Shown here: positions 1 to 51,542 of the stretch, piece by piece | How the letters are laid out: each line of letters opens with the position of its first letter | Numbering within the stretch: the first letter of the stretch is position 1 | DNA from: a virus | DNA: 51,542 nt | Virus record (IMG/VR): IMGVR_UViG_3300042891_001008 | Location: 1 to 51,542 of that record | Strand: one strand, 5' to 3' | The notes under the pieces: model-generated | Databases searched by the model: none | The model's input: the letters and a program-made list of their open reading frames with translations, nothing else | Told to the model about the DNA's origin: nothing | Program-made: the position numbers and the translations under genes

Positions 1-1
1 T

Positions 2-960
2 CAAGGTGTTCAAGGAACTATTGGTTCTCAAGGAACTATAGGTTCTCAGGGAACGATTGGAAGTCAAGGAACTATTGGTTCTCAAGGAACGATTGGATCA
101 CAAGGAATTCAAGGTGTTCAAGGAACTCTCGGTTCCCAAGGAACCATAGGAACTTCGATTCAAGGAACAATTGGTTCTCAAGGAACTATTGGTTCTTCTA
201 TTCAAGGAACAATTGGAAGTCAAGGAACTATCGGATCACAAGGAATCCAAGGTAGACAAGGAATTCAAGGTGTTCAAGGAACAATAGGAACTTCGATTCA
301 AGGTACAATCGGGTCTCAAGGAACTATTGGAACTTCAATTCAAGGAACTATTGGTTCTCAAGGAACTATAGGAACTTCCGTTCAAGGAACAATTGGAAGT
401 CAAGGTACTATAGGAACTTCAATTCAAGGAACTATCGGTTCTCAAGGGACGATTGGTTCTCAAGGAATCCAAGGTAGACAAGGAATTCAAGGAACTATCG
501 GTTCTCAAGGAACTTTTGGTACACAAGGAACAATCGGAACTTCGATTCAAGGAACTGCAGGAACCCCCGGAATTTCAGTACAAGGAACAGCTGGAACCAA
601 TGGATCTAACGGAACTCAAGGAACTGCCGGAACAAATGGATCTAATGGTACTCAAGGAACCATAGGTACTCAAGGAATTCAAGGTATATCAGGTCTTTCT
701 GGAGTTGATGGTGCTCAAGGAATTCAAGGAAGACAAGGAACGATTGGTTCACAAGGAACTGTAGGAACTAACGGAACTAACGGAACTAATGGAACAAACG
801 GAACTCAAGGAACTGCAGGAACTAATGGAACTAATGGAACAAACGGAACTCAAGGAACTGCAGGAACTAATGGAACTAATGGTTCTCAAGGAACTATCGG
901 ATCTCAGGGAATTCAAGGTTATCAAGGATTCACCGGAGCTGGAACTCAAGGAACTCAAGG
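2..960 (+). repeat. Tandem collagen-coding repeat tract
   Basis: Imperfect DNA repeats, mostly 9- and 18-bp units built on ggaact-att-ggttctcaa, encode the Gly-X-Y stretch. Synonymous third-position differences between copies show the tract has diverged, but near-identical 18-27 bp blocks remain that could recombine or slip. It probably continues upstream of the window. Confidence 0.85.
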
Positions 961-1525
961 TCCTTCTGGAGGTGGAGGTGGTGGAGGCGGAACTACCAAT
1001 TATGATAATCAAATCACATTCGGAGTAATCCCTAATCTAACATGGGTAAGAGTTGCTAGAATCCTACCACCACTAAACCTTGATAATTCTTATCTGTATG
1101 AAGTTCATTGGAATGTTGATTTTTCTTCAGATTGGACGACTGAGGTGAGAATTGATCCCTCAACCTTTTTTGGTAATGCTGTTCCTATTTATGTAGGAGG
1201 AGCTGTAGTTAATCCATCTGCACCAGGAGGTGTAACTTTTTGGATTAACTCTACGGCCAGAGCATTCCATTGGGGTGATGCAGCCGGATATCGACATATA
1301 ACCATAAGTAATTCTTGTATAGTTCGAGTTCCTTCATACTTGCCATGTAACGAGGTTATGGATCTTTATGTTGTGACTGACAGTCTTGCAGCACAGACCC
1401 TAACAGTTACTCATTCTAGTCTAACGGCAACTCCAGTTACTAATGGATGTTATAGTTTAAACCAGGTTTCATATGAAGATTCACTTCCATTAGAAGGGAA
1501 TTTCATGAGAAATCAATACTATTAA
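2..1525 (+). CDS. Collagen-like fibre protein, 5' end missing
   Basis: The frame is open from the window edge (first full codon at 2) to TAA at 1523-1525, so the N-terminus and true start lie outside. The visible 507 residues begin with about 320 residues of Gly-X-Y repeats (GTIGSQ, GIQGRQ, GTNGTN), often broken by a GTSIQG or GSSIQG step that interrupts the triplet phase. A run of seven glycines near 968-990 leads to a globular C-terminal region of about 175 residues with no recognised domain. Collagen-like repeats with a C-terminal head are common in phage fibres and virion appendages. A trimeric adhesive fibre is therefore inferred; the receptor is unknown. The in-frame ATG at 1145 lies inside the C-terminal head and is unlikely to be the start. 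Confidence 0.85.
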   Translation, partial: QGVQGTIGSQGTIGSQGTIGSQGTIGSQGTIGSQGIQGVQGTLGSQGTIGTSIQGTIGSQGTIGSSIQGTIGSQGTIGSQGIQGRQGIQGVQGTIGTSIQGTIGSQGTIGTSIQGTIGSQGTIGTSVQGTIGSQGTIGTSIQGTIGSQGTIGSQGIQGRQGIQGTIGSQGTFGTQGTIGTSIQGTAGTPGISVQGTAGTNGSNGTQGTAGTNGSNGTQGTIGTQGIQGISGLSGVDGAQGIQGRQGTIGSQGTVGTNGTNGTNGTNGTQGTAGTNGTNGTNGTQGTAGTNGTNGSQGTIGSQGIQGYQGFTGAGTQGTQGPSGGGGGGGGTTNYDNQITFGVIPNLTWVRVARILPPLNLDNSYLYEVHWNVDFSSDWTTEVRIDPSTFFGNAVPIYVGGAVVNPSAPGGVTFWINSTARAFHWGDAAGYRHITISNSCIVRVPSYLPCNEVMDLYVVTDSLAAQTLTVTHSSLTATPVTNGCYSLNQVSYEDSLPLEGNFMRNQYY

Positions 1526-1559
1526 GGAAACTCAATAGACTTTTCTACATAAAATAATT

Positions 1560-2117
1560 ATGGAATTAGGAGAAGTAAAAAAATATTACGAGTGGGAAAC
1601 CACATCGAGACGAGGTCAAGTCGAAATTTATATGGCTGAGACCGAAGATACGGTATACTTTGAAAGCGGTAGATTCGTTTCCAAAGTTGAATGGGAATCA
1701 GGTGCTTTACGTCAAATTGAAGAATTCGAGTATAATGCCAAAGCAATTCCGACTCCTCAAGAGGATCAACTTGCTAAATGGGAAGCTATGCTCGGTAATG
1801 AAAATCAAATTGAAGTTCAAGCACCAACGATTCCACAAGAAACAAAACCAATTGAAGAGGTAAATCCAATTCGAGTTATTCTTGAAAAACAAAAGAAGAA
1901 AGAAATAATTTCTATACCTGTCGAAATTAAGATAGAGATCCCTAATAAAAAGGTAATGTCTCTACTTGATATGATGTTTGATCGAGATGAAGTTACTCAA
2001 GAGCTAATCAAATTGATTACTGCTTCAATTGATGTTGATTCTATAGTGGGAGAAATAGAATCCCATATTAGGTCTTCTATCGAAGATTCCTATGAGGATG
2101 AAGATAAAAAAGATTAG
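1560..2117 (+). CDS. Hypothetical acidic protein (185 aa)
   Basis: Not recognised. The product has a compact N-terminal part rich in Glu, Tyr and Trp (residues 1-60), a proline/glutamine-rich linker (about 62-105), a Lys/Ile-rich segment and a very acidic tail ending SYEDEDKKD. No signal peptide or membrane segment is visible. It opens a run of six small genes that ends at the baseplate block and is probably co-transcribed with it. The start at 1560 follows an A/T-rich leader (ctacataaaataatt) without a Shine-Dalgarno sequence, the pattern seen across this genome. Confidence 0.7.
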   Translation: MELGEVKKYYEWETTSRRGQVEIYMAETEDTVYFESGRFVSKVEWESGALRQIEEFEYNAKAIPTPQEDQLAKWEAMLGNENQIEVQAPTIPQETKPIEEVNPIRVILEKQKKKEIISIPVEIKIEIPNKKVMSLLDMMFDRDEVTQELIKLITASIDVDSIVGEIESHIRSSIEDSYEDEDKKD

Positions 2118-2122
2118 AGCCA

Positions 2123-2320
2123 ATGAAATGTCGATTGATCGATAATCCTCACGTCGATAAAAATTTTGAAATACACTTTGAAACGTTAAAAGAAATTGAA
2201 GAACTCCGTGATAGTCTAACATCCATGATTAAATACTGCAAAATGTGTGAAACTGATGGAGATGATCTTCCACAATTAATTTACAAAATCACTAATAAGA
2301 AAACTTCTAAAAATAAATAA
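2123..2320 (+). CDS. Hypothetical small protein (65 aa)
   Basis: Not recognised. It starts 5 bp after the preceding stop and ends 1 bp before the next start, so it is embedded in a tight operon. The product is predicted mostly helical with a Lys-rich C-terminus and two Cys spaced CKMC near residue 38-41, too few for a zinc site on their own. Tight spacing on both sides is the main support that it is real. Confidence 0.6.
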   Translation: MKCRLIDNPHVDKNFEIHFETLKEIEELRDSLTSMIKYCKMCETDGDDLPQLIYKITNKKTSKNK

Positions 2321-2321
2321 T

Positions 2322-2666
2322 ATGTCAAAAAATCAATCTGCCGCTCGTCAACAACGTCGTCTTTACGAAAAATTCTTAAAGAAATTTCACCCTGCACAAT
2401 ACACCGAATATAAATCAGGTGTACTTGAAAGAGGAAGAAAAATTCATCAAGAAAACGTTGAAGCAGTTAGTAAAGCCGAAGAAGCTCGATATGAAGAAAT
2501 TCAAAACCGAATGATCTTAGAAATGAGAGAACAAGGTAAATCAAATGAAGAAATTGATTCATATATCGAGGATTGGGTTAAAACCATTAAAGTTTGGGGC
2601 TCTGATTCTCGTCCAATGAGACAAAGAGAAATCCGAAGAGAAAAATTACAAGGTAAAAATGATTAA
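2322..2666 (+). CDS. Hypothetical basic helical protein (114 aa)
   Basis: Not recognised. The sequence is strongly charged and helical, with an Arg/Gln-rich N-terminus (ARQQRRLYEKF) and an Arg-rich end (RQREIRREKLQGKND). This suggests nucleic-acid or protein binding, but no family is identifiable. It overlaps the next gene by 8 bp (2659-2666), which is consistent with translational coupling. There is no Shine-Dalgarno sequence; the leader is aataaataat. Confidence 0.65.
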   Translation: MSKNQSAARQQRRLYEKFLKKFHPAQYTEYKSGVLERGRKIHQENVEAVSKAEEARYEEIQNRMILEMREQGKSNEEIDSYIEDWVKTIKVWGSDSRPMRQREIRREKLQGKND

Positions 2667-3015
2667 AATCGAGCTGTCGAATGCCTCTAATGGTATCATT
2701 AAGAAGGTCATAGATACTCAATTTAATTCTGTTGACCAAGCCGTTGAATTGGTCAAAGTTTACGAAATATCCGAAACTGAACCTGAATCTTTACTAGACA
2801 CTATAGATATTCTATATGAAATAGGTGAAGATTTAGGTTTGGTGTTTGGTTCTGATCACGGACCAATTCAAGTTCAATTAGATTTGGATTGGGGCGAAGA
2901 ATATATTCCAAGTATCGAAGAGATCGATATAAGAATAAAACATTTGCAGTCTGAAGTGAAGGCCTTAAAAGAAAGAAAAAAGACTCTCATAGAAAAAGAT
3001 GCCGATAATGTCTAA
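2659..3015 (+). CDS. Hypothetical protein with C-terminal coiled coil (118 aa)
   Basis: Not recognised. Residues 1-85 are acidic and mixed alpha/beta. The last 30 residues (IRIKHLQSEVKALKERKK) have heptad spacing typical of a short coiled coil, which points to oligomerisation. It overlaps genes at both ends (8 bp upstream, 17 bp downstream). Its role in the run before the baseplate genes is unknown. Confidence 0.65.
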   Translation: MIKIELSNASNGIIKKVIDTQFNSVDQAVELVKVYEISETEPESLLDTIDILYEIGEDLGLVFGSDHGPIQVQLDLDWGEEYIPSIEEIDIRIKHLQSEVKALKERKKTLIEKDADNV

Positions 3016-3406
3016 GAATATATTTATTGTAAAATGTGACCGAGAAACTTTCGAAAGAAGTTTCAATAAAAAGAAAAATACAGAGGTTATTAATCATTAC
3101 GAAATTCATCAAAAGCTAACCAATAATGATATTTCGAAGACCCCTCCTACTCAAGAAATAGTTGAATATCAAATTGTTAAACGTCTAAATAATTTTAGAC
3201 TTTGTCGAAGATCAGAATTTGTTTTCTTTTTACAAGAAAAAATAGATAAAAATTTCGTCAATCAACTTAAATATTTTTTCGGTGATTGTTTTGTTCCTGT
3301 CTATTATCATTTATTATCTGACAAGGAAATTAAAGACACAAAAATTCTTAAAGAATTTAATTCAATACACTATTTAGAAGATGATAAAATCACAAATCCT
3401 AGATAA
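2999..3406 (+). CDS. Hypothetical protein (135 aa)
   Basis: Not recognised. A second in-frame ATG at 3008 (MSKN) lies 9 bp downstream and would shorten the overlap with the previous gene; either could be used. The product is basic, rich in Phe, Asn and Lys, with no membrane segment. It overlaps the following gene by 26 bp. It belongs to the same compact cluster of unknown genes. Confidence 0.6.
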   Translation: MPIMSKNIFIVKCDRETFERSFNKKKNTEVINHYEIHQKLTNNDISKTPPTQEIVEYQIVKRLNNFRLCRRSEFVFFLQEKIDKNFVNQLKYFFGDCFVPVYYHLLSDKEIKDTKILKEFNSIHYLEDDKITNPR

Positions 3407-3926
3407 GAAAAGTATATGCCATGCTCTTTTATCATCGACCTCAAATCCAGAAATATTCATACCGGTTAAAGCCGTAATAGAAGATGTTTTCTTTGAAGAA
3501 AACATCCCAGTCTATCATCTAAGAGTTATCAAATTCTACGATAACATTCATTTTATTAAGGACTTTCTTTATGATACTCCTTACCTCACTAATTACCGAG
3601 GAAAATCTAAACCCCTTAAAATTCCAAAACTTAATACAACAGCCGAACTAGAAACCTGGTTTTCTGAAAAAACGAGTTATCGATTTTGTGTTGAATCCAA
3701 TTTTGTGGTTAAGACTAAAATCGAGATGTTAGATCTATTCCATAGGATTCAGGAATACATAATATATAAGGAGCTTAGATCCATTCGTAGAACTATAATG
3801 AGATCTGCGTATGAAGGCAACTTAAAACTTAATTCAAAAATTGAATTTGAAGAAAGGGTTAGAAGAGCTTTCGGTGATAAATTCACTAATGAAAGCGACC
3901 TTAAATCCTTCTTAGAATCGATATGA
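3381..3926 (+). CDS. Hypothetical protein (181 aa)
   Basis: Not recognised. It looks like a mixed alpha/beta globular protein with a basic, helical C-terminal third (KELRSIRRTIMRSAYEG). It is the last of the six small genes. Its stop is followed immediately by a conserved AT-rich motif that may be a promoter for the baseplate block. The start overlaps the previous gene by 26 bp, so it is the least certain boundary here. Confidence 0.65.
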   Translation: MIKSQILDKKSICHALLSSTSNPEIFIPVKAVIEDVFFEENIPVYHLRVIKFYDNIHFIKDFLYDTPYLTNYRGKSKPLKIPKLNTTAELETWFSEKTSYRFCVESNFVVKTKIEMLDLFHRIQEYIIYKELRSIRRTIMRSAYEGNLKLNSKIEFEERVRRAFGDKFTNESDLKSFLESI

Positions 3927-3939
3927 ATATATAATAAAA
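3923..3939 (+). promoter_or_regulatory. Candidate late promoter upstream of the baseplate block
   Basis: The 17-bp sequence atgaatatataataaaa occurs identically at 11859-11875. The G of each copy lies 30 and 31 bp before the next start codon respectively. The core resembles the T4 late promoter element TATAAATA in composition, but it is not identical. The AT-rich background makes chance matches possible; the matched placement is the argument for function. Confidence 0.4.
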
Positions 3940-3954
3940 TAGTATCTTATAAGA

Positions 3955-5679
3955 ATGGCTAAACCTACTCCTCCTAAACCACCAATAAAACCGATATTGA
4001 GTGTCGATCCTAATGTAACTCCCGAAGAGGCTGCTTTTGAGGAAGGTAGGATATATCCGGTCCCGGAAACTCCAATTGGTGCATATTATCGAAACGATGA
4101 TTTGGATTGGTCTGCACCACCTCCATTAATAGACCCTAAAGATAATAAAACGGAAATCCCTCTTGGTAAAGGTCGTAAAGGTGGTAAACCGGCTATTTTT
4201 AATAGATATTCAGTATTCTTCTTTAATAACACTTCTTCTAGTGCAGCTCAAGCTGAAAAATATTTAGATTCACCTAATAGAATTGATCCTAAACTTAAAG
4301 CTGTAAGAAACAATCCAACTGCTAGCGCTATTATCAATTGGACTAGACAAGGGACTACAAATGCTGTCGAATATGCCCCTGAAGATTTTTTATGGGCAAA
4401 AAAGTACGGAATGGTTCCTAATAATTATTTAGTTACTTTAAGAAGATTTGGACAACCTTGTAATGACGATCTTTTTGATCCTCTTTTAAATAAACTACCT
4501 GACTTGGGTAGACTACTTACTTGGGTAGATGGTGAAGATTTGAAATGGGAGAATGTCGGTTTAAAATGGGCACATGGTATGAAATGGGCTGATCTCGAGG
4601 CAGATATTCAAGTTCTACAATCTCAACCAGGTTATGGTAATGAAACCGGTGCTTTAGGTAAAGGTATGCAAATGTTAGCAAGTATAACCGATACTAATGC
4701 TTCAAATGCTGCTAGATCACATAATCCGGCTACTCAAAATGTTAGTCCTTATGATGATAAAAATAAGATATTTGGCCCTATCGATGTTATTCGAAATCAA
4801 AAAGTAAGAGATAAAGGTTTAACTTTTGAACAAAAATTTGAATTGAAATTCGAATATCAACTTAGATCCATAGACGGTATTAACTCTAAAATAGCTTTTA
4901 TTGATCTACTTTCTAATATATTAGTTGTTACTGCCAATAAAGGATCTTTTTGGGGTGGTGAACGTCGTTTCGTAGGAGGAAATCCTAGAAGACTTACACC
5001 ATTTGGAGATCCTTCTAAATTAGCGAGTGGAGATTATGCAGGTTATATGGATTCTCTAATGAAAGGAATGACTGATCGTATCGATACTCTATCAAAAGGA
5101 AAAGGATTCTCTATCCCTGAAGGAATTGGTAATATGCTTAAATCTTTAGGTGGTAATTTGATGTCACAAATTACAGGAGGAGCCCTTGATAAAATGGGTA
5201 GACCTGGTGCTCAAGCTATGAATTCATTACTTACTGGTGAAGATACTGGTGAATGGCATGTTACTGTAGGAAATCCTGCTAACCCGATTATATCTGTTGG
5301 TAACTTAGCACTTACAAAAACCGAAGTTTCTTTAGAAGGAGTTTTAGGTCCTGATGATTTTCCTACAAAAATTATCGTTACGTGCTCTCTCGAGCCAGCG
5401 AGACCTAGAGATCGTATTGATATGATGAATATGTTTTCAAGAAATAACAGAACATATCTTACAACTGCTCCAAAGGCAATTAAATATAACAAAAACAAAA
5501 TCGCTAAACCAAATGCACAGGGAACTAATGTAGGTAGATCCCAAGATAAAGCAACAATGGAAGGAGGAGTAGAGACTAAAGAAAATCAAGTAGTTACACA
5601 GAGATTCCCTAATCATGCTAAAGGAAATGCAAATGGGGATAGTGAAATCGTAGTTGCAACTGCAAACTTAATGGGATAA
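3955..5679 (+). CDS. Putative baseplate/tail-tube-associated structural protein (574 aa)
   Basis: The family cannot be named with certainty. The N-terminus is proline-rich (residues 1-35). The C-terminal part (about 430-490) reads GEWHVTVGNPANPI ... GNLALTKTEVSL ... LGPDDFPTKIIVTCSL. This is the strand pattern and DGFPT-like turn seen in tube-fold and tube-initiator proteins of contractile tails (T4 gp48/gp54 type). The location directly before the gp53-like and hub genes supports a baseplate role. The last 70 residues are polar and probably flexible. Function at the tube-baseplate junction is inference. Confidence 0.6.
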   Translation: MAKPTPPKPPIKPILSVDPNVTPEEAAFEEGRIYPVPETPIGAYYRNDDLDWSAPPPLIDPKDNKTEIPLGKGRKGGKPAIFNRYSVFFFNNTSSSAAQAEKYLDSPNRIDPKLKAVRNNPTASAIINWTRQGTTNAVEYAPEDFLWAKKYGMVPNNYLVTLRRFGQPCNDDLFDPLLNKLPDLGRLLTWVDGEDLKWENVGLKWAHGMKWADLEADIQVLQSQPGYGNETGALGKGMQMLASITDTNASNAARSHNPATQNVSPYDDKNKIFGPIDVIRNQKVRDKGLTFEQKFELKFEYQLRSIDGINSKIAFIDLLSNILVVTANKGSFWGGERRFVGGNPRRLTPFGDPSKLASGDYAGYMDSLMKGMTDRIDTLSKGKGFSIPEGIGNMLKSLGGNLMSQITGGALDKMGRPGAQAMNSLLTGEDTGEWHVTVGNPANPIISVGNLALTKTEVSLEGVLGPDDFPTKIIVTCSLEPARPRDRIDMMNMFSRNNRTYLTTAPKAIKYNKNKIAKPNAQGTNVGRSQDKATMEGGVETKENQVVTQRFPNHAKGNANGDSEIVVATANLMG

Positions 5680-5680
5680 T

Positions 5681-6268
5681 ATGAATATACATTTATTTGA
5701 TCTAAAAAGTGAAATGGTTAGACAGGGAATTACCTCTCTTGATTTCATGGAAAATAATTTTAAGGTTAATTATGCGGATCCAAAGCTAATAATTTCTAAA
5801 GTATTTTTGATTGAAGATCGACACTTATGCCGTCCAGATCTTTTATCATTCGATGCATACGGTAACGCTGAACATGTTGATATTATTCTTAAATTTAATC
5901 ATATTTCAAATCCATTTTCTATGGAACTTTATGATTTGATTATAGTCCCTAAAATTCAGACGGCTATGAGGTTTTATCAAAAGGATCCTCTTAAAACTGA
6001 GAAAATTCTTAACGATACTAAAGGTCTTTTTGTTGATCCTACTCGAGCTAGTAAAAAGGATCAAGAAAGATTAAAAATGCTACAAGAAATAGCGAAGAAA
6101 AGTAAAAACGGAGCATCCGAAATTAAACCTACTAATTTATTAAGAGAAGGTGAAGTTCCATTCACATCAAATGGAGATGTAATTATTTTTGCTCCAAATT
6201 CTTCAGCACCTAGACAACAGGTAAATAGTAATGACAGTTTAATCAAATCTAATAATTCGACTATATGA
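5681..6268 (+). CDS. Baseplate wedge protein, gp53-like (LysM-like domain)
   Basis: Residues 50-90 (RPDLLSFDAYGN ... ILKFNHISNPF ... DLIIVP) match the pattern of T4 gp53 and related LysM-like baseplate proteins: an R-P-D-x-x-S start, a Y-G turn, an L-x-F-N helix, a N-P-F turn and an L-x-I-P strand. In T4, gp53 clamps neighbouring wedges during baseplate assembly. The C-terminal 80 residues are low complexity (Ser/Asn-rich). It starts 1 bp after the previous stop and overlaps the hub gene by 4 bp (ATGA). Assignment to gp53 itself, rather than another LysM-like baseplate protein, is moderate. Confidence 0.6.
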   Translation: MNIHLFDLKSEMVRQGITSLDFMENNFKVNYADPKLIISKVFLIEDRHLCRPDLLSFDAYGNAEHVDIILKFNHISNPFSMELYDLIIVPKIQTAMRFYQKDPLKTEKILNDTKGLFVDPTRASKKDQERLKMLQEIAKKSKNGASEIKPTNLLREGEVPFTSNGDVIIFAPNSSAPRQQVNSNDSLIKSNNSTI

Positions 6269-7803
6269 GTAATTTAGAAAGGAGTATTGTTTCTCTTGTA
6301 GATCCTACAATTAAAACCGATCTCATCGGAAAAGGTGATACCGGTTCTAAGAAGGCGCAAGAAAAAACAAATAATACCCCAGAAGGAGTTAATAATGACG
6401 ACACGGCAAGGATTGGTGCTCTTGTTCCTTTGGTTGTTATCAATCAAACGACATTTACTGATAATCAAATACTTTATTTTTCTGCAGATTTTGAAGATAA
6501 AATCCCTATGGTTAACGTATCGGTTATTGACGAATCAAATAAATTTGCATTAGATTTTCCAACAGACGGTGATGTAATTTCTCTTTATATGAGACCACCA
6601 GACAAAGATAACCTAAAGCCGATTAGAATTGATTATGATATAATTGATGTTACTTCACATCCAGAATCCAAGACTTATGGATTTCGAGGTATTATGAAAA
6701 TTCCAGGTTTCTTCATGGAACAATGTACCTCATTCAAAGAAAATAATTCTTTTGACCATCTTAAAGCTTTATGTGGAGAAATAGGATTAGGGTTTGCCTC
6801 GAATGAAAGTGCAACAGATGATTCAATGCCAAGGCTATGTCCTTTCGAGACCTATGAAACTTTTGTTGAAGAAACCGTTGCAACTACATATAAAGATGAA
6901 GATTCATTCTTTACTTGGTATATCGATCCATATTACTACTTATGCTTAGTTAATGTAAATAAGCAATTTGATCTTGAAGATAAAGCCGATCAAGTTAATT
7001 TAAGTACTGCCGTTCCTACTGCCGGTTTATCTAACATGGTAGATGCTAAAGATTCCGTTAAAGCTGCTTTGATTTTAACTAATCAACCTGATAAGACAGG
7101 AACGAATTTATATATTGAAAGCTACAGTATTGAAAGTCAGACGGCTAATATTTGGATCAATAATGGATATATGAGATATGCTCAATATTTCGATATTAGA
7201 GAATCAGAATCAAAATACTTCTCATTTTTCGTAGACCCATTTACAACACCAGGAACCGAAAAAGATTATCAGTTGCCGAAAGGTCGAGTAGATGAGAAAG
7301 ATTTTTATAAGAAGCAAGTTAAATACAAATGGACAGGAAAACAAGCTCCTTACAGTGAACAAGGTAATGTTCATGATAATTATTTGTTTGCTTCAATTTT
7401 GAATTTCCAAAATCTACAAGAAATAAAGAAAACAACTCTTAAGGTTGATTTAGCTGGTATGAATTTTTACGTATATAAATACATGAAAATTCCTATTGCA
7501 ATATATGAACAAGGTAACGGTAAATCTAATATCGATAAACTTAAAGCCAGAGATGAAGCTTTAGGTGAAGGAGGGAATTTAGATAAAAAGCCCGAAGGAG
7601 TTTTAACTGCAAATAGAGATGGTGGAAATAATCCTGATGAATTAGGAGCTGATCAAAGAGACGGAATTAAAAATTCTTTCTTATCAGGAAATTATGTTGT
7701 TGGTGGTGTTAAATACACATATCAATCACCAGGACCGATTAAAATGAGTTTAACTTTAATTAGAAGAGAATGGCCGATACCGGCACCATTAAAAAATTAC
7801 TAA
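6265..7803 (+). CDS. Baseplate hub protein, gp27/gpD-like
   Basis: Length (512 aa), position between the gp53-like gene and the spike, and layout fit a hub protein. There is a strand-rich domain near 50-140 (VPLVVINQTTF ... DEDKIP-like start of a beta barrel), then helical and strand segments, and a C-terminal basic end (SLTLIRREWPIP). Hub proteins form the trimer that joins tube to spike. No residue motif proves the family, so the call rests on gene order and general architecture. A polar insertion around residues 410-470 is probably a surface loop. Confidence 0.55.
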   Translation: MSNLERSIVSLVDPTIKTDLIGKGDTGSKKAQEKTNNTPEGVNNDDTARIGALVPLVVINQTTFTDNQILYFSADFEDKIPMVNVSVIDESNKFALDFPTDGDVISLYMRPPDKDNLKPIRIDYDIIDVTSHPESKTYGFRGIMKIPGFFMEQCTSFKENNSFDHLKALCGEIGLGFASNESATDDSMPRLCPFETYETFVEETVATTYKDEDSFFTWYIDPYYYLCLVNVNKQFDLEDKADQVNLSTAVPTAGLSNMVDAKDSVKAALILTNQPDKTGTNLYIESYSIESQTANIWINNGYMRYAQYFDIRESESKYFSFFVDPFTTPGTEKDYQLPKGRVDEKDFYKKQVKYKWTGKQAPYSEQGNVHDNYLFASILNFQNLQEIKKTTLKVDLAGMNFYVYKYMKIPIAIYEQGNGKSNIDKLKARDEALGEGGNLDKKPEGVLTANRDGGNNPDELGADQRDGIKNSFLSGNYVVGGVKYTYQSPGPIKMSLTLIRREWPIPAPLKNY

Positions 7804-7806
7804 GAA

Positions 7807-9423
7807 ATGATAGGAATAGGACCTAAAGCAAGATACACTGACGAGACAGTTAATCGTTTTAAGAAGACAAATTTACTATATACAGAAGATCCTTTTATGC
7901 TGTATCAAGATCCGACGTATCTCGGGTTTAAGCTTTTTTTCGAATTTGAATATCCTGACCATGGACTTATGACTATATCAGAGACCCCAGGTCCTAATAC
8001 TGCATTAGGTTATTTGAATGCTATTGGTGATAAATATAGGGCAAATTATTTAAGAAAGTTTATATCGACTCTTCAAAATATAAATTTAAAAACTCCTTGG
8101 TTCTTTCAAACTATCGAAGGGTTAGATCAAGCTTGGAAAAGAGGTTTTCAAGAGGAAGAATTTAAAGCAATGCTACCTAAAGATAGAAAGATTGTAATTG
8201 GTTGTGAGGAATCTATTGATTTAAGAATGACCGCATTAATGGACTTTTACCGTAAAGCATGTTTTGATTGGTATGCGAGAAGAGAGGTAGTTCCTTGGAA
8301 TCTAAGAACTTTCAACGTTTATATCTATATTTACGAAGCTAGAAAAATTAATAAGGACGGTAAACCATCACCTTCCGGTATGTTAGATCTTTCTAAACTT
8401 TTAGGACTTTCCGATATTAATAAGAAGCAACAAGAAGAAAATTATCGCCTTATGGGCGAACCTTTAGGGAAACCGGATGGTGAAGGAGCTTTGGCTCGAG
8501 CAAGATCTACTATAAATTCAGCCGTAGATGGAATTAAACAAAACCCTATTACTGGAATTAGTAATGCATTAAATCCACAAAAAGCAGAAACTATAGATTC
8601 GCCAGATCCAAAAATTACCCGAGTTCTTTATAGGTTTAAGATGTGTGAATGGTTACCGGATGAAAGTTCTGAAATCTTTACTAAGGTTGGTAATGTTATA
8701 GGAGATAGAGCTACTCAAAAAATTGCTTTCTCTTATAGAGACGTAGAAGAAATTAACTTATATACGATATATTCTCGTGATCTTTTTGTTAGGGATAAAA
8801 TACTTGGATTGATGGATCTTGCTACTTTTGATGCCCCTTTCAAAAAAGAAGGAAATTCTCCTGGTGGATGGTCTTTGGATAGTGTTCTTAACGATAATAA
8901 CTTCGGTAAATTGGTTGCTCCTTTCGCAGCTCTAGGAGCACAACAAATAGAAAGGCTTATTTCCTCTTATGCTGGAAAATTACTAATGGGTAATATCTAT
9001 GGATTTTCTGCTGGTCAAGCTTTGAGTCAAGTTGGTGGAATTCTAAGTGGAGATCCTACCGCTGTAGTTGCGGGTGCTGCAGGACTAGCAAATCAAATTA
9101 TTCCTAGTGCATCAAAAAGAAACAATTCAGGAAAAATAGGTCTAAATGAACCATATTTTGATTCGGTAACTGCTAATAGAACATTGGATAGATCTTCAAT
9201 AGGAAATACTTATGAAGAAGCAATTAATCGAACTAATGATGTTGATAATTTAGGAAACACTTACAATGCTCCAATTAATCAAACCAATGATGTTGATAAT
9301 TTGGGGAATACATACGAACCACCGATTAATCAAACTAATGATGTTGATAATTTAGGAAACACTTATAATGCTCCAACTAATCAAACTAACGATGTTGATT
9401 CTATAGGTAATGTTTATGAATAA
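7807..9423 (+). CDS. Putative baseplate structural protein with C-terminal 17-residue repeats
   Basis: The 538-residue product is not assignable to a named family. Residues 1-180 form a globular region rich in aromatic residues. Residues about 330-440 contain an Ala/Gly-rich helical stretch. The last 75 residues are repeats of LGNTYxxPINQTNDVDN, about four and a half copies. It sits between the hub and spike genes, where a hub- or tube-associated protein is expected. The start lies 3 bp after the hub stop with no Shine-Dalgarno sequence. Confidence 0.6.
   Translation: MIGIGPKARYTDETVNRFKKTNLLYTEDPFMLYQDPTYLGFKLFFEFEYPDHGLMTISETPGPNTALGYLNAIGDKYRANYLRKFISTLQNINLKTPWFFQTIEGLDQAWKRGFQEEEFKAMLPKDRKIVIGCEESIDLRMTALMDFYRKACFDWYARREVVPWNLRTFNVYIYIYEARKINKDGKPSPSGMLDLSKLLGLSDINKKQQEENYRLMGEPLGKPDGEGALARARSTINSAVDGIKQNPITGISNALNPQKAETIDSPDPKITRVLYRFKMCEWLPDESSEIFTKVGNVIGDRATQKIAFSYRDVEEINLYTIYSRDLFVRDKILGLMDLATFDAPFKKEGNSPGGWSLDSVLNDNNFGKLVAPFAALGAQQIERLISSYAGKLLMGNIYGFSAGQALSQVGGILSGDPTAVVAGAAGLANQIIPSASKRNNSGKIGLNEPYFDSVTANRTLDRSSIGNTYEEAINRTNDVDNLGNTYNAPINQTNDVDNLGNTYEPPINQTNDVDNLGNTYNAPTNQTNDVDSIGNVYE
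9199..9423 (+). repeat. 51-bp in-frame tandem repeats
   Basis: Copies of a 51-bp unit begin with ggaaatactta-type sequence at 9202, 9253, 9304 and 9355, with a partial copy at the 3' end. They encode the 17-residue Asn/Asp-rich repeats. Copies differ mainly at the three residues after NTY (EEA, NAP, EPP). Confidence 0.9.
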
Positions 9424-9453
9424 ACTTTTTAAATAAGAAGCATATAATTAGAG

Positions 9454-10248
9454 ATGATTAACCGAGATAGCGCATACAAAGACGATTTACTGGGGACCTC
9501 CTGGATTGGAGAAGTAGTGGATATAGAAGATCCTCTAAAAATAGGTAGAGTTAAAGTTAATGTATATGGTAAATTCGATAAAATTCCTACTGAAGATATT
9601 CCATGGGCTTATCCTGGAAATAATAACACTGCAGGTTCTGCAACCGGTGGAGGATTCTTTTCTGTTCCTAAAAAAGGAACTGTTGTTTCGGTTAAATTCG
9701 ATCAAGGTAACATATATCACCCAGAATATTTCTTTAATCAAAAAATATCTGATGAGGTTAAAGCAGAAATCGAAGGATCTTACCCGAATGCTCATGTTAT
9801 TGTTTTTGATACAGTAACTGAAGGGGCTTTAAAAATATTCTTCACTGAACAAAAAGGTTTGATGTTAGATTATAAAGAAACACAAATCAACATTAAACCC
9901 GACAAATCCATAGATATTCATACTGCTTCAGGTAATTCAAAAATCGAATTATTAGATGATGGTAAGCTTAATGTTACTAATGCTTCAGATATAACTATAA
10001 AGTGTGATACGAAAATCAGCATTACATCCACTAACGAAACTACAATCAAATGTGATAAGCTAATTATCGATCATGCATCAACTATAGAATTAGGTAAAGG
10101 TGCAACTGAGAAAGTTATTTTAGGTAATAAATTTATGTCACTTTTTAATTCACATACTCATATTGGAAACTTAGGTGCTCCAACTTCTCCACCTATTAAA
10201 CCAATGACTCCTGCTGAACTAAGTCAGAAAAAAGTAGTCGTTAAATAA
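9454..10248 (+). CDS. Baseplate spike protein, gp5/gpV-like, without lysozyme domain
   Basis: Residues 15-100 form an OB-fold typical of gp5/gpV/VgrG (WIGEVVDIEDPLKIGRVKV, then IPWAYP, a Gly-rich loop and PKKGTVVSVKFDQG). Residues 140-225 are short alternating strands expected of a triple-stranded beta-helix. An HTH triplet near residue 232 (SHTHIG) matches the His-x-His found at the tip of P2 gpV-type spikes, where six histidines of a trimer bind iron. There is no lysozyme insertion as in T4 gp5. It pierces the outer membrane on tail contraction (family knowledge). Confidence 0.88.
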   Translation: MINRDSAYKDDLLGTSWIGEVVDIEDPLKIGRVKVNVYGKFDKIPTEDIPWAYPGNNNTAGSATGGGFFSVPKKGTVVSVKFDQGNIYHPEYFFNQKISDEVKAEIEGSYPNAHVIVFDTVTEGALKIFFTEQKGLMLDYKETQINIKPDKSIDIHTASGNSKIELLDDGKLNVTNASDITIKCDTKISITSTNETTIKCDKLIIDHASTIELGKGATEKVILGNKFMSLFNSHTHIGNLGAPTSPPIKPMTPAELSQKKVVVK

Positions 10249-10257
10249 TTTTAAATT

Positions 10258-10602
10258 ATGCCATTAGTTAAAGCCACACTAGACACAACAATAAAATCTC
10301 AATTAGAACCTTTAATTGAGGCTAAGACAAAAGATGCTTTTGAAAAAGGGCTTCTTAAATTTCAATCTGAATTAACTCAAGTTTCTACAGTCGCCGATGT
10401 AAATAAGGCTATAACTGCTGCTTCTATTGTATTCTCTAAGGAAATGAAAAAGCTAGCTGCGGATATTTCCAAATCGGTATCTGACAATGTAGACACTTAC
10501 ATAAAAGCCGGAACAGTTAATGTCCTCGTTAATGGAGTTACTGTCGGAGCTCCTTCCCCACACGCAATCACTGCACAACCTGGAATCGGTACTATATCCT
10601 AA
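10258..10602 (+). CDS. Spike-associated hypothetical protein (114 aa)
   Basis: No family is recognised. Residues 1-85 are helical and Lys/Ala-rich. The end (VNVLVNGVTVGAPSPHAITAQPGIGTIS) looks like short strands with Gly/Pro turns. It directly follows the spike gene, 9 bp away, and could cap or load the spike. It is not a PAAR protein: the expected PAAR/His/Cys pattern is absent. Confidence 0.6.
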   Translation: MPLVKATLDTTIKSQLEPLIEAKTKDAFEKGLLKFQSELTQVSTVADVNKAITAASIVFSKEMKKLAADISKSVSDNVDTYIKAGTVNVLVNGVTVGAPSPHAITAQPGIGTIS

Positions 10603-10659
10603 GATATATAATCTAATAATACAATAATCTATTTACTCACCCTTTAATACAAACAAAAA
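10603..10659 (+). promoter_or_regulatory. Leader of the S1-domain gene with candidate promoter core
   Basis: gatatataat (10603-10612) shares the ATATATAAT core with 3927-3935 and 11863-11871. It is followed by a pyrimidine stretch (tttactcaccctttaat) and an A-rich run (acaaacaaaaa) that reaches the ATG at 10660. No Shine-Dalgarno sequence is present. The A-rich run is the likely ribosome-loading signal. Confidence 0.35.
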
Positions 10660-11853
10660 ATGAAAAAAACAAACGGAGAAACGGCTTACTTCGAAACCGA
10701 TGTCTATGTTGACGACAAAGGTAATTTCGATTGGGATCGCTTTGAAGCTGAAAACCCACGAAAACTTAAGCACAACAAAAAAATTAAAATGCATCCAGGA
10801 GATGACAGTAAAGTTTATTGTACTGCTCCATATGCACAAGAATTGTACGAATTGTACAATGGCTCGCTCACACATTTAAAAGAGCCGAAAGAAGGTTCCG
10901 TAGTTCAAGGAACTGTTGTATCTCTTACCACCGACGTAGCTATCGTTGATGTAAATTGGAGAGAAGATGCAATGATTGAACTTAGAAAGGAGAACCAAGA
11001 GTTTCTCAAGTACATCCAACCAGGATTCCCTGTGGAAGTCCTTATTGAAAGAGTTGGAGGTGTATCAGCTAAATATCCAATCCAAGCTTCTTATTCTAAG
11101 AATATTATTTCTAAGAAAAGAGATGAAATTATGGCAGCAATTGGAGAACCTATCGCTTACTTAGGTAAAGTTACCGAATTGATTCACGGAGGTTACTTCT
11201 TGGATATCGAAGGAATTAAATGTTTCATGCCAGGTTCACTTGGTGGAATGAACAAATTAGTTAACTTTGAAGAACTTGTAGGTAAATCTATTTATGTAGT
11301 TCCAATCAACTATTCAAGAGAGAAAGATTATATCGTTGTATCTCATAGAGAATACCTTAAAGCTCTAGTTCCTCAAGAAATTGATAAATTAGAAATGGGT
11401 AAAGAATACGAAGGATTCATTACTGGAACTAGTAAACATGGTATCTTCGTTGAATTTAATCAATGCTTAACTGGTCTTATTAGTCGAAATGATATAGATC
11501 CTGCTAAAATCGATGACTTTGATAACAAACGATTCAAAGCTGGAGACAGTATCAAATTCTTTGCTAAAGAAGTTATTGATAATGAGAAAATCGTTCTTAC
11601 TCAAAAGGTTATTGAACCTGAAGTTTCTGTATGGGACGATGTTGAAAATCGATATAAAGTTCCTTCAACTGTAACTGGTAAAGTTAAGAAAATTGTAAGA
11701 TATGGAGTTTTCGTAGAGTTAGAACCTAAATTAGTAGGTCTTCTACACAAATCACATCTCGAAGAAAATATCGAATTAGAGGTAGGTCAAGAAATTGATG
11801 TTAAAATAATCCGAATCGATAAAGACAACAAGAAGGTCGATTTCTCCATGTAA
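10660..11853 (+). CDS. Ribosomal protein S1-like RNA-binding protein with four S1 domains
   Basis: Four S1 (OB-fold) repeats follow an 76-residue N-terminal extension. They start near residues 77 (GSVVQGTVVSL, degenerate), 161 (YLGKVTELIHGGYFLDI), 243 (GKEYEGFITGTSKHGIFVEF) and 332 (STVTGKVKKIVRYGVFVEL). The last two carry the canonical GxFVEx ... GLxxxS/H pattern. Bacterial S1 has up to six such repeats and brings A/U-rich mRNA to the 30S subunit. This version could replace or compete with host S1 on infected ribosomes (inference). It interrupts the baseplate genes and has its own leader and possible promoter, which suggests separate expression. Confidence 0.9.
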   Translation: MKKTNGETAYFETDVYVDDKGNFDWDRFEAENPRKLKHNKKIKMHPGDDSKVYCTAPYAQELYELYNGSLTHLKEPKEGSVVQGTVVSLTTDVAIVDVNWREDAMIELRKENQEFLKYIQPGFPVEVLIERVGGVSAKYPIQASYSKNIISKKRDEIMAAIGEPIAYLGKVTELIHGGYFLDIEGIKCFMPGSLGGMNKLVNFEELVGKSIYVVPINYSREKDYIVVSHREYLKALVPQEIDKLEMGKEYEGFITGTSKHGIFVEFNQCLTGLISRNDIDPAKIDDFDNKRFKAGDSIKFFAKEVIDNEKIVLTQKVIEPEVSVWDDVENRYKVPSTVTGKVKKIVRYGVFVELEPKLVGLLHKSHLEENIELEVGQEIDVKIIRIDKDNKKVDFSM

Positions 11854-11858
11854 TCTTC

Positions 11859-11875
11859 ATGAATATATAATAAAA
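11859..11875 (+). promoter_or_regulatory. Candidate late promoter, second copy
   Basis: The sequence atgaatatataataaaa is identical over 17 bp to 3923-3939. It lies in the 38-bp gap after the S1 gene, with its G 31 bp before the ATG at 11892. It would start a transcript for the wedge block. Confidence 0.4.
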
Positions 11876-11891
11876 GAAGATTGAAACACGA

Positions 11892-13253
11892 ATGAATTTT
11901 AATTCACATGGGCTTAATGCCTTGTTTGAAAAGTCACTAATTAGAATAATCGCAGATTTTGGGTCCGATAAGGACCCAAGGTCTGTTATTTCTGAATTGA
12001 CAAAGGACTTGAAGACTAAAGTTTCATCTTTGGATCCAGGACCTTATAATTTCAATCTCACTAGAGGAGAGGATGGAGTTTATCATTTGACGACTCCATT
12101 TATGTTGTATAGAGATTCTAGATTAGTTTTAATCAATCTTTTAAAATGGATAGAAAGAAGTGGTAAGACGGACAGAAACGATAACTTATTCATCGATTTG
12201 AAATTTATGGATGAAGTAAAAGGTCCTTTTAAAGGAACTTTGTTTAACACGGGAACCAAAATCGAAAGTATTGATAAACTTAAATTTATTTTAGAATTTG
12301 ATGAAACTAAGATCTATAAAACATTCCCTTCTAGAAAGGATGGTTTCGTTTCTAAATCTATTATGAGATTCAATCCGAAGCAAAAATTCATCCCAAAAGA
12401 AAATTCTTCAATAGATCCTAATTTATACGATATTCCTAATACTGTAAATAGTGGAGTTAATTTTGAAACTTTAAATCAAGGTTTCTTAAGACTTCAATAC
12501 ATAGGAGGGACTCGATATGAACAAAAAATAGAAGAGATCCTAGATATATTAAATGGATTTTGTGTTACTTCTTGGAACTGTACAATAAACAAAGGATTTT
12601 CTAGAGAGAATATATTAACATTCCAAAAAGAAATAGCAAAACATAATAAGATCAGAGAATCATATTATGATTATGCTGTTTTTAAATCTTTATTTCCTGG
12701 GATTAAATTTACCGTAGATATGATTGACGATAAAAAAACTTTAGAGTCATACTATCAAATATTGAGAGATCGTATCTATGAAATTTTCTCTAATCTAGAT
12801 TTTAAAGGAGATTTAGAGTTGAATTACGACACGACACTTTCAATGTTCCAAATCAAAGAAGGTAACCTAAAATGTAACGATATTTATGGTATCGAAATGA
12901 TAATGTGTAAAGTGGAATTTGGTAATTTCGTAAATTGTGATTTTTATGATTGTGAAATCATAGATGCTAAATTACAAGGATGTAATTTGTTCTTACATAC
13001 ATCTGCAAATAGATGTAATTTATTCGATTCTTTTGCAAATAGAACTTGTGAATTACTTAATTGTGAATTTGATGGAATGAATGGAGTAATGAACACTAAA
13101 ATGGTTGGTGGATTATTCCGTAAAGGTAAAATTGGTAGTTTTGCCGATATATCTGATACAACTACAGTTATTCAATATCAACCGCTTAAAGCTGGTTATA
13201 TGGTTGTTGGAGATAAAATAATCATACCGACAAAAAAATTTAGACAACTATAA
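11892..13253 (+). CDS. Possible amidoligase-like protein with pentapeptide-like C-terminus (453 aa)
   Basis: The middle region (about 110-230) has the order IDKLKFILEFDE ... FPSRKDGF ... GFLRLQYIGGTRYEQKIEEI. This resembles the phage amidoligase (COOH-NH2 ligase, glutamine-synthetase-like) layout of a helix, an FPSR segment and an F/L-R-x-x-Y/I-x-GG strand. Catalytic residues cannot be confirmed and the usual His before the first helix is not seen, so this may be an inactive structural relative. Residues about 320-420 contain spaced Cys/Asn/Phe pentapeptide-like repeats (CDFYDCEI, CNLFLH, CNLFDS, CEFDG), suggesting a beta-helix. It overlaps the next gene by 1 bp (taATG). Confidence 0.45.
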   Translation: MNFNSHGLNALFEKSLIRIIADFGSDKDPRSVISELTKDLKTKVSSLDPGPYNFNLTRGEDGVYHLTTPFMLYRDSRLVLINLLKWIERSGKTDRNDNLFIDLKFMDEVKGPFKGTLFNTGTKIESIDKLKFILEFDETKIYKTFPSRKDGFVSKSIMRFNPKQKFIPKENSSIDPNLYDIPNTVNSGVNFETLNQGFLRLQYIGGTRYEQKIEEILDILNGFCVTSWNCTINKGFSRENILTFQKEIAKHNKIRESYYDYAVFKSLFPGIKFTVDMIDDKKTLESYYQILRDRIYEIFSNLDFKGDLELNYDTTLSMFQIKEGNLKCNDIYGIEMIMCKVEFGNFVNCDFYDCEIIDAKLQGCNLFLHTSANRCNLFDSFANRTCELLNCEFDGMNGVMNTKMVGGLFRKGKIGSFADISDTTTVIQYQPLKAGYMVVGDKIIIPTKKFRQL

Positions 13254-14032
13254 TGGCATATGATAATTGTAGCCCAGGAGGTCCTATGACTCAGGACGAG
13301 TTCATCGCATTAGTTCAACAAGAACTTAGTGTTGCATGTGCTCTCCCGTTCACAGTTCCACCAACGGAAATTCAAAGGATTATAAAGCTTTCGGCCGATT
13401 GGTTTTATAAAAAATACGAAGATGCAGTAGAGGAAAGATATTACATCATCCCAACTACAATGTTCAAGACAGAACAATTTAAAAGGGAGAGGACTGTTAC
13501 TATGCCTGATTGCATATTTTCGATTTGGCAATTGAAGAAGCTAAAAGAAGATTTTGGTCGATCTATGTCTTTTGATGGAACTGCCGATTTTGGTATTGAA
13601 CGTTTATTCTTATCTGACTCGGTTTCTATCGGTCAAGGTACTGAGAATTTGATGTATTACACATTAAATCTTTATTGGTTAGATGTAGCTTCACATGTTA
13701 TTAATCATACGATAAGCTATAATTACAATAGAAATACTCATAAGCTATTTTTTGGTGGTGAAACTCCTAATAGAGATTGTGTTGCTTTAACATACACAAA
13801 AATTCCTATTGAACACCTAATAAAAGATGAAATTTTCTATCGTTATGTAGTTGCTAAATGTAAAGTTCAGCTTTCTAGAATTCTAGGAACCTTTAACTTT
13901 AACCTTCCAGGTAACATACAAATCAATTACGATTTGATCAGATCTGAAGGAACTGATGAGATAACTAAGATTGAAGAGGAGGTTAAATCTGAAGAAGGAA
14001 TGGACTTCTTTATGACTTCTGGAGGTTCATAA
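13253..14032 (+). CDS. Putative virion structural protein (259 aa)
   Basis: The family is not firmly recognised. An N-terminal helical region (residues 12-50) is followed by a conserved-looking strand start (RTVTMPDCIFSIWQLKK) and a C-terminal helical segment (FYRYVVAKCKVQLSRILGTFNFNLPG). This layout is common in T4-like neck or connector-type proteins of environmental phages. Its place directly before gp25 makes a baseplate- or neck-associated role plausible. The 80-bp gap downstream is the largest within the wedge block. Confidence 0.55.
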   Translation: MAYDNCSPGGPMTQDEFIALVQQELSVACALPFTVPPTEIQRIIKLSADWFYKKYEDAVEERYYIIPTTMFKTEQFKRERTVTMPDCIFSIWQLKKLKEDFGRSMSFDGTADFGIERLFLSDSVSIGQGTENLMYYTLNLYWLDVASHVINHTISYNYNRNTHKLFFGGETPNRDCVALTYTKIPIEHLIKDEIFYRYVVAKCKVQLSRILGTFNFNLPGNIQINYDLIRSEGTDEITKIEEEVKSEEGMDFFMTSGGS

Positions 14033-14112
14033 TAATGACCAAGGTTTGACCACTACCATCAAATAGATTCAATCTAAGACAATAAAATAATCAAAATAAT
14101 AGATACCTTATA

Positions 14113-14478
14113 ATGGCAATTGATATCTACTTTAAGCTTCCTAGTGACTCAGTTTTCAATCCGAAAGGGATAGAAGAAGAGAGTGCAGTGGAGATTTTTC
14201 TTCAACAAGTCGATATGATATTAACTACGGAAAGAGGTACTGTTTTAGGAGATCCTGAATTCGGCTTAAATTTAGAAAAATATCTTTGGTCTTATTCAGG
14301 GGGTTCAGGTTCAATACAACAAGAAATTAACCAACAGATTGCAAATTATGTCTATATAGAAGATCCGATTGACTATGAAATATCGGTTAATTTTATCTCA
14401 GGAGAAATTTGGGATAGCATATTAATCGATGTTCTTATCGATGGTGAAAAAATTGCCGGCTATATGATGGCACCATAA
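14113..14478 (+). CDS. 25: Baseplate wedge protein gp25
   Basis: The 121-residue length and the sequence TERGTVLGDPEFGLNLEKYLW (residues about 39-59) match the gp25 / GPW family, whose conserved E-P-R/GxxxGxPxFG core packs in the wedge. The following EINQQIANYVYIEDP and strand pair fit as well. gp25 forms the wedge core with gp6 and gp53 in contractile systems, and the next gene is gp6-like, the usual order. Confidence 0.88.
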   Translation: MAIDIYFKLPSDSVFNPKGIEEESAVEIFLQQVDMILTTERGTVLGDPEFGLNLEKYLWSYSGGSGSIQQEINQQIANYVYIEDPIDYEISVNFISGEIWDSILIDVLIDGEKIAGYMMAP

Positions 14479-14491
14479 AAGAAAGAAGAAA

Positions 14492-16255
14492 ATGAAATTT
14501 TTAGAATCAAATAGAATTAAATTCGATCAGATTATAACTGATACTAGAGAATACTTAATCAATACGTATTCTCAGGCTCAATCTGTTTTTACTAAGTCTT
14601 CTCCATTTGGACAATTGTTAGACGTATTAACTGAATATTCACAGTTGATATTCTTATACATTGAAGATGCTTTAGTTGAATTGAATATCACAACCGCCAA
14701 TAAACAAAGATCTGTTTTTGGACTTTCTCGTCTTACTGGACATAATCCTACGAGACCACTTTCGGCTCAAGGGACTTTGAATATTAAAATTTCTCCAGAT
14801 GCTAAAAGTGAAGTAAACGCTAGTTATATCATGTTATTAGATAAAACTAAATTAAGTTGCGTTAATAACGGTTACAAATATTTTGTTCAATTAGGTAATT
14901 CATTAGAAAATATTAAGATAAACATTAACGAAGTTAATCAAATCCCTATTAAAATAATCCAAGGGGAAATAGAAGAACAGACTGTTGCTGGAACAGGTTT
15001 ACCTTTACAATCTTATACATTCACTTCTAAGAAACCTATCGAAAATGAAATGGTTTGGGTTTATGTTAATGGAGAAGCTTATGAAGTTGTAGATTCTTTA
15101 TATGATATGACGAAAGATGATAAGCTTTGTATGGTTAAAACTGGTATTAGTGGTGGTATAGATGTTTATTTTGGAAATGAAGATTATGGAGTTATTCCAG
15201 GAATAGGAGCTTTAATTACTGTTAGATATGTTAAGACTGACGGATTTTCGGGTAATATATTCTCAAAATCAAATCAGGTTACTTGGCAATGGATTGATAA
15301 AGGTTATACAAACACAGGAGAAGAGGCTGATCTAAATGTTGTTCTAATGACTTCAATAGATAAACCTATAATACTTGGAGCTGACGCAGAATCTATAGAA
15401 TTAACTAAAATCATTGCACCTAAAACTAGTAGAGCTTATGTTCTAGCTAATCCTGATAATTACGTTAAACTTCTTTCTAGATTCAATTATTCATATGTTG
15501 ATGCATATACTACATGGGACGATGAATACATAAACGACGATAACATCGTTTATTTATTTTTGATTCCGGATATTCAAAGAAGATTAAGTAAAAATACGGA
15601 TTATTTCACTACGGATTTGAAAAACTTCTACTTAGATCCGGATGAAAAAGCAGCTCTGTATGATTATATCAATAGATCTGGGCAACAAATCATGTCTACC
15701 GAATTAAGTGTAGTTGATCCAGTTGTTACCAAATATGCTCTAAATATATTTTTAAGGGTTTTTGATACTAGTGATCAGGTTACAATAAAAAATGAAATCA
15801 CTAGCAAAATTACCGAATATTTACTTAAAGTAAAAAGGAGAGACAAGATACCAAAATCAGATATAATTTCCATCGTTGAAAATATTGAAGGGGTTGATTC
15901 TGTTTCTATTTCTTTCGTTTCTAAAACAAACGAAGATGCAATCATCGACGGTTATTACATTAAGAGAAATAATTCTATCGATAGAATTAGAGGAATTATG
16001 ACAGTAACAGAAACAAAAATCCCTGTTGCTGAAGGATCAGATCCTAATTTAGGTCTTGATGAATTCGGTGATATAGTAATTGGTTTAAATGAATTACCTC
16101 TAGTTCGAGGTGGTTGGTATGATCGATTCAGTAATTTCTATGAAGATGGATTAAACAGTGGAGAATTTTCTTCTATGAATATTATCGTAAAAGAGGTAAT
16201 CCGAGAATCGTTATCGGTTAAGATGATGAATAAAAATAAAGAATCCTTGAAATAA
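14492..16255 (+). CDS. 6: Baseplate wedge protein, gp6/gpJ-like
   Basis: The 587-residue product has the gpJ-family start: an N-terminal helix, then SSPFGQLLDVLTEYSQLIFLYIEDALVELNI and GLSRLTGHNPTRP (about residues 42-92). In this family that segment precedes a central beta domain and a helical C-terminal part. The later PVVTKYALNIFLRVF ... ITSKITEYLL ... KIPKSDIISIVENIEGVDSVSI region is the typical second wedge domain. gp6 dimers form the inner ring of the baseplate. The gene follows gp25 by 13 bp with an A/G-rich leader (aagaaagaagaaa). Confidence 0.85.
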   Translation: MKFLESNRIKFDQIITDTREYLINTYSQAQSVFTKSSPFGQLLDVLTEYSQLIFLYIEDALVELNITTANKQRSVFGLSRLTGHNPTRPLSAQGTLNIKISPDAKSEVNASYIMLLDKTKLSCVNNGYKYFVQLGNSLENIKININEVNQIPIKIIQGEIEEQTVAGTGLPLQSYTFTSKKPIENEMVWVYVNGEAYEVVDSLYDMTKDDKLCMVKTGISGGIDVYFGNEDYGVIPGIGALITVRYVKTDGFSGNIFSKSNQVTWQWIDKGYTNTGEEADLNVVLMTSIDKPIILGADAESIELTKIIAPKTSRAYVLANPDNYVKLLSRFNYSYVDAYTTWDDEYINDDNIVYLFLIPDIQRRLSKNTDYFTTDLKNFYLDPDEKAALYDYINRSGQQIMSTELSVVDPVVTKYALNIFLRVFDTSDQVTIKNEITSKITEYLLKVKRRDKIPKSDIISIVENIEGVDSVSISFVSKTNEDAIIDGYYIKRNNSIDRIRGIMTVTETKIPVAEGSDPNLGLDEFGDIVIGLNELPLVRGGWYDRFSNFYEDGLNSGEFSSMNIIVKEVIRESLSVKMMNKNKESLK

Positions 16256-16256
16256 G

Positions 16257-16505
16257 ATGTATGTAGACTCATTCTATAATAAATTAATTAGATCCAATGA
16301 TAGACTTATCGCTAGAGGATTTGATTATGGAGCAAACGGAATTATAGATAAATTCGTTTCTCCTAGGATGTATTTAGTTGATAGAATTGCTGGGTTTTTG
16401 AATATGATAGATCCTAGCTTAATTGAATTAATTGATTCGGTTAAAAGAGTTCAATTCTACTATAATTATACGATGGATAAAAATGACCGAAGCTTAAATT
16501 TCTAA
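16257..16505 (+). CDS. Small wedge-block protein (82 aa)
   Basis: Not recognised. The product is helical, with a central amphipathic stretch (YLVDRIAGFLNMIDPSLIELIDSVKRV) and no signal peptide. It begins 1 bp after the gp6 stop and ends 1 bp before the next start, so it is translated with the wedge genes and likely belongs to the baseplate. Confidence 0.65.
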   Translation: MYVDSFYNKLIRSNDRLIARGFDYGANGIIDKFVSPRMYLVDRIAGFLNMIDPSLIELIDSVKRVQFYYNYTMDKNDRSLNF

Positions 16506-16506
16506 G

Positions 16507-19500
16507 ATGTATAAATATTTACGATTTTTTAATAAAGATGGAAATTACACTAATTTCGAATATGATGAAACTAGTGATAAATGGACTGGTCGTGTAGACA
16601 TGCACACGATATCAACCGGATTGGTTGAAAATTATGATCTATTTCTTCTCGAAGAAGTTTGGGATCCTATTAATAATTTAAGAACCTGGTCATCTCCGAT
16701 AGGAACTACCGGAGTTACGGGATTCAATGCATCATTTGATATTAGAAATCCGGTAGACGACATTTTTATGTATACGTTTACCACCGGACCAACTTCATCC
16801 TCATTAGAATTAAATAAGGTTTATAATCTTGATTATGATGTTATTTCTACATCTTATACAATAGGAGGAACTGCATTCCCGTATCCTGGAATAAAAATTA
16901 CATCAGGTATCGTTTCAGAATCTATTCCGATTCATATTGGATTTTTACCGACTTCCGAATATGGATATTCTTCTACAATAACCATAACCGACACAAACGA
17001 TCATATCGTTGCCGAGATAGAAATTTACGGAGAAGGTGAAGAGGAGGATGAAAGACTTAAATCTATGCTATCAACTTTAGGACATGATCTTTTACCCGAA
17101 GATTCGATTATTTTTGATTCTTTCGATGTTAATGAAGAAGGTATTGATTGGCAATTAATTAACAGAAAGAGAAAAGAGCTTCTATTAGAACATTCTAACA
17201 TATTCCCTTACTTAGGATCTTACAAAGCCTTAATCAATATCATTAAATTCTTTGGATATCAAAATGTCTATATGAAAGAGTATTGGCAAAATGTAGATAT
17301 AGCCTCTCCTAATTATCTTAAATATCGACAAACTAATATTATTGATATATTTAGCGAAAATGCTAAATTTAGCGATACGCAATTAATCCCTAGTAAGATC
17401 TATAAGAAGACTAGCAAATTTGGTCTTTTTTATGATATTAATGTTGTTACTGAGGATTTTGATACTGAAGGACTTCCGATAACTTCAGAAGTTTTTACTT
17501 TTACTCCTGAAGAAGTTTTAATTAAGATCTATGCTTTAAAGAAGAAACTACAAAATTATTACCTTCCTGTTAACGCTAAAATCGTAGATATTATAGGTGA
17601 AGCTATCTATTTTGCTCAATATAAAATTCAAACTATAAATGAACAAAATAGAATAGATGCCGTATCATTAGGTCTTAAACCTAAACTTTCGATATCACCT
17701 TCGGCTAAAGGACAACTACAAGATCTTAGACCTCTATATTATTTAGGATTCCCGGTTGGTGCTGATTTGAATAGTGGAGGTTATACTAATTTGTGGAGCT
17801 ATTCGGTTGAAGTGGATTCTAATATAGTAACAAACACCGGACAATTCATTGATTTGGATTTGACCTTTGGATTTGTTTCGCCTGGAGCTACTGTAGCATC
17901 TTTACAATATAGATGGTCTAGAGATCAAGATACCGGAAATACCGTTTACACACAAAGTCAGATATGCAAAAAGATAGCAGATATGATAAACGATCCAAGT
18001 GGAAAATATATTTGGATTGGTGGAGCTACCGGGAGTTCTTATATTTCAGATAATTATTTTGCTTATCCTGAAAGTAATGGGGATCATGTTCGAATTCTAG
18101 AGAAAGTTCATAACACGACTATAGATGTAATTTATACGTCTTTTGTAAATGGTTGGATAGCTCCATACAATCCACCTACGATATATCCTGGTAGTGGAAC
18201 TTTTGCTTATATTGATGTTTCTTTAGGTGGATCTTTCGGTGCCTCAGGTGCACCTATGTCTTATTATTCAGATACATTCATGGGTTATTTTAACAACATG
18301 AATATCTCGGTTAAAAATCTTAACGATGATGAAGATATTCCTATCGGATATCCAATTGTTTTACATAACGATACTTTCGATATTACCTGGGATGATGCTA
18401 ATGTTACTTTTAATCAAGTGGATCAGAAAGATCCAGGTGTTACTGGACCATATACACAACTATTATATTCACAATTCAACAATTCATATAATGTGAGTGG
18501 ATGGACTTCAACTCCTAATTATGGTGCTTCAGGTGCAACTTATGTTAGTATTCCAGTAACCGTAGGAACTCCGGGATTCCCTTCCGGATTCCCAAATCAA
18601 GATATATTTTCTTGGATAAATCTTGGATTTTATGGATACTATGAAATGCAATGGATTATAACCGGTCCTTCTGGATTCTCTTATAATTCAGGACAACAAT
18701 CAATAGCTTCGGCAAATGATTTATCTTTGATTTTACCTTACGTAGGTTTCTATAAAGTTGAACTTTATTTATGGGATCTTTATAACACTAGATCTATGTT
18801 AATTGAAGATAAATTCATTGAGGTGACTATCCCTGATTCTGATTTTATCGGTTGGTATCAAAAGAGAGAATTAAATTACGAATGGAATACCAGGAAATAT
18901 GACGTACAATCAGATTATGTACAACCGACCCCAGCTTTAGGTATGCCTCTCAAACCACATTTAACTTGGGATGAATATGCATCTACATGGGATCTTCCCC
19001 TACACCCTAACGAAGAAATAGGAATGCTCGAATTAAGTACTAATTCATTGGATTCTATCGAGTTTTATCAAAGCATGGTTAATCCGATAAATAATCCTTT
19101 AGTTGATCGTTATCCTTACCATTTTAATTTAATAGGAAACCAAGCAACTTGGGATGATTCATATCATCTTTGGTGGGATAATACAGGAACTCGTATTACT
19201 GAATTTGTTATAAAAGATCTACCTGGACCAATATGTAACATATTCATGAATAGAGGAAATTGTACCATTAATTTAGACGGATCATTAGATATGTTTACTG
19301 AACTCGGTCCTACTGGATGGACTGGAGCTACTGGAACTGCTATTAGTATGCCGGTTGGAACTACTGCAGGAGAAGCTTTAAAAGTTCTTACGAATGGAAG
19401 AGTTTATGTATGGGACGGATCTTCTACTTGGAATTATTCGAATGAAGAATTAGATGTAATTAGCATAACGGTTGGTTCGGGTTCTACTGCTTCAAGATTA

Positions 19501-20388
19501 AAACAAGCTACTCACATCCTAAATAGTATTGTTCCTGGATCAAATCCAGTATTTGAAGATTTTATATACTACTACAATGAAGAATATGATTCTAATTATG
19601 CTTTACAGCCTTATATAAAAGCTGCATCTAAAAATTTCGATAAAATGGGTAGACACCGTATTAATATTCCTACGGCTAATCCTTCTGATTATGACAGTAA
19701 ATCTTACGAAACCGTTTATTTTGGTTACTTAGGCGATATACCTACACATTTTGAGATATTTGAAATACCTACAACTTTATCATCTCAACCTAGAATATCA
19801 ATATCATATCCTAGTGGAGGAAGTTCAATGACGGTCCCTTATTATATAGGTTCTACAACTTTGATCGATTTAGCAAATGAATTAAACGGTTCTACTGCAC
19901 AAGCCTATCCCGGAATCGGTGACTTTACATATAATATAGTGTTGGGAGCCTCAGGGTTTACTGGAGGAACTGGACCTACGGCATCATCTATAACTAGTGT
20001 TAAGCTACAAGGAATTGCCAAGGCTTTTGTAAGTCCTCAGGATATAAATGTGACTTTCAACGGAAATATAAAAGGAACTACTTATGGTAGATCTCTAATA
20101 AAAAATCCAACTTGGAATGATCTAAGAATACTTAAATATACGGATGAGTTACCACTTCTTACGGTTCTTAACTTCACTTACGATAATTCGAAAATGAAAG
20201 GAAAGAAAAATCCTAAATGGACTCTTATTAAGGATGGTGACCCTAACTTCGAGAATATATACTATAATAATAAGTACTTTTCGTACATGTTTACCAAGAG
20301 AGGTAGTTATACGATCTCATTAGAATTGGAAGATACAAACGGAAATACAAAAACTGTTACAAAAAACGAAATAATAAAAATAATCTAA
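16507..20388 (+). CDS. Large baseplate wedge protein, gp7/gpI-like
   Basis: The 1293-residue product begins with a beta-rich region (1-190). Residues about 215-350 contain a tail-protein-I type segment: NRKRKELLLEHSNIFPYLGS, then YKALINIIKFFGY and a long helix KKKLQNYYLPVNAKIVDIIG. That block occurs in P2 gpI and in the gp7-like wedge proteins that follow gp6. The middle is strand-rich with many Ser/Gly/Tyr. The C-terminal 80 residues (YMFTKRGSYTISLELEDTNGN) look like a PKD/Ig-like domain. It probably spans from the inner wedge to the periphery. Confidence 0.72.
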   Translation: MYKYLRFFNKDGNYTNFEYDETSDKWTGRVDMHTISTGLVENYDLFLLEEVWDPINNLRTWSSPIGTTGVTGFNASFDIRNPVDDIFMYTFTTGPTSSSLELNKVYNLDYDVISTSYTIGGTAFPYPGIKITSGIVSESIPIHIGFLPTSEYGYSSTITITDTNDHIVAEIEIYGEGEEEDERLKSMLSTLGHDLLPEDSIIFDSFDVNEEGIDWQLINRKRKELLLEHSNIFPYLGSYKALINIIKFFGYQNVYMKEYWQNVDIASPNYLKYRQTNIIDIFSENAKFSDTQLIPSKIYKKTSKFGLFYDINVVTEDFDTEGLPITSEVFTFTPEEVLIKIYALKKKLQNYYLPVNAKIVDIIGEAIYFAQYKIQTINEQNRIDAVSLGLKPKLSISPSAKGQLQDLRPLYYLGFPVGADLNSGGYTNLWSYSVEVDSNIVTNTGQFIDLDLTFGFVSPGATVASLQYRWSRDQDTGNTVYTQSQICKKIADMINDPSGKYIWIGGATGSSYISDNYFAYPESNGDHVRILEKVHNTTIDVIYTSFVNGWIAPYNPPTIYPGSGTFAYIDVSLGGSFGASGAPMSYYSDTFMGYFNNMNISVKNLNDDEDIPIGYPIVLHNDTFDITWDDANVTFNQVDQKDPGVTGPYTQLLYSQFNNSYNVSGWTSTPNYGASGATYVSIPVTVGTPGFPSGFPNQDIFSWINLGFYGYYEMQWIITGPSGFSYNSGQQSIASANDLSLILPYVGFYKVELYLWDLYNTRSMLIEDKFIEVTIPDSDFIGWYQKRELNYEWNTRKYDVQSDYVQPTPALGMPLKPHLTWDEYASTWDLPLHPNEEIGMLELSTNSLDSIEFYQSMVNPINNPLVDRYPYHFNLIGNQATWDDSYHLWWDNTGTRITEFVIKDLPGPICNIFMNRGNCTINLDGSLDMFTELGPTGWTGATGTAISMPVGTTAGEALKVLTNGRVYVWDGSSTWNYSNEELDVISITVGSGSTASRLKQATHILNSIVPGSNPVFEDFIYYYNEEYDSNYALQPYIKAASKNFDKMGRHRINIPTANPSDYDSKSYETVYFGYLGDIPTHFEIFEIPTTLSSQPRISISYPSGGSSMTVPYYIGSTTLIDLANELNGSTAQAYPGIGDFTYNIVLGASGFTGGTGPTASSITSVKLQGIAKAFVSPQDINVTFNGNIKGTTYGRSLIKNPTWNDLRILKYTDELPLLTVLNFTYDNSKMKGKKNPKWTLIKDGDPNFENIYYNNKYFSYMFTKRGSYTISLELEDTNGNTKTVTKNEIIKII

Positions 20389-20389
20389 A

Positions 20390-20974
20390 ATGGCTATTAC
20401 TTTAACTACTCTCAATGGTACAGATTCAATTGCCGCATCAAGAATCACAATTAATGATAATTTTGCGACTATTGGAGATGCACTAAATGAAGTATTGTCA
20501 ATTATCGATATCGCAACCGGTAAAATTGACAACTACAACTTCGGAGGATCAAATCCTTCTATCGAGACTGGAGATGTTATCATCCACGGAACTGTTGGTT
20601 CTGGTGGTATTAATGTTTTAAGTGGAAATATTATCGCACAAAACGGTAATTTTATCATCGGCGGTACTTCTGGATCAGGTTACCTAGAATTAGGTCTAAA
20701 CTCAGGAGTAAAATTACAAAAATTAACGAAAAATTTAACGGTAGGAAATATTCCCGTTATCGATTTTTCGGGTTCAGCAGGAGCATTAGGAGCAACTGGA
20801 GCAACTGGAGCTATCGGTTACATTACTCTACCTAGACAACCTCTTTCAACAATTCAAGCAATACAAAATCCTCAATTAGGAGCTATCGTATTTGATACGA
20901 CAAACATGTCTGTACTTGTATGCACCGGAACTACATCAGCAACTGGTGGAACTGGTACTTGGACTGCACTATAA
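20390..20974 (+). CDS. Short fibre/baseplate attachment protein (194 aa)
   Basis: The N-terminus (IAASRITINDNFATIGDALN, residues 13-32) is a helical motif also seen at the start of the 31977 fibre gene as EALEKINFNFDQL, and it probably docks proteins to the baseplate. The middle is a repetitive strand region (GGINVLSGNIIAQNGNFIIGG) of beta-helix type, followed by a short Gly-Ala-Thr run. The C-terminus (LGAIVFDTTNMSVLVCTGT) resembles short tail-fibre tips. Its exact role is unknown. Confidence 0.6.
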   Translation: MAITLTTLNGTDSIAASRITINDNFATIGDALNEVLSIIDIATGKIDNYNFGGSNPSIETGDVIIHGTVGSGGINVLSGNIIAQNGNFIIGGTSGSGYLELGLNSGVKLQKLTKNLTVGNIPVIDFSGSAGALGATGATGAIGYITLPRQPLSTIQAIQNPQLGAIVFDTTNMSVLVCTGTTSATGGTGTWTAL

Positions 20975-20993
20975 AATTAAATAAATTCGATAA

Positions 20994-23054
20994 ATGGCAA
21001 CACCGTTAATCAATCCTCTTAGAGTACAAGGTGGTACATTTTATACTTTCTCATCTGCCGTAAGAGATATACAAAAAACTTTTACGGATGATGATGCGCG
21101 TTTTGTTTTCTCAAAATTTGCATTATTAGACATTCCTGATGTAGCCACCCCTTCATTAAATTACGAGAATTACGTAGTATGGGAAGGTATAGGTGCTTCA
21201 GCGGGGGGAGGAACTTCGTCTGTACCATTTTTATCATCTGACAATAATGTAAACCTGGCTCTTTCTTTTCAAAATTATGTACTTAATTTCGAAGAGGAAG
21301 TCTTACAAGGAACAAATACATTAGCTCAAGCATACGACCCAACCCAATTATATACTTCATCAGAAAGAATATTTTGGAGATGGATGACACAAATAAATGC
21401 AATTCGATTTAGATCTGCATCTGCTTCAGAAACTACAATTAGCAATCAATACACCGAAGAAGATCCAACTTCATATTACAAGAGAGTAGTTAAATATATT
21501 GGTGATATTGATGTAGTAAATAATGTTTCTAGAGGAGGACATGCATATTCAGAAGTTTATATAAACGTACCAACAACTCATGGTAGTACTCCACTTATTA
21601 TGTGGAAACCTTACACAGATCCAAATTATGCTCCTTCTAGAGCATGGTCGAACGGAAGTACTTATATCGTAGGTAGAGATGCTGGTTCTATACATCCAAG
21701 TGGATTGGATATGAGAGCTTTTTATGATAATGATGCAGCTACTTCATATACTACAACACCTTCATTTGGTAATGTTAGTAATTGGACTGGTACTGCTGCT
21801 GTTCCTACTGGATCAGGGAAACCGGTAAAATTATCTTCTATGGATGGAGCAATTATAAATTGGGATCCTAACGTATATAAACCTATAGTGGATGATCCTA
21901 ATATTGCAATCATATCTGAATTTAACGCATCGGATGCTGCTTCAGATTTTTCTTTTAATACTGCATTAGTTTACTACGATACTTATTCAGCTTCAAACCC
22001 AACCAATAAAGCTACGAATCTATATGGTATTCTTATTTTAGATGATTATGTTAATCAAGGATCTGGTATAGCTTACTTAAAAAGATTTGATAAATTTAAA
22101 CCTAACAAAATTACTAAATTAAATGGTAATGGTTATAGTTTAAAATTAGACTTAAAATTCGATGCAACCGTATCTAATGCTGGAGTTGAAACTATCATAA
22201 ACGATTATAATACATTCTCAATGGATTTGTTCATTGATGCTTCTACTCGATTACAGGAAGCTGCTGCAATGTTCTTGGATACTGAGATCGATATAATCGA
22301 TATGAAAAATCGCCTTCTAGCTTTAGAAAATTTCTACTTTTCTCAACAAAGTTTAGATGCTTTAAATAATAGAATTTCTCAATTAGAAACAAGTTTAAAT
22401 AATGCTAAATTAGCGTTTCAATCAAGTACTACTTTGATTGATATGATAAACACAGTTTCTAATAACTTAAATCAAGTTCTTACTGGAAACTTATCGGTTA
22501 ATTTAACTTATAATACTGACGTTTTAGGACCAGGTGATGGTATACAATTAGATAAATCAGTTCCAAATAAAGTTAAAGTTGTTAATAGAATTCAAGACTA
22601 TAACACATTTACTCAATGTAAAAATAGCTCAAGTTATATTACTACTGTTACAGGAAATGGATTAAATTTAGCTAGCACTACAGATAATAACATTTTAGTG
22701 TTAGGTCAATATACTAATTACTTCAAAAACATAAATCAAAATCCTGATCCAAATGGGGTTGAGGTATTTGGAGATAATGTTTACATTAATATCGAAGATA
22801 AATCTCAAAGATGGAAAAGAGGACAAACCATGAGATTTGTATTTGGTGGAGAAATCAATATGAACGGATATAATATAACCTTAAGAACTGATTCAGAAAA
22901 CGTATACGGAAATGGAATTTACGGAAAACAAATAGGAATTATAACTCCTAGCATGTTAATTACTAATGGTAGTGGAACATACCCTAAACCTATTATAGAA
23001 ATCACATGCACAAATGAAAGCTTATACACATTCAACATAGATATAATTCGATAA
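20994..23054 (+). CDS. Baseplate/tail structural protein with coiled coil (686 aa)
   Basis: No named family. Residues 1-400 are beta-rich and globular. Residues about 425-490 (FLDTEIDIIDMKNRLLALENF ... LDALNNRISQLETSLNNAKLAF, read with the intervening residues) form a coiled coil, and the last 190 residues return to strand-rich sequence. Trimeric or hexameric assembly is likely. It lies between the attachment protein and two larger structural proteins of the same layout. Confidence 0.6.
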   Translation: MATPLINPLRVQGGTFYTFSSAVRDIQKTFTDDDARFVFSKFALLDIPDVATPSLNYENYVVWEGIGASAGGGTSSVPFLSSDNNVNLALSFQNYVLNFEEEVLQGTNTLAQAYDPTQLYTSSERIFWRWMTQINAIRFRSASASETTISNQYTEEDPTSYYKRVVKYIGDIDVVNNVSRGGHAYSEVYINVPTTHGSTPLIMWKPYTDPNYAPSRAWSNGSTYIVGRDAGSIHPSGLDMRAFYDNDAATSYTTTPSFGNVSNWTGTAAVPTGSGKPVKLSSMDGAIINWDPNVYKPIVDDPNIAIISEFNASDAASDFSFNTALVYYDTYSASNPTNKATNLYGILILDDYVNQGSGIAYLKRFDKFKPNKITKLNGNGYSLKLDLKFDATVSNAGVETIINDYNTFSMDLFIDASTRLQEAAAMFLDTEIDIIDMKNRLLALENFYFSQQSLDALNNRISQLETSLNNAKLAFQSSTTLIDMINTVSNNLNQVLTGNLSVNLTYNTDVLGPGDGIQLDKSVPNKVKVVNRIQDYNTFTQCKNSSSYITTVTGNGLNLASTTDNNILVLGQYTNYFKNINQNPDPNGVEVFGDNVYINIEDKSQRWKRGQTMRFVFGGEINMNGYNITLRTDSENVYGNGIYGKQIGIITPSMLITNGSGTYPKPIIEITCTNESLYTFNIDIIR

Positions 23055-23055
23055 G

Positions 23056-26000
23056 ATGGACACTAAATACTCATTAACCACGCTTCTTAATGACCTTTTG
23101 AAGCTACAAAACAACGGATATCAAATTATTACTAAGTTATCCGACGTCGTATCATCAAACGCAGATACGGTAGAAATTGATGTAGCTGATAGCACCGGTA
23201 CTATACAAAAAGTTTACGTACCTTCATTCGGTTCATTGAAGCAACAAATTGTACAATTAGAAAATAATATCAAGTCGATATCAGGAATTGGAGATGGTGA
23301 TACTTCTGTACAATTATCTGATGGTAGTTTTAGAAAGATATTAGTAAGTACATTACAAAAGGAAGCTCAAGATATTAATACTTTAGCAACCCCTTTAAAT
23401 TTTAACACAAAAGAAAACTGGTTCTTCGAATCATTTTTAAATCCTCTTCTTTACGTTTCATTTGATCTAACAAATCAAATTAAATATAACACTGAAAATA
23501 TAGAAGTTGCAAGATATATTCTTAATCTAGATACAATAGAAAAACAAAATCTATTTTCTAGAGATATGGTAAATAGATCTGATATCAATTACCAAGCATT
23601 CGTTAAGCAAATCATAGACAATAATATATCTTATTTCTTAGATAAATCAGTTATAGATATGCCACCTAGAACTCTACGTTACAGTGGAGATTTTATGGTG
23701 ATGAATATCAACGATACAACAGTTACAGAAACTGTTAATAATGCACAAGTACAAAAAAGATCTTTACAATTACAATTAGACAAACTAGTTTACAACGATA
23801 ATCAATCTGAATATCAAGGAACTATGTCTCTTAAAATAGGAGATTTTATTTTAGTTAACGCTGAAAGAAAAAATACTCGTTTTAAAATTACTGGTATCGA
23901 AACTTCTACATCAACAGTAAATGTTGAATTAGTTGAAGGGTTTGATAAGATAAGCATTGGAACTAAAATGTCTTTCTATGGAGAAGATAAATCTCCAGTT
24001 TATGCTCAAGTAAATGTAGGATTCAACGAGAATTGTGTTATCTTCATTAAACCTATCGATCCGGATTCTAAAATAGAATCGGTTAATTGGTCTCCTGGAG
24101 TTGGTATTTTTACTAATGCATTAACGATAACAGACAGTAATGGAAACACTACCGATTTGGCTACTTATTATCAAAATGAAGTTGTAGACTTTGGAGCTTT
24201 CTTGTATTCATCCGTTAAAGATAAAACTACACCGGCAATATTTGGGGTAACACCTAATTCACCTTCCATTTCAGTAGATAATTTCAAAGTTCTTCCAATT
24301 AATGACCACTTAACAACTAATGGAAATATTGAAAATCTTCAGAAATTAAACGCTGATAAATTAAGAGTTCAATCACAAATATCTGCATTGGATCAATCTA
24401 TTGCAGACTTAAGAACCAAAGTACAAACTACTAAATATTCATCACAGAAATTAGAAGATTCAGATAGAAATGACTTAAATAGATTGATTAGTGAAAGAGC
24501 TTCACAATCATCTCTATATGCTTCTATTATAGATGATATTAATACAATCGCTGCCTCTGAATCTGTTGAAAACTTAACGACTAAATATCGTTTGAGAGGT
24601 TTCTTCCCTTTCCCAACACCGAAAAGTTCAGATAGATCATTAAATCAAGAAGTTGTTCAATTTAAGATTCAATATAGATACGTTAAAAAAGATGGATCTG
24701 CTAATCAACCTCAACAAATCGAATTTACTGATAATAACGGAACTGTTAGAAGAGGAACCTTCTCTACTTGGAACGAATATAAAACTGATCTAAGACAGAG
24801 AGCAATGGATCCAACTACAGGAACTGCCTTTTGGGTAACTGAGGATATGGAGAATGCCGATGTAGTTAACATAAATCAAATCGATATTCCTATTCAGCAA
24901 GGTGAAGGTGTTGAATTTAGAATTAAGTCTATTTCGGAAGCAGGTTGGCCAGTCACACCAATTGAATCTAATTGGACTGATATTCTTAGAATCGATTTTC
25001 CTACCGAATTTGAATCAATACCGGATGCAAATTCTATTATTGAACAAGCTAAAAAAGAATCCGTTCGAGTTGAATTAGAATCGGAATTAAGTAATATGAG
25101 CTTAGATAAAATTTCTAATGCTTCGTTTACGCAAAACGGTCAATTCTTTACAAGTTCATCACAATCAATTGCTTCTGGATTCTTAACTGCAGAAAACAAT
25201 GTAATCAGCTTATATGAGAAGTTAGTCTCTATAGATAGAGAGCTAACTAATCTTCGAGGAATTATCGCTGCCGCAAAAGGAAAAGTCGTGGTTAGAATTG
25301 TTGATGATGCAGGTATCGAATATTCAGTTGAAAATAATCAAACTGTAAAAATCTTTGCAGGTAATTACAAAGATCAAGTTTCTTCACTAACAGTTAAAAA
25401 GGGCGTTATTATTTCTAAAAATTATTTTGTAAAAATATCTAATGATGCTGCGAGTGAATTAGAACTTTACTCTAGAAATTTTGGATCTAAATATTCTATC
25501 GTTAATTCATCGTATGGTTCAGGTGCTAATTATAATGCACAAGACACCGACTATAATATCTTAAGAAGATACGATTATGTTCCTGTAGGATTATCTAATC
25601 CAGATGTAAATGATATTGCTAATTATGGATTCATCAGAAATACTCCAGAACAATCTGCTCAAGTACTTAGCCAATTTATTAATTTCAGATATAAAACTGT
25701 TGATGGAAGACTTAATCTTTATTCTACTATTAATCCATCTCCAGCATATACCATATTTGGATCCGATTCAATTTATTATGGAACTCCACTTTCTGTAGCT
25801 ACATCAATTTCCAATTTAGAACATGAAGCTAACGCATACACTAATAATGGATTTTTAGCTATAACTGCAGGTAATCCTGCTACTGATTTTGTTTGGGGAG
25901 GAGGTTTAACAAATAAAGTTATTTCTTGGTCTGATGCTTTACCTTATGCTAATACAACTACCAACGGATCTATTCTAATACACATTAATCACCCTGAAAT

Positions 26001-26703
26001 TTCTAATTGGGTTGCTTCAGGTGTTGCTGCTGGTAGTAGTGCAGGAGTAACAAATGCATTAGCAAAATCAGAGGTAAGAAACTCTATGTTAGCTTCAATT
26101 CCGAAAGGAACTACAGGTTTCAATATTCAATCTGCCTTATTCTGGGAAGGTTCTGGTGGAACTTCTAGTAGATATGCTAAAATTAGTTTTGAAACTAACG
26201 ACCAATACTTAATAGGTCCTAAATCTTGTGGGGCTTACTTATTTGTAAATCCTAGTAAACATGCAGATCTTGTAGTGAATGGATCAGATTCTCTATCTCT
26301 GAAAAACATTTCATTTGGAACCAATAATGCCTTGAATATACCGATAACATTCCAATATAGAATGACTGATTATTTCGGATTAGGTGATAGTGGTTTAGGT
26401 TATGTTGGTGGAAATCCTTCTGCGAACTCTAGTACAAATATTGAATATACAAAAACAATAGGTATCGACATATATGCCAATCCAATAGATAAAGAAAGAT
26501 TTTCTTTTGATTTAGAATTAAACGCTAGATATTACTCAAAATCATTAATTACGAAAGATATTCCAGTTAGAACTTTCGAAACTGCTTTGGATGACTTAAC
26601 AAAAACAATTAAGGTTGTTACTCCGAGAACTTCGAGGGATAAACTAATTAGAAGCGGGAAAAATTTCATTAATGAGGATGTAAATCAAAGAAATTTTACC
26701 TAA
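23056..26703 (+). CDS. Large baseplate/tail structural protein (1215 aa)
   Basis: No named family. It starts 1 bp after the preceding stop. Features are an N-terminal helical region (1-110), beta-rich segments, a central coiled coil at about 425-495 (KLRVQSQISALDQSIADLRTK) and another helical stretch near 670-740. A Ser/Gly/Tyr-rich C-terminal half suggests surface exposure. Probably a peripheral baseplate or fibre-connector protein. Confidence 0.6.
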   Translation: MDTKYSLTTLLNDLLKLQNNGYQIITKLSDVVSSNADTVEIDVADSTGTIQKVYVPSFGSLKQQIVQLENNIKSISGIGDGDTSVQLSDGSFRKILVSTLQKEAQDINTLATPLNFNTKENWFFESFLNPLLYVSFDLTNQIKYNTENIEVARYILNLDTIEKQNLFSRDMVNRSDINYQAFVKQIIDNNISYFLDKSVIDMPPRTLRYSGDFMVMNINDTTVTETVNNAQVQKRSLQLQLDKLVYNDNQSEYQGTMSLKIGDFILVNAERKNTRFKITGIETSTSTVNVELVEGFDKISIGTKMSFYGEDKSPVYAQVNVGFNENCVIFIKPIDPDSKIESVNWSPGVGIFTNALTITDSNGNTTDLATYYQNEVVDFGAFLYSSVKDKTTPAIFGVTPNSPSISVDNFKVLPINDHLTTNGNIENLQKLNADKLRVQSQISALDQSIADLRTKVQTTKYSSQKLEDSDRNDLNRLISERASQSSLYASIIDDINTIAASESVENLTTKYRLRGFFPFPTPKSSDRSLNQEVVQFKIQYRYVKKDGSANQPQQIEFTDNNGTVRRGTFSTWNEYKTDLRQRAMDPTTGTAFWVTEDMENADVVNINQIDIPIQQGEGVEFRIKSISEAGWPVTPIESNWTDILRIDFPTEFESIPDANSIIEQAKKESVRVELESELSNMSLDKISNASFTQNGQFFTSSSQSIASGFLTAENNVISLYEKLVSIDRELTNLRGIIAAAKGKVVVRIVDDAGIEYSVENNQTVKIFAGNYKDQVSSLTVKKGVIISKNYFVKISNDAASELELYSRNFGSKYSIVNSSYGSGANYNAQDTDYNILRRYDYVPVGLSNPDVNDIANYGFIRNTPEQSAQVLSQFINFRYKTVDGRLNLYSTINPSPAYTIFGSDSIYYGTPLSVATSISNLEHEANAYTNNGFLAITAGNPATDFVWGGGLTNKVISWSDALPYANTTTNGSILIHINHPEISNWVASGVAAGSSAGVTNALAKSEVRNSMLASIPKGTTGFNIQSALFWEGSGGTSSRYAKISFETNDQYLIGPKSCGAYLFVNPSKHADLVVNGSDSLSLKNISFGTNNALNIPITFQYRMTDYFGLGDSGLGYVGGNPSANSSTNIEYTKTIGIDIYANPIDKERFSFDLELNARYYSKSLITKDIPVRTFETALDDLTKTIKVVTPRTSRDKLIRSGKNFINEDVNQRNFT

Positions 26704-26741
26704 TCTAACCTACCCTAATAATGAAGAATAAATAATATGAT

Positions 26742-29700
26742 ATGTCGAGAATACTTAAAAGAACATCGTTCGGGTTACTAAGAACAAACCCTAAGTTAAC
26801 AACTAATATAAAAATCATCTCTGACTCTAAGAACAAAGTTTACTTAGAGTCTATAGATGCAGACCCTTTATTGAGTAAATCAAAATATAAAGGATTTGAG
26901 GTAACGGGAGGTTCTTATTCAAGAGACCTTAAAAGATTTTATAATCAAGGAACTCAATTACCTAAAAGTATATCATATACGTTATTTGAGGAGGATGATT
27001 CAACCGATGTAAAAAATAGATATAATCAGCAATATGATTTTACCTATGCTATGGGAATGCAACCTAAAAATTCTCGACTATATACAGAAGAATTTTCTAT
27101 GTTCTTTCCTCTATGGGTCGAAAAAGATAACATCCCTGATTATTTCTTAATATTCAAATTGGATGGTCCGGTGACTTTCAATTCTAATGATACTAACATA
27201 GTTCCATCCGGAACTAATTTAGATAATGATTCTACTTTAAATAATATGGTTGTAGATCCTTCATTATTTTTTGATAATTACTTAAAAGATGCAAAAATAA
27301 TTAAGACTTTCGATCTTAGTTATAAAACGGAAATTGGATCATATATTAGAAGACATGCCGAAGATCCTTTATTTCCAGAATCTTCTATATATATTGCCTT
27401 CGATAAAGGTAATTTGTCTTATTGGCAAGGAATATCTTATGATGAAGGAGGTTTTTGTAAGAAAGCTAGAGATCTCTACACTGATTATGTTTTAGTTGAT
27501 AAAACCATAACCGAAAATGACGATTTTATAACTTTAGGGTTTCAAGATAATTCGGTAGTACATCCAAATATCTTGAATCTAGAATTTTTATTTGATGATC
27601 TCGAACAAGAAGATTATAAATTTAGTAGATATTTTGGGTTATATGTTAGTGAAGCTGAACTAGGAAAATTTATATTGGACGGTAATCGTTTATTTCAAGA
27701 TAAAGATAATGAAAATTTACAATCTCCTAGGCCAATTAAAAATGATGTAGGATATCCTAATACTCAAATATCTCAAATACAAGAAAATCCTAGAGGAATA
27801 AAAGTATATCCACAAGTTGGACCTACTGGAGCATCTTCTATAATTTTACCTTATAGCGGAAGATTAATATCATTCTCAGAAACTCAAAACCCTAGAATTC
27901 CTTATATCAAAGATACGAAAGGAAACATCCATTCTATAAATGCAACAAATGATTGGTATTCTACTTTTTATATTTCTGGTACAGGACCTACGGCTGCTCC
28001 AATTCCTTATGTGGATAATAACTATTTGAGATTAAAAAATACTACAATTGATTGGAAAAACTTTTCAGGTTTAGATGTTCCATTTAATTACATAGATTCA
28101 TTAGCAACAAATATCCGAGGAAAAGCGAGTTTCTCTTTCAAAATTACTGGAACTATAACTTCAGGAGATGAAATTAGGATTAAGAACACGGATTGGAACA
28201 ATCCTTTACATGCTTCATCTATTGATAATCATACCTTAAGAGCTGATTCAAGTATTCCATCAGGTAATAATATTGGTTTAAGTTTCAGTTCAAATGGAAC
28301 ACAAGCGGAAATAGCTAAATCGATAGTTAAAGCTATTAATTATATACAAGAAGTTACGAGTGATTATCAAGTATTCAATGCTATTTCAAGAAATAATGAG
28401 GTAGTAGTTTTCATAATTAATGAAGCCGAAAATTGGAATAAGATGAAATACTCTTTATATAGTACTTCTCCTACATTCCCATTTACAATGCCAAATGGAT
28501 ATACGACAGTACAGACTACAAACTATCTTCCTTCTCCTATTTCTCTATCGTCGGTAATTCCTAATAGTAAAGTTTATACATATCATTTTGTTGGTGCTAA
28601 TACTAATCCAAAATCCAGGATTATAGTAGAAAGAGATAAAATATTTGAATTTAGATCTGATATAGAACCAATATATGTTAAGACTTTAAGTGGATACGAT
28701 CAATCTACTCAATTCTCGTTATATTTAGATAAGCCGATAAAAAATGCTAGTGGAGATATTATAGACTTTGAAAATTACGACAAATATTACGTAATAGAAC
28801 TTAATGATAATAAACAATCCTTCGATATAAATTCATCGAAGAAAGTAGGTTTATATAAGAGTCTTAAAAATACTAACGGATATCTTACAATATTTCCAAT
28901 TAAAGATTTTGATTTTGACTTTAATGATAATTCATATGCAAAAGATGCTGATTCGTCATATACTGACTTATATTCTTGGTACAAAGGAGATATTGTAATA
29001 GATGGAAACGTTCCATTATTCGATTGGTATGATTTAGGTCCTACTGGCCAAAATTATATTAATTCAATTTTAGGTCCTACTTCTTCTTTTGCTATAAGCG
29101 ATGGATTCCAAAAACTGAATGGATTGATTAATGATTATGAAGATACGAACGAAACAGTAACTAATGAATATGATCGATTAAAAGAGAATGTTCTTCCTGA
29201 ATTAGCACTTTCATCTAGAGTAGTTCCATTTATCAATAAATGGGTTTTTGATAATGAATCGGTAGACGTTAGAGAGAACGGATATCGACTTAATACTGAT
29301 CAATCTTTCGGATTCAATAATTTCTCTCCTTCTTTTGACGAATTCTCTAAGAATACTAAATTCTTTACTCATGAATGGTACTATTTACAAAAATATCCTC
29401 CATATATGAGTTTTGATGATAAGGTAAATTCATACTCTTATTTTGACAACGATCTTTATTTCCCTGCTTTACCTTTAGGTGGTGCAACTGGATCTACTGC
29501 TATTTTTAATTCTCTAATATCGGCAACTGGATCTAGTGCAAATCTATTATCAATAAACGAAGATTATTTTCTTTCTTATTTTACTAGGGAATCTGTAGAC
29601 GGACTTCATATCCCTAGAGATTTTAAATATTCTCTATTTTCATATGGTGATTCTATAAGATATTCAGAAACTTTATTCAGAGGAGCAAAAGTTGTTATAA

Positions 29701-31961
29701 AAGATAGATCAGAATTTAGTTCAATTAATTATAACATCGAATCTCTTAGATTCTTAGCAAATCCAATATATAACGGATATAGATTTTCTGCAATTCTAAC
29801 TTATGGTAATGCTGGATCTCAAATCACATTTATAAAAAATGATAAATGGAAGAGTGTTACGGCGGTTATTCAAGCTAATTTATCTGATTTAGCATTAAGC
29901 AGATATAAGAAAGCCACATGGAACCTTGGATATGTATGGGGAGCTTCGTCTTCAGTAGGTGTTAATCAAATTTATTCTAATGACGGATCAATTGGTAATA
30001 CTACTACCAGGTTTGATATAAACAAAAGTAATGGAACGGGTAGTGGTGTAGACAGATCGGAATTTTTTAATTCTTTAAAAATTGGAGATGTTTTAGGTAT
30101 GAATGTTACTTCAGTAGGTGAGTATTTTTTTATTATAGATTCTATAAATTTAGTTGGTAACGTATATCAATTAAATGTTAATTTTTTATACGGTCCTAAC
30201 TCAGGAACATCTCCGGCTCTCAATGTTAATATAGGTATACAGAAATATGAAGCTAGTAATTTTATAGATCGATCTTTATTATACACTTTACAAAATTCAT
30301 TGAAATTCAGTAATACTGGGGATCTTGATATTGGAGATACTACTCTTTCTGGAGCTATTGTAGACTTTACACAAACTGGGATTGATCTATTTTACACGGT
30401 CGTCGGAGGACCTGACAATAATGGTAATCTAACGAATTTCGCTAACGAAATAGCTTTTAATCAGGATGGTGGTTATAATAACGTTTACCTTGGGACTTTA
30501 AGTCCAACATCTCAGTTTTATATAGAATTTAAAGAAATTTTCGATGTAACTCCTACTTCTTTTAAATGTAAATATATAACTACAAACCTTCCAAACGGTG
30601 GACTTGTTACTCAGGACATATATCCCGGTGGAGGTAATGGATGGCAAGCTCTGAAATTCTTCTTATGGAACAGTCCATCTCAACAACTTCTATGGCCGAT
30701 TTGGGATGCCGCTTTAGTGGGAACTCCATACTATGACTTAGGGGGATATAACGCATATCAATCTATTCTCGATGGAATTTCTTTTGCTAAGATATCAGAT
30801 AGTATTAATAGTGGAGATCCTGAAATCAGATATATTAGCGTTGACGAAAACGGTAATTTTGAATTCGATAAATATTGTATTGAAATAGCTCGACCTGATA
30901 CACCAACGAAATCTAGTTATCTAAAATCAGTCCCTCTAAAAAATAAACCAGTAGATCTACAAACTGCAGATCGTATTATCGGTTATGAAATAACTAACGA
31001 AGAGAGATTAATAATCAATCAGATAAATAGATACCGAGGAGGATATAACCCTAAATGGAGAGATGTTTTGAAATTTGTAGATACTTCAGATATTAAGTCA
31101 GATGGATTAGATTATAATAATGTTCAAATATTAACTGACCTTTCTTATATCGCTGATAGCAATTTAGGTTATCTTAAAAATGCTTATTTTAATAAAGTAA
31201 ATGTTGAGAATCCAAATGTTATTCTTAGATCTTCAACTGGATCAAAAAATCAAACATTATTTCCTTTAATAGGTGAAATGGCAATTGACTACAATGATTA
31301 TTTTATTTTTAGATCTAATTGGGATCCTTTCTATTTTAGAAAATATATTAAAAGTGAAAAATATGAAGGTGTTATAGGAACTAGAGAACCTAAAGAAGAA
31401 AAGGCATTTTTTGGATCTAAAGTTATAGCAATTCCTACAATAGTTAATTTAGAAACTTTCCCTCAAGGAGTTTTAAATTCTTCAACTTTAGTAACAAATA
31501 ATCAAATAACTAAATATCCTGAAAATATAGTTCGTAGTGAAAAGACTACTAAAGCCGGAAATATACTAACATTAGACGTTTATACCGATCTTGCTTTAGC
31601 CGATTATTTGATATCTAAAGGCTTTGGGGCTGAATTCGCCAAGTATATAAATCCCGAATATTCTTTTGGAGATCCTATACTAGATGATGATATTCGAGCA
31701 TATATATTAGAAAATATTAAGCAACGATATATCGTTAAAAATATCATATTTTGGGAAAAATATTGGAATGCTGGGGATCCATATCCTCAGATACAAACTA
31801 ATTTCTCAGATTCACAAAAAATAGCAAACGGTTACTTTACTTCTAGAAATTTCAGTACTAAATTTGCTAATCCAGATGATCTGAATTTCCAGTTGATATA
31901 TAATATACCTCAAGATAAAAACTTCTCAATTGCATTTACGGTGATACTAGAGAAAAAATAA
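26742..31961 (+). CDS. Giant tail/baseplate structural protein (1739 aa)
   Basis: The largest gene in the window. No recognised domain; the sequence is uniformly rich in Tyr, Asn, Ser, Asp and Phe with many short strands. The first 60 residues are basic and may dock to the baseplate. In phages of this kind the longest gene near the wedge block often encodes a baseplate-attached fibre or peripheral ring protein, which is inference here. A 38-bp gap precedes it. Confidence 0.6.
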   Translation: MSRILKRTSFGLLRTNPKLTTNIKIISDSKNKVYLESIDADPLLSKSKYKGFEVTGGSYSRDLKRFYNQGTQLPKSISYTLFEEDDSTDVKNRYNQQYDFTYAMGMQPKNSRLYTEEFSMFFPLWVEKDNIPDYFLIFKLDGPVTFNSNDTNIVPSGTNLDNDSTLNNMVVDPSLFFDNYLKDAKIIKTFDLSYKTEIGSYIRRHAEDPLFPESSIYIAFDKGNLSYWQGISYDEGGFCKKARDLYTDYVLVDKTITENDDFITLGFQDNSVVHPNILNLEFLFDDLEQEDYKFSRYFGLYVSEAELGKFILDGNRLFQDKDNENLQSPRPIKNDVGYPNTQISQIQENPRGIKVYPQVGPTGASSIILPYSGRLISFSETQNPRIPYIKDTKGNIHSINATNDWYSTFYISGTGPTAAPIPYVDNNYLRLKNTTIDWKNFSGLDVPFNYIDSLATNIRGKASFSFKITGTITSGDEIRIKNTDWNNPLHASSIDNHTLRADSSIPSGNNIGLSFSSNGTQAEIAKSIVKAINYIQEVTSDYQVFNAISRNNEVVVFIINEAENWNKMKYSLYSTSPTFPFTMPNGYTTVQTTNYLPSPISLSSVIPNSKVYTYHFVGANTNPKSRIIVERDKIFEFRSDIEPIYVKTLSGYDQSTQFSLYLDKPIKNASGDIIDFENYDKYYVIELNDNKQSFDINSSKKVGLYKSLKNTNGYLTIFPIKDFDFDFNDNSYAKDADSSYTDLYSWYKGDIVIDGNVPLFDWYDLGPTGQNYINSILGPTSSFAISDGFQKLNGLINDYEDTNETVTNEYDRLKENVLPELALSSRVVPFINKWVFDNESVDVRENGYRLNTDQSFGFNNFSPSFDEFSKNTKFFTHEWYYLQKYPPYMSFDDKVNSYSYFDNDLYFPALPLGGATGSTAIFNSLISATGSSANLLSINEDYFLSYFTRESVDGLHIPRDFKYSLFSYGDSIRYSETLFRGAKVVIKDRSEFSSINYNIESLRFLANPIYNGYRFSAILTYGNAGSQITFIKNDKWKSVTAVIQANLSDLALSRYKKATWNLGYVWGASSSVGVNQIYSNDGSIGNTTTRFDINKSNGTGSGVDRSEFFNSLKIGDVLGMNVTSVGEYFFIIDSINLVGNVYQLNVNFLYGPNSGTSPALNVNIGIQKYEASNFIDRSLLYTLQNSLKFSNTGDLDIGDTTLSGAIVDFTQTGIDLFYTVVGGPDNNGNLTNFANEIAFNQDGGYNNVYLGTLSPTSQFYIEFKEIFDVTPTSFKCKYITTNLPNGGLVTQDIYPGGGNGWQALKFFLWNSPSQQLLWPIWDAALVGTPYYDLGGYNAYQSILDGISFAKISDSINSGDPEIRYISVDENGNFEFDKYCIEIARPDTPTKSSYLKSVPLKNKPVDLQTADRIIGYEITNEERLIINQINRYRGGYNPKWRDVLKFVDTSDIKSDGLDYNNVQILTDLSYIADSNLGYLKNAYFNKVNVENPNVILRSSTGSKNQTLFPLIGEMAIDYNDYFIFRSNWDPFYFRKYIKSEKYEGVIGTREPKEEKAFFGSKVIAIPTIVNLETFPQGVLNSSTLVTNNQITKYPENIVRSEKTTKAGNILTLDVYTDLALADYLISKGFGAEFAKYINPEYSFGDPILDDDIRAYILENIKQRYIVKNIIFWEKYWNAGDPYPQIQTNFSDSQKIANGYFTSRNFSTKFANPDDLNFQLIYNIPQDKNFSIAFTVILEKK

Positions 31962-31976
31962 GACATTAAGTATAAG

Positions 31977-34900
31977 ATGCCAATAACAATTAAAGAGCTA
32001 TTTCCTTCGGATCCTTTATCCGAAGCATTAGAAAAAATAAATTTTAACTTCGATCAGTTAATTTTAGCTGGTGGAGGACCTCCTGGACCTGCTGGACCTA
32101 TTGGACCTCAAGGAGTTCCCGGTCCTTTAGGGACTAGAGGAGATCATTGGTTTGTTGGTGCTTCAGCATTAGGTCAAACTGCGGATCATGATGGAGGATC
32201 TTTAAAAGTTGAAGATCACTTCTTAGATTCTTTAGGTGATGTATATTCTTATTTTGATATATCCGGTTCTACTGGATGGACTGCAAGTGGAATTAATTTA
32301 AAAGGTCCGATAGGACCTACCGGAAATACTGGTGGATCTGATGATGTTTTAATTAGAGCCGGTGGTTCTGGAAATGCTGTAACTTCAACATCCAACGGAT
32401 ATGGTCCTCAAGCTTCTTCAACTCCAACCACTGGAGCAACTGTAGATTTTTGGTTCCCTAAAAATATGGGGAAAAATTCAGTATTTGTTGGTGATGCTGA
32501 TTGGGCTGTTAATTTCTTACAAAATTTTGGAGCTAATTCTTCTGCTCTAACTGATCAAAATTCGGTTCCTCAAATTTCTATCATCCAAAAGAATACTAAT
32601 CAATCTGCTCTAAATGGACTTATGATTGGTACTATGGGAGGTGGTTATGGAGCTACTTCTAATGCTCTTCCTGAAGGTGGAACTGGATCAACAACTTCGG
32701 CTTTTGATTTTGTTCATTTTGCTTTCGGTAAACCTTTCGTTGCAGGATCTTATGATAAAATGTTCCGTATTAAATCATTCCGACAAAAATTCAGAATAGA
32801 AGTTGGTGGAACTATACCAACAAATGAAGCTCTTAACAGTCTACAATTAGCATCGAGAGATTTTAGTTGGATCAACAATACCGATGGACAATTCATATCA
32901 GGACAGACTAAACAAGGAATTGTAAGTTATTCTTTACAACAATTAACAGGATTAACAGGATCTGGTATAGAAATGTTTTCTAAACCGGATTGGGGAACTT
33001 CTTATGCTACTCAGAAATATGGAATTATAGGATTCCAAAATGTTCAAGGAACTCCTCCATCTTTCCCTAATTTTAATCCTGCTCATGGATATGGTAATGT
33101 TCATATTGGTGCTACTTCAAATGGTACTTTACCGTATGGAACGAGAATGCAACAAGCTTTAGGTATTACTAGACCTATTGGATATGGGAGTGGTAATAAT
33201 GACTCTGCAATTAGATTTTTTAGTTCTGATTTTCCTGAATCTGGAGTTGAATGGTCATCTATCGTTGGTGGAATTCGTCCGTTCACACAAACAATAACAA
33301 ATACATCAGGTACTTCTGATATTCGAGCTATACAAATTGGAGCGGGTCGTCCTACAACTGCTACACTTTCTCCAGGTACTCAAAGTAGACAAATTGGAGG
33401 TAGAGTAGGAATTAATAATCATCCTGGATGGAATGATTATAATTCTGCAAGAACAATTAATTTCCCAGTACATATTAATTTAACAGGGTTCCAAGTACCT
33501 GAAGATAAAGCTACTTCTGCATATCCTGGACAATCTCCTCTATCATCTATAGAGCAATGGGCTTTTGGAGTAGATTATGATCGAGTTGCCGGAGAAACTG
33601 GTTCTTGGCATGCTGGTTGGGATACCGATTCTCCCGGATTTGGTATTGCTTATGGATATGGTTACACTGCTGCTACTGGAGGAACAACTTGGACTACACG
33701 TCCTTTAGTCCTAAATTCTTATTATGCAGGAACAGCTACTAATAATGTAATGACTGGTAGAAGAAATCCTAATCTTTACTTACAAATCGGTAGAGATGGT
33801 AGTATAGGAAATACAGGAGACGGTGGATTTGGTAACGTAGGTTTAGGGTTTACTCCAAACTGGAATACTCCAGGAAAATGGGTAGATGCTTGGTCTAAGT
33901 TATCGATTAACGGTGGAATTACAATAGGTGGTGCTGATAGTGGATGGCATGAGCAAAACGATTTAAGACCTTTCATGGGGATATCTATACAAGGTGCAAT
34001 ATATCAAGGATCTACCGGATCTACTGGTCTATTTGCTACTGCTTATTTTGGTCCCACTGGAATTAATACAGCCACAGGTAACTTAATTAAAATAACTTCG
34101 GATGGAGTTATTATGGGAGATAAAATAGTAGCTAGAGGTTTATTGAATCAAGCAAATCTCAATAACGTTCCACATTTATCTCTTCCCGATTTAAGAACTG
34201 GTTTATCGATGTATGCTAATCAACCAGGTAGAGGTTATTTCACAGTTCCTTCAACAGTACTTGCAGGTGGAACTTACGGTTCAGGTCCTACATCTGGATC
34301 TACTGATGTTGCTTACAGTTCTATTGATGCACAAGAGATTTTTAATCTTAATCCGGCACCTGCATTTGTAATGACAAAAAGGGTAGTTCATGCTACTTCT
34401 GGATCTGATACTCGATTAGGGAAAGTCTACACTTTAACAGACTTATATAATCGAGGTTTTAAGACTGTTCATTCATTTGCATATCCAACCGGAAGTCCTT
34501 TGTCTGGACAAACTAGAAGACGTTGTTGGTTACCCATACCATCGGATAATTCTACTGTAGTTTTAGATTTTTCTAGAGGAGTTGTTGGTCTTGCGGGTTG
34601 GGTTGGAGCGACTTGGACTGCTGCACCGACCCCAGGTTTTAATCAAATTATAGAATGTTTTTTAAATGGAGATGCTGCTATATATAATACGACAGTATAT
34701 CCTGGATATAATGAGAAGATTCCAACTGGATTTGTAACCGCTAGGGATTTTAATAAAGGACAATGGGGATTAACAATTGACCCAGGAAGATATGAAGGAC
34801 AACAATTAACTATCATTATTAAGGATGTAGATTTCAGAAATGCCCTTAATGGAAGAAGTGAAGATGGAGGTACATTGAATCCTGGTCCATTTTTTATGGC

Positions 34901-35513
34901 TGATAATTATGTAAGATTTAGACATGAAGATCCTTTGAAAGATTTAGAAGCAGTTGGTTCAGGTGTTGGAATATTACCGTTACCTGTAGGCAGCGCACCA
35001 TCTGTTAGAAGTATTACTGGTGTTACTAGAAGAGACTTTTTGGTAATGGCTAGAGATCTAGTCGCTCCACAAAATACTTTTGCACCAAGTGGATATTCTT
35101 GGAAAGAATATCCTACTAACGCAGCAGCAATCGGTATTCTTTTGGGTGCTACTGGTTCTGCCGGATCATTTAATTTACCTTATGGATCCCCTAACGGATC
35201 AGTGAGTGGTCCTTTCACGTTAACCGCAATAGGATATACCGCTGCAATTACTCCTGCTAATTTATCAAATGATAATTCTTTCTCCGGGATTGCTGGTTGG
35301 TATACAGATAATGATTATACTAGGATGAGTCCTGGTACAGGAGGAACTTTAGTTCTTGGTAATGGATGGAAAGTTATTAATTTTGTTTGGTTAAGAGATT
35401 ATACGGACGGAGGTATTCGAGGATCCTGGGTTGAAACTGGTAGAGAGGTTATAACTCCAAGAGGAGCTAGACGATACGGATTGGATGGTGGAAGTGGTGG
35501 AAATACAAATTAA
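31977..35513 (+). CDS. Tail fibre protein with short collagen-like neck (1178 aa)
   Basis: Residues 12-30 (DPLSEALEKINFNFDQLI) form an attachment helix like that in the 20390 gene. Residues about 33-55 are a collagen-like neck (GGPPGPAGPIGPQG, then VPGPLGTRG). The remaining roughly 1100 residues are Gly/Ser/Thr-rich beta sequence with repeated GSTG and GATG turns, typical of a phage fibre shaft and tip. A C-terminal segment GARRYGLDGGSGG ends the protein. It may be a receptor-binding fibre; the binding target is not visible. Confidence 0.75.
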   Translation: MPITIKELFPSDPLSEALEKINFNFDQLILAGGGPPGPAGPIGPQGVPGPLGTRGDHWFVGASALGQTADHDGGSLKVEDHFLDSLGDVYSYFDISGSTGWTASGINLKGPIGPTGNTGGSDDVLIRAGGSGNAVTSTSNGYGPQASSTPTTGATVDFWFPKNMGKNSVFVGDADWAVNFLQNFGANSSALTDQNSVPQISIIQKNTNQSALNGLMIGTMGGGYGATSNALPEGGTGSTTSAFDFVHFAFGKPFVAGSYDKMFRIKSFRQKFRIEVGGTIPTNEALNSLQLASRDFSWINNTDGQFISGQTKQGIVSYSLQQLTGLTGSGIEMFSKPDWGTSYATQKYGIIGFQNVQGTPPSFPNFNPAHGYGNVHIGATSNGTLPYGTRMQQALGITRPIGYGSGNNDSAIRFFSSDFPESGVEWSSIVGGIRPFTQTITNTSGTSDIRAIQIGAGRPTTATLSPGTQSRQIGGRVGINNHPGWNDYNSARTINFPVHINLTGFQVPEDKATSAYPGQSPLSSIEQWAFGVDYDRVAGETGSWHAGWDTDSPGFGIAYGYGYTAATGGTTWTTRPLVLNSYYAGTATNNVMTGRRNPNLYLQIGRDGSIGNTGDGGFGNVGLGFTPNWNTPGKWVDAWSKLSINGGITIGGADSGWHEQNDLRPFMGISIQGAIYQGSTGSTGLFATAYFGPTGINTATGNLIKITSDGVIMGDKIVARGLLNQANLNNVPHLSLPDLRTGLSMYANQPGRGYFTVPSTVLAGGTYGSGPTSGSTDVAYSSIDAQEIFNLNPAPAFVMTKRVVHATSGSDTRLGKVYTLTDLYNRGFKTVHSFAYPTGSPLSGQTRRRCWLPIPSDNSTVVLDFSRGVVGLAGWVGATWTAAPTPGFNQIIECFLNGDAAIYNTTVYPGYNEKIPTGFVTARDFNKGQWGLTIDPGRYEGQQLTIIIKDVDFRNALNGRSEDGGTLNPGPFFMADNYVRFRHEDPLKDLEAVGSGVGILPLPVGSAPSVRSITGVTRRDFLVMARDLVAPQNTFAPSGYSWKEYPTNAAAIGILLGATGSAGSFNLPYGSPNGSVSGPFTLTAIGYTAAITPANLSNDNSFSGIAGWYTDNDYTRMSPGTGGTLVLGNGWKVINFVWLRDYTDGGIRGSWVETGREVITPRGARRYGLDGGSGGNTN

Positions 35514-35550
35514 ATTGCATAATATTAATCTTCAATAAAAAATAAAATAT

Positions 35551-35970
35551 ATGAAAAATCTAAATATCAAAGACTATTTGATTATTGTTCTTTTTTTAGG
35601 TGTAATGATTTTCGGATATATCTCTCTATTTAGAGGAGATAAACTTTATGAATATAAACTTGAAGAATTGAAGAAAGAAAATTTAATTCTCTCGAAAATG
35701 AAGGATTCGTTAGGACTAAAAATCAATGGCTTAGAATCTCAATTTATAACTCTTAAAGCTAAAGAAACTGAGCTGATTAATGATATAAATAATCGAGACT
35801 TAGAGATTGCTAGATCTAAAGAAAAAGCAAGTAAGTCTAAAGCTGAATTAGATAAATTTAAAAGAGATATGCAAGAAACTAGAAATAAAATCGACAGTTT
35901 AAAGGCTCATCCAGCTAATAGAACCGGAGATGATCTTCTAAATTCAATAAAATTAAAAACACAAAAATGA
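35551..35970 (+). CDS. Inner-membrane spanin-like protein (i-spanin candidate)
   Basis: A 20-residue N-terminal membrane helix (YLIIVLFLGVMIFGYISLF, residues about 9-27) is followed by about 100 residues of charged coiled coil (LEELKKENLILSKMKDSLG onward). That is the layout of Rz-type i-spanins, which sit in the inner membrane and reach across the periplasm. The end overlaps the next gene by 4 bp. The paired gene is not a normal o-spanin, so the lysis role is moderate. Confidence 0.55.
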   Translation: MKNLNIKDYLIIVLFLGVMIFGYISLFRGDKLYEYKLEELKKENLILSKMKDSLGLKINGLESQFITLKAKETELINDINNRDLEIARSKEKASKSKAELDKFKRDMQETRNKIDSLKAHPANRTGDDLLNSIKLKTQK

Positions 35971-36467
35971 AAAAAATATTAGCAATAGTAGCATTCTTGA
36001 TTTTTTCATTTTCGGCTTTCGCACAAATTGAATATCCAAGATTCGAAACAGATTCTTCTGGACAAAAAGTTGTTTTAATGACTATCGAGCAAGCTCAAGC
36101 ATTAGATAACAATTCTGATCTTTTAGCTCTATTTGAGAAGATGAATTCAGATATTGTGAATTACGATAATATATGCGTTAAGGTTATTAACGAAAAAGAT
36201 GAAATTATCAATTCACAAACAATACAAATTAGTAAATTAAAAGAAGCTCTACAAAATAAAGACGAGCAAATTTCTAATTTACAAAAAACGATCGATCTAA
36301 AGAATCAATCAATAATTGTATTAGAAAAGACTATACAAAACAAGGATAAAGAAATTGATCTCCATTTAGGAGAAATAAAACGAGTTAAAACAAAATCTTT
36401 AGTGGGTAATATCATAAGTGGTGGATCCATTATCGGTTTAATCATAGCACTAATAGCAATTAAGTAA
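35967..36467 (+). CDS. Secreted coiled-coil protein with C-terminal membrane anchor, spanin-partner candidate
   Basis: The N-terminus is a classical signal peptide (MKKILAIVAFLIFSF) ending with SAFA before Gln20, a signal peptidase I site; there is no lipobox Cys. Residues about 50-140 are coiled coil (KLKEALQNKDEQISNLQKTI). The last 22 residues (IISGGSIIGLIIALIAIK) form a membrane helix. Overlap with the preceding TM/coiled-coil gene and their joint position suggest an envelope-spanning pair for lysis. An Rz1-like lipoprotein would have been expected, and its absence leaves other envelope functions open. Confidence 0.55.
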   Translation: MKKILAIVAFLIFSFSAFAQIEYPRFETDSSGQKVVLMTIEQAQALDNNSDLLALFEKMNSDIVNYDNICVKVINEKDEIINSQTIQISKLKEALQNKDEQISNLQKTIDLKNQSIIVLEKTIQNKDKEIDLHLGEIKRVKTKSLVGNIISGGSIIGLIIALIAIK

Positions 36468-38828
36468 ATGGCAACATCATCAAAATACGTACAACTTTCT
36501 TCATCTGTATTGATGGAGTATATCTATGCAGATAATTCTCAGGTTAATGTAAGTGGAAATCCTTATAGAATTTCTACTTCAACAGCACCGATTTGGAAAA
36601 TGAGTAATGCTCATACAAATATAGATCAAATTTTAAATTCTGATTCTTCTGAGAATATTGTTAATGGATCTCCTATAGGAACTGGGAATGTCAGAAATAG
36701 ATCATTTGCACAGATAGAATCTTATAAGACAGCATTGTTAGATATAGATAAAATTATTCCGTATAATGATTATGATTCTGCTTTAACTCCTACTTCTTCT
36801 TTACCTATAACTTTTACCAATGCTCAATCTCCAGTTTATGATACTATAAGATTGCATTTAGTTCAAGGTTTTAATTTTGAGCAAAATGAAGGACTTACTC
36901 TTTCTGTTAAAATCAGAAAGAAAAACGGAAAAGAAATACTCCTATCTAATTTTGTTTATAACCGATCTGATACTTTCGAAACTTTAAATCCATCTCCATT
37001 CTTTTTTGGTGGTAGAGTTTATGATACTTATGTTGAAATTAGAGTTCTTTCAACTTATTGGTTAAGTTACGATTATTGGTTAGGGACTCTTACTGGAGAT
37101 ACTGTCGTAGAAAGAATTACAAATTTCGATGGAGTAGAAAGAGATCAACAAATTCAAGTTTTCTTCTCGTGGGTTCGTGGTTATACAACAGTAGATGAAC
37201 AATCATATGGGATTATTCAAGATACGGTTGCCGTAGATCTACCTCTTAGGGATCAATTTGAAACAATATCTGCTTATATTGACGAGGCTGAAAATGCCGA
37301 TTATGTAGAATTCTATGCAAAATATAATTCTGCTATCATCGAACAATTCATCTTAGATTTGAACCAAAATGGATATGACTTTATACTTTTGCACGATTTA
37401 GTTCAATCTGAATATGTTTATGATTCTTCCTCAAGTAATTATACATGGGTTAAAACTAGCGAACTTCAAATATCACAAACATCTGATTACGATCAACCTA
37501 ATGTATATCGTCCAGTAATAAAGAATCCTTCAGCTACCGCATATAAAATTGATTATGTTGTTCGATTATATAACAGAAATGATAATACTCAAGTTTGGAA
37601 AGCTGCTTCTTTGATATCTTATGAAACTCAAAAATATGGCAGAAAAATAGGATCTATTAATTTAGGAACGAATCCGGTTAAATCTATAATTTACAATAAG
37701 AATTACGTTAAAGAAATTAAGATTAATAAAATTAATGAACCTGTTTTAGGTAATACCAAATATGTTACATCATTTATAGATGCTACTGAAATATCAGTTT
37801 CTTTTGATACTATAAATCTAGATTCTAACGTACAAGGAGGAGAGAACACTCTAACTAATATCAATAATCCATCAATTCAAAATTCTGCTTCGAGCGGAAA
37901 CATATACACCAACGGATTAGCTAGAATTTTGATTCCGGATTCAGTTTCTTATTTGAAATTTGTGATCTATCAGAAGAATTCACAAGGAATTAATTCACCT
38001 CTTAATCTTTCAGGAATTGGTGATATATTCCTAACATTCACTGATAATAATGGAGATAAAATAGAAATCTTAGAATATCCGACAAATTATACATCTAAAA
38101 CTAGAGGTGAGATTGTTTATCGAATGAATGAAACAGAATCTAAAAATATTCTGAATCTTTCGAATAGAAATTTTAATCTTTATTTAGTTAATGAGAGAGG
38201 AGATAAAACATTCTTGTATAATGGTAACTTTTATTCACCTACTCAATGGATGGATCTTCAAGCAAACAATAAAATTGTTGATCTAGAGTATCAGATAGAA
38301 AAGCTTACTATAGACAAAAATAGTAATTTATCTACCATACAAAATCAATCATCTCAAATAACTCAATTGAGCGAGCAGATTAGGAGTTTAACAACGCAAT
38401 TAGGGCTAATTACATCGGAAAACACTTCCGATGATGCAACTATAGCTACTCAACAGAATACTATTAATGCTCTTCAATCTACATTGAATAGTAATCAAAC
38501 TGCAATATCTGCTCTTAATGAACAAATTATTAATTTGACAAGTCAATTATCTATCGAACAAGCACAAAATCTACAAGAGCAAGGGTTAATATCACAGCTA
38601 CAAAATCAATTAGCAGGACAAATTAAATTGAATACTTTCAATACAGTTTCTCCGATGGTAATTAAACCGGCAATAAGCTTCTTCGAGAAAGAGTTAATTA
38701 AGAATAAATCTTCAATCATAAAAAGTCCACCCCCTAAATTTGAGCAATTCATAGATTGGTCAGGATCATATAGTAGTGGATATTCAGATGGTGGGTTCCT
38801 TTTTGGTGGAGGTGGAATGCAATCTTAA
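36468..38828 (+). CDS. Virion structural protein with long C-terminal coiled coil (786 aa)
   Basis: No named family. It starts directly after the preceding stop, with no gap. Residues 1-600 are beta-rich. Residues about 602-715 form a long coiled coil of repeated Gln/Ser/Leu heptads (SQITQLSEQIRSLTTQLG and similar). The tail is Gly-rich (GGFLFGGGGMQS). The low-charge, Gln-rich coil suggests a fibre neck or trimerisation stalk. Confidence 0.6.
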   Translation: MATSSKYVQLSSSVLMEYIYADNSQVNVSGNPYRISTSTAPIWKMSNAHTNIDQILNSDSSENIVNGSPIGTGNVRNRSFAQIESYKTALLDIDKIIPYNDYDSALTPTSSLPITFTNAQSPVYDTIRLHLVQGFNFEQNEGLTLSVKIRKKNGKEILLSNFVYNRSDTFETLNPSPFFFGGRVYDTYVEIRVLSTYWLSYDYWLGTLTGDTVVERITNFDGVERDQQIQVFFSWVRGYTTVDEQSYGIIQDTVAVDLPLRDQFETISAYIDEAENADYVEFYAKYNSAIIEQFILDLNQNGYDFILLHDLVQSEYVYDSSSSNYTWVKTSELQISQTSDYDQPNVYRPVIKNPSATAYKIDYVVRLYNRNDNTQVWKAASLISYETQKYGRKIGSINLGTNPVKSIIYNKNYVKEIKINKINEPVLGNTKYVTSFIDATEISVSFDTINLDSNVQGGENTLTNINNPSIQNSASSGNIYTNGLARILIPDSVSYLKFVIYQKNSQGINSPLNLSGIGDIFLTFTDNNGDKIEILEYPTNYTSKTRGEIVYRMNETESKNILNLSNRNFNLYLVNERGDKTFLYNGNFYSPTQWMDLQANNKIVDLEYQIEKLTIDKNSNLSTIQNQSSQITQLSEQIRSLTTQLGLITSENTSDDATIATQQNTINALQSTLNSNQTAISALNEQIINLTSQLSIEQAQNLQEQGLISQLQNQLAGQIKLNTFNTVSPMVIKPAISFFEKELIKNKSSIIKSPPPKFEQFIDWSGSYSSGYSDGGFLFGGGGMQS

Positions 38829-38831
38829 ACC

Positions 38832-39527
38832 ATGGATAAACAACAAACTTACGTAGAAGGACAACCTTTCTATTATCAAATCGGGGAAGTCAGTACTATA
38901 ACTCCTTGGTGGAGACCTAATTACGACAGGGTTCATAAATTCTTAACTCAAGAAGAAGTAGTATCTATACTCAATAAATATGAAGATGTTGAAATTATAG
39001 GAGGGTGTTTATGTGATATGGATTCTACCTGGGATTTAGATTTGAGATTAATTCCTTATTTTACTGAAGCTAATCTAATATTAGATTGGAATGAGATAGA
39101 AAATGATATAAACAAACTTAACTATTTAGCTCTTAATGAATGGAGATTATTATTAGATGTTGGGTTTACTCCATTTAAACATACATTACCAAGGAAGAGT
39201 GATGTGATTGAAAGTTTAAATTCCGGAAATAATTTTATTAGTGTATATGAACCTTGGATAGCTAAAATCGCTTATATTAGGAAGGTTATTGGAAACGAAT
39301 CCCATGATTATGATATTAGAAAAAATGAAAGATTTGTTTGTGAACAATTAACAAATAGATATTTAGTTAGATATTACACTAACCACCATGATAAGAAGAT
39401 TGTAGATAAGATTTTAAGCTCAGATAAAGATTATATAGTGAATTCTATTTCATTAGCTAAATTCCTAGAAATGAGCGAAGAAGAATTTATAAAATTTCAA
39501 ACACACAAATATGATATTACAGAATAG
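38832..39527 (+). CDS. Nucleotidyltransferase-fold (Pol beta superfamily) protein
   Basis: Residues 55-72 (IIGGCLCDMDSTWDLDLRLI) fit the superfamily core: a strand ending in GG, a spacer of about ten residues, then D-x-D (Asp68, Asp70) for metal binding. A further Asp at about 109 (LLLDVGF) could be the third carboxylate. Most members transfer nucleotides to proteins, RNA or antibiotics. The substrate here is unknown. It sits between two tail genes and overlaps the next by 17 bp, so it is expressed with structural genes. The call rests on one motif. Confidence 0.5.
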   Translation: MDKQQTYVEGQPFYYQIGEVSTITPWWRPNYDRVHKFLTQEEVVSILNKYEDVEIIGGCLCDMDSTWDLDLRLIPYFTEANLILDWNEIENDINKLNYLALNEWRLLLDVGFTPFKHTLPRKSDVIESLNSGNNFISVYEPWIAKIAYIRKVIGNESHDYDIRKNERFVCEQLTNRYLVRYYTNHHDKKIVDKILSSDKDYIVNSISLAKFLEMSEEEFIKFQTHKYDITE

Positions 39528-40077
39528 AAACGACCTTTTTAAGATTGAATTACCTAGAGTATTCATTCCGACTGAAGTGAAAGAAAGATATACACCTTAC
39601 GTTTTTCGTATGCCTACTCCAGTTCAAGATATTTCTGATTTGGTTAATTATTCGATACAATCTATTTCGATTCCAAATTTTAATTTCGCACCAGTAGAAC
39701 AAATTAAGCCAGGAAATTATCCTCAGGCTAAAGGTACTGTACGTAAATTTAGACAATCCCTATCCCCTGAAATGTTGATTGATCGAAGTTTTACGATAAC
39801 TTTTCAGCTACTTGACGGTAATATCAATTATTGGATAATGCTTGAAACATTCTTCCACTATTACGCATATGAGAACGAATCACCATACACATTCAACGTA
39901 CCACTGCATATATTTGACGCTGAAGGTATCCGAATGTATAGTGTAACTTTCAAGGATTGTTTGTTTACCGGATTAAATCAATTCACTATGTCATATTCGG
40001 AAGTAACTCCAGAATTCAGAACTTTTGAGTGTACTTTTGCTTTCAATGAAATAAACATGGACTTCCAAATTCAATAA
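39511..40077 (+). CDS. Tail tube-fold protein (tube or tube-initiator)
   Basis: The 188-residue length and strand order fit a contractile-tail tube protein: FRMPTPVQDISDLVNYSIQSISIP, then RSFTITFQLLDGNINYWIMLETFF, VTFKDCLFTGLNQFTMSYSE and FRTFECTFAFNEI. The T4 gp19 tube protein and the gp48/gp54 initiators share this fold. Which role it has cannot be told from sequence alone. It is followed directly by three capsid-targeted small proteins. Confidence 0.55.
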   Translation: MILQNRNDLFKIELPRVFIPTEVKERYTPYVFRMPTPVQDISDLVNYSIQSISIPNFNFAPVEQIKPGNYPQAKGTVRKFRQSLSPEMLIDRSFTITFQLLDGNINYWIMLETFFHYYAYENESPYTFNVPLHIFDAEGIRMYSVTFKDCLFTGLNQFTMSYSEVTPEFRTFECTFAFNEINMDFQIQ

Positions 40078-40078
40078 G

Positions 40079-40090
40079 GATAGATATATT
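40079..40090 (+). promoter_or_regulatory. AT-rich leader repeated before two capsid-targeted genes
   Basis: gatagatatatt directly abuts the ATG at 40091. The sequence before the ATG at 46865 is gatacatatatt, 11 of 12 identical. The similarity continues into the start codon and the first codons of the two genes, so it may be a shared promoter/leader or the edge of a duplication. Confidence 0.35.
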
Positions 40091-40342
40091 ATGAAAAGAA
40101 ACATACCTACATTCGAGGAATTTTTAAATGAAGCTGCTCAATCACCTTCAGAAAAAGCTGCAGCAATAAGAGCTGCGGAAGAAGGAATCAGAAACGGAAT
40201 TAGAGATACTATGTTAAAGCTTAGAGATGATCCAGAAAATACTCCAATCCATAAAGCTAAATTAGATGTTCTGAATGCAAAGATGACTCTATTTAAGTTA
40301 ACACAAAAACTAGCAGCAGTAATTGCTAACCATAAGAAATAA
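40091..40342 (+). CDS. Capsid-targeted internal protein candidate (83 aa)
   Basis: The N-terminus (MKRNIPTFEEFLNEAAQ) matches the T4 capsid-targeting sequence found on internal proteins (MKTYQEFI-E type), with an L-N-E site after which a gp21-like prohead protease would cut. After cleavage, about 69 residues remain, helical and Ala/Lys/Arg-rich. Such proteins are packed with the DNA and injected into the host. The host target is unknown. Confidence 0.6.
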   Translation: MKRNIPTFEEFLNEAAQSPSEKAAAIRAAEEGIRNGIRDTMLKLRDDPENTPIHKAKLDVLNAKMTLFKLTQKLAAVIANHKK

Positions 40343-40344
40343 TA

Positions 40345-40563
40345 ATGAAAACGTTTAAAGAATACTCAGAAGAAGGATTCGTTAATGAATCTAAAAATTC
40401 AGATGCTTTAGCAAATGAGATTAATAAAGCAATGATTAAAATTGACGATTCTATGTCTTATTCGGATTTCGCTTTAGCCGTTGGTAAGATACTTAAAGAC
40501 GAATATGGATCTCATAATTTTGGCCCATTCATGAAAGTATTACATAAAGATCTAGGAATATAA
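40345..40563 (+). CDS. Capsid-targeted internal protein candidate (72 aa)
   Basis: The N-terminus (MKTFKEYSEEGFVNES) matches the T4 capsid-targeting pattern M-K-T-a-x-E-a and has S-E-E and V-N-E sites fit for a gp21-like protease. The mature part (about 57 residues) is helical and ends KVLHKDLGI. It begins 2 bp after the preceding stop and belongs to a run of three such genes. Confidence 0.6.
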   Translation: MKTFKEYSEEGFVNESKNSDALANEINKAMIKIDDSMSYSDFALAVGKILKDEYGSHNFGPFMKVLHKDLGI

Positions 40564-40573
40564 ATCAAATAAG

Positions 40574-40942
40574 ATGAAAACATTTAAAGAATATCTTGTA
40601 GAAAGTGGAACCTTTACCGAGATTGAAATTCACATGCTTAACGAAAACCTTAAGACCGAGCTTACTCAAGAAGAAGAGGCTAAGGTTGATAAAGCAATTA
40701 AAGAATTCGTTGCAGAATATCTCGAAAAGAATAAAGGAATGAAAGAATTTAATGAAGAGCTAACTAATGAAGGTTTCTTAGGATCTATTCTAGGAGGTCT
40801 TACTGGTTTTGCGTTAGGTTCTTCGATTGGAAAAATAATAGCTAATGTTTTAGGGATCGAAAAGGGAGTTGTATTTGATTTGTTAACTAGTCGTCTTGTT
40901 GGGGCTGCTCTCGGAGCTGCACTTGGCAAAAAGATGCTATAA
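40574..40942 (+). CDS. Capsid-targeted protein with glycine-zipper membrane segment (122 aa)
   Basis: The N-terminus (MKTFKEYLVESG) is again of capsid-targeting type with an L-V-E site. A second possible site is ELTNE-G near residue 67. The rest (FLGSILGGLTGFALGSSIG ... LVGAALGAALGKKML) contains glycine-zipper hydrophobic stretches characteristic of membrane-inserting proteins. A role at entry, such as membrane passage of DNA or superinfection exclusion, is inferred. Confidence 0.6.
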   Translation: MKTFKEYLVESGTFTEIEIHMLNENLKTELTQEEEAKVDKAIKEFVAEYLEKNKGMKEFNEELTNEGFLGSILGGLTGFALGSSIGKIIANVLGIEKGVVFDLLTSRLVGAALGAALGKKML

Positions 40943-40952
40943 TTTATATGAT

Positions 40953-41555
40953 ATGAAAATTGGAATAGATTTTAGTATAAATAGTACCGCAATAACAATT
41001 AAGAAAGATGATGGGACTTTGGTCCTTTTGTCTTTTGTACCAAATTACAGACCAGAACTTAAAGGTTTCCAAACTCACGTAGCAATATCTGAATTCGTAG
41101 AAATTCATACTTACGTAAAGGGATCTAATACAAAAGATCCTATCGCTGATCAATCAATCAAATTACAAAATGCTGATCAGCTGTCTAATTCTATTATAGA
41201 AGCGATAAGCAAACATATTAAAGGAAAACCGAGCATTCTAATAGAAGGTTTCTCTTTCGGATCTAAAGGAAATTCATTCATAGATCTAATCACATTCAAT
41301 ACTTTTTTAAAGGTTAAAATGATTCAAAAGTGGGGACATAACATATCCGTTATCTCACCGAAGTCATTAAAGAAGATGTATACTGGAAACGGTAATGCTG
41401 GGAAATGTGAAATGTTAAGAACTTTTATAGGTACAAATCAGAGTCCTTTTAGGGATAAATTAGTAGAGTTAGGTCTTGATAGAGAAGGTGAATTCACTAT
41501 ACCAAAACCCGTTGATGATTTGATAGACAGTATAGCCCTTGTCGAATGGGTGTAG
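40953..41555 (+). CDS. RuvC-like Holliday junction resolvase
   Basis: The 200-residue product has the RNase H fold resolvase pattern: MKIGIDFS (Asp6), ILIEGFSFGSKG (Glu98), a helix with NTFLK, VISPKSLKKMYTGNGNA, and PVDDLIDSIAL (Asp188/189 and Asp192). These acidic residues would form the metal site. An upstream ATG at 40896 would add 19 residues overlapping the previous gene; the start at 40953 was chosen because the RuvC fold begins there. It would resolve branched DNA before packaging, in place of T4 endonuclease VII. Confidence 0.82.
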   Translation: MKIGIDFSINSTAITIKKDDGTLVLLSFVPNYRPELKGFQTHVAISEFVEIHTYVKGSNTKDPIADQSIKLQNADQLSNSIIEAISKHIKGKPSILIEGFSFGSKGNSFIDLITFNTFLKVKMIQKWGHNISVISPKSLKKMYTGNGNAGKCEMLRTFIGTNQSPFRDKLVELGLDREGEFTIPKPVDDLIDSIALVEWV

Positions 41556-41676
41556 CTGAACTGGCATCGATACACTGAAGAAACTATATTACTTTTACCT
41601 GAACACCTTGTAATGGTTATATGACTTCTGGCCTACCTGAGTTTCATAGAGATAAATAAAGTAAATAGATTAAAAT

Positions 41677-42762
41677 ATGCCACTCGATAGAGCTTTTACG
41701 TATAATACTGGAGCAGCACCATCAGGAACTACAAAGGTTTCTGATATAACTGTAAAGGGATATACGTCTATTTATAATAGTGGATATAATTGGATTCCCG
41801 GACCAGATGAATCTTTAGGGTATGTAATTACTTATAGAGATCTAGCGAGAACTAGACCAGTTAAGAGTAATGCATATACTTCACCCTTAATTTTTTATAG
41901 AAGCTTAGATAAAACAGAATCCTCATTCGTTCAATTAACAAACAATCTTTTAGGAACTTCTGTTTCTACTGGGGATGATGCTAATAATGTTTTAAGAGCA
42001 GCCGGATATTGGAGCTCTTGGGGATTGACAATTGAAGGACTGTCTCTATATTATGATTTTTCTCATCCTAGATGTTATAATCAAAATACTAGAACCATCT
42101 ATAATTTAGTCGGTAATAGTGAAGGGTATGTAAAAAATGAAGTCTATTATAATGGATCTCAAGGAGTTCTGAGAACAATGGGATATAATAGTGGAGCTCA
42201 ATTTAATGTTGGTGATCGAATAGACATAAATACAACAGCCGGAGGAGTTGATAGATTTGGACAAACCAATTCATTTACTTTCGAATTCTGGGTTAAATAC
42301 AACAGTGGAAGTGGTAAGATTTTTTCAACTGGATCTGCTGGGACAGGAACCGGAAATTCTGATCAATGTATCTGGCAATTCTGGATAGAAAATGGAACTT
42401 GGTATTGGTGGAATTCTGGTGGAGGAGGTACAAATGCATTAATAACCGGTTTCAATTCACTAAATGCAGGAGTTTGGACTCATCTTGCAGCTACATATAC
42501 ATATAATGAAGCAGGAAATAATGTGATTAGAATATATAAAAACGGATCTCTAGATGTTATGGGATCTATTTCAACGGCAGCTCATAGTGCAATAGATCGA
42601 AGTGGAGATTCTAATATGCAATACACTTTAGGTGGAGGATATGCTAGTAGCTGTTATAATTCCAATTCTGCTAATGAGTTTGGGTCGTTTTCATGTTATA
42701 ATAGAGCTCTAACAGCATCAGAAATAGCTCGAAATTACAATACTACAAAATTTAGATTTTAA
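41677..42762 (+). CDS. Modular surface protein 1: shared anchor module plus LamG domain
   Basis: Residues 5-120 form a module shared with three other genes here: YNTGAAPSGTTKVSDITV, PGPDESLGYVI, SFVQLTNNLLG, AAGYWSSWG. The remaining 240 residues are a LamG/concanavalin-A-like domain (SFTFEFWVKYNSGSGKIF ... GVWTHLAATYTY ... VIRIYKNGSLDVMG ... LTASEIARNYN). LamG domains usually bind glycans or other proteins. A 121-bp gap with no recognised content precedes it. The virion site is unknown; the shared module probably docks it. Confidence 0.75.
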   Translation: MPLDRAFTYNTGAAPSGTTKVSDITVKGYTSIYNSGYNWIPGPDESLGYVITYRDLARTRPVKSNAYTSPLIFYRSLDKTESSFVQLTNNLLGTSVSTGDDANNVLRAAGYWSSWGLTIEGLSLYYDFSHPRCYNQNTRTIYNLVGNSEGYVKNEVYYNGSQGVLRTMGYNSGAQFNVGDRIDINTTAGGVDRFGQTNSFTFEFWVKYNSGSGKIFSTGSAGTGTGNSDQCIWQFWIENGTWYWWNSGGGGTNALITGFNSLNAGVWTHLAATYTYNEAGNNVIRIYKNGSLDVMGSISTAAHSAIDRSGDSNMQYTLGGGYASSCYNSNSANEFGSFSCYNRALTASEIARNYNTTKFRF

Positions 42763-42764
42763 AA

Positions 42765-42974
42765 ATGATAGTCAGAATTAGATATAAAAACCCACAAAAC
42801 TTAAGTGAATTTGTTATTGAAGAGCTAGATGATACAGTAGTAAATGTACCTCAATATTGCACTAATCTACATAAGACAGTTCTTTGTAGTGTTGAAGAAT
42901 CTTGCGATGGTGAAAATTGCAAGATTTGGGTAGAAATGAATGGAACTTTCATACTTGCAGGAGTACAAGAATAA
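42765..42974 (+). CDS. Hypothetical small protein (69 aa)
   Basis: Not recognised. Strand-rich, with four cysteines (YCTNLH, LCSVEESCDGENC) that could form disulfides or bind a metal. It lies 2 bp after the first modular surface gene and 18 bp before the second, so it is probably co-expressed with them and might aid their folding or attachment. Confidence 0.55.
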   Translation: MIVRIRYKNPQNLSEFVIEELDDTVVNVPQYCTNLHKTVLCSVEESCDGENCKIWVEMNGTFILAGVQE

Positions 42975-42992
42975 AAAAGAATATAACTAAAA

Positions 42993-44675
42993 ATGCCAAC
43001 AACGAGAGATTTCGGGTATAGCACAGGAGCTGCTCCTTCAGGATCTACAAAATACGGGAATGTTATTGTAAATCGTCCAACAAACGGATTTGCTGGAACC
43101 GGAATTCCTTGGATTGGAGGACCTGATGAGGATCTAGGATATTGTATAGCAAAATCAAATGTTAATCCGATATGGACTTCGCCGTCAGGAGTAAATTCTA
43201 GAGTAGGCTTTGGTAGATCTTTATTAAAAAGCGAACAATCATTTTTAGATCTCGTAAATAATGATTATGGTCAGAATTTTCAAGTTGGATCACAGGCATC
43301 TACATACCTTACTAACAATGGTGTTTGGAATTCTTATGGGCGTGACGGATATTCTTCAACAAATTTAATTCTTAGTTTGGATGCTACAAATCCGAATAGT
43401 GCCGGGGATATGGGATATTCTTCTTGGTATGACTTGAGCGGAAATGGAAATGACGGATCTATAGTTAATGGTGCATATTGGTCAGGGATTTTTGGTGGAG
43501 ATTTTTATTTTGATGGATCGGATGATAGAATAGTAACTCCAATTGGTGATATTGGTCCTGATGCAACATATGAGGCTGTTATATGTTCTTTTGGGAATGC
43601 TAATACCTATAATATGTTTATTGGACAATATCTCCCATATATTGGAGCGTATGATGGAAATTCTGTTGTTTACTCGGATTATATAAATGGAGGACAGACT
43701 TGGTTTAAAACAGATCCAGGAACAATAACCACAAATCAATACCATCATGTAATTTGTACAAGATCTTACGATCCTACTTCTAATACTACTAGGATGGAAA
43801 TATATATAGACGGAGTTCTGCAAAACGCCACGACTGTAGTTGGACAAAGAACGAATTTTGCTAGTCCGGAAAATATAACTATAGGGGATGGAGCCGCTTT
43901 CAATTGGTATACTTTTTATGGTAGAATCGCAATGGTTAGAGTTTATAATAAAGCTCTACCCTCTAATGAAATAGATCAAAATTATTTATATAGTAGAAGA
44001 AAAATGTTTACCACCACTTCTCTTTCTCTTTATATTGACGCTAGTCTTAATTCTTCATATCCTAATTCGGGAAATACGGTAAACGATCTTTCTGGAAATT
44101 CTCTCAATTTTACTAATGCTTTTGTTAGAAAGGGTAAGTTTGGAATAAACACGATATGGAGTAATGGGAATGATGTAGATTCTCCGACTACGTCAATTTT
44201 AAATAATGACCAACATAGTATTGAAATGATACTTATGTTTAAGAGTTCACCATCATACCCTAACGGTTGGACTGGAAGTTGGGAGCAATTCTTTGGATAT
44301 TACAGTGGAGGATCTGATAGATCTCCTGGAGTTTGGAGATATCCGAGTGAAAGGAGAATTCACTGGAGATATAGTCCAAATAATTCCGGGAACGATTTTG
44401 GAAAAAATTCATCATATGAAGAATTTGATCTTAATACATATTATCACATCGTCGTAACAAAAAACGGTGGAGATTGTAAAGCTTATGTTAATGGTGATTT
44501 AGCCGCGGCTAATTCTGTTTCGAATCCTAAAGATTCAGGAAATTCTATTATTAGATTTTATGATTATTACACATCCGACTTAATGGAGATACAAATGTGT
44601 AGAATTTATACAAGACCTTTAACCGAAACTGAAGTCCAAATAAATCGCGATTCACTAAAAAATAGAATAGGATAA
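42993..44675 (+). CDS. Modular surface protein 2: shared anchor module plus two LamG domains
   Basis: Residues 5-115 are the shared module (YSTGAAPSGSTKYGNVIV, GGPDEDLGYCI, VGFGRSL, NNGVWNSYG). Two LamG-like domains follow: about 122-330 (LILSLDATNPNS, WYDLSGNGNDGSI, NQYHHVICTRSYD, YIDGVLQN, IAMVRVYNKALPSNEI) and about 340-560 (LSLYIDASLNS, YYHIVVTKNGGDCKAYVNGDL, IQMCRIYTRPLTETEV). Each has the LamG hallmark of the last strand followed by L-(T/S)-x-x-E-I/V. Likely glycan- or protein-binding. Confidence 0.78.
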   Translation: MPTTRDFGYSTGAAPSGSTKYGNVIVNRPTNGFAGTGIPWIGGPDEDLGYCIAKSNVNPIWTSPSGVNSRVGFGRSLLKSEQSFLDLVNNDYGQNFQVGSQASTYLTNNGVWNSYGRDGYSSTNLILSLDATNPNSAGDMGYSSWYDLSGNGNDGSIVNGAYWSGIFGGDFYFDGSDDRIVTPIGDIGPDATYEAVICSFGNANTYNMFIGQYLPYIGAYDGNSVVYSDYINGGQTWFKTDPGTITTNQYHHVICTRSYDPTSNTTRMEIYIDGVLQNATTVVGQRTNFASPENITIGDGAAFNWYTFYGRIAMVRVYNKALPSNEIDQNYLYSRRKMFTTTSLSLYIDASLNSSYPNSGNTVNDLSGNSLNFTNAFVRKGKFGINTIWSNGNDVDSPTTSILNNDQHSIEMILMFKSSPSYPNGWTGSWEQFFGYYSGGSDRSPGVWRYPSERRIHWRYSPNNSGNDFGKNSSYEEFDLNTYYHIVVTKNGGDCKAYVNGDLAAANSVSNPKDSGNSIIRFYDYYTSDLMEIQMCRIYTRPLTETEVQINRDSLKNRIG

Positions 44676-44676
44676 C

Positions 44677-44775
44677 ATGGAACAAATACAAGGAAATTGC
44701 GTAGAATGTGGAGTAGAATCTCCACTAGACAACAATAACAAATGTTCAGTTTGTGGAACAAAAGATAAAAGATAG
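44677..44775 (+). CDS. Zinc-ribbon microprotein (32 aa)
   Basis: An ORF of 32 codons starts at ATG 44677 and ends TAG 44773-44775. It encodes two CxxC knuckles, CVECG and CSVCG, 13 residues between them, the pattern of a small zinc ribbon. It begins 1 bp after the previous stop and ends 5 bp before the next start, so it fits the operon. It could act as a small folding or binding partner; function unknown. Confidence 0.55.
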   Translation: MEQIQGNCVECGVESPLDNNNKCSVCGTKDKR

Positions 44776-44780
44776 ATCCA

Positions 44781-45050
44781 ATGAATTATGAAAATAGGAA
44801 ATTTATAATTTTTAACGTTACCGAATTAAATTTAGTAGATTTTTCTCAAGTTCTAGAAACTTCAATAGATACGGTTAGAAAATCCGTAAATAAAACTAAA
44901 TGTTTCGTAAAATGGGAAGGGGAAACTCCTACTTTCGTTAATAATATAACTACGAAAACCGGACCATATACTTATGATGAGATTATGGTAATTTTAAAAA
45001 CTGCGGAATGGCTTAATCCAGATCCTTTGAATTTAACACTAAATGGCTAA
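44781..45050 (+). CDS. Hypothetical protein (89 aa)
   Basis: Not recognised. A helical centre (FSQVLETSIDTVRKSVN) is followed by strands (CFVKWEGETPTFVNNI). No signal or membrane segment. It overlaps the third modular surface gene by 8 bp, so translation is probably coupled, suggesting a role with that protein. Confidence 0.6.
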   Translation: MNYENRKFIIFNVTELNLVDFSQVLETSIDTVRKSVNKTKCFVKWEGETPTFVNNITTKTGPYTYDEIMVILKTAEWLNPDPLNLTLNG

Positions 45051-45975
45051 TAACAGACCTTTCACATATTATACTGGACCTACAGCAGCAGGAACTACTA
45101 AGTTAGGAGATATCACAATCGGTCAACCTACTGCTGGCTTCCTTTCTACTGAATCTGATTGGTGGGCAGGTCCAGATGAGTCTTTAGGTTATGTAGTTTG
45201 TTTAGTGAGTCCTAGATCTACACCGATTGGTGTTACTGCTAATATTGGATTCAAAAGATCAACAGCACTAACTGAATCTTCTTTTATTCAATTAGCTAAT
45301 TCAATAGCTTTACAAACATTCACCACAGGGAACGAAGCCGCTAATTGGTTAACTTCTAACGGATATTGGACTACTTGGGTAGTAACTGATTTGATTAGAT
45401 CCTCTTTAGGGTCTACTGCACAAGCACTCTACGATGGAGCTACTGCTGGTAATTTTATTTCTGTTACCTCTACTGAGTATAACAATGTAGTAAGTGCTTT
45501 AAGTGCAACGGTAAATGGAACCTCGGAATCTGATTTTTTAGGAAGTAGTGGAACACCATGGGGAGGTTCAATAGGTATGGTAAATCCCACCCAATCACCT
45601 TTGTCTAGTTCTTCTTATATTATCGGATTCTCGCATATCCCTAATTCCGTTGGTACTCATGCTATTTTTGTCAGTACTACTGGAGTAACAGGAACATATA
45701 ATAGAGTAGGTAATGCTGTAACAGGAGGAAGTAGTCAAACTAGAACTTATTGGATTAGAAAAGCTCCATCATCAACAATAGGAGCTACTGGACATGTTTC
45801 GATTTTATCTACGGTTTCTTTAATAACAAAAGGACCTGCAATAAATCCAACATATTATAGACCTAGTCTTAATATTAGTACAACATCGTTTGGACCTTTT
45901 GGCTTTAATACGTGGAGTTCTAATAACGCATTTCCAGCATTTCAATATATAACAACTAACAATAGACAATGGTAA
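45043..45975 (+). CDS. Modular surface protein 3: shared anchor module plus unrecognised domain
   Basis: Residues 5-120 are the shared module (YYTGPTAAGTTKLGDITIG, AGPDESLGYVV, NIGFKRSTALTESSFIQLAN, NGYWTTW). The remaining 190 residues (TSTEYNNVVSALSATVNG, SSSSYIIGFSHIP, GTYNRVGNAVTGGSSQ) are beta-rich and match no domain that I recognise. It is the only family member without a LamG or PA14 domain, so the C-terminus may be a new binding domain. Confidence 0.72.
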   Translation: MANNRPFTYYTGPTAAGTTKLGDITIGQPTAGFLSTESDWWAGPDESLGYVVCLVSPRSTPIGVTANIGFKRSTALTESSFIQLANSIALQTFTTGNEAANWLTSNGYWTTWVVTDLIRSSLGSTAQALYDGATAGNFISVTSTEYNNVVSALSATVNGTSESDFLGSSGTPWGGSIGMVNPTQSPLSSSSYIIGFSHIPNSVGTHAIFVSTTGVTGTYNRVGNAVTGGSSQTRTYWIRKAPSSTIGATGHVSILSTVSLITKGPAINPTYYRPSLNISTTSFGPFGFNTWSSNNAFPAFQYITTNNRQW

Positions 45976-45990
45976 AAATAAAATTTAGAA

Positions 45991-46848
45991 ATGCCAACTA
46001 TTAGACCTTTCGTTTATAATACAGGAGCAACTGTGTCAGGGACCGAAAAGGTCTCTAATATTACTGCCGGTTATCCTTCAGGAGGATTTCCTGGTAGTGG
46101 AGTTACTGGTTGGAGAAATGGTCCGGATGAAGATCTAGGTTATGTTATAGCTTACACCGATGCTGGTCCAAGAACAGCAGGAGGGGGAATTGAAAATGCT
46201 ACAGGGGTGTCAATAGGATTCAAAAGATCTATTGCTAAAACAGATGAATCTTTTTTATCTTTGGCTAATTCAATAGGTGCTACTACATTTGCAAATGTAT
46301 CATTAGCAAAAACCTGGTTAAATGCCAATGGATATTGGACTTCATTTCTTCCATATATTGCAGGTCTATATAAGACTACTTATTCAGGATATTATGCCGA
46401 TAATGTTAATTTCTTTGCGACTGCAACACCCCAAACGTTTGGGTCAAACCCAGCCACATCAGTACAAACAACTTCTATATCAGAGCCAGGTTCAGATGAT
46501 GGATCTCAATTCAGTTGTCAATGGTTGGGTTATTTCAAACCAACTACTACTGAAACTTACACATTTTTTACCTCATCTGACGATGCATCCTATATGTGGA
46601 TTGGAGCAACTGCTATATCAGGGTTTACTACAACAAACGCTATAGTTCAAAATGGAGGACTACATGGTGTTCAAGAGCAATCTGGGTCGATCGGATTGAC
46701 TGCTGGAATTTACTATCCAATAAGAATACAATTTGGCGAAAATTCAGGCGGTGATGTATTAACTTTTAATTATTCAACTCCTACTATAACAAAAACAACT
46801 AACGTAACTGGATTAGTCTTCTATAATCCATCTACAAATGGATTTTAA
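45991..46848 (+). CDS. Modular surface protein 4: shared anchor module plus PA14-like domain
   Basis: Residues 5-125 are the shared module (YNTGATVSGTEKVSNITAG, NGPDEDLGYVIAY, IGFKRSIAKTDESFLSLAN, NGYWTSF). The C-terminal region from about 160 has the PA14 pattern: SCQWLGYFKPTTTETYTFF, SSDDASYMWIG, then GIYYPIRIQFGEN and a final strand. PA14 domains bind carbohydrate in adhesins, glycosidases and toxins. It completes the four-member set. Confidence 0.75.
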   Translation: MPTIRPFVYNTGATVSGTEKVSNITAGYPSGGFPGSGVTGWRNGPDEDLGYVIAYTDAGPRTAGGGIENATGVSIGFKRSIAKTDESFLSLANSIGATTFANVSLAKTWLNANGYWTSFLPYIAGLYKTTYSGYYADNVNFFATATPQTFGSNPATSVQTTSISEPGSDDGSQFSCQWLGYFKPTTTETYTFFTSSDDASYMWIGATAISGFTTTNAIVQNGGLHGVQEQSGSIGLTAGIYYPIRIQFGENSGGDVLTFNYSTPTITKTTNVTGLVFYNPSTNGF

Positions 46849-46852
46849 TTAA

Positions 46853-46864
46853 GATACATATATT
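46853..46864 (+). promoter_or_regulatory. AT-rich leader, second copy
   Basis: gatacatatatt directly before the ATG at 46865 is 11 of 12 identical to gatagatatatt before the ATG at 40091. Both genes encode capsid-targeting-type N-termini with similar first codons. Confidence 0.35.
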
Positions 46865-47503
46865 ATGAAAAATATACCTACATTCGAAGAATTCCTTTTT
46901 GAAGGAGAAGGAAAAAAACCTGAAGACGGTAAGAAACCTAGAGTAGGTCATACTGTTAAAAGAAGAACATATAAAGACGATCCACCTGAAGAAGGACTTT
47001 ATTCAAAAGGTGGTAAATCAGCAATCAAAGGAACTGGATATGCTAATAAAGAAAAAGCAGAATTCACGGTAAAGAAATTAGATTGGTTGATGAGTAAAGG
47101 TGAGAGAGTTTGGGCAATGTCTATTGCTACAACGATGGAAACTAGAGCTAAAATCCACCCTAATCAAACTCCTGAAATGAGAGATGCTCAAAAGATTTTT
47201 AGAGAATGGATTGATAAAAACAAAATCAAAGAATCTGAAGAGGTTTCAGAAGAGAAGAAAAGCACAGGACTTTTCCATGGAGGTGATAAAGATGCCATAA
47301 AAGGAACCGGTTATGGATCTAAAGAAAAAGCTCTCGCAACAATAAAAATCATAGATGATCTAAAGAAAAAAGATCATAGACATGCAATGGCAATCGCTAC
47401 AACTATGATGAATAGAGCTGAGTATTCAGCAAATCAAACCGATGGTATGAAGGAAGCTATTCCTATTTTTAAAGAATGGATTGAGAAAAACAGAAAGACG
47501 TAA
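46865..47503 (+). CDS. Capsid-targeted protein with two tandem repeat domains (212 aa)
   Basis: The N-terminus (MKNIPTFEEFLFEGEG) matches the capsid-targeting pattern with an L-F-E cleavage site. Two copies of a domain of about 70 residues follow, near 50-125 and 135-212: SAIKGTGYANKEKAEFTVKK and DAIKGTGYGSKEKALATIKI start them, and KIFREWIDKN and PIFKEWIEKN end them. The first copy is preceded by a charged linker. The domain is not recognised. Its last base overlaps the next gene. Confidence 0.62.
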   Translation: MKNIPTFEEFLFEGEGKKPEDGKKPRVGHTVKRRTYKDDPPEEGLYSKGGKSAIKGTGYANKEKAEFTVKKLDWLMSKGERVWAMSIATTMETRAKIHPNQTPEMRDAQKIFREWIDKNKIKESEEVSEEKKSTGLFHGGDKDAIKGTGYGSKEKALATIKIIDDLKKKDHRHAMAIATTMMNRAEYSANQTDGMKEAIPIFKEWIEKNRKT

Positions 47504-47886
47504 TGAGCAATTATTCAAGAGATAGCTTCTTAAAATACGATCAATTCTTAGTTGAAACTGCTTCTACCAATAAGCATATTATGTTAGTTGAAAAGAAATG
47601 GAATAAATCCGTTGAATCTTCTCATTTAAAAGAAATGAATTATGATGATGATACGAAGATATTAGAAATAGAATTCAATAATGGATCTAAATATCGTTAT
47701 CAAGAAGTTCCAAAAAATGTTTATCGAGAACTTGCCGAAGAACAAAATATCCTCAGAAAAATAGGATCAGGCATTGTTAAAGGGGCTAAGAAACTTTTTG
47801 GTAAGCAAGTTGAAGAAGGAACTTACGGAACTAGATTCTGGGATCTTATTCGAAGAGGAGGTTACGAATATGAAAAAATCGCATAA
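47503..47886 (+). CDS. KTSC-domain protein with capsid-targeting-like start (127 aa)
   Basis: Residues about 1-20 (SFLKYDQFLVETAS) resemble a capsid-targeting segment with an L-V-E site. Residues 33-75 (SVESSHLKEMNYDDDTKIL, EFNNGSKYRYQEVPKNVY) are a KTSC domain, whose S-S-x-L-K and Y-x-Y-x-x-V-P motifs are visible. The end GGYEYEKIA is also typical of it. A basic helical insertion (IGSGIVKGAKKLFGK) separates the two parts. KTSC domains occur in phage and bacterial proteins; function poorly known. Confidence 0.65.
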   Translation: MSNYSRDSFLKYDQFLVETASTNKHIMLVEKKWNKSVESSHLKEMNYDDDTKILEIEFNNGSKYRYQEVPKNVYRELAEEQNILRKIGSGIVKGAKKLFGKQVEEGTYGTRFWDLIRRGGYEYEKIA

Positions 47887-48242
47887 TGGCTAAATTAAAT
47901 ACGAATCTAATTAACTTTGAAAGCTACCGTAATAATTACGACGAATTATTAGAAGACAAAGAAAATTACTTCATATTTGTAAGAGCATTAACAGAGAAAA
48001 ATTACAATCTGTTTAAGGATGTTATAAATCCGAAAGGATTAAAAAGGAGTTGGAAAGCTAATCATTTAGATCATAGGTATTCAATTTCACAAGGATTCAA
48101 AGATAAAGTGGATCCTTTTCTTATTTCACATCCATGTAATTTGCAAATGTTGAAGGCTCGGATAAATAAGAAGAAGAACGCTAAATGCGACATAACAATT
48201 GAAGAGTTACTCGAAGGAGTAAACAACTTTGGAGAATTATGA
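47886..48242 (+). CDS. HNH-like endonuclease or zinc-free nuclease-fold protein (118 aa)
   Basis: Residues 59-98 (NHLDHRYSISQGF, then DPFLISHPCNLQMLKARINKKKN) match the short stand-alone HNH-type proteins of T4-like phages, with Asp62-His63, an HPCN helix start (Asn85) and Asn94/98. The pattern DH-x-x-S-I ... I-x-H-x-x-N-L-x-M supports the fold. It lacks CxxC zinc knuckles. It may be a homing nuclease or a DNA-binding relative. The stop overlaps the Rieske gene start by 4 bp (ATGA). Confidence 0.55.
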   Translation: MAKLNTNLINFESYRNNYDELLEDKENYFIFVRALTEKNYNLFKDVINPKGLKRSWKANHLDHRYSISQGFKDKVDPFLISHPCNLQMLKARINKKKNAKCDITIEELLEGVNNFGEL

Positions 48243-49312
48243 CAAATACAAAACATACGCCTAATATTGAGGATTATTTCGATCCGAAAATACAAGCAAA
48301 AGAGATCGAACGTTTATTTAATGATGTTCGATACACAGGTCACCAATTGATGGTACCAAACGATAATGATTATTACGTAGTTCCAAACACTAATAATCGT
48401 TGGACTTTGTTTAATCGAGGAGGTGAGCTATCATTACAGTCTAATGTTTGTCTTCATAGACAATCTAAACTGTTAGATGGGAGAGGAAATAAGAAGCTAA
48501 TTTCTTGTAGAGTTCATTGTTGGACCTATGACAAGGAGGGACAACTTAAAACTTCTCCACATTTTAGAGATAAGTTAGTTGGTGAATTAAGTAAGTTAAA
48601 AGTAAGTAATTGGAATGGTTTACTGTTCGAAGGTAGAACGCCAAATTTTGATCTTAAATCTTGTGGTATCGATGACCACATTAAATTCGATGATTATTTC
48701 TATCATAGCACAGAAACTACAGAGTACGGATATAATTGGAAAACCTTCGTTGAGGTGTATCTTGAAAACTATCATGTTTTCTCAATGCATCCAGGTTTAA
48801 GGAATTTCGTAACTCCGTCCGATTTGGAATGGCATTTTGGTGAAGATTATTCAGTGCAAAAAGTAGGGCTTGGATCTAATTTAAGTCTTGCGGGTTCTGA
48901 AAACTATCGACAATGGCAAGAAGCTGTACAAAAAGTACATGGAGAAGAGCTTCCTAGATATGGTGCAATATGGATCTACATCTACCCTAACATTATGGTA
49001 GAGTGGTATCCTCATACGATGGCGATAAGTACGATATATCCGGTGGAACCACAGAAATGTGTAAACCACGTAGAATATTATTACAACAAAGACATCTATG
49101 AAAACTTTCCGGAGTATTACGAAGCTATTCAGAAAATATATTCTGAAACAGCAGCCGAAGATGAAGAAGCATGTTTGCTCCTCGACCGAGGACGTTCATC
49201 TCTTTATCTGAACGGTGAAAATGAAAAGGGTCCTTGTGATCCATTCCTAGAGGCCGGAGTGCAAAAGTTCTATGAATATTTGCACTCTCGGATGGCTAGT
49301 GAAAACTTTTAG
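48239..49312 (+). CDS. Rieske non-heme iron oxygenase alpha-subunit-like protein
   Basis: Both metal centres are visible. The Rieske [2Fe-2S] ligands are Cys71-x-His73 (NVCLHR) and Cys90-x2-His93 (SCRVHCW), spaced as in ring-hydroxylating and choline monooxygenase-type enzymes. The mononuclear iron site is His179 and His184 in LENYHVFSMHPGL, preceded by NWKTF at 167-171, with a carboxylate (Asp308 or nearby Glu) in AAEDEEACLLLDRG. The length of 357 is normal. These enzymes use O2 and electrons from a reductase to hydroxylate or demethylate small molecules. No reductase or ferredoxin lies in the window. The substrate is unknown. Confidence 0.85.
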   Translation: MTNTKHTPNIEDYFDPKIQAKEIERLFNDVRYTGHQLMVPNDNDYYVVPNTNNRWTLFNRGGELSLQSNVCLHRQSKLLDGRGNKKLISCRVHCWTYDKEGQLKTSPHFRDKLVGELSKLKVSNWNGLLFEGRTPNFDLKSCGIDDHIKFDDYFYHSTETTEYGYNWKTFVEVYLENYHVFSMHPGLRNFVTPSDLEWHFGEDYSVQKVGLGSNLSLAGSENYRQWQEAVQKVHGEELPRYGAIWIYIYPNIMVEWYPHTMAISTIYPVEPQKCVNHVEYYYNKDIYENFPEYYEAIQKIYSETAAEDEEACLLLDRGRSSLYLNGENEKGPCDPFLEAGVQKFYEYLHSRMASENF

Positions 49313-49313
49313 A

Positions 49314-49364
49314 GATATATAACATATAATTTAAGTAAATAAACGTAAATAAGTAAGTAAGTAA
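49314..49364 (+). promoter_or_regulatory. Leader of the glycosyltransferase gene with candidate promoter core
   Basis: gatatataac (49314-49323) shares the ATATATAA core with the candidate promoters at 3927 and 10604. The following leader aacgtaaataagtaagtaagtaa runs into the ATG at 49365 (written in two parts: AACGTAAAT then AAGTAAGTAAGTAA). A related AACGTAAAT ... AAGTAAGTAA leader precedes the gp32 gene. Confidence 0.35.
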
Positions 49365-50237
49365 ATGCAAATTGGTCAATCAAAAATTGAACATCCTATT
49401 AAATGCTTTATCACTTTCGGAAATGATCTTTTCAAGAATCAAAGAGAAAGATTAAGAAAACAAGCACAAGATACAGGATGGTTTGATAGAATTATTATAG
49501 AATCGCCAGAAACGATTCAAAATTTCCTTGCCCTCCACGATGATTTCGTAAAGAATAATAAGAGAGGTTATGGCTACTGGATTTGGAAGCCGTATATCAT
49601 TCTTAGACAACTTAATGAAATGAACGATGGAGATTTTTTGTTTTATACCGATTCGGGATCTACAATAGTTCCTCATATGAAACATAAACTTGATGCATAT
49701 ATCAAGGCAATGGAGGAATCGGATAGACCAGTTATGACTTTTTGTGGATCCGGTTATCCTGGATATCCAGAAAAGAAATTTCAAAAAATGAAACTCTTAA
49801 AAAGGTTTGTTTCTGATGGAAAAACCTTAGATCAAAATCCAGAATTTATGGATTCTCCTCAAATCGAAAGTGGAGTTTTTATGTGTCGAAAGACTAATTT
49901 TTCAGTTGAATTTGTCCAATTATGGTTAAACCTAGTATTGGAAAATAATTACAATCTCGTTAACGACGAAGATGATTTTCAACAAGATGAAAATTTTATA
50001 GATCATAGACACGATCAATCAATCTTAAGTATCTTATGTAAGTTAAATAAAACTCCTATGTGGGTTGGTGAAGCTTATGGATTAGGACCTTTTTATTCAA
50101 GCAGATTAACTGATGAAGGACCTAGAGAATTTGCACCAGATAAATTCCGAGTAGAACCAGATTATGATCCAAACAAACATCATACTTGGGCTGATTGGTT
50201 AGCCGATCCAAATGTAAATAAATCTATAGTACCGTAA
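49365..50237 (+). CDS. Putative glycosyltransferase (GYWIWKP family)
   Basis: The segment RGYGYWIWKPYIILRQL (about 67-83), followed by NDGDFLFYTDSGS (about 87-99), is the signature of a GT-A-like family of sugar transferases found in bacterial polysaccharide loci. The Asp in YTDSG is the likely nucleotide-sugar or metal ligand. The 290-residue length is usual. A later DHRHDQSILSIL segment fits the family's acceptor side. It lies after the Rieske gene and before gp32. The acceptor (DNA, protein, or host glycan) is unknown. Confidence 0.7.
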   Translation: MQIGQSKIEHPIKCFITFGNDLFKNQRERLRKQAQDTGWFDRIIIESPETIQNFLALHDDFVKNNKRGYGYWIWKPYIILRQLNEMNDGDFLFYTDSGSTIVPHMKHKLDAYIKAMEESDRPVMTFCGSGYPGYPEKKFQKMKLLKRFVSDGKTLDQNPEFMDSPQIESGVFMCRKTNFSVEFVQLWLNLVLENNYNLVNDEDDFQQDENFIDHRHDQSILSILCKLNKTPMWVGEAYGLGPFYSSRLTDEGPREFAPDKFRVEPDYDPNKHHTWADWLADPNVNKSIVP

Positions 50238-50241
50238 AAAA

Positions 50242-50298
50242 ATGAGACGAGCTAAATGTATTGTAACTAAGAAGTTAAGGAAATCCGGAAATAATTAA
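50242..50298 (+). CDS. Possible 18-residue basic microprotein
   Basis: ATG at 50242 begins 18 codons (MRRAKCIVTKKLRKSGNN) ending TAA at 50296-50298, 4 bp after the glycosyltransferase stop, with an A-run leader. The Lys/Arg content is striking, but an ORF this short may be chance. Confidence 0.2.
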   Translation: MRRAKCIVTKKLRKSGNN

Positions 50299-50378
50299 TC
50301 ATTAGAAACTTTGTATTAGTAAGGATCATATTAAATAAACAACAAATAAATAACAACGTAAATTAAAAGTAAGTAAAA
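50299..50378 (+). promoter_or_regulatory. A-rich leader and likely promoter region of gp32
   Basis: This stretch before the gp32 start has aaactttgta near 50310, an approximate match to the Bacteroidota -7 element TAnnTTTG, and an A-rich leader with AACGTAAAT (50355-50363) and AAGTAAGTAA-like sequence before the ATG. No Shine-Dalgarno sequence is present. A strong unit is expected for a gene made in bulk. Confidence 0.3.
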
Positions 50379-51326
50379 ATGGAAAACAATTTCGACATCT
50401 TCAACCTGAGTCTTGATAATTTCAAGACCGAAGAAAAACAAAAATCAGGTGGATCTGACATCTATAAAACAGATCCTAAATTATCTAAAGATTCTATCTA
50501 CAGAGCAATCGTAAGGTTCATCCCGAACACCAAAAACCCTAAACAATCTATCGTTAAGAAATTCTCTTATTGGTTAGAAGACGCTGAAGGTAATGGATTC
50601 TATGCTGACTGTCCTTCGTCAATCAACGAAAAATCAGTTATCCAAGATACATTCTGGAAGTTATTCAAATCAGAATCAGCTTTTGATAAAAAACAAGCTG
50701 AAAGAATTAAACGTAAAGAGTATTACTACTCTTATGTAGAAATCATTAAGGATGCACAACGTCCTGAAATGGAAGGAACCGTTCAAATCTTACGTTACCC
50801 TAAAGCGGTTAAGAAATTAATCGATGCACAAATCTCTCCAGATTCTTCTGATATCGAATTAGGGGTTGATCCAACTAACATCTTCGACTTCTTCAATGGT
50901 AAAGACTTCTCTTTGAAAGTAACATTGAAAGGTGGATATTGGAATTATGACGAATGTAAATTCGCTGCTGCACAATCTCCAATTTCTGTCGGTGGTGTAA
51001 AAATGGAAAACAACGCTGAATGTCGACAAATGATCTTAGGTCTTTATGAAGGCATTCCTGAATTGGATGTCCACGCTTTCAAACCTTGGTCAGATGAAAT
51101 CAGAGACAGAGTACATGCTTATCTAGGTGACTTAACAGGAAATCCAGGTAAATCATACGCTTCTACAACTAATTATTCAAAAGTTGAAACTCCTGTTGCT
51201 TCGGCACCAGTTACTTCTCAACCTAAAAACGAAACTCCAATGGACTTAGGTCAAGCTTCTAATCAAGCTGCAACCTCTTCAGACGGAGATATCGAAGACT
51301 GGTTGAAAGAATTCGACATGAAATAA
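50379..51326 (+). CDS. 32: Single-stranded DNA-binding protein, gp32
   Basis: The 315-residue length, OB-fold centre and acidic tail are those of T4 gp32. PTNIFDFFNGKDFSLKVTLKGGYWNYDECKF (about 166-196, quoted here in parts as NIFDFFNGKDFSLKV and GGYWNYDECKF) matches the gp32 FEGxNFxLKV-GxxNYDxSxF region. The C-terminus (DGDIEDWLKEFDMK) is the acidic peptide that recruits replication partners. The Zn-binding His/Cys set of T4 gp32 is not conserved: only one Cys (79) lies in that segment. It covers ssDNA in replication and recombination. A terminator follows. Confidence 0.85.
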   Translation: MENNFDIFNLSLDNFKTEEKQKSGGSDIYKTDPKLSKDSIYRAIVRFIPNTKNPKQSIVKKFSYWLEDAEGNGFYADCPSSINEKSVIQDTFWKLFKSESAFDKKQAERIKRKEYYYSYVEIIKDAQRPEMEGTVQILRYPKAVKKLIDAQISPDSSDIELGVDPTNIFDFFNGKDFSLKVTLKGGYWNYDECKFAAAQSPISVGGVKMENNAECRQMILGLYEGIPELDVHAFKPWSDEIRDRVHAYLGDLTGNPGKSYASTTNYSKVETPVASAPVTSQPKNETPMDLGQASNQAATSSDGDIEDWLKEFDMK

Positions 51327-51340
51327 TTAAATCATAAAAC

Positions 51341-51374
51341 AAAAGAGCACTTTAGAAATAGAGTGCTCTTTTTT
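51341..51374 (+). terminator. Rho-independent terminator after gp32
   Basis: aaaagagcact (51341-51351) pairs with agtgctctttt (51362-51372) around a 10-nt loop, an 11-bp stem, and a T-run follows to 51374. It ends the gp32 transcript 15 bp after the stop and separates it from rmlA. Confidence 0.9.
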
Positions 51375-51384
51375 ATTTAAACAT

Positions 51385-51542
51385 ATGAAAGGAATCGTAT
51401 TAGCAGCCGGGAAAGGGACCCGACTTTATCCAATAACAATCCCAACAGTAAAACAATTAATGCCGGTTTATGACAAACCGATGATCTATTATCCGATTTC
51501 AGTTCTTATGTTAGCTGGAATCAAGGACATTCTCATTATTAC
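51385..51542 (+). CDS. rmlA: Glucose-1-phosphate thymidylyltransferase (RmlA), 3' end outside window
   Basis: ATG at 51385 opens a frame to the window end (52 full codons). It starts [16 protein letters not shown], the nucleotide-binding signature G-x-G-T-R-L-x-P of sugar nucleotidyltransferases, followed by [16 protein letters not shown], which is specific to RmlA. The enzyme makes dTDP-glucose, the first step to dTDP-rhamnose and related sugars. It follows the gp32 terminator, so it probably has its own promoter. Further rml genes may lie beyond the window. Confidence 0.9.

What the first reader, a model, noticed from the sequence alone, without database searches (positions are those of the whole stretch)
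10660..11853. Phage ribosomal-S1-like protein inside the late cluster
Four S1 domains in a 397-residue protein are similar to the RNA-binding part of bacterial S1. The genome's start sites lack Shine-Dalgarno sequences, so a phage S1 could recruit ribosomes to A-rich leaders or displace host S1. It has its own leader and a candidate promoter core.
Basis: partly seen in the sequence, partly recalled or inferred. Interest (0 to 1): 0.76.

Follow-up and report, generated by a model that had tools for sequence, protein, structure and literature searches.

The report
Phage ribosomal protein S1 look-alike
This virus of bacteria carries a shortened copy of the host's mRNA-catching ribosomal protein S1, and the gene is a fixed part of a widespread, uncultured group of large phages, where it probably helps load viral messages onto host ribosomes late in infection.

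Summary
Window 10660-11853 (+) encodes a 397-aa protein with four S1 domains. It is not just the RNA-binding part of S1: it is collinear with domains 1-4 of bacterial bS1, ribosome-docking helix included, and has an FDWDxFE N-terminus found here only in Bacteroidota bS1 and phage relatives. Hundreds of IMG/VR contigs encode relatives. The 49 non-redundant phage proteins form one clade, so this is an old phage lineage. Starting from a baseplate-wedge gene instead of S1, all 55 loci with both flanks have S1 between baseplate hub and g16. A GATATATAAT promoter-like motif precedes S1 in 31 of 42 lineages (shuffles 1.9) and g16 in 22 of 41, which fits late expression from its own promoter. Start sites lack Shine-Dalgarno sequences, but so do three S1-less Bacteroidota phage cousins (1 of 102 starts). 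Missing SDs therefore reflect the host and do not explain why the phage needs S1. Most likely it docks on the host 30S subunit late in infection, competing with or supplementing host bS1. Docking, RNA binding and timing are inferred. Huge-phage S1 proteins were reported in 2020, so this is a new, well-resolved member of a known kind.

The parts
10660..11853 (+). S1-like gene, 397 aa, four S1/OB domains (gene g15 here)
   Evidence: ORF; Pfam S1 2.9e-27; TIGR00717 profile positions 13-342 of 516, 147.8 bits; AF2 + Foldseek
10726..10746 (+). FDWDRFE motif (residues 23-29), signature shared with Bacteroidota bS1 N-termini
   Evidence: F 95%, W 88% of 41 phage S1s; F[DN]W in all six Bacteroidota bS1s examined, absent from E. 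coli, Thioclava, Neochlamydia, PhiMa05
10831..10875 (+). Helix equivalent to the bS1 N-terminal uS2-docking helix (residues 58-72, YAQELYELYNGSLTH)
   Evidence: AF2 helix 59-72; model 59-397 aligns to bS1 1-346; YAQELY conserved in phage family and Lak
10897..11109 (+). S1 domain 1; D97 (10948-10950) and R101 (10960-10962) correspond to bS1 D39 and K43, the latter a contact with the uS2 zinc pocket
   Evidence: alignment; conservation 95% each (R/K); contacts from PMC10123108
11152..11379 (+). S1 domain 2, most conserved domain, with invariant FMPGSL.G.NKL
   Evidence: mean column identity 0.71
11398..11607 (+). S1 domain 3 (F263, F266 invariant)
11656..11847 (+). S1 domain 4 (Y348, F351, H363 invariant, K392 98%): canonical S1 RNA-binding face
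10603..10612 (+). GATATATAAT, candidate phage (late-type) promoter core of the S1 gene
   Evidence: conserved in 31 of 42 lineages with at most 1 mismatch, 24-49 nt (one 68) from the ATG in those with at most 2; shuffles 1.9
10613..10659 (+). S1 leader, A-rich, with a C..TTTAA element before the A-rich run; no SD
   Evidence: pattern C[CT]*TT+AA in 34 of 43 S1 leaders; 0-33% for other genes of the cluster
9454..10248 (+). g13, baseplate hub/spike OB protein (gp5-like)
   Evidence: PHROG 430 4.9e-19; Pfam Phage_base_V 5.5e-6
10258..10602 (+). g14, small late-cluster protein, not conserved across the family
11862..11871 (+). AATATATAAT, candidate promoter core of g16, directly after the S1 gene
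   Evidence: same motif upstream of g16 in 22 of 41 loci
11892..13253 (+). g16, next late gene, follows S1 throughout this family
13253..14032 (+). g17, neck/head-tail adaptor protein
   Evidence: PHROG 211 1.6e-12; annotated 'neck protein' in PTm1
14113..14478 (+). g18, baseplate wedge gp25-like
   Evidence: PHROG 43/261
14492..16255 (+). g19, baseplate wedge subunit, used as the S1-independent anchor
   Evidence: PHROG 219 3.9e-28; scan

Best explanation
The gene encodes a shortened bS1 (domains 1-4) captured long ago, probably from a Bacteroidota host, and since kept as a core late gene of a large clade of Bacteroidota-type jumbo phages. It is transcribed from its own late-type promoter inside the baseplate module. 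The protein docks on the host 30S through its domain-1 helix and the uS2 contacts, and presents domains 2-4 to the A/U-rich, SD-less leaders of late phage mRNAs. It supplements or displaces loosely bound host bS1, so that virion-protein messages are loaded efficiently. Shown here: the domain architecture, collinearity with bS1 D1-D4, the conserved docking and RNA-face residues, the single phage clade, fixed synteny, the conserved promoter-like motif, and the missing SDs. Inferred: ribosome binding, competition with host bS1, preference for phage mRNA, and late timing.
For: Profile-profile match to bS1 is collinear from the FDWD motif through domain 4 (E = 6e-43), and the best structure matches are bS1 in 30S mRNA-delivery complexes. 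In domain 1, the least conserved of the four (0.44), D97 and R/K101, equivalent to bS1 D39 and K43, are each kept in 39 of 41 sequences; Y348, F351 and H363 of domain 4 are invariant. E. coli bS1 needs only domains 1-3 to bind 30S, and a strain lacking domains 5-6 is viable (PMC3858243), so a D1-D4 protein could work. Adding F. johnsoniae bS1 doubled the reaction amplitude on an SD-less mRNA, and bS1 was sub-stoichiometric on purified ribosomes (PMC9976891), so there is something to compete for. S1 is present in all 55 loci tested from the baseplate side (33 S1 clusters at 90% identity). Promoter-like motif. In Lak phages the related S1 is not beside the baseplate genes; it lies about 600 bp from a Thg1-type tRNA-His guanylyltransferase gene, so its role does not depend on the baseplate. 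A phage bS21 of Bacteroidetes phages also sits among structural genes and is expressed late (PMC9723584).
Against: No experiment shows ribosome binding. The E. coli pair F5/F9 is replaced by L62/Y66, and position 66 is not conserved (Y in 20 of 41). S1-less cousins translate SD-less genes, so the protein is not needed for that in general. The score is far below NCBI's curated rpsA cut-off (147.8 against 577 bits), although only 2 of 14 control genomes pass it. The origin from Bacteroidota rests on a short N-terminal motif; the tree neither supports nor rejects it (p-AU 0.35). The fixed place inside the baseplate module would equally suit a virion role.
Confidence: 0.6

Rival explanations
1. 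An off-ribosome RNA-binding protein: the S1 domains coat, remodel or protect late phage mRNA, or tie it to RNA polymerase or nucleases, without exchanging with host bS1.
For: Domain 1 is the least conserved domain while the RNA face of domains 3-4 holds invariant residues. S1 domains occur in NusA, PNPase, RNase R and other RNA proteins, and these appear in the fold searches. Mizuno et al. note that the S1 domain is not exclusive to ribosomal proteins (PMC6375957).
Against: The whole protein is collinear with bS1 D1-D4 and keeps the domain-1 helix and the D39/K43 equivalents, which an off-ribosome protein would not need; OB1-OB2 geometry matches 30S-bound bS1 (9guq_B, 169 residues, 3.4 A).
Confidence: 0.22
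2. A virion or baseplate-assembly protein: the OB folds were exapted as a structural part or assembly factor of the baseplate, which explains the fixed place between hub and wedge genes.
For: 55 of 55 loci keep S1 inside the baseplate module; OB folds are used in baseplate hubs (g13 is one).
Against: RNA-face residues are invariant. In the >600 kb huge phages and Lak phages the related S1 sits away from the wedge and neck genes. It has its own promoter-like motif, as does the next gene. Cousins with homologous wedge, gp25-like and neck proteins build virions without any S1-domain protein.
Confidence: 0.12
3. A decoy or poison: the truncated S1 occupies the uS2 site and blocks host translation rather than promoting phage translation.
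For: It lacks domains 5-6, and host bS1 is loosely bound, so competition is plausible.
Against: It keeps domains 3-4 with an intact RNA face, which a pure blocker would not need; E. coli S1 lacking domains 5-6 still supports growth; late phage genes are SD-less too, so a block would hurt the phage.
Confidence: 0.06

Closest known systems
Huge-phage 'possible rpS1' proteins (Al-Shayeb et al. 2020, PMC7162821)
   Same: S1-domain proteins in huge phages whose genes rarely have SD sequences. LR756500 (462 kb) encodes a 41%-identical protein in the same late-gene context; LR756501-4 and LR745206 (634-735 kb) encode 30% relatives. That these records belong to that study is my recollection; the records themselves carry no annotation.
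   Different: That paper reports them in 'a few genomes' with up to six domains and calls 'true' rpS1 hard to confirm. Here the family is found in hundreds of contigs with four domains, a fixed locus, a conserved promoter-like motif and bS1 docking features. The SD correlation is shown to be confounded by the host.
Bacterial ribosomal protein bS1, Bacteroidota type (e.g. PDB 9zcd, 591 aa)
   Same: FDWDxFE-type N-terminus, docking helix, S1 domains 1-4 in order, RNA-face residues.
   Different: 24-26% identity, four instead of six domains, a phage-specific stretch of about 30 aa between the FDWD motif and the docking helix, its own long-stemmed clade.
Phage bS21 of Bacteroidetes phages (Chen et al. 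2022, PMC9723584)
   Same: A ribosomal protein of the mRNA exit platform, encoded among structural genes of Bacteroidetes phages and expressed late.
   Different: A different protein. bS21 was not found in the records of this family, but is present together with S1 in the >630 kb phages.
Lak megaphage S1-domain protein (Prevotella phages)
   Same: FNW/FDW motif...KVFSHESYAQELY N-terminus and domains 1-3.
   Different: 26% identity, insert in domain 1, no domain 4, not next to the wedge or neck genes; near a Thg1-like gene.
PhiMa05 jumbo cyanophage bS1 (PMC13157829)
   Same: Phage-encoded bS1-like protein, 359 aa.
   Different: Groups with cellular S1 proteins, not with this clade; lacks the FDWD N-terminus.

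Membership tests
Ribosomal protein bS1 (rpsA) | Tandem S1 (OB-fold) domains | tested here: met
   Pfam S1, four stretches, 2.9e-27; four OB folds in the model
Ribosomal protein bS1 (rpsA) | Collinear with bS1 including the N-terminal docking segment and domains 1-2 | tested here: met
   phmmer 63-395 = E. coli 6-344; hhalign E = 6e-43; VIA-align model 59-397 = 1-346
Ribosomal protein bS1 (rpsA) | uS2-contact residues: D39/K43 equivalents and aromatic F5/F9 of the N-helix | tested here: inconclusive
   D97 in 39/41 and R/K101 in 39/41 kept; F5/F9 replaced by L62/Y66, variable
Ribosomal protein bS1 (rpsA) | NCBIfam TIGR00717 rpsA curated cut-off (577 bits) | tested here: not met
   147.8 bits; the cut-off is passed by only 2 of 14 control genomes
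Ribosomal protein bS1 (rpsA) | Six-domain architecture seen in the Bacteroidota bS1s used here | tested here: not met
   four domains; full-length phage members about 357-447 aa
Ribosomal protein bS1 (rpsA) | Association with the 30S subunit and role in mRNA loading | not testable with these tools
   needs biochemistry
Huge-phage rpS1 group (Al-Shayeb 2020) | S1-domain protein in a large phage genome with phage late genes around it | tested here: met
   baseplate/neck genes on both sides; relatives on 246-462 kb records
Huge-phage rpS1 group (Al-Shayeb 2020) | Phage genome rarely uses SD sequences | tested here: met
   3/46 starts in window, 20/553 in relatives
Huge-phage rpS1 group (Al-Shayeb 2020) | One common clade with the other phage S1 proteins | tested here: met
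   49 phage S1s on one side of a branch, SH-aLRT 100, again 100 with long branches removed
Virion structural protein | Present in purified virions | not testable with these tools
   no cultivated phage with this S1 clade found in the phage collection, apart from metagenome-assembled records

The most novel reading that the evidence does not exclude
The phage builds late, virus-specific ribosomes: its own bS1, a core gene of the clade, replaces host bS1 on the 30S during virion production (and may be packaged to act at once in the next cell), shifting which SD-less mRNAs are initiated.
Probability: 0.3. Interest if true: 0.78.

Novelty: new member of a known kind. Interest (0 to 1): 0.52.

Why it matters
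How Bacteroidota ribosomes choose start sites without SD pairing is still open, and bS1 is the suspected reader of the A-rich leaders. A phage lineage that has kept its own four-domain bS1 under strong constraint, next to cousins that do without it, gives a natural comparison. It also corrects the published hint that S1 carriage explains SD-less phage genomes: S1-less relatives are equally SD-less.

Tried and rejected
(1) 'Recent theft from the host': rejected, because phage S1s form one long-stemmed clade and share only about 25% identity with any bacterial S1 found. (2) 'S1 compensates for missing SDs': rejected as a sufficient reason, since S1-less cousins are equally SD-less. (3) Bacteroidota origin from the tree: undecided (p-AU 0.35); only the N-terminal motif speaks for it. 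(4) sigma-70-type promoter near S1: none reported upstream of S1, total below shuffles; the GATATATAAT motif is not enriched over the window and only its conserved position counts. (5) Host bS1 relatives in viral contigs with A2: only one weak hit, itself a phage S1. (6) genome-contig scan gave three loci, one a phage-type S1 on a contig of a rumen MAG labelled Erysipelotrichaceae, beside g18/g19 homologues, the other two ordinary or distant S1s. (7) PHROGs has no family for this protein (best 0.024). (8) No tRNA or Rfam family in the window.

Full report
What is there. The window is a whole 51,542-base IMG/VR record, a linear phage fragment. ORF 10660-11853 (+) encodes 397 residues with a strong Pfam S1 match in four stretches. 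AlphaFold2 on 41 family members gives mean pLDDT 83 with four OB folds. The best solved structures are E. coli bS1 on the 30S subunit (Foldseek 3.4e-26); VIA-align pairs model residues 59-397 with bS1 1-346. A profile-profile comparison aligns the family to bacterial bS1 from the FDWD motif through domain 4 (E = 6e-43).

Docking and RNA-binding features. In E. coli, bS1 is held by its N-terminal helix and by K43 in the uS2 zinc pocket (PMC10123108). The phage family keeps the helix (YAQELY...), and D97 and R/K101 at the places of D39 and K43 in 39 of 41 sequences each, although domain 1 is otherwise the least conserved domain (0.44). The aromatic pair F5/F9 is not kept. Y348, F351 and H363 in domain 4, and F263/F266 in domain 3, are invariant. 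E. coli bS1 with domains 1-3 binds 30S fully, and loss of domains 5-6 is tolerated (PMC3858243).

Family and origin. The count rests on tblastn matches and may include other S1 proteins; 80 loci were read. Full-length members have about 357-447 aa. In a tree of 49 phage S1s and 14 cellular or other S1s, the phage proteins lie on one side of a branch (SH-aLRT 100; repeated without long branches). The N-terminal FDW[DE]x[FY]E motif is shared with all six Bacteroidota bS1s examined and absent from E. coli, Thioclava, Neochlamydia and PhiMa05. The tree itself cannot say whether the phage clade is sister to Bacteroidota (p-AU 0.35). The simplest reading is one old acquisition from a Bacteroidota host.

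Genomic place. Around S1, gene order is fixed: g12, g13 (baseplate hub), S1, g16, g17 (neck), g18 (gp25-like), g19 (wedge), down to 37-40% S1 identity and including the 462-kb phage LR756500, where extra genes are interspersed. As a test independent of S1, I searched with the wedge protein g19. All 55 loci with both g13 and g19 carry S1 between them, 50 of them as g12-g13-S1-g16-g17-g18-g19. They hold 33 S1 clusters at 90% identity, and at most 7 of the 79 contigs had been seen before (by contig names). S1 is therefore a core gene of the clade. In the >600 kb huge phages it sits elsewhere, beside tail-tube-like or g24/g25-like genes, and in Lak phages away from the wedge and neck genes, near a Thg1-like gene.

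Own transcription signal. GATATATAAT (at most one mismatch) lies within 100 nt upstream of S1 in 31 of 42 lineages (shuffle mean 1.9, max 6), mostly 24-49 nt from the ATG. The same motif precedes g16 in 22 of 41, g5 in 5 of 9 and g9 in 6 of 20, and is rare before other genes. In the window it lies at 10603 (S1), 11862 (g16), 3926 (g9) and 31895 (upstream of the gene at 31977). Its overall count in the window is not above chance, so the evidence is its conserved position. Likeness to T4-type late promoters is my inference. S1 leaders also share a C..TTTAA element (34 of 43; 0-33% elsewhere).

The SD argument. Starts in the window are SD-less (3 of 46), as in the relatives (20 of 553, against 12.4% at internal ATGs), with 50-60% A upstream, as in F. 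johnsoniae (PMC6847099). The nearest cultivated phages by wedge and neck genes include Tenacibaculum phages pT24 and PTm1, Sphingomonas-named phage PAU, Flavobacterium phage MaF61 and Chryseobacterium phage MA9V-1. None of these five has a family S1 or any Pfam S1 match, yet sampled 30-kb stretches of PTm1, pT24 and MaF61 show SD-like motifs at 0 of 36, 0 of 32 and 1 of 34 starts. The published correlation of S1 with SD-less huge phages (PMC7162821) is thus expected from the host alone.

How it most likely works. Late in infection, from its own promoter, the phage makes a D1-D4 bS1 that docks on 30S and helps load the A/U-rich leaders of virion genes, supplementing or displacing host bS1. Support from others: F. 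johnsoniae bS1 stimulates initiation on an SD-less mRNA and is sub-stoichiometric on isolated ribosomes (PMC9976891); viral bS21 and bL12 enter ribosomes in E. coli (PMC6375957); phage bS21 is expressed late with structural genes (PMC9723584). Ribosome binding, competition and timing are not shown. Rivals, in order: off-ribosome RNA chaperone, virion or assembly protein, translation poison.

Verdict. It is a new member of a known kind (huge-phage rpS1), better resolved than before. Some relatives are already annotated as 30S ribosomal protein S1 in public viral entries.

Noticed in passing
window 11952-11986: A 15-pair stem-loop (GCAGATTTTGGGTCC..GGACCCAAGGTCTGT) lies about 20 codons into g16, just after the S1 gene and the g16 promoter-like motif; terminator-like or an attenuator.
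   Followed up: no
L013:14409-14870, L014:14460-14849, L015:14430-14840: In three >630 kb huge phages the gene directly upstream of S1 encodes a small related protein (by eye); the L015 copy has a UvrB/UvrC (UVR) motif (Pfam 4.1e-8).
   Followed up: partly
L016:15001-16110 and 16722-17534: Lak phage S1-domain protein lacks domain 4, has an insert in domain 1, and lies about 600 bp upstream of a Thg1-like tRNA-His guanylyltransferase gene.
   Followed up: partly
L021-L024 (LR756501, LR756502, LR756504, LR745206): The >630 kb phages carry both S1 and bS21; Lak phages, LR756500 and this family's records carry S1 without bS21.
   Followed up: partly
L025:1977-3119: A phage-type S1 with divergent g18/g19 homologues sits on a 43-kb contig of a rumen MAG labelled Erysipelotrichaceae: a mis-binned phage or a prophage.
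   Followed up: no
window 40896-41555 and 50379-51326: RuvC-like resolvase (PHROG 159) and a single-strand DNA-binding protein (PHROG 224) follow the structural genes on the same strand.
   Followed up: no
window 16507-20388: g21 (1293 aa) ends in a weak PKD-like domain; homologues in the sister contigs are only about 50% identical, typical of a large tail or adhesion protein.
   Followed up: no

Follow-up and report, generated by a model that had tools for sequence, protein, structure and literature searches.

The locus described here raises the question of why a phage should carry a Rieske oxygenase, and on which substrate such an enzyme would act. The window (the whole stretch of DNA analyzed, a virus record of 51,542 bases) comes from a T4-like phage and encodes, besides a gp32-like and a RuvC-like protein, a series of head and tail proteins. 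The oxygenase gene occupies positions 48239 to 49312 of the plus strand, where a complete open reading frame begins with ATG, encodes 357 amino acids, and overlaps the upstream gene by 4 bp (ATGA at 48239 to 48242), in agreement with the original prediction of an intact gene. Taking together the reading frame, the Pfam matches, the structural model, and the tree, we propose for this Rieske non-heme iron oxygenase the function of a putrescine (diamine) 2-hydroxylase.

The protein consists of a Rieske [2Fe-2S] domain (residues 39 to 110; positions 48353 to 48568, plus strand) and a catalytic domain (residues 150 to 353; positions 48686 to 49297, plus strand), the first marked by its invariant ligands and the second by the residue counts of the alignment. 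They match the Pfam families PF00355 (Rieske, E of 5.6e-11) and PF00848 (Ring_hydroxyl_A, E of 1.9e-32), respectively, both above the curated cutoffs. A search of the PHROGs gave no family for the oxygenase, and in NCBIfam its family fell below the cutoff of every model. The cluster ligands C71, H73, C90, and H93 form a CxH...CxxH motif, and the mononuclear iron site is a 2-His-1-carboxylate arrangement of H179, H184, and D308. The cluster ligands and the two iron-binding histidines, which had been recognized in the original prediction, were found by alignment to be invariant in 21 of 21 further viral and 27 of 27 betaproteobacterial rows, as well as in the outgroups. The third iron ligand (D308) and the bridging acid (E176, replaced by D in some phages) are added here.

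An AlphaFold2 model obtained from 8 sequences was too poor (pLDDT of 58.7) and was replaced by one from 43 sequences, with a mean pLDDT of 93.4. Foldseek searches with the latter returned Rieske monooxygenases as the top PDB matches (E of about 1e-20, the best being 1.8e-20), the nearest folds being carnitine monooxygenase CntA (6y9c) and stachydrine demethylase (3vca/4quq). The structural modeling that had been proposed as a check yields a confident model with a Rieske monooxygenase fold. With motif, iron site, and fold all in place, the window gene is the alpha subunit of a Rieske non-heme iron oxygenase.

T4-like genes on either side of the oxygenase and the recurrence of its site in relatives exclude host contamination or a mis-binned fragment. 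Relatives of the oxygenase were found at at least 31 loci in IMG/VR, many of them on contigs of 80 to 254 kb that also encode T4-like replication and structural proteins; these loci and the T4-like context of the window bear out the phage origin first assigned to the gene. A tblastn search of an annotated phage collection gave no genuine phage record matching the oxygenase, and literature searches on phage Rieske oxygenases returned nothing relevant. Four matches in the phage collection were discarded as bacterial operons (antA, benABC). The records concerned (CAKLQH020000044, CAKLQH020000032, CAKLQF020000022, and CAKLQF020000006) bear the title "Acinetobacter phage MD-2021a," hold ordinary bacterial operons, and are apparently mislabeled.

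In the window, the oxygenase lies in a cargo site bordered on the left by an HNH-like gene (47886 to 48242, plus strand) and on the right by the gene for a gp32-like single-strand DNA-binding protein (50379 to 51326, plus strand; PF08804 and phrog_224). The HNH-like neighbor of the original prediction is present, although its PHROG matches are only to families of unknown function (phrog_23051 and phrog_5104). The site was compared across 48 loci retrieved with the window's gp32 protein. Just three of them have the oxygenase adjoining gp32, namely, L185, L186 (from the record of L011), and L189 (from the record of L025). The same-site oxygenases of these three relatives are 67, 67, and 59% identical to that of the window. 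In L187, L188, L190, L192, L194, and L195, the HNH-like gene almost abuts gp32, with no oxygenase between them, and in the related records G011, G012, and G030 the oxygenase is located elsewhere. Within the window's clade, 6 of 39 records have it. G010 and G011 share many core genes at 60 to 93% identity, whereas their oxygenases are only 45% identical. Since the occupancy of the site varies and the oxygenases have diverged beyond the core genes, the oxygenase is an optional, mobile accessory phage gene rather than a fragment recently taken from a host. Phage genes flank it and its presence varies among related phages, as in a phage accessory metabolic gene. The original prediction had tied its case to conservation in related phages, and this holds in part: the gene keeps the same site in three relatives and is absent or elsewhere in others.

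Between the oxygenase and gp32, an open reading frame for a 290-amino-acid protein (49365 to 50237, plus strand) gave no match in Pfam, the PHROGs, or NCBIfam and has no counterpart in the viral loci tested. Beyond gp32, the window ends within the 5' part of an rmlA-like open reading frame (51385 to 51542, plus strand), in a position held by a complete gene in L025. It was from neighbors of this kind that a modification of a sugar, a base, or a surface component of phage or host had been suggested. The rmlA gene named there does start at 51385, but the "glycosyltransferase" is the 290-amino-acid protein just described, which none of these three databases recognizes. Although the rmlA-like gene and the unassigned 290-amino-acid protein are near the oxygenase, L011 and L025 lack the 290-amino-acid gene beside theirs, unrelated genes surround the oxygenase in L012, L013, and the betaproteobacterial phages, and the closest cellular relatives lie outside sugar clusters. 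Sugar-type neighbors are therefore not kept beside the gene, while its family and paralogs point to putrescine hydroxylation, which makes the suggested role very improbable.

Elsewhere in the window, small proteins encoded at 40091 to 40342, 40345 to 40563, 40574 to 40942, 46865 to 47503, 47503 to 47886, and 47886 to 48242 have a common N terminus such as MKTFxEFLxE. It is also found on many open reading frames of L011, L025, and L166 and resembles the capsid-targeting sequence that T4 internal head proteins carry. It may be that the phage packages and injects the HNH-like and KTSC proteins encoded next to the oxygenase. Four tandem genes (41677 to 42762, 42993 to 44675, 45043 to 45975, and 45991 to 46848) have a common N-terminal segment and differing C-terminal parts, one of which is a LamG-type lectin domain; this tandem (41677 to 46848) looks like an adhesin or tail fiber cassette. 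At positions 2 to 1525, a long protein with collagen-like GTxGxQG repeats is truncated by the start of the window.

An indication of the substrate comes from the closest cellular relatives of the oxygenase, which are betaproteobacterial and align over their full length with 43 to 48% identity. Of 150 Burkholderiales genomes, 131 have one strong copy, among them some of 1.3 to 2 Mb; across Pseudomonadota, a strong match was seen in just 13 of 199 genomes. At NCBI, the betaproteobacterial gene is named only "aromatic ring-hydroxylating dioxygenase subunit alpha," and its neighbors (xseB-ispA-dxs, a DMT transporter, and a sulfurtransferase) indicate no pathway. A ubiquinone hydroxylase, considered in view of the xseB-ispA-dxs neighborhood and of the near-universality of the gene, was excluded since UbiH, UbiI, and Coq7 already serve this purpose (PMC5069965).

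Two further paralogs, here called alc type, were found in a plasmid collection (Caballeronia and Cupriavidus) and are 37 and 35% identical to the window protein. Each is encoded last in an operon of the order SidA/IucD (lysine/ornithine N-monooxygenase), MFS (exporter), GNAT (acyltransferase), IucA/IucC (synthetase), FhuF-type reductase, and Rieske protein. In the alcaligin cluster, AlcE, an iron-sulfur protein, C-hydroxylates a putrescine-derived precursor (PMC3510459), and since the two operons match the makeup of this cluster, their Rieske paralog occupies the place of AlcE. In our comparison, these operons stand in for the assayed enzymes of Bordetella and Ralstonia. Li et al., in 2016, are reported to have identified a Rieske protein. 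The putrescine hydroxylases of Bordetella bronchiseptica and Ralstonia solanacearum have been put forward as a possible model for the synthesis of 2-hydroxyputrescine (PMC10385936, a review citing Li et al. 2016). This diamine is present in Burkholderia and Cupriavidus (PMC10385936) and has been reported in Massilia (PMC9028926) and Delftia (PMC5977210), a distribution with which a near-universal, one-copy betaproteobacterial gene agrees.

The outgroups of the tree were paralogs of the CntA and GbcA types encoded by the same bacteria; apart from them, the phage, betaproteobacterial, and alc-type sequences formed a single group. The window protein is 44% identical (median) to the bacterial family, compared with 22 to 24% to the outgroups, and 35 to 37% identical to the alc type. 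G186, A243, E255, S264, and R319 are among the residues that are conserved without exception in the 51 rows of the family and that the outgroups lack. From the model and the alignment, E255 sits on a strand of the catalytic domain, where it could hold an amine, or the second amine, of the substrate. These data bear on whether the enzyme might instead be an N-demethylase or monooxygenase of quaternary ammonium compounds, of the carnitine, stachydrine, or glycine betaine type, as its top fold and profile matches (CntA and stachydrine demethylase) would have it. The identity behind those matches is only about 20%, however, and the GbcA model gives 44.6 bits on the window protein against a cutoff of 670. 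The family-specific residues differ as well, and the genuine CntA- and GbcA-type paralogs of the same bacteria are a distant, separate group. We consider such an activity highly unlikely.

It is the betaproteobacterial and alc-type enzymes that anchor the assignment as a putrescine hydroxylase. Both the alc-type pair and the clade of betaproteobacterial phages nest within the bacterial tree, the copies of these phages being 51% (median) and at most 58% identical to the bacterial ones. The window's clade is placed outside the anchored clade, as its sister, and an all-virus clade gave a p-AU of 0.125, so that a single origin of the phage copies is neither rejected nor shown. Given this sister position and an identity of only 44%, the substrate of the window's clade may have shifted relative to that of the anchored clade. 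Shine-Dalgarno signals precede at most 6% of the starts in the window's clade, which is below background, versus 39 to 50% in the betaproteobacterial phages, and from their near absence we infer that the host of the window's clade is probably a member of the Bacteroidota. The same chemistry on another amine suiting this presumed host (cadaverine, agmatine, spermidine, or homospermidine) would be consistent with the position outside the anchored clade, with the scarce Shine-Dalgarno signals, and with the retention of the family-specific residues around the catalytic sheet. Nevertheless, no conserved residue sets the window enzyme apart from the putrescine-type enzymes, and a change of amine seems unlikely.

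A role in polyamine metabolism is favored by the co-occurrence of the oxygenase with a SpeD-like (AdoMet decarboxylase family) gene, which constitutes support and not proof. The latter gene is present in all four large oxygenase-positive relatives of the window (G010, G011, G012, and G030) and in a record of a betaproteobacterial phage (G004), compared with one of the seven gp32 relatives of at least 100 kb that have no oxygenase. With G012 and G030 counted once, the association has a one-sided Fisher p of 0.033, obtained from few and related genomes. The SpeD-like proteins match PF02675 and fall below the cutoff of TIGR03330, in keeping with the described evolution of some phage SpeD homologs into decarboxylases of ornithine or arginine (PMC9992855). 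A search of 21 records for a PLP-type ornithine decarboxylase found none. A Pfam scan of most G010 proteins gave no further polyamine family among the matches listed, and the 51.5-kb record of the window, probably a partial genome, contains no other polyamine gene. G010, a related 144-kb phage (loci L152 to L155), also encodes IF-3 (both Pfam domains), a Thg1-like protein, and a 3-hydroxyacyl-CoA dehydrogenase.

A link of another kind was noticed in L004 and L002, where FolE-, QueD-, and QueE-like genes flank the oxygenase (L004, 6391 to 12438; L002, 828 to 7351; QueD by Pfam, the others by eye). If the oxygenase modified a deazaguanine base or precursor in a phage 7-deazaguanine pathway for DNA or tRNA, one could account for the QueD-type gene near it in both loci, for the PF01242 (QueD-type) matches in 16 of 31 viral records, which are common in betaproteobacterial phages, and for QueC above its cutoff in three records. 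Yet the large records of the window's clade (144 to 254 kb) have no QueD, QueC, or TGT match, TGT is missing from 31 of 31 records, and the bacterial family is a one-copy gene of Betaproteobacteria beside unrelated genes. The link was dropped as a general explanation because the window's clade lacks QueD, QueC, and TGT, and a deazaguanine substrate has little probability. A protein of L004 (798 to 2264) that appeared DpdA-like by eye has no Pfam match, and this identity is not claimed. In L005 (8989 to 17922), another locus of a betaproteobacterial phage, the oxygenase is grouped with a PP-loop-like enzyme, two fatty-acid desaturases, and TauD-like and other Fe/2OG-type oxygenases, all named by eye only.

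Phages depend on polyamines and encode polyamine enzymes, and a lack of spermidine slows the growth of T4 and T7 (PMC9992855). Together with the distribution of the bacterial family, the alc-type operons, the tree and family-specific residues, and the co-occurring SpeD-like gene, this use of polyamines leads us to propose putrescine hydroxylation. We consider it probable, on sequence grounds, that the oxygenase is the phage counterpart of the AlcE-like Rieske putrescine 2-hydroxylase of Betaproteobacteria, with putrescine as its main substrate.

In the mechanism that we envisage, a ferredoxin or flavodoxin of the host and its reductase would reduce the Rieske cluster; the bacterial gene is solitary too, and no Fer2 ferredoxin partner was found in 17 viral records. 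The electron would then move, as expected for the family, through E176 to the iron of the adjacent subunit, and O2 would be activated at the mononuclear iron (H179, H184, and D308) that neighbors the [2Fe-2S] cluster. The enzyme would then hydroxylate putrescine or a close diamine on one of its carbons, presumably giving 2-hydroxyputrescine. In the same cell, the SpeD-like gene of the phage could boost the supply of putrescine, agmatine, or spermidine, and the hydroxylated product may enter the polyamine pool; the phage would probably benefit from a pool altered in this way for the packing and neutralizing of its DNA or for translation. Polyamines contribute to the positive charge by which the DNA inside a phage head is neutralized. 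More tentatively, and with considerable doubt on our part, T4-like phages of Bacteroidota might make 2-hydroxyputrescine or another hydroxylated polyamine that is foreign to the host, with the SpeD-like protein as partner. It could serve as a phage-specific counter-ion, or its synthesis could drain putrescine from the host's production of spermidine or homospermidine.

The main text of a 2023 survey of viral polyamine enzymes contains no hydroxylase, hydroxyputrescine, or Rieske protein (PMC9992855), and a phage polyamine hydroxylase therefore appears to be undescribed in the literature covered. If the proposal is correct, the oxygenase would add a new type to the polyamine genes of phages, joining two known kinds, the Rieske polyamine hydroxylase and the phage polyamine gene, and a virus would be editing a diamine chemically, beyond altering its amount. 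A probable function would also be available for a near-universal betaproteobacterial gene that carries a generic ring-hydroxylating dioxygenase name.

Among known systems, the betaproteobacterial putrescine 2-hydroxylase/AlcE (Li et al. 2016, doi 10.1021/acschembio.6b00629, via PMC10385936; PMC3510459) is homologous over its full length and has the same ligands and family residues, and both enzymes are solitary, without a ferredoxin or reductase of their own. The enzyme described here differs in being phage borne, in belonging to a sister clade, and in having a substrate that is predicted only. CntA (6y9c) and stachydrine demethylase (3vca/4quq) offer the closest solved fold and are alike in consisting of the alpha subunit only and in the acidic bridging residue, but they have about 20% identity, another active-site strand, and another expected substrate; the CntA- and GbcA-type outgroup paralogs lack E255, S264, and R319. 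The known phage polyamine enzymes, namely, AdoMetDC/SpeD, pyruvoyl ODC/ADC, and spermidine N-acetyltransferase (PMC9992855), are likewise products of accessory genes acting on the polyamine pool, and SpeD-like genes co-occur with the oxygenase, whose O2- and iron-dependent chemistry sets it apart from the enzymes surveyed. Finally, PhiW-14 is a T4-like phage with putrescinyl-thymine in its DNA and a Delftia host that makes 2-hydroxyputrescine (PMC5977210); in contrast to the pool proposed here, its putrescine is covalently attached to the base.
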